34,999 nt of DNA from a bacterium (GTDB taxonomy: Bacteria > Spirochaetota > Spirochaetia > Treponematales > Rectinemataceae). The notes below the pieces were generated by a model. The model had not been told where the DNA came from and ran no database searches. It worked only from the letters and a program-made list of their open reading frames with translations. Made by a program: the position numbers and the translations under genes. Within the stretch, counting starts at the first letter, position 1; the number at the start of each line of letters is the position of its first letter. Where the stretch lies: assembly GCA_021779995.1 (NCBI GenBank), contig JAJXZP010000193.1, positions 1 to 34,999 on the forward strand, given 5' to 3'. This document shows positions 1 through 34,999 of the stretch, piece by piece.

Positions 1-30
1 CGGCCGCCGCGGCCGGAGCGCCGCGCCTAA
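1..30 (+). other. possible 3' end of an upstream coding region
   Basis: The first 30 bases can be read as eight codons (R-P-P-R-P-E-R-A) ending in a TAA stop at 28-30. This sits 15 bases before the alpha-xylosidase start, a spacing usual within an operon. It is too short to identify a product and could be chance. Confidence 0.2.
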
Positions 31-45
31 AAGGGAGATCGCAGC

Positions 46-2376
46 ATGAAGTTCACCGACGGCTACTGGGGCCTCAGGGAAGGCGTCCGTATCTCATCGC
101 CCGCGCAGGCGCTTGATGTCGAGCGGCGCGACGGCAGTCTCCTCGTCTTCGCGCCCTGCACGGCCATCCGCCACCGCGGCGACACCTTGAACGCTCCCCA
201 GCTCTCCTACCGCTTCAGCTCGCCCCTGCCCGGGGTGATCCGCGTCGAGATCGTCCACTGGAAGGGCGCGAAGGCGAAGGGGCCCGATTTCGAGGTCGCC
301 TCGCTTCCCGGCTTCGAGCCCGAGATCGAGATCGCAGCCGAGGAGGCGAGTCTCGTCTCGGGCGACACGCGCGTCACGGTGAGGCGGGGCGGCGAGTGGT
401 CCGTGGACTTCTTCAGCGCCGGCGACAGGATTACGGGTTCGGGACCCGGCCAGGCGGGGCACATCCTCGACCGCGACGGAAGCTTCATGCGCGAGCAGCT
501 GGACCTCGGCGTCGGCGAGTGCGTCTACGGGCTAGGCGAGCGCTTCACGCCCTTCGTCAAGAACGGCCAGGTCGTGGACATGTGGAACGAGGACGGAGGC
601 ACGAGTTCCGAGCAGGCCTACAAGAACGTCCCCTTCTACCTCTCCGACCGAGGCTACGGCGTGTTCGTGGCCCATCCGGAGCGCGTCTCCTTCGAAGTCG
701 GCTCCGAGGTCGTCTCGCGCGTGCAGTTCTCCGTGCCCGGCGAGCGGCTCGAGTACTACCTCATCGGCGGTTCCGGTCCCAAGGAGGTTTTGAGACGTTA
801 TGCGGCCCTGACGGGCAGGCCCGCCCTGCCGCCGCCCTGGTCCTTCGGGCTCTGGCTCACCACCTCCTTCACCACGAGCTACGACGAGGCCACGGTCAAT
901 TCCTTCATCGACGGCATGCGCGAGCGGGACATCCCGCTGCACGTCTTCCACTTCGACTGCTTCTGGATGCGCGAGTTCCAGTGGTGCGACTTCGCGTGGG
1001 ACAGGTGCCAGTTCCCCGACCCCGAGGCGATGCTGCGCCGCCTCAAGGCCAAGGGCCTCAGGATCTGCCTCTGGATCAACCCCTACATCGCCCAGAAATC
1101 CCCGCTCTTCGACGAGGGAATGGAGGCGGGCTATCTCCTGAGGCGCCCCGACGGCGGCGTCTGGCAGTGGGACCGCTGGCAGGCGGGCATGGGGCTCGTG
1201 GACTTCACCAACCCCGGGGCCGTGGCCTGGTTCAAGGAAAAACTGCGCCGACTCCTGCGCATGGGCGTGGATAGCTTCAAGACCGACTTCGGCGAGCGCA
1301 TCCCCGTCGACGTGGTCTACCACGACGGCTCGGAGCCCGAGCGCATGCACAACTACTACACCTACCTCTACAACAAGGCGGTCTTCGAGCTTCTGGAGGA
1401 GGAGCTGGGGCGCAACCGGGCCCTCCTTTTCGCGCGCTCGGCCACCGCGGGCAGCCAGAAGTTCCCGGTGCACTGGGGCGGGGACTGCTCGGCGACCTAC
1501 GAATCCATGGCCGAGACCCTGCGAGGCGGACTCTCGCTCGGCCTCTCGGGCTTCGGCTTCTGGAGCCACGACATCTCCGGCTTCGAGAAGACCGCGACCC
1601 CCGATCTCTACAAGCGCTGGGTGGCCTTCGGCCTTCTGTCCTCGCACTCGCGGCTCCACGGCAACGAGTCCTACCGCGTGCCCTGGCTCTTCGACGAGGA
1701 GGCGGTCGAGGTCCTGCGCTTCTTCGCGGCGCTCAAGTGCCGCCTCATGCCGTACATCTTCTCCCAGGCGGTCGAGGCCTCCCGGGAGGGCCTGCCCGTG
1801 ATGCGCGCGATGGCGCTCGAGTTCCCCGGCGACCCGGCCTGCTCCTACCTCGACCGGCAGTACCTGCTGGGCTCCTCGCTCCTCGTCGCGCCGATTTTCG
1901 CGGCCGACGGCTATGTGTCCTACTACCTCCCGGCCGGCCGCTGGACCAAGCTCCTCTCCAACGATCTGGTCGAGGGCGGGCGCTGGATCCGCGAGCGCCA
2001 CGACTACGTGAGTCTTCCCCTCATGGCCCGGCCGGGCTCCCTCATCCCCATGGGCGCCGACGGGACCAGGCCCGACTACGACTACGCGGCCGGCGTCGCC
2101 TTCCATCTCTTCGAGCTGGCCGAGGGAGAGACGGCCTCCGCGGCAGTGCACGGCGAGGAGGGCGAGCCGCGCCTCGAGTTGGGCGTCGCGCGCAGGGGCG
2201 GGCGGATCGAGGTCGAGGCCCGAGGGGCTGTCGCCGACTGGAGTCTCGTGCTGCGGAACCTGCGCTCGGTCGCCTCCGTCGCCGGCGGCAGGGCTGCGGC
2301 CGATCCCCTCGGACTCAGAATCCACGTCGCGGGGACGGGCGAGGCTGGTATCGTGCGTCTTGACATCCTGCTCTAG
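46..2376 (+). CDS. yicI: GH31 alpha-xylosidase, YicI-like
   Basis: A 776-residue glycoside hydrolase family 31 enzyme, predicted to release alpha-linked xylose from the non-reducing end of oligosaccharides such as xyloglucan fragments. No signal peptide is visible, so it should be cytoplasmic and act on imported sugars. The family layout is present: N-terminal beta-sandwich (about 1-245), (beta/alpha)8 barrel (about 255-590) and C-terminal beta domains. The nucleophile is Asp414 in FKTDFGERIP and the acid/base is Asp480 in HWGGDCSATYESM, almost the same numbering as E. coli YicI (416 and 482), and the length also matches. The start follows an AAGGGAG ribosome-binding site at 31-37. The FGERIP context favours xylosidase over alpha-glucosidase; exact substrate preference is inferred. 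No sugar transporter is seen downstream; one could lie upstream of the window. Confidence 0.93.
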   Translation: MKFTDGYWGLREGVRISSPAQALDVERRDGSLLVFAPCTAIRHRGDTLNAPQLSYRFSSPLPGVIRVEIVHWKGAKAKGPDFEVASLPGFEPEIEIAAEEASLVSGDTRVTVRRGGEWSVDFFSAGDRITGSGPGQAGHILDRDGSFMREQLDLGVGECVYGLGERFTPFVKNGQVVDMWNEDGGTSSEQAYKNVPFYLSDRGYGVFVAHPERVSFEVGSEVVSRVQFSVPGERLEYYLIGGSGPKEVLRRYAALTGRPALPPPWSFGLWLTTSFTTSYDEATVNSFIDGMRERDIPLHVFHFDCFWMREFQWCDFAWDRCQFPDPEAMLRRLKAKGLRICLWINPYIAQKSPLFDEGMEAGYLLRRPDGGVWQWDRWQAGMGLVDFTNPGAVAWFKEKLRRLLRMGVDSFKTDFGERIPVDVVYHDGSEPERMHNYYTYLYNKAVFELLEEELGRNRALLFARSATAGSQKFPVHWGGDCSATYESMAETLRGGLSLGLSGFGFWSHDISGFEKTATPDLYKRWVAFGLLSSHSRLHGNESYRVPWLFDEEAVEVLRFFAALKCRLMPYIFSQAVEASREGLPVMRAMALEFPGDPACSYLDRQYLLGSSLLVAPIFAADGYVSYYLPAGRWTKLLSNDLVEGGRWIRERHDYVSLPLMARPGSLIPMGADGTRPDYDYAAGVAFHLFELAEGETASAAVHGEEGEPRLELGVARRGGRIEVEARGAVADWSLVLRNLRSVASVAGGRAAADPLGLRIHVAGTGEAGIVRLDILL

Positions 2377-2687
2377 TCCGATCGCGCCCTTCCAGCCGAT
2401 TTTAGCCCGGACTCGCGAGCCCCTGCGGCCTGAAGTTCGCGGGTGATCAATCCTGAACACCTCGAACCAAGGTCGCGGCAGGGCAGACGTGCGCGCAACG
2501 CTTCCGCCCCGTCCACGACCCCGGTCCCCATGATCGTATCCCTCGCCGTAGCCTCTCCCCTGCCGGGCCGCGGGCCGGAATTCCCATCGGTCTTTCGCGG
2601 CTGGCTGAAAATCGCCAAGGATGCTAGGATTGAAAGCGCCGCATTGCAAACAGGCGCGGCCCATTCAACATCGTGCGGAGGCGTTCC
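2377..2687. other. intergenic region with a weak candidate promoter
   Basis: This 311-base gap between the xylosidase and the MFS transporter holds no convincing gene. The plus strand has a weak sigma70-like pair, TGGCTG at 2602-2607 and TAGGAT at 2625-2630 with a 17-base spacer, about 57 bases before the transporter start. No clear terminator follows the xylosidase stop; only a short CTCGCGAG palindrome is visible near 2412. Confidence 0.3.
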
Positions 2688-3935
2688 ATGGATGAGCAGG
2701 GAGTGAAAATCTACCCCTACCGCTGGGTGGTTCTCGCGGCGTTCATGCTGGTCAATGTCATGGTCCAGGTTCTGTGGATCTGCTACGCCCCCATCGCCTC
2801 CATCGCGGCCGCGGCCTATGGGGTGAGGCGGGACGACATCGATCTGCTCGCGAACCTTTTCATGCTTCTCTACATCCCGTTTTCCTTTCCGGCCGCCTGG
2901 GCCATCGATACCTTCGGGTTCAAGAAGGCGGTCGGCTTCGGGGCGACCCTCATGGCGGTGTTCGCGCTCGTGCGGGCCGTCTTCCCCTTCAGCTACGCGG
3001 CCGCGCTGGTCGGGGCGATCGGCATTTCCGTCGGGCAGCCCTTCCTGCTCAATGCCTTCACGAAACTGGCCGCCCGATGGTTTCCGCAGAAGCAGCGCGC
3101 GACCATCACCGGAGTCATCTTCCTGGCCCTGTTCGCCGGGATCGGACTGGGGGAGACGCTCAGCCCCGCCCTGGTGGCCTCCGCGGGCTTCGCGGGCATG
3201 CAGCTGATTTTCGGCGTTACGACGGCGGCCGTCGTCGCCCTCTTCCTCGTCTTCGCGAGGGCCGATCCCCCCACGCCCGCCAGCCCCGCGGGAGAGCAGC
3301 CCCGGGCTCTGGTGCTCGACGGCCTGCGGCAGATGCTCAAGGACCGCGACGTCTACCTGCTGTCCCTGGCCTTGTTCCTGGGCAGCGGCATCGTCAACGG
3401 CGTCTTCACCCTGATCGACGGCATAGATACGGAAAAATCGCTCACCGTGTCGCAGGGCGCCTTCCTCACGGCCGTCCTGCTCCTGGGCGGCATCGCGGGC
3501 AGCGTCGTGCTCCCCGCCGTCTCGGACGCGATCCGGCGGCGCAAGCCGCTCATCATCGCCGGCATCTTCATCTCCGTGCCCGCCACCTTCGGGCTCGCCC
3601 TGGGCAGGAACTACATCTTCGAGATCGTCAGCTTTTTCGTCATGGGATTCTGCATCACCGGGCTCACGCCCGTCGCCTACCAGTACGGCGCGGAGATCAC
3701 CCACCCGGCCCCCGAAGGCACGAGCAACGGCATCTTCGCCCTGGTGGTGCAGGCTTCGGGCTTCCTGATTCTCCTCATGGACGGGCTCAAGAACGCTTTC
3801 AGGAATTCCTACATGCCGTCCATCATGGGACTGGCGATCCTCCTGGCCGCGAGCGGGTTCCTGCTCATTTTCGTCAGGGAGTCTCCGGAAATGCATCGGC
3901 GCGCGGTGTCGATGCGGGAAGGGATCGACTCATAG
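2688..3935 (+). CDS. MFS transporter, FLVCR/DIRC2-like
   Basis: A 415-residue major facilitator superfamily permease with about 12 hydrophobic segments, starting near residue 12. The N-terminal stretch ([20 protein letters not shown]) and the following YAPI resemble the FLVCR-like branch of the family, whose characterised eukaryotic members move haem, choline or metabolites; the bacterial substrate cannot be read from sequence. A cytoplasmic loop of charged and Pro/Ala-rich residues (about 190-210) separates the two six-helix halves. The ATG at 2688 was chosen because a GGAGG-type site lies just before it; an in-frame GTG at 2673 would overlap that site. The gene is followed 42 bases later by the sensor kinase, but nothing links their functions beyond position. 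Confidence 0.8.
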
Positions 3936-3977
3936 GTCCGCTCCGCGGGATGAGGCCTCGCTCCTAGGAGTGCGAAC

Positions 3978-6512
3978 ATGGCTGAAAAGACGAAGAGACT
4001 GCTCCTGGTCGAGGACGAAGCCCTCATCGCCCTGGCCGAGAAGGCGAGCCTGGAACGGCAGGGGTACTCGGTCGTCGTCGCCGCTTCGGGCATTTCGGCG
4101 GTGGCGATCACCTATGCGGAATCGGACATCGACCTCGTCCTCATGGACATCAATCTGGGACCCGGCATGGACGGCACGGCGGCGGCGGAGGCCATTCTCA
4201 AGCGGCGGGAGATGCCGGTGGTATTCCTGTCGAGCCATATCGAACCCGAGATCGTCGAGAAGACCGAGAGGATCACGTCCTACGGCTACGTGGTCAAGAA
4301 CTCCGGGATCACGGTGCTCGACGCCTCCATCAAGATGGCCTTCAAGCTCTTCGAGGCCAACCGCAAGCTCAAGGCGACGATGGGCCGCCTCGAGGCCACG
4401 CTCGACGCCATGCCCGACCTCCTCTTCGAGGTGGGCTTGGACGGGCGATACTACGACGTCCACGCTCCCCAGACCGAGCTGCTCTTCAAGCCGCCCCCGG
4501 ACATGATCGGGAAAAGCGTCTACGAAATCCTGCCGCCGGAACCGGCCGAGATCATCATGGGAGCCGTCAGGGAGGCCCACGAGAAGGGGCGTTCCTTCGG
4601 CAGGCAGTACCAATTGACCGTGCCCGCGGGAAAGCGGTGGTTCGAGATTTCCGTTTCGCGCATCGTCAGCGCCTCCGACGAGCCCCGCTTCATTTTCCTG
4701 GTGCGGAACATCACCGAGCGCAAGGGCGTGGAGGAAGCGCTCCGCCGGGAAGGGTATCTGCTGCAGGTGCTCATGAACTCGAGCCTCGTCCACATCTACT
4801 TCAAGGACCTGGAAAGCCGCTTCATCCTGGCGACCAGATCCCACGACGCCTTCTTCGGCCTGAGCGATCCCGCCCAGATGATCGGCAAGACCGACTTCGA
4901 CTTTTTCACCTCCGAGCACGCCCAGGCGGCCTACGACGATGAGCAGACGATAATCAGGACGGGCCGGCCGCTCCGGAAGGAAGAGCGCGAAACCTGGGCC
5001 GGGCGCCCGGACACCTGGGTCCTCACCGAGAAGATGCCCCTCTACGACACCGACGGCAACATCATCGGCACCTTCGGCATCTCGAGCGACATCACCGAGC
5101 GCAAGCACGCCGAGGAGGCGCTGAGGGAGAGCGAGGCCAGGTATCGCAGCCTCTTCCAGAACGCCCCCGTCGGCATCTTCTATTCGACGGTCGACGGCAT
5201 GGAGCTCAGCGTCAACGACGAGTACGCCCGCATCATGGGCTACGACTCGCCGGAAGAGCTCGTGCGCATCGTCAACCGGGCCGGCGCGGCCAAGGCGATC
5301 TTCGACCATCCGGAGGAGCGCGCCTACCTGATCGCCACCGCCCTGGAAAGCCCCGGCCGCTGGATCAGGACCGAGCAGCGATACAAGAGAAAGGACGGGA
5401 CGCATATCCTCACGCGCCTGGTTTTCCGGGCCCTTTCCGAGAACCCCGGCATGCTCGAAGGCTTCGTCGAGGACCTCAGCGAGCGCAGGAAGGCGGAGGC
5501 GTCCCGGCACAGCAGCGAGGAGCGGCTGCGCAACGTCATCGCCGCCGCCAACATCGGTACCTGGGAGTGGAATGTCCAGACCGACGCGGTCAAGATCGAC
5601 GAGCGCTCGCTGGCCCTGCTGGGCTACGAGCCCGGCGAGCTCCCGCATCTGGACATGAAGGCGTGGCTTGGATTGAAGCACCCCGACGACGCCGTCGCGG
5701 TGAACGATCTGCTCAAAGATCACCTGCAGGGCAAGACGGACTTCTATTCCTTCGAATCCCGCATGCGGCACAAGAGCGGCGGCTGGGTCTGGATCCTCGG
5801 CCGAGGCAAGCTCGTCGCCTGGGACAGGCACGACGCCCCCTTGCGCATGTACGGCATCTACATGGACATCACCGAGCGGAGGAAGGCCGAAGAGCAGGTG
5901 CGGAGCCTCCTGCGGGAGAAGGACACCATCCTGAGGGAAGTGCATCACCGCATCAAGAACAACATGGGCGTCATCCACAGCCTGCTCGGCCTCCAGGCCG
6001 CTTCCGTGCGGGAGCCGAGCGCGGCCGCCGCCCTCGACGACGCCGCCAACCGCGTCCAGAGCATGACGCTGCTCTACGACAAGCTCTACCAATCCGCGAC
6101 CTTCGACGCGGTCTCGATCCGGGACTATCTCTCCTCCCTCGTCGACGAGATAGTCGGAACCTTTCCCGGCGGCGCTTCGGTCCGGGTCGAGAAGAATATC
6201 GAGGACGTCCAGCTCGACGTGAAACGGCTCCAGCCGCTGGGCATCATCGTGAACGAGCTGCTGACCAACATCATGAAGCATGCCTTCGCGGGAAGGGATG
6301 CCGGATCGATCGAGGTGTCCGTCTCCGTTGCGGCCGGGAAAGTCTCCCTGGCCGTCCGAGACGACGGGGTGGGGATGCCGGATGCCGTGGACCTCGGCCG
6401 TTCGTCCGGATTCGGCCTTACGCTCGTGCAGACCTTGACCGAGCAGATCGGCGGCAGGCTCAGGATCGAGCGGGGTCGCGGAACGGCGGTGATCCTCGAA
6501 TTCGAGAAATGA
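3978..6512 (+). CDS. receiver-PAS(x4)-HisKA_2 histidine kinase
   Basis: An 844-residue signalling protein with an unusual order: a receiver domain first (about 8-120, phospho-acceptor Asp57 in LVLMDINLG), then four PAS/PAC modules (about 130-250, 258-378, 385-505, 515-635; each ends in a DITER-like PAC motif) and a HisKA_2-type kinase core. The phosphoacceptor region reads [10 protein letters not shown] (His656/His657), followed by the N-box [12 protein letters not shown] and G-boxes DDGVGMP and SGFGLTLVQ. There are no membrane helices, so it is a soluble cytoplasmic sensor. The input receiver suggests that it is controlled by another kinase, with the PAS domains sensing ligand, redox state or light. 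AGGAG at 3966-3970 supports the ATG at 3978. No partner regulator is adjacent. Confidence 0.9.
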
Positions 6513-6533
6513 GCGTCGCCGAGGGGCCGCTCC

Positions 6534-6608
6534 CCGACGCGTTCCAGTCGACGACCGCAGCCCGCCTGCCGACGCGTTCCAGTCGACGGCCGAAGCCCCG
6601 CCCGCCTG
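6534..6608. repeat. tandem direct repeat after the kinase gene
   Basis: A 20-base unit beginning CCGACGCGTTCC occurs at 6534-6553 and again at 6569-6588, giving a period of about 35 bases, with related CCCGCCTG sequence after each copy. It lies between the convergent kinase and redoxin genes and contains GTCGAC palindromes. Function unknown. Confidence 0.7.
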
Positions 6609-6627
6609 CCGCGGGGCCGCGCGGCTG

Positions 6628-7223
6628 TCACTTCCCGGGCACGACCCCAGGTCGCAGGCCTCGGCCGGCATCCAGTGGGCGTCCTTGCCCTCCCACTTCA
6701 CGTTGCAGCCGATCGGGTTGGTCACGGCGAGGCGGGGAGGCCTGCCGGCGACGGTGTCCTCCAGGGCGCGCTCCAGGTCGTTGACCGTCATCCGCGCGAC
6801 CTCCCGGGGGTTGTCGTCGCCGCGGCCCGTGTACACGAGCGCGCGCCTGGCGTCGAAGACGTAGAAATGAGGCGTGCGCAGCGCGCCGTAGGCCCGGGCG
6901 ACGTCCTGGCTCTTGTCGCGCAGGTAGACCCAGGGGAACCTGTACGTCTCCATGCGGGCGACCATGTGGTCGAAGTCGTCCTCGGCATGGGTGAGCTCGC
7001 TGTTCGAGTTGATGCCGACGAACCTGACGCCCAGGGGCGCGAAGCGGAGGGCCACGGCCCTCGTGACCTCGTCCGAGCCGAGCACGTAGGGGCAGTGGTT
7101 GCAGGTGAAGAAGACCACCAGCACCGTGGCGTCGGCGAAGTCGCCGAGGCCGTAGGTCTTCCCGTCGGTCGCGGGGAGCGAGAAGCCGGGGGCGGCGGCC
7201 CCGAGCTCGAGGGTGAAGCTCAT
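6628..7223 (-). CDS. thioredoxin-fold redoxin (AhpC/TSA-like), 3' end apparently frameshifted
   Basis: A redoxin with the peroxiredoxin/thioredoxin fold: an [16 protein letters not shown] start and a CNHCPYV active site with Cys41 and Cys44. The conserved tail (GCNVKW, then [12 protein letters not shown]) is complete to about residue 192, where proteins of this family normally end. Here the reading frame has no stop: it continues through the tandem repeat and antisense to the kinase gene as far as about 3930. One extra base in the GGGG run at 6645-6648 (minus strand) would bring a TGA at 6628-6630 into frame just after PGK. I therefore place the end at 6628 and suspect a frameshift or a homopolymer sequencing error. 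The start ATG follows CGGAG and lies 11 bases after the monooxygenase stop, so the two are probably co-transcribed. Role: probably a disulfide or peroxide reductase; substrate unknown. Confidence 0.75.
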
Positions 7224-7234
7224 GGCGCGCTCCG

Positions 7235-7546
7235 TTAAAAGATCGCTTCGCCGGCGCGTGCGGTCACGCCCGAGCGCAGCTCGGCCATCTTCGGGCCCAG
7301 GGCCTTCATGTGCGGCGACGCGCCGTGGGCCGCGAGGGCCTCGGGCGATTCCCAGCGCTCGATGAGCGTTATGCGATTGCGATCGACGGCTTCTTGGATG
7401 GACAGCAGCGAGGCATTCTCCCGGACGTAGTCGTAGCCGATGCAGCCGCGCTCGGCCAGCACGAGGGGCCGCAGCCGCCCGCACAGCTCCAGGGATTCCT
7501 CCATGCAGCCGTCCTTGATCGTCATGGTCACCACTACATATACCAT
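7235..7546 (-). CDS. ABM-domain monooxygenase, YgiN-like
   Basis: A 103-residue protein of the antibiotic-biosynthesis-monooxygenase (ABM) dimeric alpha/beta-barrel fold. Family hallmarks are the opening beta strand [13 protein letters not shown], the middle [13 protein letters not shown] and the [21 protein letters not shown] segment. Small ABM proteins of this type include the quinol monooxygenase YgiN and related cofactor-free oxygenases. The ATG at 7546 has a strong AAGGAGG site 6 bases upstream, so a longer in-frame extension to 7753 is rejected. The redoxin follows 11 bases downstream and a WrbA-type quinone reductase lies upstream on the same strand, so a role in quinone redox cycling or oxidative-stress defence is plausible but inferred. 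Confidence 0.8.
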
Positions 7547-7939
7547 CGAGGTCCTCCTTGGTCTTTCCGCGCCCGGGCCGCGGGACATGTCCCCGATCCG
7601 ACGCGATGCCGACAAGGGCCTCGTCCGGAGCCGGGAAGCCCCGGCGGGCATATCATACGATGTGGCGGCCTCCATGGCTATCTTCCCGACGGAGAAACAC
7701 CCGCTAACGCCTTCGACCTCGTCCGGACTCGCCAGGGGACGCCCGCCGGGCAATCGCCCCCGAGGGAGCGCGGGGCCGGTGGACCCGCGAGTGGATTACC
7801 GCAACGTATCTTGCTGGGATTTTCGGGTCGAGGATCGCGGCGGGAAGGGCTGCACCCCGAAGGCTCTTTGGGGCCTCCGGGGCGGCGCTGCCGCGTCTGG
7901 AAGAGGAGGCGGGGCGGACCCGCCTCCTCCTGGGCCTAA
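7547..7939. other. intergenic region with two stem-loops
   Basis: This 393-base gap lies between wrbA and the ABM gene, both on the minus strand. It holds no credible gene. Two GC-rich hairpins stand near the wrbA end: the strong one at 7904-7928 (separate entry) and a weaker one at 7855-7882 whose 10-base arms differ at one position. The rest shows nothing recognisable. Confidence 0.5.
7904..7928 (-). terminator. probable hairpin terminator of wrbA
   Basis: A perfect 10-base inverted repeat (AGGAGGCGGG / CCCGCCTCCT) with a 5-base loop begins about 11 bases beyond the wrbA stop codon. There is no T-tract in either direction, so this may be a transcript-stabilising or Rho-assisted structure rather than a classical intrinsic terminator. 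Confidence 0.5.
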
Positions 7940-8554
7940 CTATTTCTTCGCCAGCCTGCCGGCGAGCTCGGCGATCCAGGCGCCCTGGGCCTTGGCGGCC
8001 CCGAGCTCGTGCTCGCTCGGCATGCGCGAGCCGTCGCCCGAGGTGACGGCGGCGGCCCCGAACACCGAGCCGCCGTTGACCGCGCCCAGGTCGAAGAGGC
8101 CGGGGAACTTGGCGTAGGGCAGGCCCGCGATCACCATGCCGTGCGCGAGGAGCGTGCTTTGCACATGCAGAATCGTGGGCACCGCGCCGCCGTGCAGCGT
8201 GGCGCTGGAACTCATCACGGAGCCGACCTTGCCCACGAGGCCGCCGCGCTGCCAGACCTGACCCGTCGAATCGAAAAACGCCGCCGTCTGGCTCGACATG
8301 TTGCCGTAGCGGGTGGGAACGCCGAAGACTATGCCGTCGGCCCATTCGAGATCCTCGGGCTTGACCGCCGGGACGCCGGCGAAGGCTTTCTGCGCCTCGT
8401 CCGCCTTCATCGCGGCCAGGACCGCGGGCGGCAAGGTCTCGGGAATTCGCAGAAGCTTCACCTCGGCTCCCGCGGCCTTGGCCCCCTCCGCCGCGGCCTG
8501 CGCCATCTTGTACATGTGCCCGAACATCGAATAGAAAACGACTGCCACTTTCAT
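7940..8554 (-). CDS. wrbA: NAD(P)H:quinone oxidoreductase, WrbA type
   Basis: A 204-residue flavodoxin-fold protein that should bind FMN and reduce quinones by two electrons with NAD(P)H, avoiding semiquinone radicals. The FMN phosphate loop is at the N terminus (YSMFGHMYKMA), and the family signatures PTRYGNMSSQTAAFFDSTGQ and GSVMSSSATLHGG are intact. The length is typical of WrbA (about 200). The start is supported by an AGGAGGG site directly before ATG 8554. It lies upstream of the ABM and redoxin genes on the same strand, but a 393-base gap with a hairpin separates them, so it is probably its own transcript. Confidence 0.93.
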   Translation of the reverse strand: MKVAVVFYSMFGHMYKMAQAAAEGAKAAGAEVKLLRIPETLPPAVLAAMKADEAQKAFAGVPAVKPEDLEWADGIVFGVPTRYGNMSSQTAAFFDSTGQVWQRGGLVGKVGSVMSSSATLHGGAVPTILHVQSTLLAHGMVIAGLPYAKFPGLFDLGAVNGGSVFGAAAVTSGDGSRMPSEHELGAAKAQGAWIAELAGRLAKK

Positions 8555-8672
8555 AATCCCTCCTCCGAATCCATGCTTGGCGGACGATGATGCTCCACCG
8601 TCCGCCTCCGCGAATGCCGTACGTAGGTGCAGCTCTCTCGGAATGTCTCAACCTTCCGCAGTGTCTTCTTAT

Positions 8673-8701
8673 ACCATACAAAAAAAGTCGTATATAGTGA
8701 A
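8673..8701 (-). promoter_or_regulatory. candidate wrbA promoter in an AT-rich island
   Basis: On the minus strand TTCACT (8696-8701) and TATGGT (8673-8678) are separated by 17 bases, within an AT-rich patch that stands out in this GC-rich DNA. The same patch carries short inverted repeats (TATAC at 8671 with GTATA at 8690), which could be an operator. It is about 120 bases from the wrbA start. Confidence 0.4.
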
Positions 8702-8826
8702 ATTCCAAACCGGGCTTGCGACCGGCGTCCCCGAGACCGGCGATCCACGGCGAATGGGGCAGGTGAATATCCTTGACTCGTGCATTCGGTGACATTCGAA
8801 GAGCGCGCGTGATACGATGGCCCACC

Positions 8827-9453
8827 ATGGCAAACCGCTTCGTTCGAAGGATAAGGAGCGGGGAGATCGGAACGATCGAGGAACTCAAATCCGAGTTCAA
8901 GACGCTCGCCAAGCTGAGCCATCCCGACCTCCTCGGGCCTGGCGCGGAGGGCGACGAGTTCGCGAGCATCCGGCAGGAATACGAGACCGCCCTGGCCGAC
9001 TTCGAGCGGCATCGCTTCGGCGCCCGGGACGCGAGAGCCGAAGTCACCGACGCCGCGACCGAGGACGCCTGGCCCCGTCTCGAACTCCTCATCAAGCGAG
9101 GCTTTCCCAAGATTCCGCGTCACGAGAAGGAGACGCTGCGCTACGAGTACGCCCGCTGGAGACTCGCCCGATCGCTGGACGGCGAGCTTGGCCGCCTTTT
9201 CGTCGCCTGCGAATCCGCGCTGCTCGGGATGAAAGCCGGCTCTCCGGAGGGCGTCGACCTCGTTCTCGATTTTCTCCGGAGCCTCATCGAGTATCGCGCG
9301 CGGGGACTGCCCGCCATGCGCACCCAGATCGTCCTCGAGCTCGGGGCGCTCCGCGCCGATCCCCGCGTCCCGGAGGGCGCCCGCGACTTCGTCCGGGCCC
9401 TCGCGCTGGAACTCGGCATCGGGGGGGAGATCGGCGGGGTGGCGGGGGCCTGA
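8827..9453 (+). CDS. J-domain-like protein of unknown function
   Basis: A 208-residue protein whose first 60 residues resemble a DnaJ J-domain: a basic helix, then KTLAKLSHPDLLG with the His32-Pro33-Asp34 signature between two helices, then a FASIRQEYETAL helix. There is no Gly/Phe-rich region, zinc-finger or CTD substrate-binding domain, so it is not DnaJ itself. The remainder is helical, charged and unrecognised (ALLGMKAGSPEGV, LRSLIEYRARGLP). It may recruit an Hsp70 partner; this is inferred only from the HPD motif. The start is taken as ATG 8827; there is no strong ribosome-binding site, and an in-frame extension to 8773 is possible. It stands alone, divergent from wrbA. Confidence 0.65.
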   Translation: MANRFVRRIRSGEIGTIEELKSEFKTLAKLSHPDLLGPGAEGDEFASIRQEYETALADFERHRFGARDARAEVTDAATEDAWPRLELLIKRGFPKIPRHEKETLRYEYARWRLARSLDGELGRLFVACESALLGMKAGSPEGVDLVLDFLRSLIEYRARGLPAMRTQIVLELGALRADPRVPEGARDFVRALALELGIGGEIGGVAGA

Positions 9454-9538
9454 GCCGCCTTCGCGACCGCGGTGCCCCGAGCCGGTTCGCGACCGCGCCG
9501 CCCCGAGCCGCGACCGCGCCGCCCTGAGCCGGTTCGCG
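9451..9538. repeat. imperfect tandem repeat between convergent genes
   Basis: The gap between the J-domain-like gene and the convergent chemoreceptor gene is filled by about three and a half copies of a 21-28-base unit built on GAGCCGGTTCGCGACCGCG. The copies differ by small insertions and substitutions. No T-rich terminator is visible. Confidence 0.7.
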
Positions 9539-11962
9539 CTACCAGGGGGCCGGGTAGAAATCTTCCACGTTGTCGGCGGTGATGAGCTTGACCGGAAGAT
9601 ACTTGATGGGGTTGAAGTCGATGCCGTTGAAGTAGTCCACCGCCATCGCGATCGGAAGAGCCCCGTCGGTCTCGGCCGGCTGGTAGGTCGTGGCGAGGAC
9701 CTTCCCTTCCTTGACGAGGTCGAGCGAGATCCGGCAGTGCCCCTGGGCCACGACGACGATGTCCTCCCTCCCCGTCTCCCGGAGCGCGTCGACGATGCCC
9801 TGGAGGGCCGAGCCCTGATCCGCGGAGACTATGCCGCCGAGCGAGCCCCCCCTTCGCGATATCCATTCCTTCACGACGGCCTTCGTCTTCGCGCGGTCGA
9901 ATTCCGTGTAGGCGCGCTCCAGGCAGGACATGCCGGGAGCGTAGGTCGCCAGCTCGGTGATCGGCGCGAAGGTCCGGGCGAAGTACGGACCCGAGCCGGG
10001 GACATGCTGCACGATGCCGTAGCCGCCGGACTTGCCCATGGCGTCGGCCAACGTGCGCGCGAGGAGCCTGAAGGAGCCCCACTCGTCGGTGCCCGTGTAG
10101 CCCAGGATGTAGGGAAAGGCCGCGGCGGACGGCATGTTCGTGCAGGCGATGATCGGGATCCCGGCGTCGTACACCGTGCGGATGAGGGCCTCGCTCCGGT
10201 CCACGTCGTTCGCCGCGAAGACCACGAGGTCCGCGCCCGAGCGGACCGCCTGGTCGATCTGCTCGGCCTGGACCCTGTCCGAGTCGGACTTGGGCAGGGG
10301 ATGGAGATCGAGCTCGAGGCCGAAGAAGGCCGCCGCCTTCTTCATGCCCGCGTTGTGCGCCAGATAGTAGGGGTGGAAGGCGGGATTCACGCTCGCTATG
10401 CGCCGGCCCCGGGCGCCCTCGGCTCCCGAGGCCGGCAGGGGAGCCTTCTTGACGCCCCAGCCCGCGTATTCGTAGTCGTGCCAGTGCCGCGCGTCGGTCT
10501 CGGCCAGGGACTCGGGGCGGCCGGGGCGCGGCGGCGCCGACTTCCGCCCCTCGTCCCAGACGAGAAGGCTCTGCCCGTCGTTCGACCTCAGGCCCGAAGC
10601 GTCGAAGGTGACGAACTGGGCCAGGTCGGCCTCGAGTCCCTCGATGTTCCGCAGATTCTCCTTGCCCAGCTCGCGGATGACGCCCGAGGCCTGCAGCAGA
10701 TCGTTCACCGCCTCGCCCACCTCCTCCATGGAGGAAGCGTTCTGCGTGGACAATCCCGCCACCGTGCGCATCGAGGCCTCGATGCGGTTCGATTCGACGT
10801 CGATGCTTCTCGCCGAGGATTGGACCTTGCCCGTCGCCTCCGAGAGCTCGCCGAGGGAGGCAGTTATCTGCTTGCTGCCCAGGCGCATCTCGTCGAGCCC
10901 GGAGATGATCTCGGCCACCCCTCCGGCCACGTCGGCTATGGTTTCGGTCATGGAGCGGACCGACGAGGAGGCGTGGACGGCCGATTCGTGGGCTTCATGG
11001 ATGCGGCCGATCGTGCCGTGGAGATTCGCCGCGATTTCCTTCGACTTGACGGCGGTCGTCTCGGCCAGCCTCCGAATCTCGTCGGCGACCACGCCGAAGC
11101 CCTTGCCGTACTCCCCCGCGTGGGCCGCCTCAATGGCGGCGTTCATGGCGAGGAGATTGGTCTGGCTCGCGACATCCTGGATGACGCCGGCCGACTCGGC
11201 GATCGTGTCGGCCGCGTCGGAGATGGCCCGCATCTCCTCGAGGCTCCGGTCCATGTCGGCCATCCCCGTCTGGGCCCGCTCGGACAGGGCCTCGATCGAT
11301 CGTCCTCTTCCCCTGGACACCTCGGCTATGCTCTGGATCGAGGCGATCATCTCCTCCACCGCGCTCGACGAGCTGGCCACCGCGGAGCCCTGGGTCTCGA
11401 TCTGGCCGACGACCTCGCGGATGGCGGTCCTGATCGACTCCACCGCCCCCTCGGCCGCGGCGATATCCCGGCGCAGGAACTCGCTGTTGCCCTTCATGCT
11501 GCCGACGCTCGCCGCGATCTGCTCGGTGGCCGAGGCGAGCTCGGAGGCGCCCGACTCCAGACGGCCGCTCGTGCTCCTCGTCGAGGCGTTGAGCAGCTTC
11601 ATGCGCATGATCAGGTTGTGGATGTTGGCGATGAAGATGGTGATACCCCGGGAGAGGGGCCCCACCAGCGTGTCGCGGCCGATTTTCAGGCGCTTGGTGA
11701 GATCCTTCTCGCCCGAGGCGAGGGCCTCGACCGGAGCGGAGACTTCCCCGACGCGCGTTCCCACCGTCCGCATCATGACGGCGACGCTGCACGCGGCGGG
11801 AACCAGGGCGAGGATGAGGGCGAGGGCCGGCAGCCCGAGGGCGCTTTCGATGAAGCCGAGGGCGCCGAGGGCCCAGGCTGCGATGACGAGCGCCGCGGTC
11901 AGGGCGAGGGGTGCGAGCGCCGAAAAGACCAGGCGCCGGGCTCGTTTGCTTGTCGATGCCAT
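9539..11962 (-). CDS. methyl-accepting chemotaxis protein fused to a periplasmic-binding-protein-like sugar-binding domain
   Basis: An 807-residue fusion. Two hydrophobic segments (about 12-35 and 39-64) are joined by a very short loop, leaving almost no periplasmic sensor. A HAMP-like segment (about 65-120) and a full MCP signalling coiled coil (about 125-450) follow; the hairpin tip [20 protein letters not shown] and the following [12 protein letters not shown] are canonical. After a linker (about 455-515), residues about 520-807 form a type I periplasmic-binding-protein (RbsB-like, Peripla_BP_4) domain: [32 protein letters not shown], then PIIACTNMP and a [10 protein letters not shown] segment. 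With two membrane helices and a cytoplasmic signalling domain, this binding domain should be inside the cell. The ATG at 11962 is preferred; an in-frame TTG at 12007 would add 15 residues. Likely role: chemotaxis to an intracellular sugar or sugar-like ligand. Confidence 0.85.
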
Positions 11963-12133
11963 AAATTCGCTATGATCATCCCGCTTTCCCAAACAGTAAA
12001 TGGGCAAAAGTCCGGGTGTGATGCAGAAAAGGTCGCAGCGCCGCCGTTCGCCCTTGCGTTCCGCGGATGTTTCGAGGAGGCGACGCTCAAAGGGCGCGGT
12101 TTCTTCACCTCGATCGAATATTCCAAAAAATGC

Positions 12134-12164
12134 TTGATTTCGTCGATCTAGTTTGATAAACTAG
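12134..12164 (+). promoter_or_regulatory. promoter and palindromic operator of the toxin-antitoxin operon
   Basis: A perfect palindrome, CTAGTTT-GAT-AAACTAG, occupies 12148-12164, just 5 bases before the antitoxin start. It overlaps a possible promoter (TTGATT at 12134-12139, 18-base spacer, TAAACT at 12158-12163). This is the expected place for autorepression by the antitoxin, alone or with the toxin. If the -10 is right, the mRNA would be almost leaderless for the 12170 start. Confidence 0.6.
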
Positions 12165-12169
12165 TTGAT

Positions 12170-12412
12170 ATGGATAGCGTAATGGAAATCGGGGCCTTCG
12201 AGGCCAAGACCCGTTTCTCCGAGCTTCTCGAAACGGTCCGCGGGGGCCGGGAAATTATCGTCACGCGAAGGGGGGAGCCCATGGCCCGCATTGTGCCTAT
12301 CGGCGATAAAAAGGAAGAGATAGCCCTCCTTCTCAGGGAGTTCGAGGACATACGTGCGGGAGCTCGGCCCGGTCCTTCCATTCGCGCCCTCATCGAGGAA
12401 GGTCGTCGATGA
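12170..12412 (+). CDS. type II antitoxin, Phd/YefM family
   Basis: An 80-residue Phd/YefM-family antitoxin. The N-terminal DNA-binding and dimerisation fold is seen in GAFEAKTRFSELLETVRGG and in REIIVTRRGEPMARIVPI; the C-terminal tail (REFEDIRAGARPGPSIRALI) is the flexible part that should wrap and block the toxin. Its last four bases (ATGA) overlap the toxin start, so translation is coupled. A second in-frame ATG at 12182 is equally plausible and would remove four residues. It should repress its own operon through the palindrome at 12148-12164. Confidence 0.88.
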   Translation: MDSVMEIGAFEAKTRFSELLETVRGGREIIVTRRGEPMARIVPIGDKKEEIALLLREFEDIRAGARPGPSIRALIEEGRR

Positions 12413-12822
12413 GCTTCGTCCTCGACGCGAGCGTCGCGGCGAGCCTCTTTCTCCCCGACGAGGAGAGTGAGACGGCAAGGTCGATACTGGGCGGGGCCGG
12501 AGGCAGCATCCTCGTCCCGACCCTGTTCTGGTACGAGATGGCCAGCATTCTGTCGGCCAGCGTTCGGAAGGGCAGGCTGGGCGAAGGCCCGGCCTTCAGG
12601 GCTCTCGAGATGCTGCGCAGGCTCGGCTTGAAGGTCGATGCCCGCCCCATCGAAGAACTCCTGCCTGCTATCTTCATGCTGTCGCGGGAGCACGAGCTTT
12701 CGTCGTACGACTCGGCGTATCTCGAACTGGCCGCGCGCGAGGGCGCGACTCTCTGCAGCCACGATGGGGAATTGCGGGCGGCCGCGAAAAAGATAGGCCT
12801 TTCGCTGCTTCCCGCCGCGTGA
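12409..12822 (+). CDS. vapC: PIN-domain ribonuclease toxin, VapC family
   Basis: A 137-residue PIN-domain toxin, expected to be an Mg/Mn-dependent ribonuclease held inactive by the upstream antitoxin. The acidic active site is complete: Asp6 in FVLDAS, Glu43 in WYEMAS, Asp101 in SYDSAYLELA and Asp119 in SHDGEL. The length is normal. The start overlaps the antitoxin stop by four bases. Pairing a Phd-type antitoxin with a VapC toxin is common. The module sits next to duplicated tRNA 3'-end sequence (12.8-13.2 kb), which fits acquisition as part of a mobile or laterally transferred segment, though no integrase is present. Confidence 0.9.
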   Translation: MSFVLDASVAASLFLPDEESETARSILGGAGGSILVPTLFWYEMASILSASVRKGRLGEGPAFRALEMLRRLGLKVDARPIEELLPAIFMLSREHELSSYDSAYLELAAREGATLCSHDGELRAAAKKIGLSLLPAA

Positions 12823-12831
12823 TTCGGCGCA

Positions 12832-13119
12832 GCTCCGGGCCGGGGAAAGCGCTCTCGCGCGCTCGCCCGCGTCGCGCGCTTCCGTGCGGGCTCGATTCCC
12901 GGTCTCGCTTATAAAAAAAGCGCGCTCCCCAGCGGGGATCGCGCCTTTTTAGCCGAGACCGGGAATCGCCCTCCGCGATTCGGCATCCTGCCTCATCGCT
13001 CCGGGCCGGGGAAAGCGCTCTCGCCCGCGTCGCGCGCTCGCCGCTCTCGCGCGCTTCCGTGCGGGCTCGACCGATCGCCATCCTCAGATGATCGGATGGC
13101 GATCGGGGCGCTTTCCCAT
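12832..13119. repeat. imperfect tandem duplication downstream of vapC
   Basis: The block that starts GCTCCGGGCCGGGGAAAGCG at 12832 recurs at 12998, and the associated CGTGCGGGCTCGA is found at about 12883 and 13058. Each copy leads into a palindrome carrying tRNA-Thr 3'-end sequence. The second copy contains an extra perfect 13-base stem (13071-13083 with 13094-13106), itself enclosed by GGGAAAGCGC (13008) and GCGCTTTCCC (13108). No gene is seen in this 356-base gap between vapC and the tRNA. Confidence 0.75.
12893..12968. repeat. palindrome containing a truncated tRNA-Thr 3' end and terminator copy
   Basis: A nearly perfect 76-base palindrome. The outer arms are CGATTCCCGGTCTCG and its complement (12893-12907 with 12954-12968); the core is an A7-GCGCG...CGCGC-T5 hairpin. 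The right part (12951-12968) is identical to the last bases of the intact tRNA-Thr gene at 13179-13196, and the core copies that gene's terminator. Homology to the tRNA stops within the T-arm. Confidence 0.8.
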
Positions 13120-13196
13120 CGATATCCCGGTCTCGCTTATTAAAAAAGCGCGCTCCCCAGCGGGGATCGCGCTTTTTTAGCCGAGACCGGGAATCG
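13120..13196. repeat. palindrome overlapping the 3' end of tRNA-Thr
   Basis: The intact tRNA gene's own 3' end (13182-13196) has an inverted copy on the far side of its terminator (13120-13135, CGATATCCCGGTCTCG, one inserted base). In an unprocessed transcript the 3' half of the T-arm and acceptor stem could pair with this downstream copy, with the terminator hairpin in the middle. Confidence 0.75.
13142..13178 (-). terminator. intrinsic terminator of tRNA-Thr, bidirectional
   Basis: An A6-GCGCG(A/C)TCCCC stem with its complement and a T6 tract on either strand, starting directly after the tRNA discriminator base. It should stop the tRNA transcript and also any plus-strand read-through from vapC. 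Confidence 0.88.
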
Positions 13197-13251
13197 AACC
13201 CGGTACCTGCGCATTACGAGTGCGCCGCTCTGCCAAGTGAGCTATCTCGGC
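13179..13251 (-). tRNA. tRNA-Thr (CGT anticodon)
   Basis: A complete cloverleaf folds on the minus strand: acceptor GCCGAGA/TCTCGGC, D-arm GCTC/GAGC, anticodon arm GCGCA-CTCGTAA-TGCGC, five-base variable loop and T-arm CCGGG-TTCGATT-CCCGG. The anticodon CGT reads ACG (threonine). The body is 72 bases plus a U discriminator at 13179; CCA is not encoded. It has its own consensus promoter and terminator. Confidence 0.96.
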
Positions 13252-13263
13252 GAAGACAGAGCG

Positions 13264-13292
13264 ACTATATCGGGCGAAAGGACGAAAATCAA
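13264..13292 (-). promoter_or_regulatory. sigma70-type promoter of tRNA-Thr
   Basis: TTGATT (13287-13292) and TATAGT (13264-13269) on the minus strand have an ideal 17-base spacer and lie 12 bases before the mature tRNA 5' end. This is the best promoter match in the window. Confidence 0.78.
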
Positions 13293-13344
13293 GAGGATCG
13301 GGCTCGCCGAAACGAGCGTAGCGCGGCTTTGCGGTGCCGACCCG

Positions 13345-13989
13345 CTATTTTTTCCGCCGCGAGTTCACGAACCTGATGAAGTCGTTGATGTTCTTGACGA
13401 CGATGCGGTCGGGGTACACTTCCAGGCGGCGCTGATTGGCGAAGTGATTGAGTATGGTCTGGACTTCGGTGTCCGACATGCCGGCCCAATGCGAGACGTC
13501 CTCCATCGTCACCTTGAACTCGCGTTTTTCGCCGTCCTGCTCGCCGCCCGACACTGCGGCGTTGGTCTCGTAGAGCATGAGGAAGACGTCGGCGATGCGG
13601 GCCTGGGGATCGTCGAGGGTGAGGATCATGAAGCGGCGCTTCTGGTCCCAGATGCGCTTGGTGAAGAGCTTGAGGAGCCTGAGCGCGATCTGGGGGTTGC
13701 CCATCATGAGCACCTCGAAGTTTGCGCGGTTGAACTCGAGCACCTTGACCGTGTCGATGGCCTGGGCCGTGGCGGAGCGGGGCGCGCCTTCGAGGATGGC
13801 CATCTCGCCGAAGATCTCGGGGGGCTGGAGGATGTCGATGGTCTTCTCGAGCTCGCCGACGATCTTCGAGATCTTCACCCGGCCGCCCTGGATGAGGTAG
13901 AAGCTGTCGCCGGGCTCGTACTCGGCGAAGATGAGCTCGCCCGGCTGGTAGGTCCGCGCGAAGCGGGTGAAGGCTGCCAAATCAGCCAT
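13345..13989 (-). CDS. Crp/Fnr-like cyclic-nucleotide-binding protein
   Basis: A 214-residue protein with an N-terminal cNMP-binding beta-roll: YQPGELIFAEYEPGDSFYLI, then a phosphate-binding-cassette-like segment PPEIFGEMAILEGAPRSATA. A long dimer helix follows, then a C-terminal winged-helix region (TMEDVSHWAGMSDTEVQTIL and a short wing), so it is probably a transcription regulator of the Crp/Fnr superfamily. No Fe-S cysteines are present. Its start overlaps the end of the cNMP/TPR gene by 8 bases and has a GAGGGGGG ribosome-binding site, so the two are co-translated and may act together. Ligand and targets unknown. A divergent fold assignment for the C terminus cannot be excluded. Confidence 0.85.
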   Translation of the reverse strand: MADLAAFTRFARTYQPGELIFAEYEPGDSFYLIQGGRVKISKIVGELEKTIDILQPPEIFGEMAILEGAPRSATAQAIDTVKVLEFNRANFEVLMMGNPQIALRLLKLFTKRIWDQKRRFMILTLDDPQARIADVFLMLYETNAAVSGGEQDGEKREFKVTMEDVSHWAGMSDTEVQTILNHFANQRRLEVYPDRIVVKNINDFIRFVNSRRKK

Positions 13990-15046
13990 GCTTGCCCCCC
14001 TCGAGCTGGCGGAGCGACCTGGTGGCCTTGATCCGCGTCGACGCGTCCTCGTCGTTTTCCATCGAGAGAATTTTCTTGTAGAAGCCCTTGGCCCGCTCCG
14101 CGTCGCCCTTGCGCTCGTAGGACTGTCCGAGCCAGTAGAGCGTGTCGATGAGGTCGGGGTGCTTGGGGTAGGTCTGCACCAGCTGGGTGAAGTGCTTGAT
14201 GGTGAGGTCGTACTGCTGGAGCATGTAGAGGCACCTTCCCATGTCGTAGAGAGCCTTCATGGTGTATTCGGGATCCTCGTTGGCCTCGACGATGCGCTTG
14301 AAGCCGGCGAGGGCCTCCTTGTAGCGCTCCGAGCTGAAGAGGCTCACCGCGTCGTAGTAGTCCTTGGCCGCGCCGGAGAGCGTGTCGCCGGGCGCCCGCT
14401 GGGCGGGCGGCACGGAGGCCACGAGCTCCTCGGCGCTCTCGGCCGTGGCGCGGCCGGTGCGGGCGGAGGCCTCGGCGACGAGGGGAGCGGGACCCCTGCC
14501 GTCGCCGTACTTGACCGATCCCGCCTCGGCCATCTCGAGATAGCGGCTTGCCTGCTCGGCCAGCTTGCCCGCCGGGTAGTAGGTCAGGTAGCGGCTGAAG
14601 ACGTACTTGCCCTGGGAGTACTGCCTGCTCTTGAGGTAGTACTCGCCGGCCTTGAACAGTCCGTACTCCGGGCTCTGGGCTTCGGATTTCTCGAGCAGGT
14701 TCTCGACCTGCTTGTGCACCCGCCTGAGCTGGTTCGAGAAGACCTTGAGCATCTTCATGATGATGCGGGTGTTCGCCTGGGCGAAGACTTCGAACTCGGG
14801 CACGTTGAAGACGAGGACCTGGGCGTCGGAGAGCACGAGGGCGTTCTCCTCCCGCGGATATTTCCCCAGGGCGCTCTTGACGCCGAAGAACTCGCCCGTC
14901 TGTATGACCTCGCGCGTCTCCTTGCCGGTCTCGATGTCGGCGTAGTTGAGGCTCACCTTCCCCGATTGGAGAATGAAGACCTTGTCGCTCACATCTCCCT
15001 GGAAGTAGATCACCGAGTTGGCGCGGTAGCTTCCTACCTTAGGCAT
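13982..15046 (-). CDS. cyclic-nucleotide-binding protein with TPR repeats
   Basis: A 354-residue protein with an N-terminal cNMP-binding domain (about 1-130; SYRANSVIYFQGDVSDKVFI, TGEFFGVKSALGKYPREE), a coiled linker, and TPR-like helical repeats (about 125-170 and 225-345; e.g. YYLKSRQYSQGKYVFSRYL, LYDMGRCLYMLQQYDLTIKH, and a YWLGQSYERKGDAERAKGFY repeat of YbgF/BamD type). There is no DNA-binding domain and no signal peptide, so it is likely a cytoplasmic adaptor that couples nucleotide binding to protein-protein contacts. From memory, cNMP-TPR proteins next to a Crp-like gene recur in spirochaetes, which supports the proposed host. The start has GGGAG upstream. Confidence 0.82.
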   Translation of the reverse strand: MPKVGSYRANSVIYFQGDVSDKVFILQSGKVSLNYADIETGKETREVIQTGEFFGVKSALGKYPREENALVLSDAQVLVFNVPEFEVFAQANTRIIMKMLKVFSNQLRRVHKQVENLLEKSEAQSPEYGLFKAGEYYLKSRQYSQGKYVFSRYLTYYPAGKLAEQASRYLEMAEAGSVKYGDGRGPAPLVAEASARTGRATAESAEELVASVPPAQRAPGDTLSGAAKDYYDAVSLFSSERYKEALAGFKRIVEANEDPEYTMKALYDMGRCLYMLQQYDLTIKHFTQLVQTYPKHPDLIDTLYWLGQSYERKGDAERAKGFYKKILSMENDEDASTRIKATRSLRQLEGGKHG

Positions 15047-15103
15047 CCTATCAGACTCCCGTCCGGATCTCCTCGAAAGCCGTCAGACTTTCGGGAAAGC
15101 CAC

Positions 15104-15109
15104 AATATA
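15104..15109 (-). promoter_or_regulatory. possible -10 element for the cNMP operon
   Basis: TATATT on the minus strand about 60 bases before the cNMP/TPR start, in the short gap after the amidohydrolase gene. No convincing -35 is visible, so the call is weak. Confidence 0.3.
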
Positions 15110-15185
15110 GTGTAGGCCGTGCGGCCCTGCATTGCCAGCCCGCCGAGGAGTCCGACCGCGAATCTTCGATCGTCGATCATGGTTC

Positions 15186-16424
15186 TTACGGCTCGAAGGG
15201 CAGGTAATCCAGTTTCTTGTCGAAACCCACGAATGCGCGAAGGTGCCTATACAGAGCCGCGGGGTCTCCCTTCACGAAGGTCGCGCGCCCTCCGAGGTCG
15301 ATCCTGCCGTAACCGCCCGCGGCGAGCTCGTGCGCGAAAAAATCGCCGTACTTGTCCTCGTCGCCCAGCACGGGCGAGCCGGCGACCGTCAGAAGCTCGA
15401 GATCCTCGGGATGCGATGCGCAGAGACTCTCGTAGGGGTCGTCTGAGCTCGCGCGGAAGATCGCGAAGTCGGCGAAGGCTCCCGGCTCGACGATGCCGAC
15501 CCTGCCTTGCATGCGCAGGGCCTTCGCCGCGTTGGAGGACACCATCTCGAAGAGGCTCTTCGCGGGCAGTTCCTCGCCGTACAGCTCGCGGTAGCTCGAG
15601 CGGGCGAAGCGCATCTCCTCGAGGAGATTGACGGAGCCGGTGTGGGTCGAGTCGGTGCCGAGGGCCACGTTGACCCCCGCGCGGAGCATTTTCCGGATCT
15701 TGCAGGTCAGGTTGAACATGAACTGGTTCGAGGCGGGGCACCAGGCCACCGAGGCCTGGCCCCGCTTGACCTTGCGGATGTCCTCGTCCGAGAAGCCGAT
15801 GCAATGGACCAGGAGGTCGTGCTCGTCGAGGGCCTCGGAGCGCTCCAGGATGCCGACGCCGTCCTGGCTTTCCGGGTCGAAGCCCTCTTCGAGATGGGTT
15901 ATGAAGGGCCAATCGCGCTCGACGGCCCATCGATGCTCGATCTCCACGCCCTCTCCCCAGCCCAGGTCGAAGGAGGAGCACTCGTGGGCCAGGCAGTAGT
16001 CCTTGATCACGCGTATGGGGAGGCCTGCCAGGTGGGCTTCGTTCAGCTCGTGGGGGAAATGATCGTTGACCGTGCCGACGCCGGAGAAGAGGTTCTTGTA
16101 GGCTCCGAGCCGGTACATCGTGGCCACGTCGATGGAAGCGCGCTCGCGGTAGACGGGCGAGGCCTTGAGGTCGGCGTCCCAGGGGGCCCAGTTCAGGTAG
16201 AACGAGCCGGCCTCCGGGCCCACGCGCGGCAGGTAATTGCCGCGCAGATGGTCGTGGACGTTGACGAGGGCGGGGAAGACGATCGCGGCCGAGCCGATTT
16301 TGAGCTCGCGCCGCGAGCCCAGGCCGAATCCCGCCACCTTGCCCTCCTCCACGCGCACGGAGGCCGAGCCGCGGATCTTGCGGGGAGTAACGACGGTGGC
16401 ATCGGTCAGAGCGTATGCGGTCAC
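15186..16424 (-). CDS. amidohydrolase-superfamily deaminase/chlorohydrolase-like enzyme
   Basis: A 412-residue metal-dependent hydrolase of the amidohydrolase superfamily. Metal and catalytic residues can be located: HxH at His57/His59 (VNVHDHLRGN), His177 with Glu180 (ITHLEEGFD), His207 (LVHCIGFSDED) and Asp258 (GTDSTHTGS). The pattern HLEE plus GTDS fits the SAH/guanine/cytosine-deaminase and TrzN-like subgroup acting on nucleobases or related heterocycles, rather than dihydroorotase or urease; the substrate is not predictable. The start is GTG 16424 (an upstream ATG is followed at once by a stop). It lies 141 bases after the ROK kinase gene on the same strand; no functional link is obvious. 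Confidence 0.85.
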   Translation of the reverse strand: MTAYALTDATVVTPRKIRGSASVRVEEGKVAGFGLGSRRELKIGSAAIVFPALVNVHDHLRGNYLPRVGPEAGSFYLNWAPWDADLKASPVYRERASIDVATMYRLGAYKNLFSGVGTVNDHFPHELNEAHLAGLPIRVIKDYCLAHECSSFDLGWGEGVEIEHRWAVERDWPFITHLEEGFDPESQDGVGILERSEALDEHDLLVHCIGFSDEDIRKVKRGQASVAWCPASNQFMFNLTCKIRKMLRAGVNVALGTDSTHTGSVNLLEEMRFARSSYRELYGEELPAKSLFEMVSSNAAKALRMQGRVGIVEPGAFADFAIFRASSDDPYESLCASHPEDLELLTVAGSPVLGDEDKYGDFFAHELAAGGYGRIDLGGRATFVKGDPAALYRHLRAFVGFDKKLDYLPFEP

Positions 16425-16565
16425 GGCTCACATCCTACCGGACCTCTCCACCTGCTGGTTGTCGAGGTCCCCATTTAATTCTCGGCGGAGGAGAGCCGGA
16501 CATTCACTGTCTTTTAGCCGGAGGCCCCGCGGCGAGGTTCGCCTGCCGCGCGGGCGGCGCGTCCT

Positions 16566-17470
<905 letters not shown>

Positions 17471-17474
<4 letters not shown>

Positions 17475-17935
17475 GATTCGCTCCTTGCCGCGGAGACATG
17501 CTTGGCGTACATGAAGTAGTCGTCGCCGGGGCCGTAGAAATCCGGAATGTGCCCGATGAGGGCGTAGCCCGACTCGGCGAGGAACCTCCCGGCCACGGCC
17601 TTTTCCCTGCGCTTCGACATCTCGAAGCGGACGATCGCCGAGGCGTCGCGGCTCAGGGCTTCGCGCTCCACCTCGTCGAGAAGCCTCGCGCCGTCCTCGT
17701 GGGCGGAGCGGGAGGACGCGAGGCAGAAGGCCGTCACGTCGAAGGTGAACTCCGCCTCCCTCCTCATGAGGGCGAAGCCTTCGAGCGTCTCGCCCTCGCG
17801 CAGCTCGACGAGCGCGTAGGAGCCTCCGGGGCTCTCGGCCCAGGCGCGCAGCGACTCGGCGAGCATCTCCAGCTCGATGTCGAGGAAGGCCCCGGTATCG
17901 CCGGCGAGGCGCAGGCAGTCGCCGATGTCGGTCAA
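17471..17935 (-). CDS. GNAT-family N-acetyltransferase
   Basis: A 154-residue protein ending in a clear GNAT tail (AVAGRFLAESGYALIGHIPDF followed by YGPGDDYFMYAKHV), which is the acceptor-side helix and strand of the fold. The central strands (SYALVELREGETLEGFALM, then FDVTAFCLASSRS) fit the acetyl-CoA-binding core, although the usual Q/RxxGxG/A loop is degenerate. The proposed start is TTG 17935, which overlaps the PEGA gene's TGA as TTGA; no strong ribosome-binding site is seen, so initiation probably relies on coupling. An ATG about 22 codons further in is an alternative. Target unknown; tight coupling to an envelope protein and a sugar kinase suggests a shared pathway but proves nothing. 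Confidence 0.75.
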
Positions 17936-19017
17936 CGTATCTCGAGGCCGAGCCTGGGCTCGAAGACGTAGTTCCTTCCCGGCTGCACGTCGATGAAGGT
18001 CTCGACGGCCATGCCGCCCGAGACGAGCCTGAGGGTGTGCCGCCCGGCGCCGATGAGGCCGGCGGTCGCGCTTTGGGGCTGGCCGTCGATGAAGAGCCTG
18101 ATCTGCTCGAAGTGGCGGCCGTTCAGGTCGCGGTTGACCATGGCGTCGGGGAGCACGAGCCGCCAGGTCGACATGGCGGGAACGAGGGTGGCCACGAGAT
18201 TCTGCGGGCCGGAGAGGATCAGCTGCGAGCTGTAATCGGCGAAGCCGCTCGCGCGGATGGTGATCGAATAGGAGCCGGGGGGGAATATCCCGGTGTAGGG
18301 GGTCTGTCCCACCGGGCTGCCGTTGACGATGACCTGGGCCCCCGGGGCGTTGGGCGCGTCGATGCCCAGCTGGAAGCCTTGGGCCTGGAGGTTGGCGTAG
18401 ATCTGCACGGGGCCGTTGACCACGATGTTCTGGCTGAAGTCGGAATAGCCGGGAGCCCGGACCAGGACGGTATATGAGCCGCCGGGGATGGAGGCGTTGA
18501 AGGGGGTCGAGCCCGCGGGATTGCCGTTGATGAAGACGCTGGCCCCCTGCACGTTGGAGTTGATGCTGAGGCTGCTGCCGTAGCCGAAGAGTTGCGGTGG
18601 TCCGACCATGCCGGGCGCCGGCTGCGCCGGCGGCGGCGGAGGCATCGGCTGCTGTTGCCATTGCTGCTGTTGCTGTTGCTGCTCCTGCCATTGCGGCTGT
18701 TGCCGCTGTTGCCATTGCGGCTGCCGCTCCTCGGGACCCGGGCCGCGGAGCCTGACGTTGAGCGTGATGGGATAGGAGCCGGCCCGGACGACGGTCTCGA
18801 AGCTGCGAAAGCCGTCTTTCTGGACCCTGATGTCGACATTGCCCTGAGGAATCAGGAACGAGAAGTTGGGCGTGGTGCTCCCTGCGAGGTGGCCGTTGAT
18901 GTACACCTGCGCGCCCAGCTCGTCGCAGATGATGTTGAGCGAGGTCTTGTTCTGCGCGAAAGCCGCGCCGGCCGCGAAGGCCAGAAGCGCCGCCGCCAGC
19001 GCCAGTATGCGTTTCAT
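17932..19017 (-). CDS. secreted PEGA-repeat protein with Gln-rich linker
   Basis: A 361-residue exported protein. A signal peptide (MKRILALAAALLAFAAGAAF, cleavage expected after Ala21) precedes PEGA-type beta modules at about 25-90, 147-212 and 215-278 and a related C-terminal beta domain (about 282-361). The PEGA hallmark is the strand-turn GAQVYINGHLAGSTTP / GASVFINGNPAGSTPF / GAQVIVNGSPVGQTPY. A low-complexity linker rich in Gln, Trp and Pro (about 97-136) separates module 1 from the rest. There is no lipobox cysteine at the cleavage site. PEGA domains are surface-layer-like and peptidoglycan- or envelope-associated; the partner here is unknown. Start chosen at ATG 19017 with GAGGAGA; it is the first gene of the PEGA-GNAT-ROK operon. 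Confidence 0.88.
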   Translation of the reverse strand: MKRILALAAALLAFAAGAAFAQNKTSLNIICDELGAQVYINGHLAGSTTPNFSFLIPQGNVDIRVQKDGFRSFETVVRAGSYPITLNVRLRGPGPEERQPQWQQRQQPQWQEQQQQQQQWQQQPMPPPPPAQPAPGMVGPPQLFGYGSSLSINSNVQGASVFINGNPAGSTPFNASIPGGSYTVLVRAPGYSDFSQNIVVNGPVQIYANLQAQGFQLGIDAPNAPGAQVIVNGSPVGQTPYTGIFPPGSYSITIRASGFADYSSQLILSGPQNLVATLVPAMSTWRLVLPDAMVNRDLNGRHFEQIRLFIDGQPQSATAGLIGAGRHTLRLVSGGMAVETFIDVQPGRNYVFEPRLGLEIR

Positions 19018-19094
19018 GGGTCTCCTCTTCATGAGTCGGTCCCGAGAAGCGGCCAGTCTCCGGATTAAGAAGGCCGTTCGGGCGGCTCGAAACC

Positions 19095-19123
19095 AGTATA
19101 GTCTTCTTCGCTCGCCGTTTCCA
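19095..19123 (-). promoter_or_regulatory. promoter of the PEGA-GNAT-ROK operon
   Basis: TGGAAA (19118-19123) and TATACT (19095-19100) on the minus strand, spacer 17 bases, about 78 bases before the PEGA start codon. Confidence 0.55.
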
Positions 19124-19142
19124 TCGGGGAGGATCCTGGCGA

Positions 19143-19194
19143 CAGCCGTCGGTGCCGCGGAACGGCGGCAGCCGTCGGTGCCGCGGAACGGCGG
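19143..19194. repeat. two perfect copies of a 26-base tandem repeat
   Basis: A 26-base unit beginning CAGCCGTCGGTGCCGCGG is present at 19143-19168 and 19169-19194 without differences, followed by GGCGG-rich sequence. It lies upstream of both divergent genes. Confidence 0.85.
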
Positions 19195-19214
19195 AGGGCG
19201 GCGGGGGGGCATGC

Positions 19215-19242
19215 TTGTTTTCCCTGAGCGAAGTGATATTGT
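19215..19242 (+). promoter_or_regulatory. weak candidate promoter for the beta-barrel gene
   Basis: TTGTTT (19215-19220) and TATTGT (19237-19242) with a 16-base spacer on the plus strand. It would give a leader of about 155 bases before the GTG start, which includes the dispersed repeat. Confidence 0.3.
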
Positions 19243-19283
19243 ATCGGCTGGCTTCTGCGCAGGTCCCCGGTGGCTTTTTCAAG

Positions 19284-19301
19284 AGTCGTCCGGCTTTTGA
19301 A
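19284..19301. repeat. dispersed 18-base repeat, copy 1
   Basis: AGTCGTCCGGCTTTTGAA occurs here and again identically at 24701-24718, 5.4 kb away; a diverged reverse-complement relative lies near 25322-25342. All copies are intergenic. Confidence 0.6.
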
Positions 19302-19405
19302 AAATGCTCATCGCCTCGGAGCCTTCGAATGACTCTCTCCGGGAAAGCGGGCGCGAGACGTCCGCCGCGGGCACGGCCCGTTTTTTCGACGATCAGGAGG
19401 TTGCG

Positions 19406-20065
19406 GTGAACAGAAAAGGTATGGCGGCCCTCGTCCTCGCCCTGCTCGTCGGCAGCGGGGCCTACGCCCAGTTCGGCCTGTGGGGGCGCCCTCATATAGC
19501 CATTGGCTTCGCGGGTTCGATCTACTCCGACACGAACCAGAGCCTGGGGACCTCGCTCTCCGAGCTCCATAACGGCAACGGCGCCTTCTACGGCCCCCTC
19601 GTCGAGGTGGGCATGGGGCACTTCGCCGTGGGCGGCTCCTTCGCCTTCTCGTTCTACCAGGAGGATTTTTCCTATAACCAGGACGGATCCTACATGATCA
19701 AGATGATGGACTACGACCTCAACCTCTACCTCCAGGGCCATCTCTTCGACTACGCCTCCGTCGTGGATCCCTTCCTCGAGTTCGGGGTGGGGGTCGCGGC
19801 CAAGAACTACCAGGACAGCAACCAGGGTAGCAACCCCATCTCGATGGCCGTCTACCCCGACATCGGCATCGGCGTGGGGCTCAATTTCGGCGGAATCGGC
19901 ATCTTCGCCAAGACGAACTGGGCCTTCCCGGGTGCTCCGGTGAAAAAAGATGTGCCATTGTACTATGCCGATGGCACGCCGACAGGGCAGTACGCTTCGT
20001 ACACCCTGCCCCTCTACAATATCCGCCAGTTCAAGTTCACCCTCGGGGCCAAGCTCATGTTATAG
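19406..20065 (+). CDS. outer-membrane beta-barrel-like protein, hypothetical
   Basis: A 219-residue exported protein of no recognised family. The N terminus is a signal peptide (basic start, then MAALVLALLVGSGAYA, cleavage before Gln). The mature part alternates short amphipathic strands with Gly/Asn/Asp turns (HIAIGFAGSIYSD, VEVGMGHFAVGGSFAFSFYQ, YDLNLYLQGHLFDY, PDIGIGVGLNFGGIGIFAK, FKFTLGAKLML), the usual pattern of a small outer-membrane barrel of eight or so strands. The GTG at 19406 was chosen because AGGAGG lies 5 bases before it. Single gene, divergent from the PEGA operon. Function unknown. Confidence 0.75.
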   Translation: MNRKGMAALVLALLVGSGAYAQFGLWGRPHIAIGFAGSIYSDTNQSLGTSLSELHNGNGAFYGPLVEVGMGHFAVGGSFAFSFYQEDFSYNQDGSYMIKMMDYDLNLYLQGHLFDYASVVDPFLEFGVGVAAKNYQDSNQGSNPISMAVYPDIGIGVGLNFGGIGIFAKTNWAFPGAPVKKDVPLYYADGTPTGQYASYTLPLYNIRQFKFTLGAKLML

Positions 20066-20097
20066 CCCGCCCGTCTTCCCGGCTCTCGACGCCAAGT

Positions 20098-20979
20098 TCA
20101 TTCTGTAGCCGCGTAGGGCTCGCAGTAGCTCGTGCATTCGCAGATGAAGGCCTCGGCCAGGGCGGCGGCTATCGCGGCGCCGTGGGTGTTAAGGTGGATC
20201 CCGTCCACGAGGAGCCGGAAGCCGTTCGCGGCCGAGATCTCGTCGAGGCTGCGGCCGAAAAGAATCCTCGCCCGGATCGCCCGGCGCCCGATAGCCCCGA
20301 AGCGGCGGAAGGGCGGAGCGTGCGGGCTGGGCGGCAGGGACTCGAGGTACTCGACGAGCCGCTCCCGCAGGGGCAGGTAGGCGACCTCCTCGGCCTCGGC
20401 GACCCCGCGAATGATGGCCGAGTACTCCTCGGTCCGCAGGTAGGCGTAGTGGTCGCCCGCCTCGCCGATGGGCGGTATCGAGAAGAGGGCGATGCGCGCC
20501 TTCGTCTCGCGCTTGAGGCGCCGGACGACCAGGGTGAGGTTCTCCCGGAAAAACAGCGGATTGGGCCGCTCGGGGAAGCGCTGGATCGCGTAGTAGCCCA
20601 GGGCCGAGCGGAGGCCGAAGGTCGCGTTGACGTCGTTCGTGCCGATGAGGATGGTCACGGCGTCGGGATCGAGGGCGACGATCTGGTCCAGGCGCGCGGC
20701 CAGGTTGAAGGCCAGCTCCGAGTTGACGCCGGCGTTCACGAAGTCCCAGCGCGGGAGCCGGCCGGACAAAAGATCGACATAGTTCGCGCTCACGGCGCCG
20801 CGCGTGATGGAGTCGCCCGCGCAGACGGCGAGGTGCTTCTCCCGGACCCCCTCGGGATGGGCGAGGAGGTAGGAGGCCGGATCGTTGTCGGGCGGCACGA
20901 GCCGCAGGCGCGAAAGCCCCAGGTAGGCGAGCACGGTGAGCGCGACGCTGACGATGAGAAGCGCGTTGAGCGGCGTCAT
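20098..20979 (-). CDS. SGNH/GDSL-family hydrolase
   Basis: A 293-residue SGNH hydrolase with one N-terminal hydrophobic segment (about 5-22) that is probably a membrane anchor or uncleaved signal. Catalytic blocks are visible: Ser57 in AGDSITRG (block I), Gly84 in VNAGVNSE (block II), Asn115 in IGTNDVNA (block III), and Asp259/His262 in DGIHLNTHG (block V). Such enzymes cleave esters or acetyl groups on lipids, sugars or peptidoglycan; the substrate here is unknown. Two Cys near the C terminus (CECTSYC) are unusual. Its ATG overlaps the stop of the HExxH gene by four bases (20976-20979), so the two are translationally coupled. Confidence 0.85.
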   Translation of the reverse strand: MTPLNALLIVSVALTVLAYLGLSRLRLVPPDNDPASYLLAHPEGVREKHLAVCAGDSITRGAVSANYVDLLSGRLPRWDFVNAGVNSELAFNLAARLDQIVALDPDAVTILIGTNDVNATFGLRSALGYYAIQRFPERPNPLFFRENLTLVVRRLKRETKARIALFSIPPIGEAGDHYAYLRTEEYSAIIRGVAEAEEVAYLPLRERLVEYLESLPPSPHAPPFRRFGAIGRRAIRARILFGRSLDEISAANGFRLLVDGIHLNTHGAAIAAALAEAFICECTSYCEPYAATE

Positions 20980-21785
20980 CTCCCTGCCCCGTCCGGGCCT
21001 TCGATGGCGGCGAGCCGGCGCTCCACCTCGGCGAGCCGCTCGCCCAGGCGCTCGATGCTGCGCTCGAGCCGCTCCTTCTCCCGCTCGAGCCGCTCGGCCG
21101 AGTCGTCGGGAGGGGGAGGGGCCAGGAAACGGGACTTGACCGAGGCGGGGCTCGAGCCCGAGCGCAGGGCCTCGAGGGCCTCCGCCCGGAGGCCGGGGTC
21201 GCGGATGCCGGCGGCCATCTTCATGCCGTCCCAGCCCACGTCGGGATCCACCTCGAAGGCCGCGGCCCGCGCGGCCGAGGAGGCCGTGCTCCGGGGCACG
21301 CCCAGGGCCCGGTCGACGTAGTCCTCGAAGCGGGCCTTGTGGCGGCGGCAGAGTTCCTGCGCCTCGATCATGAGCCGGCCGAACTCGAGCATGACGCGGC
21401 CGTTCTCGGCGAGGCAGCTTTCCTTGATGCGCCGCGTGAGGTCGACGAAGCCGGGCTCGGTGTCGAAGAGGTTCCGGTAGTGGCCCTTGGCCTCGGCAGC
21501 CACGAGCAGCTCGTGGAAGATGGCCCAGAACTCGTTCGTGTGCGCCCTGCCGGAGGCCAGGCCGCCCTTGCGCTCGCAGTGCAGGTGGTGGGCGTACTCG
21601 TGGAGCGCCGTGTACACCAGCTGCTCGTCCGACTCGAAGTTGCGGTTGTGGATGATGATCTCGGCCGTGGCGGGCTTGTACAGGCCGTTGACGATGGGGC
21701 TTTCCTTGCCCGAGAAAATGACGGAGAACTCGGTCCGCGGCTCGGCCGTGTCGAGCAGAATGCGTTTGACGTTGTCCTGGTTCAT
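20976..21785 (-). CDS. putative HExxH zinc peptidase-like protein with coiled-coil tail
   Basis: A 269-residue cytoplasmic protein. The N-terminal half carries a zincin-like motif, LVYTALHEYAHHLHCE (His62-Glu63-xx-His66), with a possible third ligand in the following NEFWAIFHELL helix. The middle is helical, and the last 50 residues form a charged coiled coil (ERLEREKERLERSIERLGER and on). No signal peptide. It resembles no family I can name; SprT-like or minor-gluzincin relatives are possible. Operon order is glutaredoxin (25 bases upstream), this gene, then the SGNH hydrolase (overlapping). Peptidase activity is inferred only from the motif. Confidence 0.7.
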   Translation of the reverse strand: MNQDNVKRILLDTAEPRTEFSVIFSGKESPIVNGLYKPATAEIIIHNRNFESDEQLVYTALHEYAHHLHCERKGGLASGRAHTNEFWAIFHELLVAAEAKGHYRNLFDTEPGFVDLTRRIKESCLAENGRVMLEFGRLMIEAQELCRRHKARFEDYVDRALGVPRSTASSAARAAAFEVDPDVGWDGMKMAAGIRDPGLRAEALEALRSGSSPASVKSRFLAPPPPDDSAERLEREKERLERSIERLGERLAEVERRLAAIEGPDGAGR

Positions 21786-21810
21786 GCGAGGCTCATAATA
21801 GCCTCTTTGC

Positions 21811-22041
21811 TCAACGATTCAAAGCCCGCTCGATCTCGCTCTGGTTGAAGCCGACGATGATACGACCGTTCACGTCTATCACGGGCACGCCCATCTGGCC
21901 CGAGCGCCTGAGCATTTCGTCGGCGCGATGCGGGTCGGCGGCCACATTGTATTCCGTGAAGGAAATGCCGTTCTGCCTGAAATAATCCTTGGCGAGCCGG
22001 CAATAGCCGCAGCTCGGGGTCGTGTAGAGGGTGACGGACAC
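21811..22041 (-). CDS. glutaredoxin-family protein
   Basis: A 76-residue glutaredoxin/NrdH-like protein with the redox centre TTPSCGYCRLAK (Cys11, Cys14), the cis-proline segment MGVPVIDVNGRIIVGFN and a closing helix. This size and the GFNQSEIERAL end fit small NrdH/YruB-type glutaredoxins. The GTG at 22041 is preferred because AGGAAG lies 7 bases before it; a longer in-frame start at 22089 adds 16 unconserved residues. First gene of an operon with the HExxH protein and the SGNH hydrolase. Confidence 0.85.
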   Translation of the reverse strand: MSVTLYTTPSCGYCRLAKDYFRQNGISFTEYNVAADPHRADEMLRRSGQMGVPVIDVNGRIIVGFNQSEIERALNR

Positions 22042-22127
22042 GATGAAGCTTCCTTTCTCCGAATGGGCGGGTTTTGGCGGCTTTTTCACGACGCAGCCGC
22101 ATTCTGCAAGGCTCCGAATACATGCAA

Positions 22128-22154
22128 ATTATGGAATATTGCCGGGGGAGTCAA
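22128..22154 (-). promoter_or_regulatory. candidate promoter of the glutaredoxin operon
   Basis: TTGACT (22149-22154) and CATAAT (22128-22133) on the minus strand in an AT-rich patch, about 90 bases before the glutaredoxin start. The spacer is a short 15 bases, or 16 if ATAATT is used, so activity may depend on an activator. Confidence 0.45.
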
Positions 22155-22263
22155 GAGAAGCTCGTGCATATCTCGCCGATCATTCGGCCATTTGAGATCG
22201 CGGAGCCTGTCGATACTTCTCGCCTGTCAATCGCCAGGTGAGGGGCGCCGCGTTCTCCTTGGT

Positions 22264-23745
22264 ATGCGTCTACGCACCGGCTTGGCGACCTCGGCTCTCG
22301 CGCTTGCGCTGTTCCGCGGCCCCCTGCCCTCAGTGTCCGCCTGGGCTCAGAACCGGGAGCCGGGAGGCGGCATGGATCTCTGCGCGGACGGAGAGTCCCT
22401 GCGCAGCCGGCTTCTGCTCGGCGCTTTCGACTCGTCCCACCTCGCCCTGCTGCTCGACGAGGGGGAGAAGGGCGCCCGCCTGGTCGGGGCGCTCGAGCTG
22501 GAGGCCGAAGATGCCGGCGCGCGCGTGGTGGCGGGTCCCGGTTCGGCCGTCGGGGCGCTCCGGCTCCTCGCCGATCCGGCCTACCTCTCCCTGGGCCTCG
22601 ACGACCGGCCCGGCGTGGAGCTCGACCCCTCGCTCTGCTCCGGCACCGCCGTCCTCGGCGTGGAGGCGGGGGCGTTCTCGGCCTTCGCCGTGGAACGCGG
22701 CGCCGGCGCGGGTATCCTGCTTCCGGCTACGGGGAGCGTCGCGGTCGAGCCCCAGGCCGCCTCGCCGCCCGAGGCCGCGGCGGCGGGCCTGGCTCTGAAC
22801 CTGCCCTGCGGCGGAGGGAGTCTGGACACGATCGCCTCGGCCTCGCTCAGATCGGGCCGTTCGGGCGGCGAGGGCTGGCGGCCCGATCCGAGCCCCGACA
22901 GTCCGGGGCTGGTCTTCGACCTGGGGCTCCTGCGGACGATGCGCTGGCGCTCGGGCTGGGCCGTCGCGGGGCTCGCGGCGAGTCAGGGCAGGGTGGAGGG
23001 TCCGGCTCTGGCCGCCCGGCTCGAGGCCGAGCAGCGACGGGGGGCCTTCAGCCTGCGCGCGGGAGCCGGCGCGGCAGGGCCCGGCTTCCGCGGCCTCTAC
23101 GGATCGAAGCCGCTCTACGAGTTCGGGACGGCCGCGGATCTGCGCCTGGCCCTGCGTCGTTCCGCGGCGCTGGGACTCGGCCTCAGGCTGAAATCCAAGC
23201 CCTCCTCGTCGGCGCCGGAATCCGGGGCGGTGTCGGGCTGGAGCCAGGAGCGGGCCGAGCGCGGCGCCGCGCTGAGCTTCGCGGCGCCCCTGCCGCAGTA
23301 CGGCAGGAGCTTCTACCTTTCCTGCGCCGCGCAAAACGGCCCCGACGCCGCGGCCGTCTTCCTGCTCGGGGCGGCTCTGGCGGCCTCGCTGCGCTCGGAG
23401 GCGGGGCTGTGGCACAGCCGCTGGGGCGCCGAGCTGCGCCTCGGGGGCTCAGGCGGCCCCGGCTTCGACGGGCTCTCGCTGTCGTTGTCGGCCGGCAGGG
23501 CTCCGCCCGGAAACGACTTCGGCCCGGAGATCGAGACGCGGCTCGGCCTCGAACTCCTGGACGGCGGGCGGGCCGACGCCCCCGCGTTAGCCGATCTCGG
23601 AATCGATCTCTGGCTGCCCCTGCGCTCCTCTTCGCGTCTCGGCCTCGGCGTGGACCTGCCGAGCCCCGGCCTGCGCCTCGACCGGCTGGACGCCGCTCCG
23701 GCCGGAGGAAAGATGGTGAGTCTGTCCTATCGATGCGAGTTTTAG
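22264..23745 (+). CDS. predicted outer-membrane beta-barrel protein, hypothetical
   Basis: A 493-residue exported protein. A signal peptide (MRLRTGLATSALALALF and on to about residue 28, cleavage after SAWA) is followed by a long Ala/Gly/Leu-rich region of short alternating strands (e.g. WAVAGLAASQGRVEGPALAA, AFSLRAGAGAAGPG, LRLALRRSAALGLGLRLKSK, SRLGLGVDLPSPGL) that ends SLSYRCEF. A terminal Phe after an amphipathic strand is the usual outer-membrane insertion signal. No known domain is recognised. The ATG at 22264 has no good ribosome-binding site, and earlier in-frame codons lie upstream of the signal peptide. It is a lone gene between the glutaredoxin operon and the flavoprotein. Confidence 0.7.
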   Translation: MRLRTGLATSALALALFRGPLPSVSAWAQNREPGGGMDLCADGESLRSRLLLGAFDSSHLALLLDEGEKGARLVGALELEAEDAGARVVAGPGSAVGALRLLADPAYLSLGLDDRPGVELDPSLCSGTAVLGVEAGAFSAFAVERGAGAGILLPATGSVAVEPQAASPPEAAAAGLALNLPCGGGSLDTIASASLRSGRSGGEGWRPDPSPDSPGLVFDLGLLRTMRWRSGWAVAGLAASQGRVEGPALAARLEAEQRRGAFSLRAGAGAAGPGFRGLYGSKPLYEFGTAADLRLALRRSAALGLGLRLKSKPSSSAPESGAVSGWSQERAERGAALSFAAPLPQYGRSFYLSCAAQNGPDAAAVFLLGAALAASLRSEAGLWHSRWGAELRLGGSGGPGFDGLSLSLSAGRAPPGNDFGPEIETRLGLELLDGGRADAPALADLGIDLWLPLRSSSRLGLGVDLPSPGLRLDRLDAAPAGGKMVSLSYRCEF

Positions 23746-23950
23746 CGTCCTGTGCTATTCGCTTCGCTCAAGGGCCGATTACGCAAAAGCCGACCGCGGG
23801 GCCGGCTTCGGATCGGGCTTTAGGCTGCCGCATGTCACGGGACCGCGCCAGGCGGTCAGCGCTTTCGGATTTTGCGAACACGACGGGATAGGGGAAGAAG
23901 TGAAGACGGAGAACGCCGAGGCCGGGACGGAAGCAATCGCGTCATCCTCA

Positions 23951-24532
23951 TCATTCCGGGAACCGGTCCGAAACCAGCGATGAACCGACATCCCTCATGG
24001 CGGCGTGCAGACCTTGGCGTTCATGCGCCGCTTCATTTCGCATACCGGCGACGACCTGGACCTCGCCAACATCGAACTCCAGCAACTGGAACATTTTTTT
24101 CGTATAGTCAAAATACGACTGGAACATGCCCGAATCGGGATTGCCCTGATTGAACACGAGAGTCAGCTTCTTTTTCGCGGCCTTTCCTGCTTTGTAATAC
24201 GGAGAGAATCGCGGAGTGATGTGCGCAAACAACCTGTCGGTGAAGATCTTCGCCTGGGCGCTCATCTGCCCCATGTAGATCGGCAAGCCGAGAACAAGGG
24301 CATCGGCCTGCTCGAGCGGGCCGTAGAGTCTCTGCATGTCGTCGTCGATGACGCAGCCCCGGTCGCCTTTGTGGCAGCCCAGGCAACCCTGGCAGGGTTT
24401 GATGTCAAGATCGCTGAACTGCCAGGATTGAGTTTCGGCGCCCTGTTCTTTCGCTCCTTCGAGTATCGTGTTCACAATCCAGGCGGTATTGCCCTCTTTC
24501 CGCGGACTTGCGATAAATCCGATGACCTTCAT
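23951..24532 (-). CDS. NADPH-dependent FMN reductase / iron-sulfur flavoprotein-like
   Basis: A 193-residue flavodoxin-like protein with the family start KVIGFIASPRKEGNTAWIV (FMN phosphate loop) and a cysteine cluster Cys47-x2-Cys50-x2-Cys53-x6-Cys60 (PCQGCLGCHKGDRGC), the compact motif of Isf-type and related flavoproteins that may hold a [4Fe-4S] cluster. The substrate-side segment ALVLGLPIYMGQMSAQAK is conserved. Likely an electron-transfer or drug/quinone-reducing flavoprotein of anaerobes. It sits 220 bases downstream of the MarR gene on the same strand, has its own promoter with a probable MarR site, and uses noticeably more A/T-ending codons than its neighbours, which suggests recent transfer of the pair. 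Confidence 0.87.
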   Translation of the reverse strand: MKVIGFIASPRKEGNTAWIVNTILEGAKEQGAETQSWQFSDLDIKPCQGCLGCHKGDRGCVIDDDMQRLYGPLEQADALVLGLPIYMGQMSAQAKIFTDRLFAHITPRFSPYYKAGKAAKKKLTLVFNQGNPDSGMFQSYFDYTKKMFQLLEFDVGEVQVVAGMRNEAAHERQGLHAAMRDVGSSLVSDRFPE

Positions 24533-24583
24533 CTTTCCTCCTTGCGCGTATGAGCGGACGACGCAAGTCAGCCTATCCTTTTA

Positions 24584-24607
24584 ATGTTTCCTTGTCAACA
24601 ATAATTC
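24584..24607 (-). promoter_or_regulatory. promoter and probable MarR operator of the flavoprotein gene
   Basis: On the minus strand TTGTTG-ACAAGG-AAACAT (24584-24601) matches the perfect palindrome before the marR gene in the left half-site and in 4 of 6 right positions, with the same spacing. A TTGACA -35 box starts three bases into it and has TAGGCT 17 bases further on. Repressor binding would cover the -35. Confidence 0.5.
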
Positions 24608-24700
24608 GAAGCCGGCACCGGATGGCGACCGGGGAAGGCGGAGATAGGCGCAAGGACGCGGGCGCCCGGTCGCAGTGAGGCTATTTGAGCCGCGTTCCCA

Positions 24701-24718
24701 AGTCGTCCGGCTTTTGAA
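24701..24718. repeat. dispersed 18-base repeat, copy 2
   Basis: Identical to 19284-19301 (AGTCGTCCGGCTTTTGAA). It lies in the 220-base gap between the MarR and flavoprotein genes, where no gene or clear terminator is seen. Confidence 0.6.
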
Positions 24719-24752
24719 GTAGCTCGCGTAAATCGGCTCGGCACGCCTCGCA

Positions 24753-25238
24753 TCATTCAAAATCATTTCCACCGGTCATATCTACGCCGAGCTTCCTGAT
24801 TTCTTCATCCAAATGCCTGCTGTACGTTTCCACGAAGCCGAGCACGATATCGTATTGCTCCTCGGTTACCTGGGCGAAGACGGCTTTATCCCGCCTTTGA
24901 AACTCTCGGTGCAGGGCCTCGTGAACCTTGAAAATCGCCTTCCCCTGCGCAGTGAGCCTGAAATAGATTTCTTTCTTGTTATCCGGCTTTTGGTAGCTTT
25001 CGATAACGCCCTTTTCCATGAGTCTCTTGGTCAGCTTACTGATGGCCCCCCTCGTCACGTAGAAGGACTCCGCGAGCCGGGTCACGTTCGGATCTGCGTT
25101 CCTGCCGATGTATTCGATACAATGCACTTCCGTAGACTTGAAACCCTTGAGTCTGTCGTGCATCGTAACCTTGTTGAGCGACGCCATTTTGTTCAGGAAG
25201 TCGGTGAAACTCATGATGACCTGTTCTTCTTTGTTCAC
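24753..25238 (-). CDS. MarR-family transcriptional regulator
   Basis: A 161-residue winged-helix regulator. The recognition helix (ESFYVTRGAISKLTKRLMEKG) and wing (IESYQKPDNKKEIYFRLTAQG) are typical of MarR; N- and C-terminal helices form the dimer interface. It should repress its own gene and the neighbouring flavoprotein gene, relieved by a small phenolic or redox-active ligand (inferred from the family). Its codons are less GC-rich than those around it, as in the flavoprotein. The ATG at 25238 is the first in frame; a GGCGGAGG-type site lies a little upstream. Confidence 0.9.
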   Translation of the reverse strand: MNKEEQVIMSFTDFLNKMASLNKVTMHDRLKGFKSTEVHCIEYIGRNADPNVTRLAESFYVTRGAISKLTKRLMEKGVIESYQKPDNKKEIYFRLTAQGKAIFKVHEALHREFQRRDKAVFAQVTEEQYDIVLGFVETYSRHLDEEIRKLGVDMTGGNDFE

Positions 25239-25284
25239 GCCAGTCCTCCGCCCCCTGGTGCAGTGACATTCATAGATCGATTTT

Positions 25285-25302
25285 TTGTTGCTCTTTCAAC
25301 AA
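25285..25302 (-). promoter_or_regulatory. MarR operator in the regulator's own promoter
   Basis: A perfect palindrome TTGTTG-N6-CAACAA, 47-64 bases upstream of the MarR start. On the minus strand the -35 candidate TTGAAA starts three bases into the left arm, exactly as in the flavoprotein promoter, with TATGAA about 19 bases on. This fits autorepression. Confidence 0.6.
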
Positions 25303-25381
25303 TGCCGAGGCGATGCAGCCGAGTTTCAAGGTCGCTCGACTTGCGAAGAAGCCTCACTATATTCCAAGGCTTGAGGCTCTG

Positions 25382-26110
25382 TCACGCTCCGTCGAGGAGA
25401 GCCGCGAGGTCGAGCCAGGGAAGCGCGCCGTCAGGCCCGCCGAAGGCGAGTTCGAGGGCGAAGCGGGCCGCGTCGAAGACCGCGGGGCTCTCGGGCGGGG
25501 ACAGCCCCGCGTAGCGGAAGACGAGACTGTCCGCTATGGCGGAATCGCTGCTGGCCGCGGCCGATCCGGGAGGCGTCCGCTTTACGGGAGGGTCGGCGCT
25601 GCGCTCGACCGAGGCGACCGTGTCGACGCCGAGGCCGCGGAGCTCGGCCGCGAAGGCGGCCGCGTGGCGCTCGCTCTCGGTGATCGGCTCGTCGAAGTAG
25701 GCGAGGACCCGGCCCGGACGGGCCTCGGCGACGCCGGCGCACAGGAGCGACAGGGCGCGGCCGAAGGCCTCGCGGTCGGCTATGCGGCCGTGCGAGCCTC
25801 CGGCGTCGCGCAGGAGTCCGTCGCTGCCGAGGAACAGCGGCCGACCGCCGAGGTAGTGCATGACCGTGAAGACCTGGTTGTGGCCGTCGACGAAGAGCTC
25901 CCTGCCGCGCACCGAAGCGACGATGAGGGCGCGCCGGCGCCGCGAGGGTTCGGCGGCGGCTACGCCGCGGAAGAGCACGAGACGCTCCTCGCGGGAGAGC
26001 CGCAGCCGGTCGCCGACGAGCTTGAGCGCCGCCGCGCCGGGGTAGCGTCGGTCGAGGAGCCAGCGGTAGTCGCGCGCCGCCTCGCGGAGGGCCTCCGAGG
26101 CCGGGTACAT
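25382..26110 (-). CDS. DUF434-type protein
   Basis: A 242-residue protein that resembles the DUF434 family with its DUF5616 partner domain. The N-terminal block LREAARDYRWLLDRRYPG with KLVGDRLRLSREERLVLFRG is the DUF434 part; LFVDGHNQVFTVMHYLGGRP and the following GSDGLLRDAGGSHGRI form the second domain, with its conserved DGHN. The C-terminal part (ESERHAAAFAAELRGLG, then ADSLVFRYAGL) looks like a Rossmann-type nucleotide-handling or PIN-like fold, but this is a guess. Function unknown. Monocistronic on the minus strand, divergent from pncA. Confidence 0.65.
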   Translation of the reverse strand: MYPASEALREAARDYRWLLDRRYPGAAALKLVGDRLRLSREERLVLFRGVAAAEPSRRRRALIVASVRGRELFVDGHNQVFTVMHYLGGRPLFLGSDGLLRDAGGSHGRIADREAFGRALSLLCAGVAEARPGRVLAYFDEPITESERHAAAFAAELRGLGVDTVASVERSADPPVKRTPPGSAAASSDSAIADSLVFRYAGLSPPESPAVFDAARFALELAFGGPDGALPWLDLAALLDGA

Positions 26111-26140
26111 GCCCTCACTTTAACCTGGAAACCGCGCCAG

Positions 26141-26225
26141 GTCAGGTCCCCGCTCCCGCGGGCCCTCGGCCGACGGGAGCCGGGACGCCGAAGCCGAGGT
26201 CGTCAGGTCCCCGCTCCCGCGGGCC
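26141..26225. repeat. 24-base direct repeat upstream of pncA
   Basis: An identical 24-base sequence starting GTCAGGTCCCCGCTCCCGCG is at 26141-26164 and 26202-26225, 61 bases apart, in the divergent gap between the DUF434 and pncA genes. Each copy contains a CCCGCGGG palindrome. Confidence 0.85.
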
Positions 26226-26331
26226 GCCGGATCGGGCCCGCGGCTTCACCTGATCGAGGAATCGGTCTATTATGAGCCGCTGTGGCTCGCCGCGGGCGCC
26301 CAAGGCCGTCCGCGGTCGGAAAGGAAAGCAG

Positions 26332-26964
26332 GTGACGATAGACGCAGATCGCGGCGCCCTCCTCGTCGTGGACGTCCAGAACGATTTTTGCCCCGGCGGG
26401 GCCCTCGCCGTGCCCGGCGGCGACGAGGTGATAGGGCCGATCAATCGGCTGATTCCGGCCTTCCGGCACGTGGTGCTCTCCCAGGACTGGCATCCCGCCG
26501 ACCACGTATCCTTCGCCTCGAACTGGCCGGGGCATGCTCCCTACGAGCTCGTCGAGGCCGAGGGCATCCAGCAGCTGCTCTGGCCTGATCACTGCGTCCA
26601 GGGAAGCCGCGGCGCCGAGTTCCGGGCCGGGCTCGATGCCGACCGCGCGAGTCTCGTGCTTCGCAAGGGCGCGAGGTCCCGGCTCGACTCCTATTCCGTT
26701 CTCTTCGAAAACGACCGGACGACGAAGACCGGCCTCGACGGCTGGCTCCGCTCGCTCGGCGTCGAGGAACTCTGGCTCTGCGGCCTGGCGAGCGACTATT
26801 GCGTGTTCTACTCGGCGATGGACGCGCGTAAGCTGGGCTTCGGCGTCGTGGTCGTCCGGGACGCGGTGCGGGGCGTGGACCTGCCCCCGGGCGGCGTCGA
26901 CCGGGCCTTCGAGGCGATGCGGGGCGCGGGGGTCCGTTTCGTCGAATCCGGACATGTGGCGTGA
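26332..26964 (+). CDS. pncA: nicotinamidase (PncA)
   Basis: A 210-residue isochorismatase-fold amidase that converts nicotinamide to nicotinate for NAD salvage. The catalytic triad is visible: Asp14 (VVDVQNDF), Lys112 (LRKGAR) and Cys157 (LASDYCVFYSAMDA). Metal ligands are Asp52, His54 and His58 (DWHPADHVSF), and the WPDHCVQG motif is intact. The GTG at 26332 was chosen for its AAGGAAA site; a longer frame from 26272 adds unconserved residues. Its TGA overlaps the pncB start as GTGA, so nicotinate goes straight to the next enzyme in the pathway. Confidence 0.95.
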   Translation: MTIDADRGALLVVDVQNDFCPGGALAVPGGDEVIGPINRLIPAFRHVVLSQDWHPADHVSFASNWPGHAPYELVEAEGIQQLLWPDHCVQGSRGAEFRAGLDADRASLVLRKGARSRLDSYSVLFENDRTTKTGLDGWLRSLGVEELWLCGLASDYCVFYSAMDARKLGFGVVVVRDAVRGVDLPPGGVDRAFEAMRGAGVRFVESGHVA

Positions 26965-28397
26965 TCGCCATGCGGAGCGCTCTTTTCACCGACTTCTACG
27001 AACTCACGATGGCCCAGGGCTACTGGAAGCGCGCGGGCGGCGGGAGCGACGGCCGCTCGGTCTTCGACATGTTCTTCCGGCGCCAGCCCTTCAAGGGCGG
27101 ATACTCGGTCTTCGCCGGCCTCCAGAGCCTGCTCGAAGCCCTGGCCGACTTCCGTTTCTCGGGCGAGGACCTCGCCTGGCTCGAATCCCTGGGCAGTTTC
27201 GAGCGCGGCTTCCTCGACTACCTGGCGGAGTTCCGCTTCCGGGGCGATGTCTGGGCCGCCGCCGAGGGCGAGGTGATCTTCCCTCAGGAGCCCCTCGTGC
27301 GCATCCACGCCGACATCATCGAGGCGCAGATCGTCGAGGGACTCGTGCTCAACACCCTCAACTTCCAGAGCCTCATCGCCACCAAGGCCGCGAGGATCTG
27401 GAGGGCGGCCAACTTCGGCCGCATCATGGAATTCGGCCTCCGCCGCGCCCAGGGCTTCGACGGCGCCTGTTCGGCCTCGCGGGCGGCCTTCATAGGCGGA
27501 GCCGAGGGCACGTCCAACTCGCTCGCGGGCCGCATGCTCGGCATTCCCGTCATGGGCACGATGGCCCACTCCTGGGTCATGTCCTTTCCCACGGAGCTGG
27601 AGGCCTTCGACGCCTACGCGGAGATCTATCCCGACAAGACGATCTTCCTCATCGACACCTACGACACCCTCGAGAGCGGCATAGGCAACGCTATCGCCTC
27701 GGGGCGGGCCCTGGCCGCGGCGGGCAGGCGCTTCGGGGTGCGCCTGGACTCGGGCGATATCGCCTATCTCTCGCGCGAGGTGCGCAAGGCCCTGGACGCC
27801 GCGGGGCATCCCGACGCCTTCATCGTGGTCTCGAACGAGCTCGACGAGGAGATCATCGAGCACCTCGTCGCCGACGGGGCCCCGGTGGACCTCTGGGGCG
27901 TCGGCACCCATCTCGTGACCGGCGGCAGCGAGTCCTCCTTCACGGGCGTGTACAAGCTGGCGGCCGTGGAGCGCTCGGGCGCGCTCGAGCCGACCATGAA
28001 GCTGTCGGACAATCCCGAGAAGTCGACCAATCCCGGGGTCAAGCAGGTCTGGCGCCTCTACGACAAGAACGGATCCGCGTTGGCCGATCTCGTCGCCCTC
28101 GACGAGGAGAAGGTCGAGGCGAACTGCGATCTCGTGCTCCACCACCCCTCCACCGACTGGCGCTTCCTCCGTACCTGTCCCGATTCGGCGAGGCCCCTCC
28201 TGTCGAAGGTGATGGAGAAGGGACGGCGGCTCGGCGAGGCGCCGGCGTTGACGGCTTCGCGCGCCTTCCTGCGCTCGGAGCTCGGCCGCCTCGACACGAG
28301 CTATCTGCGGCATCTGAATCCGCACGGCTACAAGGTGTCGATCTCGACCCGGCTGCGGGATTTGAAGCTCGGCTTCATCGACCGCTTCATGAAGTGA
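26961..28397 (+). CDS. pncB: nicotinate phosphoribosyltransferase
   Basis: A 478-residue nicotinate phosphoribosyltransferase, making nicotinate mononucleotide from nicotinate and PRPP with ATP. Recognisable parts: FTDFYELTMAQGYW at the N terminus, EFGLRRAQG and SNSLAGRMLGIPVMGTMAHSW with the phosphorylated His203, FLIDTYDTLESG, RLDSGDIAYLS and the VTGGSESSFTGVYKL segment. Length and order match the long bacterial form. The start GTG 26961 overlaps the pncA stop; an ATG three codons on is an alternative. It ends only 6 bases from the convergent kup gene. Confidence 0.95.
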   Translation: MIAMRSALFTDFYELTMAQGYWKRAGGGSDGRSVFDMFFRRQPFKGGYSVFAGLQSLLEALADFRFSGEDLAWLESLGSFERGFLDYLAEFRFRGDVWAAAEGEVIFPQEPLVRIHADIIEAQIVEGLVLNTLNFQSLIATKAARIWRAANFGRIMEFGLRRAQGFDGACSASRAAFIGGAEGTSNSLAGRMLGIPVMGTMAHSWVMSFPTELEAFDAYAEIYPDKTIFLIDTYDTLESGIGNAIASGRALAAAGRRFGVRLDSGDIAYLSREVRKALDAAGHPDAFIVVSNELDEEIIEHLVADGAPVDLWGVGTHLVTGGSESSFTGVYKLAAVERSGALEPTMKLSDNPEKSTNPGVKQVWRLYDKNGSALADLVALDEEKVEANCDLVLHHPSTDWRFLRTCPDSARPLLSKVMEKGRRLGEAPALTASRAFLRSELGRLDTSYLRHLNPHGYKVSISTRLRDLKLGFIDRFMK

Positions 28398-28403
28398 GTC
28401 CGG

Positions 28404-30332
28404 CTAAAGCTCGGTCTGCGCGCCGATCTCGACGACGCTGTTCGGCGGCAGCCGGAAGAAGTCGGTGGCGTTGAGGGCGTTGCCGAACATGAAGCCGAAG
28501 AGGCGCCTGCGCCAGTAGCTCATCGGGCTCTTCTTGGCGGTGACGACCAGGGCCTCGCGGCCGACGAAGTACGTGGTGGCCATGGACTGGGGCGAGAAAC
28601 CGGGGATGTTCACCCGGGCCAGGGCGGCCGGGACGTCGGGAGTCTCGCTGAAGCCGTAGCTCAGGATCACCTGCCAGATCCCGTCGGCGTGCCCGGTGAC
28701 CACGGCCCGCTCCTCTAGCTCGACGCTCGGCAGGTCGACGTTCCGGACCGACGCGATGATGGTGAGCACGTGGAGCACGCGGTTGTGCTTGAGGTTGTGC
28801 AGCAGCGCCTTGGGCACGCCCTTGGGGTCTCCGGTCATGAAGACGGCCGCTCCCGGCACGCGCAGCGGAGGGTTCATCGCGATGCTGGCCGCGAAGACCT
28901 CCGGCTCCAGCCTGAAGGAACTCATCTTGGCGTGGAAGAGCGCGCGGCCGTCCATCCAGGTGCGCATGAGCAGGAAGATGCAAAAGGCGAAGGCCACGAC
29001 GATCCAGCCGCCCGAGACGATCTTGGTGGCGTTCGCCACGAAGAACATGCTGTCCACGACGATGAACACCGCCGCGACCGGGATCACCAGGGCGAGGGAG
29101 ACCTTCCAGATGAGCCGGGCGACGTAGATCATGAGGGCGGTGGTGATGAGCATGGTGGCCGACACCGCTATGCCGTAGGCGTTGGCGAGGCGGCCCGATT
29201 CGCGGAACGCGAGCACCAGGCCGATGGTGCCCGCCATGAGGAACCAGTTGATGGAAGGGACGTAGACCTGGCCGATTTTCTCGTCGGAGGTGTGCCGCAC
29301 CTGGATGCGCGGCCAGTAGCCCAGCTGGACGCTCTGGCGGGCGAGCGAGAAGGAGCCGGAGATGACGGCCTGCGAGGCGATGATGGTGGCCGCCGTCGCG
29401 AGGATGACGAGCGGGTACAGGGACCAGGCGGGAGCGATGCGGTAGAAGAGGTTGGAGGCCTCGCTCGAGCCGCCCAGGAGGTAGGCGCCTTGGCCGATGT
29501 AGTTGAGGAGGAGGGCCGGATAGACGAGGAAGAACCAGGCCCTCCGGATGGGCGCCGCGCCGAAATGCCCCAGGTCGGCGTAGAGCACCTCGGCGCCGGT
29601 CAGCGCGAGGAAGACCGAGCCGAGCACGTGGATGCTCATGAGACCTTCGCCGCTCAGGAATCCGATGGCCCACAGCGGATTGACCGCCGCCAGGATGCCG
29701 GGGTGTCGGGCTATCGAGGCGAGGCCGAGGGCCGCCAGCACCGCGAACCAGAAACAGAGTACCGGACCGAAGAGCTTGCCGATCTTCGCGGTTCCCCGGG
29801 ACTGGAAGAGGAAAAGCAGGAGCAGGACGCCGATCGCGAGCGGAACGATGAGGGGCTTGAACGCGGGGGTGATGATCTCGAGGCCCTCGATCGCGGAGAG
29901 GACCGAGATCGAAGGCGTGATCATGCCGTCGCTGTAGAGCAGGGCGGCCCCCACGATGCCGAGCACGGCGACGAGTCCGGCCCGCTTGCCCCGCGTGTTC
30001 GTGAGGTTCCTGCCGACGAGGCTGACGAGGGCGAGGATGCCCCCCTCGCCCTTGTTGTCCGCCCGGAGGACGACCAGCAGGTATTTGACGCAGACGACGA
30101 GGGTCAGCGCCCACAACAGGAGGGAGACGATACCGAGCACGTTGTCCCGCTCGACCGCGATGCCGCGCTCCGGGGCGAAGCACTCGCGCAGGGCGTACAG
30201 AGGGGAGGTGCCGATGTCGCCGAAGACGATGCCCAGCGCGCCGACGGCCAGGGCTACGGCGCGCTTGCGGCTCTCCGGGACGGTGTCTAATGGAGGGGAA
30301 GTTGTTTCTTCGGGCATACTCACGGGCATCAT
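28404..30332 (-). CDS. kup: Kup-family potassium transporter
   Basis: A 642-residue KUP/HAK/KT potassium uptake protein with about 12 membrane helices in the first 450 residues and a C-terminal cytoplasmic domain. Signature segments: GALGIVFGDIGTSPLYALRE, RADNKGEGGILALVSLV, YSDGMITPSISVLSAIEGLE and SGGWIVVAFAFCIFLLMRTW. It should drive K+ uptake with protons. Two starts are possible: ATG 30332 and ATG 30317. A promoter -10 (TATGAT, 30328-30333) overlaps the first, so the shorter form may be real and leaderless. It is convergent with pncB with no space for a terminator. Confidence 0.94.
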   Translation of the reverse strand: MMPVSMPEETTSPPLDTVPESRKRAVALAVGALGIVFGDIGTSPLYALRECFAPERGIAVERDNVLGIVSLLLWALTLVVCVKYLLVVLRADNKGEGGILALVSLVGRNLTNTRGKRAGLVAVLGIVGAALLYSDGMITPSISVLSAIEGLEIITPAFKPLIVPLAIGVLLLLFLFQSRGTAKIGKLFGPVLCFWFAVLAALGLASIARHPGILAAVNPLWAIGFLSGEGLMSIHVLGSVFLALTGAEVLYADLGHFGAAPIRRAWFFLVYPALLLNYIGQGAYLLGGSSEASNLFYRIAPAWSLYPLVILATAATIIASQAVISGSFSLARQSVQLGYWPRIQVRHTSDEKIGQVYVPSINWFLMAGTIGLVLAFRESGRLANAYGIAVSATMLITTALMIYVARLIWKVSLALVIPVAAVFIVVDSMFFVANATKIVSGGWIVVAFAFCIFLLMRTWMDGRALFHAKMSSFRLEPEVFAASIAMNPPLRVPGAAVFMTGDPKGVPKALLHNLKHNRVLHVLTIIASVRNVDLPSVELEERAVVTGHADGIWQVILSYGFSETPDVPAALARVNIPGFSPQSMATTYFVGREALVVTAKKSPMSYWRRRLFGFMFGNALNATDFFRLPPNSVVEIGAQTEL

Positions 30333-30357
30333 ACCGGTTGCGGGGCGGTTTGTGCAA
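30328..30357 (-). promoter_or_regulatory. candidate kup promoter
   Basis: TTGCAC (30352-30357) and TATGAT (30328-30333) with an 18-base spacer on the minus strand. Its -10 covers the first possible kup start codon, which argues for initiation at the ATG 15 bases further in. Confidence 0.45.
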
Positions 30358-30400
30358 TGACGAGGCTCCGTCGAAGAACCGGCGGCCGGGCCGGGGCCAC

Positions 30401-30429
30401 TTGTGGCCGCCTCGAGTCGAGATTATGGT
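30401..30429 (+). promoter_or_regulatory. candidate cheX promoter
   Basis: TTGTGG (30401-30406) and TATGGT (30424-30429), spacer 17 bases, 49 bases before the cheX start. Each box matches four of six consensus positions. Confidence 0.45.
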
Positions 30430-30477
30430 AGCCGGAGAACGCCACAAGGCCGGATCCGGGAATTTTGGAGGAAGAAC

Positions 30478-30939
30478 ATGGAACAACGGCTCATCGAAGC
30501 AGCCTTCATCGCCTCGGTTCGCAGCACGTTCAAGGATATGTTCGGCCTCGAAGCCGTGTCGTCCGGCGTCCGCGTGATTTCCGACGGCGAGGAGCACGAC
30601 TGGGAAATAACCGGCCTCATCGGTCTGGCGGGCCAGACCCAGGGTGTCGTGGCCTTGAGGCTCACGCGCGAGCTGGCGGGCGAGCTGCTGGCGGGCTCGG
30701 GCGTCGAGGCGGCGCACGACGAGGAGCGGCGCCAGCTCGAAGGCGGCATCGTCGGAGAGATCAGCAACATCATCGCCGGGTCCGCCACGGCCTCCATGGA
30801 CGCCGAGATCGCCCCGCCCGTCATCATCAGCGGTCCCAGGCACAAGATCGGCTGGCCCAACATCGCCCCGGTGGCCGCGCTCGCCTTCAGCCTGCCCGGC
30901 AGGACCTTCGAACTCGACCTCTGCCTCAAGGAGCGCTGA
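30478..30939 (+). CDS. cheX: CheX-like CheY-P phosphatase
   Basis: A 153-residue chemotaxis protein of the CheC/CheX/FliY phosphatase family, single-domain and in the CheX size range. The active-site helix contains Glu94 and Asn97 (EGGIVGEISNIIAGSA), the ExxN pair that inserts into CheY-P for dephosphorylation. The N-terminal part (FIASVRSTFKDMFGLEA) is also typical. CheX rather than CheC is the major CheY-P phosphatase in spirochaetes such as Borrelia. The GGAGG site at 30467-30471 sets the start. It is separate from other chemotaxis genes here; the chemoreceptor fusion is 18 kb away. Confidence 0.88.
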   Translation: MEQRLIEAAFIASVRSTFKDMFGLEAVSSGVRVISDGEEHDWEITGLIGLAGQTQGVVALRLTRELAGELLAGSGVEAAHDEERRQLEGGIVGEISNIIAGSATASMDAEIAPPVIISGPRHKIGWPNIAPVAALAFSLPGRTFELDLCLKER

Positions 30940-30962
30940 AACCCGTCCGGGCGGAAGATCGG

Positions 30963-31013
30963 CCTCGCCTCCCCGTGCCACCTCGCCTCCCCGCGCCACC
31001 TCGCCTCCCCGCG
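30963..31013. repeat. 18-base tandem repeat after cheX
   Basis: Almost three copies of CCTCGCCTCCCCG(T/C)GCCA (30963-30980, 30981-30998, 30999-31013), starting about 24 bases after the cheX stop. The 147-base gap to lplA holds nothing else convincing; a TATCTT near 31071 could be a -10 element. Confidence 0.85.
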
Positions 31014-31086
31014 GGTCTTCGTCGATCCGCGGCACGAGCGATTCCGCTTCCGCCTCTCACCCCGGCTTGAGTATCTTCTAGTTCGC

Positions 31087-32007
31087 ATGGTATTCGAAGC
31101 TCTGCGGTCCGAGGGCAGCGATCCGACGGACAATCTGGCGCTGGAAGAGGCACTTCTCTCCCTTCCCGGCGATGAGAAAGCTCTTTTGCTGTTCTACGTC
31201 AACGATCCCTGCGTCGTGGTCGGCAGGAACCAGAATCCCTGGGCGGAGGTCGATCCCCGCTCGGACCTTCCGGTGCGCAGGCGCGTGTCGGGAGGGGGGG
31301 CGGTCTACCACGACGCGGGCAATCTCAACTGGGCTCTCTTCGTTCCGCGCCGCCTGCACGACCAGGACGCCGAGCTCGCCATGATGGCCGGCGCGTTGCG
31401 CGCCTTAGGTTTCGACGTGGAGCCGGGAGCGCGCGGCGGACTGTATCTGGACGGCGAGTCGGCCTTCTCCGGCGGCAAGGTCTCGGGGACGGCGAGGCGC
31501 TTCGGTCCCCGGCGAGTGCTCCACCACGGCACCATCCTCGTGGACGCCGACCTCGATCGGTTGCGCTCCAGTCTGGGCGGCATCAGACCCGTCTTCAGCC
31601 GGGCCGTGGCCTCGGTGCCCGGCCGGCCGTGCAATCTCTCGGCCCTGCGACCGGGCCTGGGCGCCGAGGCTCTGGCGGCCGATCTGGTTTCCCGCTTCGC
31701 CTCGTCGGGTCTCGCCTCGGGCGCCGAGGCCGGGAGCGCCGAGGCCTTCCTGGCCGCCTCCGGAGCGGCCGACGCGGCCCGCGAGGCGCGCGAACGGCAG
31801 ATCGGCTGGGACTGGATCTGGGGACAGACGCCGGACTTCACCGTCTCGGCGCCCGCTCCCTCGGGCGAGCTGAGTATCGACGTCAAAGGCGGCAGAGTCG
31901 CCGGCCTGCGCGGCCCCGGCGCCGAGGAGCACGCCGATCTGCTGGGCCGCCGCTTCGAGTACGGACTGTCGCTTGAGCTCGCGAAGTCGGGCGGAGGAGC
32001 CGCGTAG
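31087..32007 (+). CDS. lplA: lipoate-protein ligase A
   Basis: A 306-residue lipoate-protein ligase, which activates free lipoate with ATP and attaches it to lysines of acceptor domains such as the E2 lipoyl domain. Motifs: RRVSGGGAVYHDAGNLNWAL (nucleotide loop), catalytic Lys131 in FSGGKVSGTARR, and HHGTILVDADL. The C-terminal accessory domain (about 240-306) is the LplA type. No strong ribosome-binding site precedes ATG 31087; a near-leaderless transcript is possible. It heads the run PNPOx-like, pdhA, pdhB, pdhC, so it would charge the PDH complex encoded just downstream by scavenging lipoate. Confidence 0.92.
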   Translation: MVFEALRSEGSDPTDNLALEEALLSLPGDEKALLLFYVNDPCVVVGRNQNPWAEVDPRSDLPVRRRVSGGGAVYHDAGNLNWALFVPRRLHDQDAELAMMAGALRALGFDVEPGARGGLYLDGESAFSGGKVSGTARRFGPRRVLHHGTILVDADLDRLRSSLGGIRPVFSRAVASVPGRPCNLSALRPGLGAEALAADLVSRFASSGLASGAEAGSAEAFLAASGAADAAREARERQIGWDWIWGQTPDFTVSAPAPSGELSIDVKGGRVAGLRGPGAEEHADLLGRRFEYGLSLELAKSGGGAA

Positions 32008-32012
32008 CGCCG

Positions 32013-32043
32013 ATCGCGCATCGCGCATCGCGCATCGCGCATC
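32013..32043. repeat. heptanucleotide tandem repeat after lplA
   Basis: Four perfect copies of ATCGCGC plus a partial fifth, starting 5 bases after the lplA stop and ending about 20 bases before the next start. A 7-base unit is the kind that changes copy number by slippage, but it is outside any reading frame. Confidence 0.9.
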
Positions 32044-32064
32044 CGGCGTTGAATGGAGGCTGCG

Positions 32065-32514
32065 ATGGAGTTTTCGGATCTGTTGGGTACGGCCCTCTCC
32101 ATGATGGGGCAGGCGAAATTCGGCATTCTCACGACGATCGATGAAGCAGGCTTTCCCCATTCGCGGTGGATGACCCCCACGACGCTCGGACGGGCGAACG
32201 GGGCGATCTACGCCGTCACGGCCGACAACCTGTCCAAGGCGCGGCAGGTCCGCGCCAATCCCCGGGTCGAGTGGGGTTTCCAGAGCCGCGACCTGGGCGC
32301 CATCGCCTGCCTGCGCGGCCTCGCCCGCCTCGTCGTCGATCCCCTGCTCGCCGCCGAGGTGCTGGAATCCATCGGCCCCAACCTCGGGGTGTTCTGGCGC
32401 CTGAGCGGCGACCCCCGGCGGCTCGTCGTGCTGGAGACGATGGTTACCAGGATATCACTCTTCAACTCCATGACCCTCGAACACCTCGAGGCGGAGGCCG
32501 ATCATGCCGTATGA
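32065..32514 (+). CDS. pyridoxamine 5'-phosphate oxidase-fold protein
   Basis: A 149-residue FMN-binding split-barrel protein of the PNPOx-like/general stress 26 group: GQAKFGILTTIDEAGFPHSR and WMTP, then YAVTADNLSKARQVRANPRVEWG and the C-terminal ETMVTRISLF strand. Such proteins bind FMN, F420 or haem; the cofactor is not certain. The ATG at 32065 is preferred over ATG 32053 because GGAGG (32055-32059) lies 5 bases before it. It overlaps pdhA by 11 bases, so it is part of that operon, an unexplained partner for pyruvate dehydrogenase. Confidence 0.82.
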   Translation: MEFSDLLGTALSMMGQAKFGILTTIDEAGFPHSRWMTPTTLGRANGAIYAVTADNLSKARQVRANPRVEWGFQSRDLGAIACLRGLARLVVDPLLAAEVLESIGPNLGVFWRLSGDPRRLVVLETMVTRISLFNSMTLEHLEAEADHAV

Positions 32515-33502
32515 GGAACCCGATGCCAAGCTGCTCGTCGACCTTCTTTCCAGGATGCAGCTCATCCGCGGCTTCGAGGAGCGGGCGGGCATGGCCTACG
32601 GGCTGCGCAAGATAGGCGGCTTCTGCCACCTGTACACCGGGCAGGAGGCGGTCGCCGTCGGAGCGATCTCCGTGCTCGAGCGGCCGCGCGACCTCGTGTT
32701 CACCGGCTACCGCGACCACGGCCACGCCCTGGCCTGCGGCATGGACCCCCGGGCGGTCATGGCCGAGCTCTACGGCAAGGTCTCAGGCTCCTCGCGGGGC
32801 AAGGGCGGCTCGATGCATCTCTTCGACCCCGGCCGGGGCATGTTCGGGGGCAACGGCATCGTCGGCGCCCAGATACCGATAGCCACCGGCGCAGCCCTCG
32901 CCCAGGCCTACCGCAAGGACGGCGGCGTCACCCTCTGCTTCTTCGGCGACGGAGCCTTCCACCAGGGCGCCCTCCACGAGAGTCTCAACCTCGCGGGAAT
33001 CTGGAAGCTGCCCATCGTCTATGTCATCGAGAACAACCAGTGGGGCATGGGCACGAACTGGCGGCGCGTATCGTCCGAGGAGGACTTCGCCGCCACCGCG
33101 GCGGCCTACGGCATGCACGGCGAGGCCTGCGACGGCATGGACCTCCTCGAGGTGCGCAGGACCGTGAGTCTCGCCGTCGACCGCGCCCGCACCCAGCGCG
33201 CCCCCGGCCTCGTCGAGGCGCGCACCTACCGCTACAAGGGGCACTCCATGAGCGATCCGCAGAAATACCGCTCGCGCGACGAGATCGACGAGTACCGGAA
33301 GCGCGATCCCATTCTCCGCCTCAAGGACCTGCTCGCGGAGCGCGGCGAGCTGTCCGAGGAGAGTTGGGCCGCCATCGTCGCCGAGGCCGACCGCGCCGTG
33401 GCCGAGGCTGTGGCCTTCGCCGAGGCTGCCGCGGAGCCCTCGGGCGCGGCGCTGTACGAAGATGTCCTGGCCCCGGCCGGGCCGGGCGCCGGGAGGCTGT
33501 GA
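32504..33502 (+). CDS. pdhA: pyruvate dehydrogenase E1 component, alpha subunit
   Basis: A 332-residue E1 alpha subunit. The thiamine diphosphate motif runs from GDG (148-150, CFFGDGAFHQGA) to NN (177-178, VIENNQWGMGT); RDHGHALACGMDP, RGKGGSMHLFD and YRYKGHSMSDPQKYRS (regulatory-loop equivalent) are intact. With E1 beta it decarboxylates pyruvate and passes the acetyl group to E2 lipoate. Acetoin dehydrogenase E1 is the main alternative, but the motif set and gene order fit PDH. Stop and start overlap with pdhB (TGATG). Confidence 0.93.
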   Translation: MPYEEPDAKLLVDLLSRMQLIRGFEERAGMAYGLRKIGGFCHLYTGQEAVAVGAISVLERPRDLVFTGYRDHGHALACGMDPRAVMAELYGKVSGSSRGKGGSMHLFDPGRGMFGGNGIVGAQIPIATGAALAQAYRKDGGVTLCFFGDGAFHQGALHESLNLAGIWKLPIVYVIENNQWGMGTNWRRVSSEEDFAATAAAYGMHGEACDGMDLLEVRRTVSLAVDRARTQRAPGLVEARTYRYKGHSMSDPQKYRSRDEIDEYRKRDPILRLKDLLAERGELSEESWAAIVAEADRAVAEAVAFAEAAAEPSGAALYEDVLAPAGPGAGRL

Positions 33503-34503
33503 TGGCGATCATGACCATTCGCGAAGCGCTGGGCCGGGCGCTCGACGAGGAGATGGCCCGCGACGATCGGGTCTTCCTGATGGGCGAAGAGGTGGGCGAG
33601 TACGACGGGGCCTACAAGGTGTCCAAGGGCCTGCTCGCCAAGTACGGGAGCGAGCGCGTCCGGGACACGCCGATCGCGGAGCTGGGCTTCACGGGCGTGG
33701 GTGTCGGCGCGGCCCTCGCGGGCCTCCGGCCCGTGGTGGAGTGGATGACGCACAACTTCGCCCTCCTCGCCCTGGACCAGGTGGTCAACGAGGCGGCGAA
33801 GATGCGCTACATGTCGGGAGGCCTGCTCTCGGTGCCCATCGTCTTCCGCGGCCCCTCCGGCCCGGCCGAGCAGCTGGGGGCCCAGCACTCCCAGTCCTTC
33901 GCCTCCTACTGGGCCCACGTGCCGGGGCTCAAGGTCGTGGCGCCGGGCACGGCGGCCGACGCCTACGGGCTCTTGAAGAGCGCGATACGCGACGCCGATC
34001 CCGTCGTCTTCCTCGAGAGCGAGCTCATGTACGGCTGGAAGGGCGAGGTTCCCGACGAGGAGACCCTCGTCCCCATCGGGAAGGCCCGCCTGGCGAGGCC
34101 GGGCCGGGACCTCACGATCGCGGCCTATTCCAAGGCGCTCAAGGAGGCCCTGACCGCGGCGGAGACTCTCGCCGGGCGCGGGATCGAGGCCGAGGTCATC
34201 GACCTGCGGACCCTCCGTCCCCTCGACGAGGAGGCGATCCACCGTTCCGTCAGGCGCACCGGACGCTGCGTCGTGGTGGACGAGTCCTGGCCGGTCGCGA
34301 GCGTCGGCTCCCATCTGGCCTACCTCGTCTCGCGCGAGTGCTTCGACCGGCTCGACGCGCCGGTGGAACTCGTATCGCTCGAAGACGTGCCGATGCCGTA
34401 CAACCGCTCGCTCGAGCTCGCCGCCGGACCCGGCGCCGACAAGATCGTCGCTGCCGCCCTGCGGGTCCTCTATCTCGAGCCCTCCGCCGCGGCGAGGGAG
34501 TGA
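33502..34503 (+). CDS. pdhB: pyruvate dehydrogenase E1 component, beta subunit
   Basis: A 333-residue E1 beta subunit. Visible landmarks: FLMGEEVGEYDGAYKVSKGL, the ThDP-activating Glu60 in DTPIAELGFTGVGVGAAL, and QLGAQHSQSFASYWAHVPGL, with a C-terminal transketolase fold (IEAEVIDLRTLRPLDEEAI, CVVVDESWPVASVG). The start ATG 33502 overlaps the pdhA stop and has a GGGAGG site at 33491-33496. pdhC follows 3 bases after the stop. Confidence 0.94.
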   Translation: MAIMTIREALGRALDEEMARDDRVFLMGEEVGEYDGAYKVSKGLLAKYGSERVRDTPIAELGFTGVGVGAALAGLRPVVEWMTHNFALLALDQVVNEAAKMRYMSGGLLSVPIVFRGPSGPAEQLGAQHSQSFASYWAHVPGLKVVAPGTAADAYGLLKSAIRDADPVVFLESELMYGWKGEVPDEETLVPIGKARLARPGRDLTIAAYSKALKEALTAAETLAGRGIEAEVIDLRTLRPLDEEAIHRSVRRTGRCVVVDESWPVASVGSHLAYLVSRECFDRLDAPVELVSLEDVPMPYNRSLELAAGPGADKIVAAALRVLYLEPSAAARE

Positions 34504-34506
34504 ATC

Positions 34507-34999
34507 ATGGCCGAGAAGCTTCTCATGATGGCCCTGTCCCCCACGATGAGCGAGGGGACGATCGCGCGCTGGAGGGTCGCCGAGGGCGAGTCCTTCGCGG
34601 CCGGCCAGCTGCTCTGCGAGGTCGAGACCGACAAGGCGAGCATGGACTACGAGGCGCCGAAGGATGCGCGCCTCCTCAAGATCCTGCTTCCCCAGGGGGG
34701 GAGGGCGGCTGTCGGCGATCCGATCGCGATCAGCGCAGAGCATGGCGAGGGCGTCGTTGACCTGTTCGAGATGCTCCGCCCCCACGTCGAGCATGAGCAT
34801 TTCGAGACGGACGCCGAAGAGCAGGAGCTCGAGCATGACGCGGAACATGCTCCGCTCAAGCTGGCGATCGTCGGGAGGCCGAATGCGGGCAAGTCGACGC
34901 TGGTCAACCGGATGCTGGGCGAGGAGCGGATGATCACCGGCCCGGAGGCCGGGATCACGCGCGATTCGATCGCGACCGACTGGCTGTGGCCCGACCCGA
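34507..34999 (+). CDS. E2 lipoyl domain (pdhC start) running in frame into Der GTPase: probable chimera, 3' partial
   Basis: An open frame runs off the window end. Residues 1 to about 70 are the N-terminal lipoyl domain of a dihydrolipoamide acyltransferase ([19 protein letters not shown]; lipoylated Lys43 in EVETDKASM), exactly where pdhC is expected, 3 bases after pdhB. From about residue 70 ([20 protein letters not shown]) the text becomes the end of the first G domain of Der/EngA, its acidic linker and the second G domain ([20 protein letters not shown], then GITRDSI). The first G domain is missing, as are the E2 linker, binding and catalytic domains. The Der part has an alphaproteobacterial (sphingomonad-like) character and uses CTG, GCG and CGG codons where upstream genes prefer CTC and GCC. 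The join lies in GGCGATCCGATCGCGATC (34713-34730), which both genes could share. A misassembly is much likelier than a real fusion. Confidence 0.8.

Follow-up and report, generated by a model that had tools for sequence, protein, structure and literature searches.

Sugar taxis that relies on binding proteins senses the sugar outside the cell, and the locus described here raises the question of what a sugar-binding protein is doing at the far end of a chemoreceptor, and on which side of the membrane it works. The gene lies in a 34,999-nucleotide stretch of a spirochaete genome of the family Rectinemataceae (contig JAJXZP010000193.1, positions 1 to 34,999; hereafter the window). An earlier note, made from the letters alone, had described it as a chemoreceptor with a sugar-binding-protein domain fused to its C terminus, and this description was confirmed by Pfam, by the fold model, by the topology and by the homologues. 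The architecture, the fold and the topology were computed here from the sequence, as were the recurrence of the fusion and the kinship of its last domain to the binding protein of a transporter. On this basis we consider it likely that the protein is a membrane-anchored MCP that senses with a class I sugar-binding domain attached covalently on the cytoplasmic side, and that this sensor would read an imported sugar or a close derivative of it.

The receptor gene is an uninterrupted open reading frame on the minus strand (Table 1), with strong coding composition (GC3 0.90) and an alternative, in-frame TTG start at position 12007; a gene on the plus strand of 9539-11962 was rejected, as there was no sign of one there. 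In agreement with the earlier account of two close membrane helices with almost no periplasmic loop, the two hydrophobic segments are joined by only ~16 residues, and a hydropathy scan of the whole protein found no third membrane segment after residue 64 and no signal peptide ahead of the binding domain. The HAMP-like segment proposed for the region that follows holds by alignment: Pfam calls HAMP in seven of ten aligned homologous fusions, and the region of the window protein aligns with theirs, though Pfam makes no such call in the window protein itself. The full MCP hairpin, likewise proposed from the start, is borne out by the MCPsignal match and by an alignment that pairs equal lengths of the protein and of E. 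coli Tsr (residues 138-379 against 245-486); because the spans are equal, the hairpin is predicted to belong to the 36H length class (Tsr-like, without net insertions or deletions). Its tip motif is nearly invariant across ten aligned MCP fusions, and the full-length AlphaFold2 model, which is of only moderate confidence (mean pLDDT 76, from 10 sequences), runs from the helix pair through helices 101-281 and 283-447 to the binding domain. With this hairpin, the tip motif, two predicted methylation sites and a genome that gave six CheR and five CheB matches (besides ~30 MCP-type matches), the protein is predicted to be a methyl-accepting chemotaxis protein. Its C terminus lacks a CheR pentapeptide (aromatic, of the NWETF type present in Tsr), as had been observed before; it ends in ...FYPAPW, inside the binding domain and at the point where the fold ends in secreted relatives.

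Table 1. Features of the receptor gene and its product, with positions in the window.
Feature	Residues	Position	Strand	Basis or detail
Whole gene, chemoreceptor with C-terminal binding-protein domain	807 aa	9539..11962	-	uninterrupted ORF and Pfam domains
Membrane helix 1	11-29	11876..11932	-	hydropathy 2.33; helix in AF2 model; KRARR before it (N terminus inside)
Membrane helix 2	46-64	11771..11827	-	hydropathy 2.47; helix in AF2 model
HAMP-like segment (GEKDLTKRL)	~65-118	11609..11770	-	aligned with homologues having Pfam HAMP
Long cytoplasmic helical hairpin	101-447	10622..11662	-	AF2 helices 101-281 and 283-447
Second methylation-type consensus	143-152	11507..11536	-	pattern match
Methylation-site consensus	199-208	11339..11368	-	pattern match
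MCPsignal domain with tip motif	227-381	10820..11284	-	Pfam 1.8e-30
Linker, DGQ.L...PPRP..P....TD.RHWxDxEYAGW	447-520	10403..10624	-	corresponds to mature N terminus of secreted relatives
Class I periplasmic-binding-protein fold	521-807	9542..10402	-	Peripla_BP_4; model pLDDT 94.5; Foldseek

The earlier note had proposed a domain search and a structure prediction for the C-terminal part, which it took to be about 290 residues of an RbsB-like fold. Both were run, and the fold stands: Pfam matched Peripla_BP_4 at residues 530-780 (1.2e-28) in addition to MCPsignal, the AlphaFold2 model of the domain, built from 57 sequences, is RbsB-like with the mean pLDDT given in Table 1, its target-normalised TM-scores against RbsB-like structures reach ~0.9 in Foldseek, and the first matches in a PDB profile search were 4yo7, 7e7m and 2ioy. 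The length, however, had been put too low. Because residues 447-520 match the mature N terminus of secreted relatives, the binding-domain unit starts near residue 447 and spans ~360 residues (447-807).

Relatives were searched in the class (395 genomes, 37 of which gave a match at 1e-40 or better), in the order and the family, and among GTDB contigs (70 loci), and 105 distinct domains of sufficient length formed the tree set. The family occurs there in four settings, namely as free secreted proteins of ~400 aa (47 domains), in fusions behind a CUT2 permease (15 clear and 4 unclear), in N-terminal fusions to AraC HTH domains (23, with a Pfam check on one) and in fusions behind an MCP (15 intact and one degenerate), so that the same receptor type is found in at least 15 genomes. 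The degenerate homologue (L071 2607-4460 (+), same as L140; 617 aa) has two membrane helices, a HAMP-like segment and the binding domain, with no recognisable MCP hairpin tip; it may be a receptor that lacks any known output, or else a degenerate copy.

We then consider the ligand pocket, which was mapped onto the contact positions of RbsB and 2ioy using the contact residues of RbsB (D89, R90, D215 and others). The window domain keeps the anchor residues H530, Y532, R663 (the equivalent of the RbsB-type R141), D715, G741 and Q761. Three positions differ from the exported forms: T608, T625 and Q740 stand where N, P and A, respectively, are found in 66 of 66 exported domains. The pocket residues N, P, R, D and Q are almost fully kept in the AraC fusions, and the pocket is more relaxed in MCP fusions than in either exported or AraC forms. 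The AraC regulators, by these residues, probably read the transported compound; the MCP fusions may be freer in their ligand, and since three exported-invariant residues are changed, the compound read by the window receptor may be a related one, perhaps not the transported one itself. Ribose was rejected as the ligand, as the D89, R90 and D215 positions of RbsB read T608, N609 and G741. The idea that the receptor shares the transporter's exact ligand was not upheld, given the three changed residues and given that only two of 15 receptors were seen beside the transporter. The earlier suggestion of an intracellular sugar or sugar phosphate is retained for the sugar, which is inferred from fold, family and operon link, but found no specific support for the phosphate.

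The same changes invite the reading, which we regard as unlikely, that the domain plays no part in sensing and is either vestigial or structural. The branch of the window domain is long (about 1 change per site), positions invariant in exported forms have changed, and the homologue L071/L140 has lost its MCP hairpin signature; yet 15 divergent receptors keep the domain at full length without stops or large gaps, the fold is predicted with high confidence, and at the conserved columns of the exported consensus the window domain is 72% identical to it, a value inside the range seen in the AraC group and the other MCP groups.

A cytoplasmic sensor would work as follows, in a scheme in which we infer ligand binding, the direction of the signal, the identity of the ligand and the coupling route, and whose steps after ligand binding are modelled on known MCPs. 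The two membrane helices would form an anchor with almost nothing outside. The returning hairpin helix almost matches the outgoing one in length and would thereby place the binding domain close to the membrane again, next to HAMP. There an imported sugar or derivative would bind and the Venus-flytrap domain would close; closure would shift the returning helix at its base, together with the linker (residues 447-520), altering the packing at the base of the hairpin and, with it, CheA activity. CheR and CheB would adapt the receptor at conserved glutamates, and these spirochaetes would probably steer by sugar that the CUT2 ABC transporter has already imported.

The link to a transporter comes from two genomes of the same family as the window, G025 and G049, in which an MCP fusion starts 72 and 80 bp, respectively, downstream of a secreted binding-protein gene, on the same strand and at the end of a CUT2 operon. 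The operon of G025 holds rhaM, URO-D genes, an ATPase and two permeases, and in G049 the contig stops after one permease. The genome of the window has the same transporter genes, split over the ends of two contigs, with the URO-D genes, ATPase and permeases on one (C161) and the secreted binding protein on the other (C322). Such an operon was seen beside only 2 of the 15 receptors, and the window's own copy stands alone, with Crp-type regulators and a toxin-antitoxin pair nearby. This scarcity counts against the cytoplasmic-sensor reading, as do the changes at T608, T625 and Q740 and the moderate full-length model. Proximity to the membrane and to transporter genes might also mean that the C-terminal domain binds the sugar permease or its ATPase from the cytoplasmic side and reports transport as an energy or flux sensor: the model would place the domain close to the membrane-facing end of the hairpin, receptor and transporter genes adjoin in the two genomes above, and the pocket of MCP fusions is relaxed. 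We hold this to be quite improbable, as most pocket anchor residues are kept and permeases receive their binding proteins on the outer face.

The topology of the relatives differs with their architecture. Nearly all complete free binding proteins carry an N-terminal hydrophobic segment (signal peptide), and the clear permease fusions have an extra membrane helix ~20-60 residues ahead of the binding domain. AraC fusions have neither an N-terminal nor a linker helix, and in MCP fusions two helices lie far upstream of the binding domain (or one is visible, at a contig edge). Two MCP fusions, L044 and L094, have no membrane helix whatsoever; these and the soluble AraC regulators with the same domain count toward cytoplasmic sensing. 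In the window protein, neither a membrane helix nor an obvious export signal was found between hairpin and binding domain, where the earlier note had named a helix or a cleavage site as the feature that would speak against it. Because no membrane segment follows residue 64, the domain is predicted to be a sensor rather than a transport binding protein. Almost all relatives that are not fused to a regulator are exported, but a binding domain outside the cell, on a receptor of unusual topology, is very improbable and was rejected: no membrane helix lies beyond residue 64, CheA and CheW can be reached only by an MCP hairpin on the cytoplasmic side, and the permease-fused relatives, which are necessarily outside, have their extra helix just ahead of the domain.

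Fragmented as the source assembly is (334 contigs), it is hardly credible that two genes were joined through a missed stop or an assembly error, an objection that the earlier note had raised together with a search for the same architecture in related genomes, because that search gave 14 further intact genes in other genomes with the same join, and because the window protein, in its MCP half, most resembles the MCP halves of other fusions (best matches 246-204 bits), against 173 bits for the top match among other receptors found in the same genome as the window.

In the unrooted tree of the 105 domains, the exported domains are split from the AraC and MCP domains with full support (100/100); a single group holds the AraC domains (96/75), with the MCP domains placed in between. 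When three PDB binding proteins were used as an outgroup, AraC and MCP domains formed one clade (87/99, not starred), with the root next to the exported forms, and a single MCP clade was not rejected (AU p 0.357). Together with a topology that differs by architecture as predicted, this grouping upholds the central claim of the earlier note, that a binding protein has been internalised as a covalent cytoplasmic sensor, and the trees would fit one internalisation and one or few fusion events. MCP and AraC fusions were found only in Spirochaetota, except for L094, which is labelled Clostridia yet has as its sister a genome from the same class as the window. Tentatively, and as a possibility that falls somewhat short of probable, we suggest that in Spirochaetota a sugar-binding protein was internalised once and then given two outputs (AraC gene control and MCP steering), so that exported protein, regulator and chemoreceptor would between them cover both sides of the membrane for one sugar or for related ones. 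Three MCPs with a large inter-helix region as well as a C-terminal binding domain (L065 3616-6792 (+), L069 5093-7933 (-) and L070 9312-12158 (-)) could, by their predicted layout, sense on both sides and compare outside with inside in one receptor.

Several known systems share parts of this arrangement. The window domain has the fold, the Pfam family, the R141-type arginine and the Q235-type glutamine in common with CUT2 binding proteins (RbsB, TtRBP 2ioy, 4yo7), but it has no signal peptide, is not free and has the ribose-specific residues replaced as described above. E. coli Trg, in which the same binding-protein fold is linked to a sugar chemoreceptor (a system cited in PMC9602780), contacts a separate periplasmic ribose- or galactose-binding protein outside the cell, whereas the binding protein here is covalent and inside. 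XylR-type AraC regulators use a class I binding-protein domain as a cytoplasmic sugar sensor and resemble in this the 23 sister AraC fusions, in which the domain is N-terminal; their output, however, is DNA binding and not chemotaxis. Solute-binding-protein (SBP) domains are also used as the sensory part of receptors, both cytosolic and membrane-bound, and the Peripla_BP_4 proteins of the set analysed in the same paper bind xylose, rhamnose and ribose (PMC9602780). The accessible part of another report describes a poorly characterised subfamily of chemoreceptors with the ligand-binding domain in a C-terminal extension, comprising at least 17 Pfam domain types (PMC7390727). In the members described there (e.g. 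the CZB class), the sensor likewise follows the MCP hairpin in the cytoplasm, and the window receptor has its sensor after the signalling domain with no membrane helix between; the difference is that its sensor is an RbsB-type sugar-binding protein. C-terminal chemoreceptor sensors are thus already known as a class, and a literature search of partial coverage found no paper describing a cytoplasmic RbsB-type domain on a chemoreceptor.

In the window receptor the same domain would act from within the cell, adjoining the signalling hairpin, as a built-in sensor. Relatives that are secreted or that regulate transcription have been preserved and are natural controls, with which metabolism-linked (inside) and environment-linked (outside) sensing could be compared within one domain family, and the domain might serve as a modular sugar sensor for work on chemotaxis in laboratory strains. 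The sensor could also lead to the substrate of a recurring cluster (L072, L073, L074, L061, L075 and L076) of a rhaM-type mutarotase, two to three URO-D-family proteins, a CUT2 transporter and an AraC-binding-protein regulator. The URO-D proteins suggest methyl transfer, on which ground methylated sugars are our guess for that substrate; no paper combining rhaM, URO-D and an ABC cluster was found in the same partial literature search. Near the operon, L073 13153-14451 and L061 5045-6364 gave no Pfam match and are distant relatives of each other (26% identity).

In L082, L085, L107, L108, L110, L117 and others of the permease fusions, a single polypeptide combines a CUT2 permease with one additional membrane helix and the binding protein; these fusions come from Planctomycetota, Hydrogenedentota, Armatimonadota and Verrucomicrobiota. 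In the window, a gene for a Phd-like antitoxin (80 aa) overlaps that of a PIN-domain toxin; the pair lies immediately upstream of the receptor gene, on the opposite strand (12170-12822 (+)), and is followed by the genes of two adjoining cyclic-nucleotide-binding proteins (13345-15046 (-)), one Crp-like with an HTH and the other with TPR repeats. A GH31 glycosidase gene and then an MFS transporter gene, possibly a sugar uptake pair, lie a few kb from the receptor (46-3935 (+)).

Follow-up and report, generated by a model that had tools for sequence, protein, structure and literature searches.

Structured elements framed by copies of the preceding tRNA or tmRNA 3' end form a family in Spirochaetia

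Regulatory RNAs can be derived from the trailers or spacers of tRNA transcripts, as with 3'ETS-leuZ, a sponge from a tRNA external transcribed spacer that pairs with sRNAs; unlike the element described here, to our knowledge it has neither a conserved fold nor a copied tRNA end. The design of a CsrA-binding RNA flanked by two terminators in a stable-RNA unit has a precedent in RrA, RrB and RrF of E. coli, small structured RNAs between two rRNA terminators that arise by read-through, bind CsrA in vitro and cause modest phenotypes (PMC8144298). Read-through origin and CsrA binding are likewise predicted for the spirochaete element, which differs in following tRNA rather than rRNA genes; RrA/RrB/RrF are moreover one sequence in three operons of Enterobacteriales, and their abstract reports no arms copied from a host gene (PMC8144298). 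The RNAs CsrB, CsrC and RsmZ (PMC7652899) share with the element GGA in hairpin loops and CAGGA(U/A/C)G repeats, and several A(N)GGA hairpin loops per RNA are found in the element as well; however, these RNAs are independent genes with many sites each, whereas the spirochaete element has two putative CsrA sites per unit and its units are scattered over tRNA genes. Genomic islands in tRNA and tmRNA genes, as described for Islander (PMC4383910), resemble it in the duplicated host-gene 3' end at both boundaries, but they encode an integrase and further genes, while the element, about 0.2 kb long and non-coding, possesses an additional inverted T-arm copy and, with units of roughly 110-250 nt, is too small to hold an integrase gene. 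REP and BIME sequences (PMC3733652) are also short palindromic intergenic repeats, yet they are mainly found behind coding regions and carry GTAG/CGTC tags, whereas the element stands at tRNA and tmRNA ends and the letters of its palindromes depend on the tRNA.

The window, that is, the whole stretch of DNA analysed, comprises 34,999 nt of contig JAJXZP010000193.1 (GCA_021779995.1), in which the locus at 12,832-13,251 was examined; all features of this locus lie on the minus strand. The tRNA-Thr (CGT) gene at 13179-13251, identified by ARAGORN and by Rfam RF00005 (65.4 bits), is the source of the copied 3' end. It is followed by a first copy of the tRNA trailer, an inverted repeat flagged as an intrinsic-terminator-like hairpin (13140-13178), by the 5' arm of the element, which copies the T-arm side of the tRNA 3' end in inverted orientation (13118-13137), and by a full structured core (12969-13117). 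Behind the core lies the 3' arm (12951-12968), which repeats the final 18 nt of tRNA-Thr exactly and in direct orientation, and then a second copy of trailer and terminator (12913-12950; 0.96 identity over 45 nt), the 5' arm of a second unit (12892-12910), a truncated second core (12832-12891) and the convergent vapBC genes. The core of about 150 nt sits between two palindromes, which constitute a 72-nt direct repeat (12897-12968 and 13125-13196; 97% identical), and at this identity the two units of the window arose through local duplication. Two further direct repeats, of 31 nt (12832-12862 and 12998-13028) and 41 nt (12855-12895 and 13030-13070), reveal the second core, which retains P4 and the 3' strand of P2 and is without the 5' strand of P2, P3 and most of P5.

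Along the tRNA strand, the full core consists of the 5' strand of helix P2 (13105-13117), helix P3 (13071-13106), which is a perfect 13-base hairpin of the long-P3 subtype (arms 13071-13083 and 13094-13106), the P4 region (13023-13068), containing CACGGAAG (13054-13061), a CANGGANG motif that was also counted across the family, the 3' strand of P2 (13008-13022), and helix P5 (12968-13006), whose apical loop CAGGAUG (12984-12990) is a CsrB-type repeat. The folding stability of the 191 nt between the arms far exceeds chance (z = -6.9), none of 200 dinucleotide shuffles being equally stable. A covariance model of the family, R1, which was built partly from loci chosen by a pattern requiring CAGGANG, matches the core at 12966-13088 (55.3 bits, E 1.6e-11). 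The earlier note on this DNA had described an exact 18-base repeat of the tRNA end (13179-13196 at 12951-12968), copies of the terminator, mirrored ends, extra direct repeats and the 13-base hairpin, and every one of these is present; its account of the palindromes was also right, but it overlooked the conserved structured core framed by the repeats, as well as the truncated second core at 12832-12891.

A DNA search of the window's own genome revealed a related stretch on contig C45, downstream of tRNA-Asn, whose framing arms match tRNA-Asn, not tRNA-Thr. The Asn copy folds into the same shape as the Thr copy (z of -7.3 and -6.9, respectively, against shuffles). A hammerhead-like reading of P5 (GAUGA...GAA) was rejected, because the core letters differ in the Asn copy. 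With model R1, the same genome contains seven matches of at least 33.9 bits (the next best reaches 18), following tRNA-Asn, Thr, Val, Glu, Leu(GAG), Ala(GGC) and Leu(TAA), so that the earlier supposition of a repeated element linked to tRNA 3' ends, for which a genome search for further copies adjoining tRNA ends had been proposed, is borne out by seven copies at seven tRNA genes. The accompanying idea of a small palindrome that uses the tRNA end holds in its link to tRNAs and fails in its choice of unit: the palindrome letters vary with the tRNA, and what recurs is the structured core, bordered on either side by copies from the preceding tRNA, not the 76-base palindrome.

Among 98 sampled relatives, 57 carry R1 matches at E <= 1e-5, and a DNA search of these genomes found copies after tRNA-Thr, Asn, Gly, Ala, Arg, Val, Leu and Glu and after tmRNA; the similarity search also returned many short G+C-rich matches, and its hits were kept only if checked near tRNAs or found by the covariance model. 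In a sample of 392 Spirochaetota genomes, 77 carry matches, up to 21 per genome, of which 65 (including the window's genome) belong to the same order, 11 to other orders of the class and one to another class; G041, a complete genome with 50 tRNA genes, contains 21 matches. A strict pattern for helix P5, applied to a named genome collection, found 35 stretches, 29 of them in spirochaete records; two matches under non-spirochaete titles (L051, L063) nevertheless follow tRNA genes. Four others (two in Streptomyces, one each in Promicromonospora and Planctomycetota) are without a neighbouring tRNA and are probably chance matches. Rfam at gathering score identified only tRNA and tmRNA in the window and 18 loci, and at permissive E-values only weak matches and no family; miRNA-type matches on the palindromes lay far below gathering scores and were dismissed as chance.

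Altogether, the loci searched yielded 132 distinct copies, of which 109 stand immediately behind a same-strand tRNA or tmRNA gene, representing 32 gene kinds, with a median distance from gene to core of 59 nt (within 100 nt in 86/109), and no opposite-strand gene was found within 300 nt among the copies. This distribution, restricted to tRNA and tmRNA 3' ends rather than dispersed after protein genes, disagrees with the REP-like nature once considered for the repeats. The remaining 23 matches have no ARAGORN gene, and for nearly all of them the context is a displaced tRNA half or a contig end: L020, L026, L053 and L137 follow tRNA 3' halves that start near the anticodon loop, which are ends displaced by islands integrated upstream; L027 stands behind the end of a tmRNA; L054 and L059 are remnants; and the others lie at contig or locus ends. 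L052 and L060 (Streptomyces and Planctomycetota) are false matches. A scar of an element that brought in vapBC, as the earlier note had proposed, finds no support, given the presence of elements at dozens of tRNAs and their other neighbours at tRNA-Thr. The toxin-antitoxin genes at this tRNA vary between genomes, from Phd/YefM and PIN in the window (12170-12822) to an RHH and ParE pair (L013, 509-989) or a HipA-type gene (L024, 298-1197), which is the usual picture for an island hot spot.

In the layout of the element, the host gene is succeeded by a trailer (in many cases a terminator), the inverted T-arm copy, the core, a direct copy of roughly the last 18 nt of the gene (about tRNA positions 56-73) and often the trailer again. 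Most 3' copies start in the T-loop, 17-20 nt before the end of the gene, and reach the last base of the gene. The 3' copies score at least 12 against their own gene in 86/109 elements, compared with 7 of 3379 comparisons against genes of another kind. For the 3' arm the own gene is strictly the best match in 91/109, for the 5' arm in 89/109 and for at least one arm in 104/109, and the copies track variants of the host tRNA (L016, L021, L112). Across 65 elements, pairing of the inverted 5' arm with the tRNA is found in 75-98% at positions 57-65, weakens over the acceptor strand and reaches background by position 73, so that the 5' arm is a partner of the T-arm only, while the 3' arm reproduces the complete 3' end. 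None of 63 direct copies is followed by CCA, which indicates that they derive from the gene and not from mature tRNA, and which argues against retroelement priming by mature tRNA. In the 61 first elements, the trailer is duplicated (identity of at least 0.8) in 24; a terminator-like hairpin separates the gene from the element in 32 copies and lies after the element in 26, and none was flagged on either side in 28.

According to RNAalifold, P2 encloses P3 and P4 and is followed by P5. In an alignment of 25 of 43 extracted cores (109-116 nt long, aligned ignoring structure; L005, L039 and L072 were left out), 21 of 26 pairs are altered on both sides at least once, and the covariation score is 0.518, against 0.152 for shuffled alignments and at most 0.144 for slid partners. 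On 74 model-fitted rows the score is 0.724 versus 0.176, although the fitting leans toward the structure. G-U outnumbers A-C at the paired columns (48 versus 23) and in P1 in fixed register (19 versus 9); pair counts based on the covariance model or on energy partly favour G-U over A-C by construction, and the excess, which is modest, would be expected if the tRNA-sense RNA were selected. We regard selection at the RNA level as likely. The structured elements of about 110-190 nt at tRNA and tmRNA 3' flanks in Spirochaetia form one family, whose anatomy is well shown, and we consider it nearly certain that the family exists and that the host gene writes its framing.

The selected CsrA site is RUACARGGAUGU and the CsrB repeat is CAGGA(U/A/C)G (PMC7652899), and the P5 motif of the element equals the latter. 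Across the cores, 191 of 347 predicted hairpin loops contain A(N)GGA, compared with 10% in shuffles, two hairpins retain an A(N)GGA loop despite variable stems, and 77/119 cores have at least two such loops. CAGGA(A/C/U)G is present in P5 of 86/119 cores and CA(N)GGANG in P4 of 106/119; both occur in 79/119, usually 44-46 nt apart. These counts cover 119 of the 132 matches, short or N-containing ones having been dropped, and 30 of the 119 cores came from loci chosen by the CAGGANG-requiring pattern, without which the motif is found in P5 of 60/89, in P4 of 77/89 and in both in 54/89.

The window's own genome encodes CsrA, as do 74 of the 77 element-bearing genomes of the phylum sample. In the window's family (f1), elements occur in 11/11 genomes with csrA and in 0/19 without it. 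In this family (genomes G004-G029), 19 of the 30 sampled genomes lack both csrA and the element. Outside f1, csrA is present in 39/46 genomes with and 21/22 genomes without the element (p = 0.26, leaning the opposite way), so the overall association comes from f1 and vanishes outside it. No csrA match was found in 7 of the 57 element-bearing relatives, several of which are incomplete, while one (G097) is 99% complete; conversely, 21 of the 71 genomes with csrA have no element. On the strength of the two hairpins with the loop motif of CsrA-binding RNAs, we propose tentatively that the element RNA may act as a CsrA decoy; as the csrA link is confined to f1 and some carriers have no csrA match, we give this function somewhat less than an even chance.

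We infer an RNA function, CsrA binding and a spreading mechanism as follows. The element is most likely a structured RNA that would be transcribed by read-through from the tRNA unit; since a terminator-like hairpin precedes it in 32/61 copies, its expression would require such read-through. The copied T-arm would close the element (P1) and supply a tRNA-like 3' flank as a potential cleavage site for the enzymes of tRNA 3' processing. The conserved pair of A(N)GGA hairpin loops would bind a CsrA dimer, so that the RNA might serve as a decoy whose supply tracks tRNA transcription, and units would be gained and lost locally via recombination between the direct copies of tRNA end and trailer. The decoy idea alone leaves the copying of the host tRNA by the arms unexplained. 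Taken as a whole, this read-through RNA, a tRNA-coupled CsrA decoy multiplied locally by recombination, is the best explanation we can offer, at a probability that falls just short of one half.

The sequence divergence of the cores bears on how they spread. Adjacent units of one array are nearly identical, and at the same tRNA of related genomes cores can be 90-100% identical, as at tRNA-Met of G047, G067 and G070. Mean core identity, however, is 0.636 between different tRNAs of one genome, against 0.614 for unrelated pairs, 0.640 for the same tRNA in other genomes and 0.757 for the same genome and tRNA; one recent cross-tRNA pair was seen, at two neighbouring tRNA-Ser genes (0.96). This points to an old spread, vertical inheritance and local turnover, probably by recombination.

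A mobile mini-element that, in the manner of tyrosine-integrase islands, inserts into the T-loop of tRNA and tmRNA genes would offer another route. The incoming unit would bring a replacement tRNA 3' end and terminator, the displaced end would remain as the 3' arm, and the conserved structure would be needed for recombination of folded DNA or for mobilisation. Regenerated and displaced tDNA ends are indeed the mark of islands (Islander, PMC4383910), and the extent of the 3' copies from T-loop to last base, the duplicated trailers, the tandem arrays and the patchy occurrence within one genus fit this proposal: at tRNA-Met of G070 and G067 the core lies between near-perfect direct copies of tRNA end and terminator, and other species of G070's genus have tRNA-Met without an element. 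A clean empty site was not found there, the element-free relatives G335, G304, G094, G082 and G079 having different flanks. On the other hand, the unit contains no recombinase gene, and no match to one pattern was found in viral contigs. Simple exchange onto another tRNA would generate a chimeric tRNA, yet the arms fit almost all kinds of tRNA, a range of occupied genes that the proposal does not explain either; recent hopping is rare, because cores within a genome are hardly more alike than unrelated ones. The 5' arm is conserved over the T-arm only, which leaves the inverted copy unaccounted for, and the G-U excess suggests RNA. We therefore regard such mobility as unlikely.

Several further sequences were observed. 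In G041, the tRNA-Met element array is followed, at a distance of about 110 nt, by a weak integrase-like match (C1:1462428-1462847). The same contig has an unrelated second unit, present in about four repeats after tRNA-Gly (L085, about 340-1040, minus strand; same region as L023) and composed of a trailer hairpin, an inverted T-arm, CAATCCATTCC...GCGGAGCRCAGCGACGCATGG and the tRNA-Gly 3' end; the framing by tRNA ends is common to both, and the P5 core is absent. Elsewhere, CAATNCCATTCC...GCGACGCATGG or similar is nested in element hairpins (L026, 1179-1604; L050, about 6072-6185; L030, 1-500), as if a short repeat inserts into elements. Matches to Y1_Tnp (RAYT-type) are present in 3/6 element-rich genomes.

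The pairing of the inverted arm with positions 57-65 also raises the prospect of a switch in cis, in which this copy would pair with either the T-arm of the precursor or the downstream copy, and folding of the core, perhaps bound by CsrA, would choose between misfolded and mature tRNA or control 3' processing. Such a role agrees with the tracking of host tRNA variants and with the elements that follow tmRNA. The earlier note's idea that the mirror copy pairs with the precursor T-arm may hold, the mirror copy being conserved exactly over the T-arm, but it can equally pair with the downstream copy. Against the switch, the inverted arm lies behind a terminator-like hairpin in 32/61 copies, past the point where most transcripts would end; the 3' copy covers the acceptor strand and discriminator, unneeded for switching; and such control at nearly every tRNA kind would be surprising, so that we consider a cis switch improbable.

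The alternation of palindrome, core and palindrome recalls an integron-like array, in which the T-arm-ended palindromes would be attC-like sites and the cores cassettes, and an integron integrase does score above cut-off in 3/6 element-rich genomes tested. It does not in G000, G018 or the complete G041 with its 21 elements; moreover, the cores are non-coding and conserved, unlike cassettes, and the sites bear tRNA sequence, which makes this array highly improbable. A one-off local duplication without meaning would account for the window's two near-identical units, but seven copies at seven tRNAs, the 77/392 genomes of the phylum and strong covariation leave it a negligible chance.

No description of such tRNA-end-framed elements was found in the open-access literature. 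We know of no other element whose frame is written by the preceding gene and which occupies many tRNA kinds per genome. The family is previously undescribed, and its novelty resides in the frame copied from the host gene; on a cautious reading, it may be a variant of stable-RNA-borne sRNAs. That it represents a new class, a structured RNA module on tRNA and tmRNA transcripts that would adopt the 3' end of the preceding tRNA as closing stem and processing site, and that, spread over nearly every tRNA kind in one order, would link a pool of CsrA decoys drawn from the whole genome to how fast tRNAs are made, is a possibility which we regard as doubtful. Otherwise, the control of CsrA in spirochaetes is attributed to FliW. 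Were the RNA to bind CsrA, spirochaetes would gain antagonist RNAs and a global regulator coupled to tRNA output, whereas if the element moves instead, it would represent a route to colonise tRNA genes without breaking them; the model and coordinates make either reading directly testable in cultured treponemes.
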